The notes under the pieces are model-generated. The model was not told where the DNA came from, did no database searches, and saw only the letters and a program-made list of their open reading frames with translations. The position numbers were made by a program, and so were the translations under genes. Of a DNA stretch of 10,758 nucleotides, positions 1 through 10,758 are shown in pieces. Origin of the DNA: Anaerolineales bacterium (lineage in GTDB: Bacteria > Chloroflexota > Anaerolineae > Anaerolineales > Villigracilaceae); contig JAICRQ010000072.1 of assembly GCA_025966435.1 (NCBI GenBank), positions 1 through 10,758 of the forward strand, given 5' to 3'. Numbering within the stretch: position 1 is the first letter of the stretch; each line of letters begins with the position of its first letter.

Positions 1-567
1 GAACAGAATAGTCCAGAGCGACCCGAGGATAGCCGTGCGTACGCCAGCCGTCAGGGGTTCACTGGTCTGAGGTCGGGAAACAAAGTCTGAGGTCAGCCAG
101 GAGACAAACTCTAATTCTGCATCCGGATGTTCCTGCGCAACCGTTGCGCGGATTTCATCCGCCTGCGTGATGGAGGGCCATAAATTCCATACGCCGACAA
201 TTTCGGGTCGGATGATTCTTTCCAGAACCAGTTGATACACTTCTTCGCGAGGCCGTCTGGCGAATGGTTTCTCGTTATCCAATTTGTTATAGGCGCCGCG
301 CGAGAGTGTGGATTGAAGTAGAGTCACCAGTTGTTCTTGACTCTGCTCTGTAAGAGGGGTGCCGTCCACGGCAAGTGTGTCCGGGTCTACTCTGGCTTCA
401 TAAGCGATATACCCAAACGCACCGTTGATGATATTAAGCATGAGCGCGAACAGCGCAACGATGCCTATTACAGTAGACACTTGAAAGAGTACATGCCAGA
501 TCACGCCTTTACGGTTGCGCGCATCTAGATTATCGGTAAAACCCTGAACGACTGCTTTTTCCTTCAT
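1..567 (-). CDS. pstA: Phosphate ABC transporter permease PstA, 5' part, cut by the left window edge
   Basis: This is the second membrane subunit of the high-affinity phosphate importer PstSCAB, expected to pair with PstC in the cytoplasmic membrane. The frame is open from the ATG at 567-565 to the window edge, giving 189 residues. The ATG overlaps the pstC stop as ATGA, so the two are translationally coupled. Residues 1-22 are polar and cytoplasmic, and residues about 23-48 form one hydrophobic helix. About 120 mostly hydrophilic residues follow (rich in Arg, Glu, Asp and Gln), and then the sequence AGVRTAILGSLWTILF, which resembles the start of the permease core helices. The conserved permease EAA loop lies outside the window. 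The hydrophilic stretch between the first helix and the core is much longer than in the classic enterobacterial PstA. The identity rests on position after pstS-pstC and on the start of the permease core, so it is good but not absolute. A PstC-like second permease is the alternative. Confidence 0.8.
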   Translation of the reverse strand, partial: MKEKAVVQGFTDNLDARNRKGVIWHVLFQVSTVIGIVALFALMLNIINGAFGYIAYEARVDPDTLAVDGTPLTEQSQEQLVTLLQSTLSRGAYNKLDNEKPFARRPREEVYQLVLERIIRPEIVGVWNLWPSITQADEIRATVAQEHPDAELEFVSWLTSDFVSRPQTSEPLTAGVRTAILGSLWTILF

Positions 568-1511
568 TCGTACACCTCGCGGAAGCGGCGCACAATTGCC
601 TGGCTAATGATATTGAGTGTCAGAGTGACAAAAAACAGGAACAGCCCGAGTGCAAAGATGCTGTTGTAGTCCACCGAGTCGTAGCTCAAGTCGCCGCCTG
701 AAATTCTCACGATATGCCCGGTAATCGTCTCAGCGCCAACGAAGGGGCTGAAGGTGAAATTGGGTCCCGCACCGGCAGCCACGGCCACAATCATGGTTTC
801 GCCAATGGCACGCGAAATACCCACGATGATAGCGGCTGCAATTCCCGAAAGAGCCGCGGGAACGACGATCTGCAGCGCCACTTCCAATTTGGTCGCTCCC
901 ATGCCAAACGCTGCCTCGCGCAGAGAACGCGGGACCGCACTCAAGGAATCTTCCGTCATGGACGTGATCAGGGGCAGGATGAGGATCCCCATCACCAGTC
1001 CTGCTGAGGCCGTGTTGTAGATTTGGACCACATCCCTCCCGAAGATTTCTCGCAGAAGGGGAGTCATGAAAGTGAGAGCAAAATAGCCATAGACGATGGT
1101 GGGGATGCCTGCCAGCACCTCCAGGATTGGCTTGAGAGTATTACGAACTCTGGGGCTGGCATATTCACTCAAATAAATCGCAACCGCTATCCCAAGCGGA
1201 ATGGCGATCAACATCGCGATCAGAGTTGTCATTAAGGTAGCATTGAGTAGAGGCCAAATGCCAAATTTGCCAATCTGAGGTTTCCACTCCGTGGTGGTGA
1301 ACGTGGCAAGCAGATCTACCTCAGGCATCTGGAAAAAGAGTAAAGCTTCCCTTCCTAACACGTACACAATCCCCACTGTTGTGAAGATCGAGAAAAAACC
1401 GCTGAAGGATAATAAAGCTTGGATGAAGGTTTCTCCCCATCGGGTTTTACGACGTAAATTACTCGTAGATGCTTTCTTTTCGAAAGTTTTCTCTAGTAAT
1501 AAACCGGCCAT
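564..1511 (-). CDS. pstC: Phosphate ABC transporter permease PstC
   Basis: This is a membrane subunit of the Pst phosphate importer. The 315-residue protein has the usual length for PstC. A cytoplasmic N-terminus of about 28 residues leads to a first helix (about 30-52) and a short outer loop (about 60-85). The binding-protein-dependent permease core follows, with helices near 88-115, 128-155, 168-185, 215-235 and 283-305. The signature cytoplasmic EAA loop, which contacts the ATPase PstB, starts at residue 199 (EAAFGMGATKLEVALQIV). The segment SRAIGETM near 233-240 is typical of PstC/PstA. The start ATG is preceded by AAGGAAGG about 7 bases upstream, a strong ribosome site. The gene lies 110 bases after pstS with a hairpin in the gap, and its stop overlaps the pstA start by 4 bases. 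Expression is presumably driven from the box upstream of pstS. Confidence 0.96.
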   Translation of the reverse strand: MAGLLLEKTFEKKASTSNLRRKTRWGETFIQALLSFSGFFSIFTTVGIVYVLGREALLFFQMPEVDLLATFTTTEWKPQIGKFGIWPLLNATLMTTLIAMLIAIPLGIAVAIYLSEYASPRVRNTLKPILEVLAGIPTIVYGYFALTFMTPLLREIFGRDVVQIYNTASAGLVMGILILPLITSMTEDSLSAVPRSLREAAFGMGATKLEVALQIVVPAALSGIAAAIIVGISRAIGETMIVAVAAGAGPNFTFSPFVGAETITGHIVRISGGDLSYDSVDYNSIFALGLFLFFVTLTLNIISQAIVRRFREVYE

Positions 1512-1562
1512 GAAAGCACCTTCCTTTTCAATTGAATCATTTTGATGTTTTACAGCAAATCA

Positions 1563-1592
1563 CCTTCCCTCCCGCTTGATTGGGAGGGAAGG
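1563..1592 (-). promoter_or_regulatory. Perfect 11-bp hairpin between pstS and pstC
   Basis: CCTTCCCTCCC (1563-1573) and GGGAGGGAAGG (1582-1592) are exact inverted repeats around an 8-base loop. On the transcribed minus strand the stem is followed by TGATTTGCTG, not a run of T, so it is a poor intrinsic terminator. A likely role is to protect the 3' end of pstS mRNA or to attenuate partly, giving more binding protein than permease. That role is inferred from position only. Confidence 0.75.
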
Positions 1593-1621
1593 CTTAGTAC
1601 TATCATTTACTGCACTCTGGA

Positions 1622-2686
1622 TCACTCGACCACTGCAGCACTCCAGGCATCTTTTGCTTCCTGAAGTTTGGCGTCGCTGACGGGGAAGTAACCGACGTCG
1701 GCGATCTCATTGTTGACGTTATTGAGGAAGAACCAGAGGAAGGAAGCGACCTGAGGTTTCTCCCGCAGGATGGTGGCATCCGAGTAGAGAAAGAGTGGGC
1801 GAGAGAGAGGATAGTCGCCGCTCTCAGCCGTCTCGGCAGTCGGTTCGACATCGTTAATAGAGAGCGCTTTTAAAGCACCCTGGTTTTCCTGGTAGTAGGC
1901 AAAGCCGAAGTATCCGATGGCATAGGGGCTGCCTTCGACACCCTGAACAAGGACATTGTCATCTTCAGAGAGCTGCAGGTTGGCAGCGTTCTGGAGAGCG
2001 GCTGAGCCAGCTTCGGCATCATCGCCGTTAGCGGGGGTCATGACGACTTCCACGAAGTAGTCAAAGGTGCCGGAGTCGGTGCCGGGGCTAAAGCGCAGGA
2101 TAGGCTCGTTCGGCCACTCAGGACGGACGTCCGACCAGTTGGTGGCGGTGGAGTAGATCGCAGCCAGCTCTTCGATGGTCACGTCTGTGACGAAGTCATT
2201 CTCGCTGCTGACGACGACTGCCAGCGCATCAATGCCGACCTGGAACTCGATGGGGGTGCGTCCAATCGCCGTGCAGGATTCGATTTCCGTATCTCGGATA
2301 GCGCGGGAGGCGTTGGCGATGTCAGTCTCGCCGTTGACGCAGAAGCGCTCAATGCCAGCACCGGAACCGATCGAGTCGATAGTGAGGTTGCCACTAAAGC
2401 CTTCTTCTTCGAAGCGCTGCTTCATCCGTTCAGCTAGAGGGAAGACTGTGGATGAACCGGCCGCAATAATGTCGCCAGTCACTGCGTCAGGTGCATACAT
2501 AGCCACTGGCTCTTCAGCAGGTGCTTCCGTAAGGGCCTCGGTAGGCTCGGGAGCCGTGGTGGGTGCTTCGGTCTGCGGAGGAGCCTCCGCGGATTCAGGT
2601 GCCTGTGTGGTGGAAGGTGCACACGCCGCGAGTACGAAGCTGGTTATGATGAGGGCGAACATAAGCGTACGAACAATTTTGGTCAT
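1622..2686 (-). CDS. pstS: Phosphate-binding lipoprotein PstS
   Basis: This is the extracytoplasmic phosphate receptor that delivers phosphate to the PstCA permease. The 354 residues begin with a lipoprotein signal: basic residues, a hydrophobic stretch 7-20, and the lipobox LAAC with Cys22 as the lipidated residue. Residues about 23-60 are a flexible linker rich in Thr, Pro, Glu and Ala, of a kind common on cell-surface receptors of Chloroflexota. The binding fold follows. AAGSSTVFPLAERM (from about residue 75) is the first phosphate loop, SIGSGAGIERF (about 105-115) lies in the usual second position, and SPGTDSGT (200-207) supplies further backbone and hydroxyl contacts. The start ATG has AGGAG 7 bases upstream. 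A block of 11-bp repeats precedes the gene (2730-2773). A hairpin and 110 bases separate it from pstC. Confidence 0.96.
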   Translation of the reverse strand: MTKIVRTLMFALIITSFVLAACAPSTTQAPESAEAPPQTEAPTTAPEPTEALTEAPAEEPVAMYAPDAVTGDIIAAGSSTVFPLAERMKQRFEEEGFSGNLTIDSIGSGAGIERFCVNGETDIANASRAIRDTEIESCTAIGRTPIEFQVGIDALAVVVSSENDFVTDVTIEELAAIYSTATNWSDVRPEWPNEPILRFSPGTDSGTFDYFVEVVMTPANGDDAEAGSAALQNAANLQLSEDDNVLVQGVEGSPYAIGYFGFAYYQENQGALKALSINDVEPTAETAESGDYPLSRPLFLYSDATILREKPQVASFLWFFLNNVNNEIADVGYFPVSDAKLQEAKDAWSAAVVE

Positions 2687-2719
2687 TCTACTTTTCTCCT
2701 ATGATTTTTATACTTTGTC

Positions 2720-2773
2720 ATCTTATCAAGCCGGTTTTAAGAACAAGAGAAGAACAAGTTAACGTCTTGTTAA
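2720..2773 (-). promoter_or_regulatory. Putative Pho box and -10 element of pstS
   Basis: On the minus strand, hexamers in an 11-bp register read TTAACA (unit 2763-2773), TTAACT (2752-2762), TTCTCT (2741-2751) and TTAAAA (2730-2740). A possible -10, TAAGAT, lies at 2725-2720, 15 bases after the third unit. TATAAA further down (about 2712-2707) is an alternative. Direct repeats with 11-bp spacing are the known layout of PhoB/PhoP-family operators. The first two units match those before phoB at 19 of 22 positions. They also contain a short dyad, AACAAG and CTTGTT, so a palindromic operator cannot be excluded. Confidence 0.72.
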
Positions 2774-2867
2774 GAAAAAACTGAGTAGTCAAAACCCAGC
2801 TTTTCAACTTTGCCTTTTTGAATTCGGCGAAAACGAGCTGATTGCACTACCAAATGCTCTTTTATTA

Positions 2868-2891
2868 GAAGGTGAGCAATTGTTCGCCTTC
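2868..2891. repeat. Imperfect inverted repeat in the pstS/STAS spacer
   Basis: GAAGGTGAGC (2868-2877) can pair with GTTCGCCTTC (2882-2891) around an AATT loop. As plus-strand RNA all ten pairs form, two of them G-U. As minus-strand RNA two pairs become A-C mismatches. The rest of 2774-2932 is AT-rich, with no credible ORF and no other structure that I see. The function is unknown. Confidence 0.4.
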
Positions 2892-2932
2892 CATCTCATC
2901 AGGAAGACACGTAAGTAAGACCGATATGAAAT

Positions 2933-2968
2933 AAAAAGACACCTCGTGCCTGAGAGAGGTGTCTTTTT
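2933..2968. terminator. Bidirectional intrinsic terminator after the arsC/STAS unit
   Basis: AAAAAGACACCTC (2933-2945) and GAGGTGTCTTTTT (2956-2968) form a perfect 13-bp stem with a 10-base loop. On the minus strand the stem ends in five T, 23 bases past the STAS stop codon. The A/T ends are symmetric, so it could also stop plus-strand transcripts. Its position insulates pstS from the unit upstream. Confidence 0.9.
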
Positions 2969-2991
2969 GATTTCCGAACGACAAGATATAG

Positions 2992-3240
2992 TTACGCCAG
3001 CAACATCACCTCTGCTGATTCCAATCCATCATAGATGAGGATAATCATAGCAACGTCAGTAATCTCTAATCTATTTCTTATTTCTGGTTTTGTACGCAGA
3101 AGTGCCATGCGCCCACCGCGACTAAATACGGATTTTGCGTTTAGGATCAATAATCGGATTCCCATCGATGCGAGAAATTCAACGTCTGAAAGATCTACGA
3201 GCACTTTCTCCGGTACAGTATCCATAAAATCGAGATTCAA
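2992..3240 (-). CDS. STAS-domain protein (anti-sigma-factor antagonist type), N-terminally short
   Basis: The 82 residues, counted from a TTG start, match the second half of a STAS domain, as in SpoIIAA/RsbV. KVLVDLSDVEFLASMGIR contains the strand and turn that carry the phosphorylatable serine of active antagonists (Ser in ASMG), and GGRMALLRTKPEIRNRL and the C-terminal helix follow. Family members are usually about 100-110 residues. Here the first strands, including the common GRLD region, are missing, roughly 25-35 residues. No ribosome site stands before the TTG at 3240 or the ATG at 3225. The frame is the same as that of arsC, whose TAA stop lies 12 bases upstream. It may be a functional mini-STAS coupled to arsC, or a decaying remnant. 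The domain call is good, but whether it is an intact gene is uncertain. Confidence 0.6.
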   Translation of the reverse strand: MNLDFMDTVPEKVLVDLSDVEFLASMGIRLLILNAKSVFSRGGRMALLRTKPEIRNRLEITDVAMIILIYDGLESAEVMLLA

Positions 3241-3252
3241 TTGTGATATTTG

Positions 3253-3681
3253 TTATCGAACGGGAACAATAACCCATTCCTTGACCTTTTTCTCTATTTG
3301 ATCGCGCACTTCTCGGAATTTTGCGAGTTTTTCGGCCTCTGTTCCTTCAAACCTGGCCGGGTCTTCAAATGACCAATGTAGTCGGATATTGACTCCAGGC
3401 CAAATGGTGGGACAGTTCTTATCAGCGTCATCGCAAACCGTGACTAGATACTGGAAAAGCATCTTTCCAAGATAGGTTTCTATACCTTTTGAAGTCTGTC
3501 TTGAGATGTCGACCCCCACTTCATGCATTACCTGGGCCGTCAATGGATTTACGCCTTTTGGCTCTAATCCCGCGCTGTGAGCTTCAAGAGTGTTGCCAGC
3601 ATATTTGCGGAGGAACGCCTCCGCCATTTGACTGCGTGCCGAATTACCCGTGCAAAGAAATAAAACTCGTTGTTTGCTCAT
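3253..3681 (-). CDS. arsC: Arsenate reductase, thioredoxin-coupled ArsC (low-molecular-weight phosphatase fold)
   Basis: The predicted reaction is reduction of arsenate to arsenite with electrons from thioredoxin, in the cytoplasm. The 142-residue protein opens with MSKQRVLFLCTGNSARSQMA, the P-loop CX5R of this fold, with nucleophile Cys10 and Arg16. The other two cysteines of the redox relay are present as Cys83 and Cys90 in VTVCDDADKNCP. This agrees in spacing with the Cys10/82/89 triad of staphylococcal ArsC and argues against a plain tyrosine phosphatase. The W-F-DPA segment near 103-109 and the charged C-terminal helix also fit. The start ATG has AGGAC 5 bases upstream. No arsR or arsenite pump gene is visible. 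Instead the gene has a Pho-like box upstream and sits among phosphate genes, suggesting a role against arsenate taken up during phosphate starvation. Confidence 0.92.
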   Translation of the reverse strand: MSKQRVLFLCTGNSARSQMAEAFLRKYAGNTLEAHSAGLEPKGVNPLTAQVMHEVGVDISRQTSKGIETYLGKMLFQYLVTVCDDADKNCPTIWPGVNIRLHWSFEDPARFEGTEAEKLAKFREVRDQIEKKVKEWVIVPVR

Positions 3682-3709
3682 ATGTGTCCTGCATAGAAAA
3701 GTTGAACAT

Positions 3710-3763
3710 ATTATCCTGCTTTACGATTAACAAATGTTTAACAAACTGTAATACTCAAGTTAA
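3710..3763 (-). promoter_or_regulatory. Putative Pho box and -10 element of arsC
   Basis: Minus-strand units in an 11-bp register carry TTAACT (3753-3763), ATTACA (3742-3752), TTAAAC (3731-3741) and TTAATC (3720-3730). A good -10, GATAAT (3715-3710), follows the third unit by 15 bases, and no -35 is evident, as expected of an activator-dependent promoter. The repeats resemble those before pstS, phoB and the PHP gene, but with more divergence. Confidence 0.62.
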
Positions 3764-3823
3764 ATTTCTGAGTTCTGAATCGCTATCCTTAATAAATTAG
3801 CGTTTCTTACTTAATCAAGCAAC

Positions 3824-3848
3824 GCCCGCTCTTCCATAAAAAGCGGGC
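3824..3848. terminator. GC-rich hairpin after the PHP/small-ORF unit
   Basis: GCCCGCT (3824-3830) and AGCGGGC (3842-3848) form a 7-bp stem with an 11-base loop, 49 bases past the stop of the small ORF. The minus-strand sequence after it, GTTGCTTGATT, is only moderately T-rich, so termination may be weak. It lies just upstream of the arsC control region. Confidence 0.5.
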
Positions 3849-3897
3849 AACTTCTCCATAGAGATTTCCGAAGGAAAAGAGGAATATGTTATTTTAC

Positions 3898-3990
3898 TTA
3901 GTTCCTAACTAAGAGTCTGAGGCGCTTTTGGCGCGTATCAATTGCGAAAACCACGATCAGGCCTACTAATATGAATGCAAGAACGACCAT
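3898..3990 (-). CDS. Candidate 30-residue membrane protein downstream of the PHP gene
   Basis: I do not recognise this family. The ORF starts with ATG 8 bases after the PHP stop codon, which suggests co-transcription. Residues 2-17 are almost entirely hydrophobic (MVVLAFILVGLIVVFAID), enough for one membrane helix. They are followed by Ile-Asp-Thr-Arg and a very basic tail (RQKRLRLLVRN). The positive-inside rule predicts an outside N-terminus. No clear ribosome site precedes it. The sequence pattern, helix then Ile-Asp then Arg/Lys/Gln, is shared with the small ORF after phoR (4854-4970). The short length means chance cannot be excluded. The shared pattern and the operon position are the arguments for it. 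Confidence 0.42.
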   Translation of the reverse strand: MVVLAFILVGLIVVFAIDTRQKRLRLLVRN

Positions 3991-3998
3991 TTTTGTTT

Positions 3999-4691
3999 CT
4001 ATGTAATTCTGCTTTTTCTAACGAAATTTACCGCCCAGTTGCCGAGAATTTGTGCCGAGTTCATTGGCTCTCCCTGGCGGACATCAGTTGCACCAATCCA
4101 AAGCGCATCGAGCAGGTGCGCCGCGGTGTTGCCAAGAAACTCTGTGGTGCCCAAGCCGATTGCCTGCAAAATATGAGCATCACTATTGCCAACCTGGGCA
4201 ATGCCGGGGCATTCCGCCCAAAGCTTTTGCGCGTGAAGATTACTTTCACGGTCGAGAACCGTCGCGTTATATGTTTCGATTCCGATCAGAATACGTCCAG
4301 CAACCGGATGGTCCAGCGCTCGCAGGATAGCGGGAGCACTTAAGCTTCTCATGCCTGTTCCCCTCGCCATAGGATGCGGCGCTATGCAAATTCCGCCGGC
4401 CTCGCCGACGTCTAGTATAGTTTCGATCAACCATCGCCCTGGCTTGATTTTTTGTGTGACGAACAGAGCCAGTAGGTCGCCCTCTGCAGTTGTGATTTCA
4501 ATACCGGGGATCACTTCGATCCCGAATTCAGGTGCCATTTCAAATGCCTTTAAGGCTCCTATGATTTGGTCATGATCGGTGATAGCAATCACGTCAAGAC
4601 CAATTTGTTTGGCGCGCGCCAGAACATCAGGAACAGACGCTGTGCCGTCGTAGCTATAGACTGTATGTATGTGCAGATCAGCAAGTCCCAT
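3999..4691 (-). CDS. PHP-family metal-dependent phosphoesterase
   Basis: The 230-residue protein is a stand-alone PHP (polymerase and histidinol phosphatase) domain, a TIM-like barrel that hydrolyses phosphoesters with bound metal ions. The ligand motifs are in order: DLHIHT with His7 and His9, AITDHD with Asp39 and His40, PGIE with Glu65, APHP with His106, and NSDAH with Asp171 and His173. Length and motifs fit the YciV/TrpH-like group, some of which act on nucleoside bisphosphates or short RNA ends. The substrate here cannot be read from sequence. The ATG has AGGAG 4 bases upstream. A Pho-like box precedes the gene, so a role in releasing phosphate from nucleotides during starvation is plausible but inferred. 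A 30-residue ORF follows after 8 bases. A histidinol phosphatase role is less likely because no histidine gene is nearby. Confidence 0.9.
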   Translation of the reverse strand: MGLADLHIHTVYSYDGTASVPDVLARAKQIGLDVIAITDHDQIIGALKAFEMAPEFGIEVIPGIEITTAEGDLLALFVTQKIKPGRWLIETILDVGEAGGICIAPHPMARGTGMRSLSAPAILRALDHPVAGRILIGIETYNATVLDRESNLHAQKLWAECPGIAQVGNSDAHILQAIGLGTTEFLGNTAAHLLDALWIGATDVRQGEPMNSAQILGNWAVNFVRKSRIT

Positions 4692-4703
4692 AATTCTCCT
4701 TTT

Positions 4704-4768
4704 TTTATACTAATAGTGTAACAAGAGGGAGTTAATGGCAAATCAAATTTGGTTTAAGGCTAGGTTAA
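4704..4768 (-). promoter_or_regulatory. Putative Pho box and -10 element of the PHP gene
   Basis: Minus-strand units in an 11-bp register read TTAACC (4758-4768), TTAAAC (4747-4757), TTGATT (4736-4746) and TTAACT (4725-4735). A -10 candidate, TATAAA (4709-4704), begins exactly 15 bases after the fourth unit, and the ribosome site AGGAG follows closely, implying a very short leader. Three of the four hexamers begin TTAA. Confidence 0.68.
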
Positions 4769-4792
4769 CATAGGATTGAAACTTAAAATGCA

Positions 4793-4822
4793 CAAGAGCC
4801 TGGGAGGAGGTCCAGGCTCTTG
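4793..4822. terminator. Strong hairpin after the phoBR/small-ORF unit
   Basis: CAAGAGCCTGG (4793-4803) and CCAGGCTCTTG (4812-4822) are exact inverted repeats, giving an 11-bp stem with an 8-base loop, 31 bases past the small-ORF stop. On the minus strand it is followed by TGCATTTTAAGTTTC, with T-rich stretches at a slight distance. It separates phoBR transcription from the PHP promoter. Confidence 0.68.
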
Positions 4823-4853
4823 CGAGGAGGAGAGAGAAATGTTTACTTCGTAC

Positions 4854-4970
4854 TTAGGGGCGCTTTGTGACCTTTACCTGCTGGCACAGGAAGGCACTCT
4901 GCTTACGTCCCGCATCGATAAAGATGATCATTAGCAATGCAGACACCATGACGAGCAGAAACATTTCCAT
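4854..4970 (-). CDS. Candidate 38-residue membrane protein downstream of phoR
   Basis: I do not recognise this family. The ORF begins MEMFLLVMVSALLMIIFID, so residues 3-18 can form one membrane helix. Ala-Gly-Arg-Lys-Gln and a polar, basic tail with one Cys and ending KRP follow. The helix, Ile-Asp, then Arg and Lys/Gln pattern matches the 30-residue ORF after the PHP gene. It lies 139 bases after phoR and before a strong hairpin, so it fills the last position of that unit. There is no Shine-Dalgarno sequence. TATCCT at 4982-4977, with the ATG six bases later, could be the -10 of a leaderless message. A single TTAACT (in 5059-5069) lies further upstream. It may be non-coding, and the start could be the second ATG two codons in. 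Confidence 0.4.
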   Translation of the reverse strand: MEMFLLVMVSALLMIIFIDAGRKQSAFLCQQVKVTKRP

Positions 4971-5109
4971 GCCCGTAGGATAGCACAGAGTCCCTGATTC
5001 GCGCCTTGCAGCGACTTTGCCGATACAAAACAATTCTGAAAACTGCCTCGTGTAACTTTTTTAAGTTAATTTGAAAGTTGTATGATCCTGCCTACTTGGG
5101 TTATGCAGA

Positions 5110-6330
5110 TTACGTTTCGCTGGGAATTGTGAAATAGAACGTACTTCCCTGTCCTTCGGTGCTTTCCGCCCAGATCTTTCCGCTATGCGCTTCGACAATA
5201 TGTTTGGCAATGGATAATCCCAGGCCTGTCCCCCTGCCTGTTCGGGATTTATCGACCCGATAAAACCGCTCAAAGATGCGTGAGACTTCCTCAGCGGGGA
5301 TTCCTGTACCTGTATCTCGCACCGCGAATCGCACTGCGCCGGGAATTGATTCGGCGCAAAGAACCGCTTCTCCTCCGGGGCGTGTGAACTTGACCGCGTT
5401 ATGGATGAGGTTGATCAGAACCTGTTCCAGCCTCTGTGGGTCCACCTGTACTCTGGGCAGATCCTCTGCATATTCGACGCGTAGCGCGATGTGTGCACGC
5501 TCTGCCTGGACCTGCATCCGCCGGGCGGCGGAGTAAAGCAGATCGGCTGCGGCGACAGACGCACGGTCCAGGGAGAATTGCCCTGATTCAATCTTAGAGA
5601 GTTCCAGCAGTTCGTTTGCCATTTGGGTCAGCGCGTCCACTTCGATCTGGATTTGCTCCACAAACCGTCGCGCTGCCGGGGGATCATCTAATGCTCCCTC
5701 TTGAAGAGTTTCGGCTAATGCTTTCAATGAGGCAAGTGGCGTACGAAGCTCATGGGAGAGGTTACTGACGAAATCTCTGCGCACCGTTTCAAGACGGCGG
5801 ATGCGGGTTAAGTCCTGCGCCAGTAAGAGGCTCCCGCTTGTGTGTTGATCGGGGATGACGACTAAGTGCAAATACTGGTGGCGTGTAGGCACCTCCACAG
5901 ACTCGCTCTGCATCTGCCGCGTTTGCTGGCAGCGCCGCCAGGCTTCTACAAGCTGATGGTTGCGCACCACTTCCGCGATGCTGTGGTGGAGTGGATTCCC
6001 AAATTGAAAGAGCCTGCCCGCGGCAGGGTTGGCAAACTGGATCATGCCGGTGGCATCGGCGATTAGCACGCCGTCTGTGATCTGGTCGAGGACCGTCGCG
6101 AGCCGCAGGCGCTCCGCTTCCAGAGTGGATTGTTGTGCGTTAAACGTCCCAATTAGCGAAGCAATTCCACTGGATAAAATTTCGAGCTCTCTGATATTTG
6201 TGTTGGTCTCTGTTTTACGGACATGACTGGCATATTCATCAATATCACGGCGCAACTTGTAATATCGCCACGCATACCACGCGCCAATCAGAACGACGAT
6301 AATAATGACCACCCAGGGTGATGAATTCAT
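5110..6330 (-). CDS. phoR: PhoR-like sensor histidine kinase
   Basis: This is the membrane histidine kinase that pairs with the adjacent response regulator and probably senses phosphate status through the Pst system. The 406 residues contain one membrane helix (about 5-22), no sizeable outer sensor domain, a short linker, and a PAS domain (about 72-178). The HisKA dimerisation domain carries the phospho-accepting His193 in SNLSHELRTP. The ATPase domain has Asn311 in LINLIHNAVKF (N box), DTGTGIP from Asp339 (G1), FERFYRVDKSR (F box) and GRGTGLGLS (366-374, G2). The absence of a periplasmic domain fits PhoR, which is usually controlled through PstSCAB and PhoU rather than by direct ligand binding. 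The start follows the phoB stop by 16 bases, with AAGGATAAAGG just before the ATG, so the pair is an operon. Confidence 0.92.
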   Translation of the reverse strand: MNSSPWVVIIIVVLIGAWYAWRYYKLRRDIDEYASHVRKTETNTNIRELEILSSGIASLIGTFNAQQSTLEAERLRLATVLDQITDGVLIADATGMIQFANPAAGRLFQFGNPLHHSIAEVVRNHQLVEAWRRCQQTRQMQSESVEVPTRHQYLHLVVIPDQHTSGSLLLAQDLTRIRRLETVRRDFVSNLSHELRTPLASLKALAETLQEGALDDPPAARRFVEQIQIEVDALTQMANELLELSKIESGQFSLDRASVAAADLLYSAARRMQVQAERAHIALRVEYAEDLPRVQVDPQRLEQVLINLIHNAVKFTRPGGEAVLCAESIPGAVRFAVRDTGTGIPAEEVSRIFERFYRVDKSRTGRGTGLGLSIAKHIVEAHSGKIWAESTEGQGSTFYFTIPSET

Positions 6331-6346
6331 CCTTTATCCTTCATTT

Positions 6347-7063
6347 CTATCCTTCGAATCGATATCCTCCACCTCTCACAGTCACAATCCGCTTTGGCTC
6401 GCTGGCGTCTGTCTCGATCTTCTGTCGCAGCCAGCGGACGTGGACATCTACGGTGCGGCTGTCGCCGATAAAGTCCCAGCCCCACACACGCTCAAGGATG
6501 AATTCGCGCGAGAGCATCTGTCCCTTATGTTGCGCGAAGAAGACGAGCAATTCATACTCTTGTGGCTTCAATGCCAGCGGCTCGCCATCGAGAGTAACTT
6601 CGCGGCGCGTTAGGTTGACAACCAGATTTTTGAAGCTGAGTTTTTCCTGCGGCTTTTGAGAACCATCCACACTCGATTTATCGAGTTCTTCCCGTAACAA
6701 GCGTGAGCGCCGCAGCTGAGCTTTGACGCGCGCCCTCAACTCGCGCATGGAAAACGGTTTGGTCAGGTAATCATCTGCCCCCACTTCCAGGCCCACGACC
6801 CGGTCAATTTCATCGTCACGCGCGGTCAGCATGAGAATTGGCGTGATCATTTCCTTGCGCAAAATGCGGCAGACCTCAAAGCCGTCCATTTCAGGGAGCA
6901 TCAGGTCGAGGACGATCAGGTCCGGCTGGAGCCGGCGCGCAGACTCGAGCGCGGCGCGTCCATCGCCGACGGCTTCGACGATAAAGCCGTCCCTTTTTAG
7001 ATTGTAGGAAAGGGTATCCCGCAGGGCGGGTTCGTCTTCAACAATGAGGATCGACTCAGGCAT
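6347..7063 (-). CDS. phoB: PhoB/PhoP-like response regulator (OmpR family)
   Basis: This is the transcription factor activated by phosphorylation from the downstream kinase. The 238 residues comprise a receiver domain (3-118) with acidic Glu9/Asp10, phospho-acceptor Asp53 in VLDLMLP, Thr80, and Lys102 in TKPF. A linker rich in Ser, Lys and Gln follows, and then a winged-helix DNA-binding domain (about 140-238) with the usual [24 protein letters not shown] and TVRGGGYRF segments. I chose the ATG at 7063 ([12 protein letters not shown]). The longer frame from 7102 adds 13 residues not typical of the family and would begin upstream of the best -10 (7081-7076). With that -10, the leader would be only a few bases. 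A two-unit repeat box upstream suggests autoregulation. Confidence 0.93.
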
Positions 7064-7075
7064 ACTCGTTAAGAG

Positions 7076-7118
7076 ACTATACCATAATCCACTTTTACAC
7101 AAGTTAAGGTCTTGTTAA
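7076..7118 (-). promoter_or_regulatory. Putative Pho box and -10 element of phoB
   Basis: Minus-strand units TTAACA (7108-7118) and TTAACT (7097-7107) are 11 bp apart and match the first two pstS units at 19 of 22 positions. TATAGT (7081-7076) lies 15 bases after the second unit. The probable transcription start would then be only a few bases from the ATG at 7063. This supports self-activation of phoBR. The divergent cyclase gene begins about 160 bases to the right. The space between also has an 8-bp inverted repeat (7139-7158) of unknown meaning. Confidence 0.72.
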
Positions 7119-7279
7119 TGGAATTTCCAAAGATGCTCTGGCGCCGTTTCCGGCACCAATGACCGTAGGTAACCTCCGCCGAGGACGGCAGAGTAAGCTA
7201 TAAGTAGATCGCAATGGAATTTTCATGAACTTCGCTGTAAAATCCAATGTACCCTCCTCATCTATGCGTAAACAATAAT

Positions 7280-9079
7280 ATGACAAGGGAATTCTATTTC
7301 GACTGGCACTGGGACCTGGAATCTTCGCCGCAAGCGATCTGGCCGCTCGCCTCGGATACGAATCGCTTTAACCGCGACACCGGTCAACCCGAGATCGAGC
7401 TGCTGGATAACGTGAAAGGTGTGAAGCATGCGCGAATGAAGCTTCCCATCATCCGAGTGGAATGGGAGGAGGAGCCCTTCGAATGGACGTACCCCTATTC
7501 CTTCGGCATTCTTAGAACATACAGCAAAGGTCCGATTGACGAGATGCGTGTGCAGGCGAACTTCGATCCCCGTACGAATGTCGGTACGCACGTGCGGTAT
7601 CAAACGTGGATGAAGACGAGCAATCTCCTTGCGCAGCTTGCCATCCCCTTTGCCATTGGCGCGATCGCGAAAAGCAGATTTGAGAGAGTCTTCCGCATCT
7701 ACGACCGGCTGGCGAACAAGCGCGGGTCGGTAATCGAGATTTCCCGTCCACGTGGGTTGAGCACGGATGGGCGCGCTCGCTTCAAATCTCCAAGCGAAAC
7801 GATTATTCGTCAAGGCACCGATCCAGCCTTAGTAGAGCGGCTCGAGGATTTTCTAAGCCGGGCAGATGAGCTGTCTGTTCAGCGCATCCGCCCGTATGCG
7901 CTTGCCGATCGTTGGGAAGTGAACCGCCGCGCCGTCTTGGAAATGTTCCTGCGGGCGACGCGCGCCGGCATTTTGGATATGTCCTGGGATTTGCTCTGCC
8001 CATCCTGCCGCGGCACCACCGAAGGGCATACCAACCTCGGCGATGTGCGCGGTACCTCTCATTGCCAGACGTGTCAGATCGATTTCACTGTGAACTTCGA
8101 TCACAACATTGAAGTGGTCTTCCGTCCGAATGCCTCCGTGCGCCCTGTGGAATACGATGCGGCCTTTTGTGTGGGGAGTCCGCAGTTGCAGCCGCATGTG
8201 GTCCTGTCGCAAAGCGTCGCGTCGCTGCGAACGCTGCCGGTGGCAATACAGCTCGAGCCGGGGCGGTACACCTTGCGAGCTTCGAATGTGACAGGCTCTG
8301 TTTCGTTACTTGCGGATGCGGAAGGGACGTCCAACCCCGACCTGCGTGTGACATCATTTGGATGGCCCCCGGAACAGCAGCATGTTTCGCTTCAACCCAC
8401 CCTCAACCTGATCAACGCCACCGAGGCGGAGCAAACTTTTCAGCTGGAGCGCACCGCCTGGAGTGACCAGGCAGCGACGGCAGCAGATGTAACGGCACTC
8501 CAAGCCTTCCGCGATCTGTTTGCAACCGATGTCGTGAGACCTGGTGAGGAAATTTCCATTGGCTCCGTAACCTTGATTTTCACCGACTTGCGCGATTCGA
8601 CTCGTCTTTATCGCAGGATCGGAGATGCCTCTGCCTTTGGACGCGTGCGCGAGCACTTCGAGATCCTGGAGAAATCTATTGCATCGGAAGGCGGGGCTAT
8701 CGTCAAAACGATGGGAGATGCCGTTATGGCGACGTTTCGCCATCCGGTTGCTGCTTTGCGCGCCGTCTGGACTGCACAAACGGAAATTGCGGAATACGGT
8801 GAACCGATGCTCTGGCTCAAGGTCGGCCTGCACAAGGGACCCTGTATCGTTGTCAATCTCAATGATCGTTTGGACTATTTCGGTTCCACCGTCAATATTG
8901 CGGCGCGTTTACCTGCCTTCTCACAGGGCGGCGAACTGGTCTTCACAAATGAAATCCATGAGGATCCCGAAGTGAGGCAATTTCTTGCAGAGAATATGAA
9001 AGATGATGCCTTGAGCCCCTTTACAGGAAACCTGAAGGGATTCGACGAGCCGTTTACGATGTGGAAGTTGCGGGTGTAG
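7280..9079 (+). CDS. Class III adenylyl cyclase with DUF5939-type N-terminal region
   Basis: The predicted reaction is ATP to cyclic AMP in the cytoplasm. I count 599 residues from the ATG at 7280 (MTREFYFDWHWDL). An in-frame ATG at 7247 would add 11. Neither has a ribosome site. Residues about 1-180 resemble an SRPBCC/START-like ligand-binding fold (SSPQAIWPLASDTNRFNRDTG near the start). Next come a helical part and a four-Cys zinc ribbon, Cys240/Cys243 and Cys262/Cys265, and then a beta-rich part (about 285-400). The C-terminal cyclase domain (about 428-599) has metal-binding Asp436 (FTDLRDS) and Asp480 (KTMGDAV), the adenine-selecting pair Lys476 and Asp532 (DYFG), and catalytic Asn539 and Arg543 (VNIAAR). 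All key residues are intact, and Lys/Asp favours ATP over GTP. No membrane helix is evident. The gene diverges from phoB. Confidence 0.9.
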   Translation: MTREFYFDWHWDLESSPQAIWPLASDTNRFNRDTGQPEIELLDNVKGVKHARMKLPIIRVEWEEEPFEWTYPYSFGILRTYSKGPIDEMRVQANFDPRTNVGTHVRYQTWMKTSNLLAQLAIPFAIGAIAKSRFERVFRIYDRLANKRGSVIEISRPRGLSTDGRARFKSPSETIIRQGTDPALVERLEDFLSRADELSVQRIRPYALADRWEVNRRAVLEMFLRATRAGILDMSWDLLCPSCRGTTEGHTNLGDVRGTSHCQTCQIDFTVNFDHNIEVVFRPNASVRPVEYDAAFCVGSPQLQPHVVLSQSVASLRTLPVAIQLEPGRYTLRASNVTGSVSLLADAEGTSNPDLRVTSFGWPPEQQHVSLQPTLNLINATEAEQTFQLERTAWSDQAATAADVTALQAFRDLFATDVVRPGEEISIGSVTLIFTDLRDSTRLYRRIGDASAFGRVREHFEILEKSIASEGGAIVKTMGDAVMATFRHPVAALRAVWTAQTEIAEYGEPMLWLKVGLHKGPCIVVNLNDRLDYFGSTVNIAARLPAFSQGGELVFTNEIHEDPEVRQFLAENMKDDALSPFTGNLKGFDEPFTMWKLRV

Positions 9080-9100
9080 TTTTCGCGTTGCTCGAACTGT

Positions 9101-9123
9101 TTCCTGTCAATAGAGCGCAGGAA
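9101..9123. terminator. Weak hairpin between the convergent cyclase and DUF711 genes
   Basis: TTCCTG (9101-9106) and CAGGAA (9118-9123) can form a 6-bp stem with an 11-base loop. On the plus strand TGTTATTGTTTT follows, which is T-rich, so it could stop cyclase transcription. The stem is short and this is only a candidate. Confidence 0.3.
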
Positions 9124-9125
9124 TG

Positions 9126-10334
9126 TTATTGTTTTCGGGAACGCAAGTGAAATGTTTCTGTTCCTGACAGAGAATTTGTCAATCCTTCCGAATCCAAGTC
9201 CATGACGCGGCTGGGAGCAAAGAAGGCAAAATCGAAATTTGTTTCCTCACCCGTTTTTTTTCCGGGGATGGGCATTAGGCGGGCGGTGAGAGGCTTATCC
9301 AGCCGTAAAGCCAGGGCGCAAAGATCAAGCAGCAGTGGGGTAATTTGCTCAGCGGCTGTATCTCCTGGCAGGGGAATCGTGTCCAAGCCTGTTCCACAGA
9401 CGGCCGAATAGAGCAAAATGTCTTTAATGGTCAGCGTGCCTTCTGCGGCGCGCTTTGCAAGCGTGGCATCTTCCAATACTGGCATCATCAATCCACTGAA
9501 GCCCGTATGCAGAAACTCTGCGCGATCAATGGCTTCTGTGAGGATGGCAGCGGCAAGGAGAGAACCGTGCAAGCCGATTTTTTGAATGCCGAGCCTCTCA
9601 AATGCTGTTCCAAGGGATTGGGCTTCCGATGGGAAGGGTGCAAGCGAAAAATCGATCCCACCAAATTTACATTTCAAAGATTTTGAAACGTTAGTCAGTC
9701 TCTTTCCATGTATTTCAATTTCACGGATTAGATTCGACCTAGCTTCCTCAACACTCTGAGCACTTTCAAATACCTGCACCGCCAGATCAGCAGACTCCGT
9801 TGCAATGGCAAAGGCAGGCTCGTCAGTGTTGTGATAGGCTGCAGGGAAGAAAGGGGTGCCGGCTCCCACGTTTGTCAGCGCCGCGAACTGCAGGTTGGCA
9901 AATCCATTGGGTTCAATCGATGCGCATTTAACGATGATATCGGCACAGGCGCGAGCGGCAGATACGTTGATGCCTCGGGTTCTATCTGCCATCACGCCGC
10001 CGAAGAAAATGATCTTGGAGACAAAAACAGCCTCCGGGATGACCTCATAACTCTGCGGCAATTCAGGGATCGCCGGCCCCAGAGAGACATACCCAATTTT
10101 GAGACCTTGCGCGATCGTATCCATCTGGCTCGCAAATATGGGTAACTGACCAACATGTTCCTGTCCTAACAACTCAGGAAATGGAGTAGTAGCCAACCTG
10201 GTTGTCTGCACTTCATACCCTGCGCCTTCATATGCACTCTTGGCTTCGGTTAGGAATTGTCCCGCTCTTTGAAGCACTTTTTCATCCAGCGGGTATTTGG
10301 GATTGCAAAAGTAAGTGATGGAACGGATTTTCAT
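9126..10334 (-). CDS. DUF711 family protein
   Basis: This protein of 402 residues belongs to DUF711, a conserved family without an assigned reaction. Structural work on relatives has noted similarity to glycyl-radical enzyme barrels, but no glycyl-radical motif is evident here. Recognisable segments are RSITYFCNPKYP at the N-terminus, FFGGVMADRTRGIN (110-123), GAGTPFFPAAYH (157-168), GGIDFSLAPFP (225-235) and the hallmark CGTGLDTIPLPGD from Cys313. No signal peptide or membrane helix is seen, so it is probably cytoplasmic. The ATG overlaps the stop of the upstream RNA methyltransferase gene as ATGA, with GAAG as a modest ribosome site, so the two are translationally coupled. The gene converges on the cyclase, with 46 bases between the stop codons. 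Family assignment is firm and function is unknown. Confidence 0.9.
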   Translation of the reverse strand: MKIRSITYFCNPKYPLDEKVLQRAGQFLTEAKSAYEGAGYEVQTTRLATTPFPELLGQEHVGQLPIFASQMDTIAQGLKIGYVSLGPAIPELPQSYEVIPEAVFVSKIIFFGGVMADRTRGINVSAARACADIIVKCASIEPNGFANLQFAALTNVGAGTPFFPAAYHNTDEPAFAIATESADLAVQVFESAQSVEEARSNLIREIEIHGKRLTNVSKSLKCKFGGIDFSLAPFPSEAQSLGTAFERLGIQKIGLHGSLLAAAILTEAIDRAEFLHTGFSGLMMPVLEDATLAKRAAEGTLTIKDILLYSAVCGTGLDTIPLPGDTAAEQITPLLLDLCALALRLDKPLTARLMPIPGKKTGEETNFDFAFFAPSRVMDLDSEGLTNSLSGTETFHLRSRKQ

Positions 10335-10758
10335 AAGCTTCTTTGCCTCACCACCTCAAACATCAACACAGATCCTGCTACGCCTGCGTTCAAGGACTCA
10401 ATGTTTCCAGACATTGGTATTGAAATCTTTTGGGTTACTAATTCCCGTGCTTCCTCACTCGCTCCTTCTGATTCACTGCCCACGATCAACGCCAGTGGCC
10501 CACGAAGATCTGTTTCCCAGCAGGATGTTCCGTCCATATCGGCCAGATACACTTGCAAATTTTTTGTCTCTCTCCGGATTTTTTCCCACTTCATCGTCTG
10601 GATCGGCAAACGAAAGTGCGCGCCCATCCCCGAGCGGACGACCTTTGGCGCGAAGGCATCTGTCGTTTCAGGAGGTAACAACACGGCTTGAACTCCAGCG
10701 GCCGCCGCCGTGCGGAGCAACGCGCCAAGGTTGCCGGGGTCACGGATCTGGTCGGGAA
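10331..10758 (-). CDS. TrmH/SpoU-family RNA 2'-O-methyltransferase, 3' part, cut by the right window edge
   Basis: The family methylates ribose 2'-hydroxyls in rRNA or tRNA with S-adenosylmethionine, using a trefoil-knot fold. The frame is open to the window edge, giving 141 residues. All three SpoU motifs are present: DQIRDPGNLGALLRTA right at the edge (motif 1), ALIVGSESEGAS (motif 2), and IPMSGNIESLNAGVAGSV (motif 3, forming the cofactor knot). The N-terminal substrate-binding part lies outside the window, so rRNA cannot be told from tRNA as the target. The general form is that of the COG0566 23S rRNA methyltransferases. A TTG at 10720 is an internal leucine codon, not the start, because motif 1 begins upstream of it. 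The stop overlaps the DUF711 start by 4 bases. Confidence 0.92.
   Translation of the reverse strand, partial: PDQIRDPGNLGALLRTAAAAGVQAVLLPPETTDAFAPKVVRSGMGAHFRLPIQTMKWEKIRRETKNLQVYLADMDGTSCWETDLRGPLALIVGSESEGASEEARELVTQKISIPMSGNIESLNAGVAGSVLMFEVVRQRSL

Follow-up and report, generated by a model that had tools for sequence, protein, structure and literature searches.

Known Pho boxes and the arrays of this locus

The PhoP box of Bacillus subtilis consists of TTAACA-like hexamers at 11-bp spacing. The Pho box of Escherichia coli PhoB is composed of 11-nt direct-repeat units, and similar features have been observed in B. subtilis, according to the accessible portion of one report (PMC4415409); the accessible portion of another places the E. 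coli box 10 bp upstream of the -10 element (PMC1906773). The same portion of the latter gives CTTAACCT as the Pho box of cyanobacterial SphR in Synechocystis PCC 6803, an 8-bp box that would have the same 11-bp period with the 3-bp linker quoted for E. coli (PMC1906773). For PhoP of Riemerella anatipestifer, the available text reports a DAP-seq motif with the core TTTAACA, and neither an 11-bp repeat array nor a phosphate gene set was seen in it (PMC9603813).

The 10,758-nt stretch of DNA analysed here (the window), from an uncultured Chloroflexota bacterium of the Anaerolineales, carries four arrays of TTAAC-like cores, upstream of pstS, arsC, a PHP-domain gene and phoB (Table 1). The period and the -10 spacing are those of the E. 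coli PhoB box, whose core is CTGTCAT, whereas the core here is TTAAC, in four units at pstS, the PHP gene and arsC. The earlier note likened the hexamer to the Bacillus PhoP type. The match seen in print is the SphR box (PMC1906773, available text); a literature search for a Bacillus PhoP consensus, including the accessible parts of PMC4415409 and PMC9603813, found none. Unlike in the SphR box, unit 3 here is TTC or TTG rather than TTAAC, and the four-unit block lies at a fixed distance from the -10 element at pstS, the PHP gene and arsC.

Table 1. Genes, operators and promoter elements of the window.
Feature	Coordinates	Strand	Description
ORF, probably pstA	1..567	-	Cut by the contig end; assignment from its place after pstC
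pstC	564..1511	-	Phosphate permease; above the TIGR02138 cut-off
pstS	1622..2686	-	Phosphate-binding lipoprotein; PF12849; above the TIGR02136 cut-off
pstS extended -10	2720..2728	-	TGATAAGAT; TG-N-TANNNT at fixed spacing
pstS operator	2730..2773	-	Four 11-bp units (starts 2773, 2762, 2751, 2740): TTAACAAGACG TTAACTTGTTC TTCTCTTGTTC TTAAAACCGGC
STAS-domain ORF	2992..3240	-	Directly after arsC; profile positions 40-106 of 106 only, without the N-terminal part
arsC	3253..3681	-	Thioredoxin-type arsenate reductase / LMW phosphatase family; PF01451
arsC -10 hexamer	3710..3715	-	GATAAT; offset 48-53, as at pstS
arsC operator	3720..3763	-	Four 11-bp units (starts 3763, 3752, 3741, 3730): TTAACTTGAGT ATTACAGTTTG TTAAACATTTG TTAATCGTAAA
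Small ORF, 30 aa	3898..3990	-	After the PHP gene; one membrane span, then D..QKR
PHP gene	3999..4691	-	PHP-domain metal-dependent phosphoesterase; PF02811
PHP extended -10	4715..4723	-	TGTTACACT
PHP operator	4725..4768	-	Four 11-bp units (starts 4768, 4757, 4746, 4735): TTAACCTAGCC TTAAACCAAAT TTGATTTGCCA TTAACTCCCTC
Small ORF, 38 aa	4854..4970	-	Between phoR and the PHP gene; same peptide family
phoR-like gene	5110..6330	-	PAS/HisKA/HATPase histidine kinase; directly after phoB
phoB-like gene	6347..7063	-	OmpR-family response regulator; PF00072 and PF00486
phoB -10 hexamer	7076..7081	-	TATAGT
phoB operator	7097..7118	-	Two 11-bp units, in register with pstS operator units 2 and 3: TTAACAAGACC TTAACTTGTGT

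The hexamers recur every 11 bp on the minus strand at all four loci, just where the earlier note had placed them, and a recount confirmed that the pstS and phoB boxes agree at 19 of 22 positions. At pstS, the PHP gene and arsC the operators are four-unit tandem direct repeats in strict 11-bp register, not pairs. Units that depart from TTAAC include unit 3 at pstS (TTC) and the PHP gene (TTG), and unit 2 at arsC (ATTAC). TTAA being self-complementary, the strict TTAACN6TTAAC pair at arsC appears in the plus-strand reading (3727-3742); we orient this operator towards arsC because of its -10 spacing and its relatives. No Rfam family matched the window at the gathering threshold.

Within the window, TTAACN6TTAAC with at most one mismatch has six matches at four places, two of which are read on both strands; 200 dinucleotide shuffles gave a mean of 0.23, and none reached six. 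The whole genome (3.84 Mb, 80% complete) holds five exact matches, three of them in the window (binomial P 2e-7), and two matches to the strict four-unit pattern, both in the window. The exact short pattern is not enriched in this genome (5 against 10 for the reversed control), nor is the short pattern in 18 genomes of the genus (36 against 136). It is unfit for use alone, since discrimination requires the four-unit or the promoter pattern. When 26 pstS promoters of other genera, with own-genus sites left out, were used to train a matrix, the pstS, PHP, phoB and arsC sites took ranks 1, 2, 5 and 8 among 21,410 window positions; the phoB rank holds when the site is aligned from 7129, and the arsC site scores poorly (-12.7) yet still ranks eighth.

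Conservation of the arrays and their promoters

The arrays are kept before orthologous genes (locus counts for pstS, the PHP gene, arsC and phoB include the window itself). All 30 pstS loci examined carry one, with best scores of 15.0-17.6, and a score of 15 was reached by 3 of 4000 mononucleotide-shuffled 400-bp windows. PHP orthologues with at least 51% identity have the box in 17/17 cases (13.3-17.6; 16 reach 15), and it is absent from all 13 paralogues with at most 48% identity (scores up to 11.3). Similarly, 10/10 arsC relatives with at least 63% identity score 14.0-17.3, nine of them reaching 15, and all 20 with at most 53% identity score 12.3 or less. Of the 11 close relatives of arsC, 10 have the box upstream; C510, another arsC of the same genome with 77% identity, lacks it (score 10). 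Second-type PstS-like genes, used as a negative control, lack the box in 20/20 cases (scores up to 13.0). At phoB the two-unit score is at least 9 in 20 of 30 loci, 14 of which have the full 10. The other ten have no box of their own; by eye, the end of PstB seemingly lies just upstream in seven of these, and not in three.

At pstS, the PHP gene and arsC the -10 element lies 10 bp after the end of the last core, and the G, A and last T of the pstS element are invariant in all 30 aligned rows. At offset 48-53, the arsC relatives L320 and L321 also have GATAAT, L319 and L327 have TAAGAT, and L322 has TAAAAT. In the window, the phoB box is separated from its -10 element by one unit more, and in relatives this gap shifts by 1-2 bp.

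The alignment of 30 pstS promoters, in which the best four-unit run of one locus (L029) lay one unit out of place and was corrected by hand, also bears on the dyad AACAAG/CTTGTT of the pstS and phoB boxes. The earlier note had suggested that this dyad might mark a palindrome-binding regulator, which would be unrelated to PhoB. The pstS box contains the dyad, at an inverted repeat (2735-2748/2765-2778) that is 79% complementary, and the phoB box comes close to having it; CTTGTT occupies the same place in three further strict sites (G052, G004, G042) and in G066. However, CTTGTT occurs in one of the 30 aligned promoters, the window's own, and in 4 of 46 strict four-unit sites. Its six pairs are complementary in 3-17 of the 30 promoters, whereas nearly every promoter keeps the TTAA cores and the 11-bp register. 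On the 30-promoter comparison we reject the dyad as a general rule, despite CTTGTT in four other sites, and consider a palindrome-binding regulator very improbable.

Across 61 genomes, the strict four-unit pattern has 46 matches against 3 for the reversed control. The full promoter pattern with up to three mismatches has 98 matches in whole genomes against 10, and 89 of the 98 stand before recurring or phosphate-related gene classes. All 51 matches with no or one mismatch precede pstS, PHP, small-peptide, surE or SLNQT genes. The boxes stand in front of pst and further phosphate genes and are kept in relatives. The enrichment in relatives that had been put forward as a check is strongly borne out, and the reading of the earlier note is supported. 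The set is wider than the local Pho regulon first proposed: in relatives, surE, phoU, small-peptide genes and the gene of an unassigned-family protein have the box in front of them too. Could the arrays simply be AT-rich spacer or promoter DNA with an accidental 11-bp periodicity? TTAA is common in AT-rich spacers, and the short pattern is rarer than its reversed control in the 18 genomes. Set against this, the shuffle tests, the reversed-pattern controls for both longer patterns, the specific absence of the box from paralogues and the fixed -10 offset leave accident with a negligible probability.

Outside the family, the contiguous four-unit array is common and far from universal. Among named genomes, 80 pstS loci of 584 were kept, some of them records of family genomes, and five lacked enough upstream sequence; 31 of the remaining 75 upstream regions beat all 200 dinucleotide shuffles over the 350 bp searched, and 44 do not. 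An earlier 550-bp scan of these regions showed further distant candidates.

The neighbouring regulator

What protein binds these arrays? We propose that they are PhoB-type Pho boxes and, with high confidence, predict them to be sites of the neighbouring PhoB-like regulator at pstS, the PHP gene, arsC and phoB. Under low phosphate, the kinase would phosphorylate the regulator, which would bind the direct repeats head-to-tail at cores TTAAM, TTAAM, TTC/TTG and TTAAM. At pstS, the PHP gene and arsC the bound regulator would replace the -35 box and recruit RNA polymerase, in an arrangement known from E. coli PhoB; the shorter box at phoB would provide autoregulation. The identity of the binding protein, its phosphorylation and the sign of its action (activation) are as we infer them.

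The regulator has the receiver and winged-helix C-terminal domains of the OmpR/PhoB family, and to this extent the PhoB-like regulator of the earlier note stands. With all of the best 25 of 102 NCBIfam models it scores below the curated cut-off, the PhoB equivalog (TIGR02154, 222.2 bits against 296.2) included. Hence, we label it PhoB-like only, and identify it from its neighbourhood and from the conservation of the box. The kinase is likewise below the cut-offs for PhoR (TIGR02966, 283.2 against 334.2) and PnpS (NF046044, 324.3 against 400). Among solved structures, RegX3 (2oqr; E 3.5e-60) is the regulator's closest relative in protein sequence; SenX3-RegX3 of mycobacteria is listed as a phosphate system in the available text of PMC4415409.

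An alternative explanation is that a different OmpR-family regulator, similar to WalR, RpaB or MtrA, is the main binder. Among the best 25 of 102 NCBIfam models, YycF (254.6 bits against a cut-off of 340) gives the regulator's best score, and YycF, MtrA, CseB and RpaB all come ahead of PhoB, all under cut-off. Direct repeats with a comparable period are also found among the sites of related regulators. However, box presence follows the PhoB-like regulator, with a box in 36/44 genomes that have it and in 2/17 that do not (Fisher P 6.6e-7, relatedness ignored). Furthermore, the box precedes the regulator's own gene in the 20 of 30 loci noted above, and the genes that recur behind it are pst, PHP, surE, phoU and the like. 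We therefore regard another main binder as unlikely, and retain the neighbouring PhoB-like regulator.

Target genes and membrane peptides

The products of the target genes vary in how closely they match described families. ArsC matches the LMWPc family (PF01451) and scores 147 bits, under the cut-off of 174.3, with the thioredoxin-type arsenate reductase model TIGR02691. The AF2 model of the PHP protein matches the folds of 2anu, 7ug9 and 2yb1, and its HxH, DH, HP and DAH residues, which we take to be the usual metal-binding motifs, are invariant in four sequences. The ORF fragment at the contig end had no Pfam match.

The two small ORFs belong to a family of peptides of 30-40 residues, with a single membrane span and a D..QKR-type motif whose D and K are invariant. 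Both are rows of the family profile, which they match at E 4.8e-10 (3898..3990) and E 2.1e-13 (4854..4970). The family occurs in 42 of the 61 family genomes, in 35 at E 1e-3 or better; its genes mostly adjoin pst or pho genes and sometimes stand directly behind a Pho promoter. We do not claim Pho control of its own for the 4854-4970 peptide, because no TTAAC box precedes it in the window (best score 11.6). The peptides are similar in size to other small membrane regulators. Pfam had no match for the two micropeptides scanned, nor for the SLNQT proteins scanned, including that of genome G008. Tentatively, the Pho response of this Chloroflexota lineage may include the peptide family as a new phosphate-signalling component, perhaps in the role of a membrane partner of, or a brake on, PstSCAB or the kinase.

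A switch of this kind is well known, but the exact layout and part of the target set appear to be new for the phylum. Among the matches listed in our literature search, we found no published phosphate-starvation operator logo for this group. The logo, the PHP, arsC, surE and PhoU targets and the peptide family with its two copies in the window all look new. Control of arsC and the PHP phosphoesterase by phosphate, to which the boxes tie them, fits the entry of arsenate through Pst and the scavenging of phosphate. The analysis further draws attention to the membrane micropeptide and the SLNQT protein, two Pho-linked families in need of an explanation. It provides a control-tested phosphate-starvation operator logo for a group, most likely an Anaerolineales family, that is represented in this analysis almost wholly by MAGs, and this logo lets Pho regulons be read directly from such genomes.

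Repeat boxes in the window and their probable transcription units

The earlier note proposed a local Pho regulon of four TTAAC-type 11-bp repeat boxes, and inspection of the window sequence bears out its box coordinates. Units follow one another in strict 11-bp steps, four each at pstS, PHP and arsC and two at phoB. With at most one mismatch, TTAACN6TTAAC has six window matches at four places; 200 shuffles average 0.23, and none of them reaches six. The exact pair occurs five times in the whole genome, three of these in the window (reversed control, 10). The strict four-unit pattern, TTAAM-N6-TTAAM-N6-TT-N9-TTAAM, has two genomic matches, one before pstS and one before the PHP gene (control, 0). 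With unit 1 fixed as TTAAC and up to two mismatches there are four matches (the pstS box, the PHP box once on each strand, and a plus-strand reading at arsC) versus five in the control. Hence, the number is not above control at this setting; what is notable is that all four fall in the window's contig alone.

The window is one entire contig (C351, 10,758 bases) of a 3.84-Mb draft genome in 635 contigs, 80% complete. The minus-strand order is phoB, phoR, a small ORF, the PHP-domain gene, a second small ORF, arsC, a STAS ORF, pstS and pstC; the ORF after pstC is probably pstA. The position of three hairpin-forming inverted repeats, between a preceding gene and the next box, suggests that they are terminators and that pstS, arsC and PHP would be separate transcription units. 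The N-terminal third of the domain is missing from the STAS ORF that follows arsC; in genome G008, a STAS gene of full length, 56% identical to this ORF, has a weak (three-mismatch) Pho promoter.

Features of the window
Feature	Position	Strand	Remark
pstS box	2730-2773	minus	four units
arsC box	3720-3763	minus	four units
PHP box	4725-4768	minus	four units
phoB box	7097-7118	minus	two units
Inverted repeat	2933-2968		directly upstream of pstS box, after preceding minus-strand gene
Inverted repeat	3824-3848		directly upstream of arsC box, after preceding minus-strand gene
Inverted repeat	4793-4822		directly upstream of PHP box, after preceding minus-strand gene
STAS ORF	2992-3240		
Micropeptide ORF	3898-3990	minus	30 aa
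Micropeptide ORF	4854-4970	minus	38 aa
phoR-like kinase	5110-6330	minus	
phoB-like regulator	6347-7063	minus	
DUF5939 and nucleotide-cyclase-domain gene	7247-9079		divergent from phoB; shares the intergenic region with the phoB box

Conservation of the box at pstS, PHP, arsC and phoB

The box is conserved at pstS. Among 61 family genomes, 56 have a PstS match, and all 30 loci for which DNA was obtained (30 genomes, window included) carry a four-unit array with a best score of 15.0–17.6; a score of 15 is reached by 3 of 4000 shuffled windows. The arrays begin 85–154 bp before the match start, the 154 being measured from a match whose first residue is 41. The 30 aligned rows, one shifted by hand, give the logo TTAAC-MARACG, TTAAM-CNATCC, TTCCATTGNCC, TTAAA-AGCCGN, N, TGATAANAT. 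Invariant are the first two T of units 1–3, TTAA of unit 2, the final G of unit 1 and three bases of the extended −10 (its G, the A in TA and the closing T); 10 bp separate the final TTAAM from the −10 hexamer. The box is also specific: all 20 second-type PstS-like genes (the regulator is absent from the genomes of 15 and present in those of 5; one gene has only 214 bp upstream) have no box, scoring at most 13.0.

A comparison set from named genomes (the best 80 of 584 loci) carries Chloroflexi or Anaerolineales/Anaerolineae labels among its best matches and also spirochaete, Acidimicrobiia, cyanobacterial and other labels lower down. Upstream of pstS in 5 of 10 spirochaete-labelled loci (L155, L162, L166, L174, L183), TTAAC/CTAAC-type 11-bp arrays score above all 200 shuffles. 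L168 and L182 are near threshold (matched by 1 and 3 of 200 shuffles); L145, L156 and L175 do not score above theirs.

The box is present at all 17 loci of PHP relatives with at least 51% identity (scores 13.3–17.6) and at none of the 13 with 48% or less (at most 11.3), DNA being available for 30 of 35 matches. A model of the window protein (mean pLDDT 80.9, built from four sequences) matches 2anu (E = 9e-10), the PHP domain of RNase AM (7ug9, E = 3.4e-9), 2yb1 with bound AMP and phosphate (E = 6.5e-6) and PHP domains of DNA polymerases; by these matches its predicted fold resembles PHP phosphoesterases. In G017 (L249, 3-1388, minus), an ORF that by eye is Ppx/GppA exopolyphosphatase-like lies divergent to the PHP gene, with a two-mismatch box in front of it; a similar divergent box lies at G067:C6:24534-24571 (plus).

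For arsC (DNA for 30 of 32 matches), the box is present in 10 of 10 relatives at 63% identity or more and in 0 of 20 at 53% or less; a 51% match, G032:C1, is outside these counts. The genome's own second arsC (G000:C510:4905-5318, 77% identical), read separately, has no Pho box; counting it, 10 of 11 close relatives examined have one. Many box-less arsC genes appear, from frames read by eye, downstream of pstB or phoU, and from this position they may be co-transcribed with pst. The strict pair at arsC reads on the plus strand. The −10 hexamer offset, 48–53, equals that of pstS, which favours a box oriented towards arsC. Arsenate enters through Pst, and Pho control of arsC would fit with this.

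At phoB (30 loci of 47 matches), 20 loci reach a two-unit score of at least 9 (0.65% of shuffled 400-bp windows), and 14 of these have the full score of 10 (0.025%). By eye, 7 of the 10 loci below 9 have a PstB-like end just upstream; none was seen at L053, L056 and L058. The distance from box to −10 differs by a base or two among relatives.

We scored 21,410 positions with a matrix of 26 pstS promoters from other genera, the four own-genus rows being excluded. The window sites scored 60.1 (pstS, rank 1), 27.8 (PHP, 2), −8.1 (phoB, 5) and −12.7 (arsC, 8). The other positions among the top eight are ranks 4, 6 and 7, which overlap the site of arsC or PHP, and rank 3, an unrelated site at 6692. 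The phoB site ranks 5 when aligned from 7129 versus 48 from 7118, and its units are thus in register with pstS units 2 and 3.

Promoters and micropeptides across the family

The strict four-unit pattern has 46 matches in 38 of 61 genomes versus 3 in the reversed control; the full promoter, with up to three mismatches, has 98 in 48 genomes versus 10. Downstream of the 98 lie pstS types (45), PHP (13), small peptides (9, the micropeptide ORF directly after the promoter), SLNQT proteins (8; 7 by script, G055 by eye), surE (4), GAF-domain proteins of one type (4, classed together on a common N-terminal motif, one scanned), PhoU (2), DUF47/PhoU_div, histidine phosphatase, arsC and STAS (1 each) and others (9). 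One of the 45, G057:C24:10755 (three mismatches), is separated from pstS by 303 bp, which include a weak micropeptide match. All 51 promoters with 0–1 mismatch precede pstS, PHP, small-peptide, surE or SLNQT genes.

SLNQT proteins, of ~220–340 aa (some incomplete) with a GS(L/I)NQT motif near the start, stand behind a Pho promoter in eight family genomes (loci include L310 in G008, L286, L293 and L299); the G008 protein has no Pfam match.

The window's two micropeptide ORFs belong to one family, with a single membrane span (read from the hydrophobic run) and a D..QKR-type motif whose D and K are invariant across 19 rows. At E = 0.05 or better, the profile of these rows has matches in 42 of 61 genomes; for 35 of these, E is 1e-3 or better. 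The 42 include, by construction, the 15 genomes that supplied the rows. By hand measurement, 45 of 51 matches are no more than 10 kb from a match to pstS (either type), PHP or phoB, and 6 are farther. The 38-aa ORF has no TTAAC box upstream in the window. It apparently starts a few bases past a −10-like TGCTATCCT, and hence may be leaderless.

The regulator and a likely mechanism

The box co-occurs with the regulator. With presence set at E = 1e-65 or better, the strict box is found in 36 of 44 genomes with the regulator versus 2 of 17 without (Fisher P = 6.6e-7, kinship ignored). In the two exceptions it precedes a PHP gene (G030) and a gene unmatched by the window's proteins (G058).

The Pho box is a kind of element already known. 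Among the papers listed from the open-licence literature, none seemed to report such an operator for Chloroflexi, Chloroflexota or Anaerolineae. The repeat period is the same as for E. coli PhoB in an excerpt of PMC4415409, and the −10 spacing the same in an excerpt of PMC1906773. By sequence, the regulator's closest solved relative is RegX3. We infer that this regulator is the binding protein, acting as a phosphorylated activator. Most likely, it would bind head-to-tail across two to four units, and the regulator at the last unit would contact polymerase.
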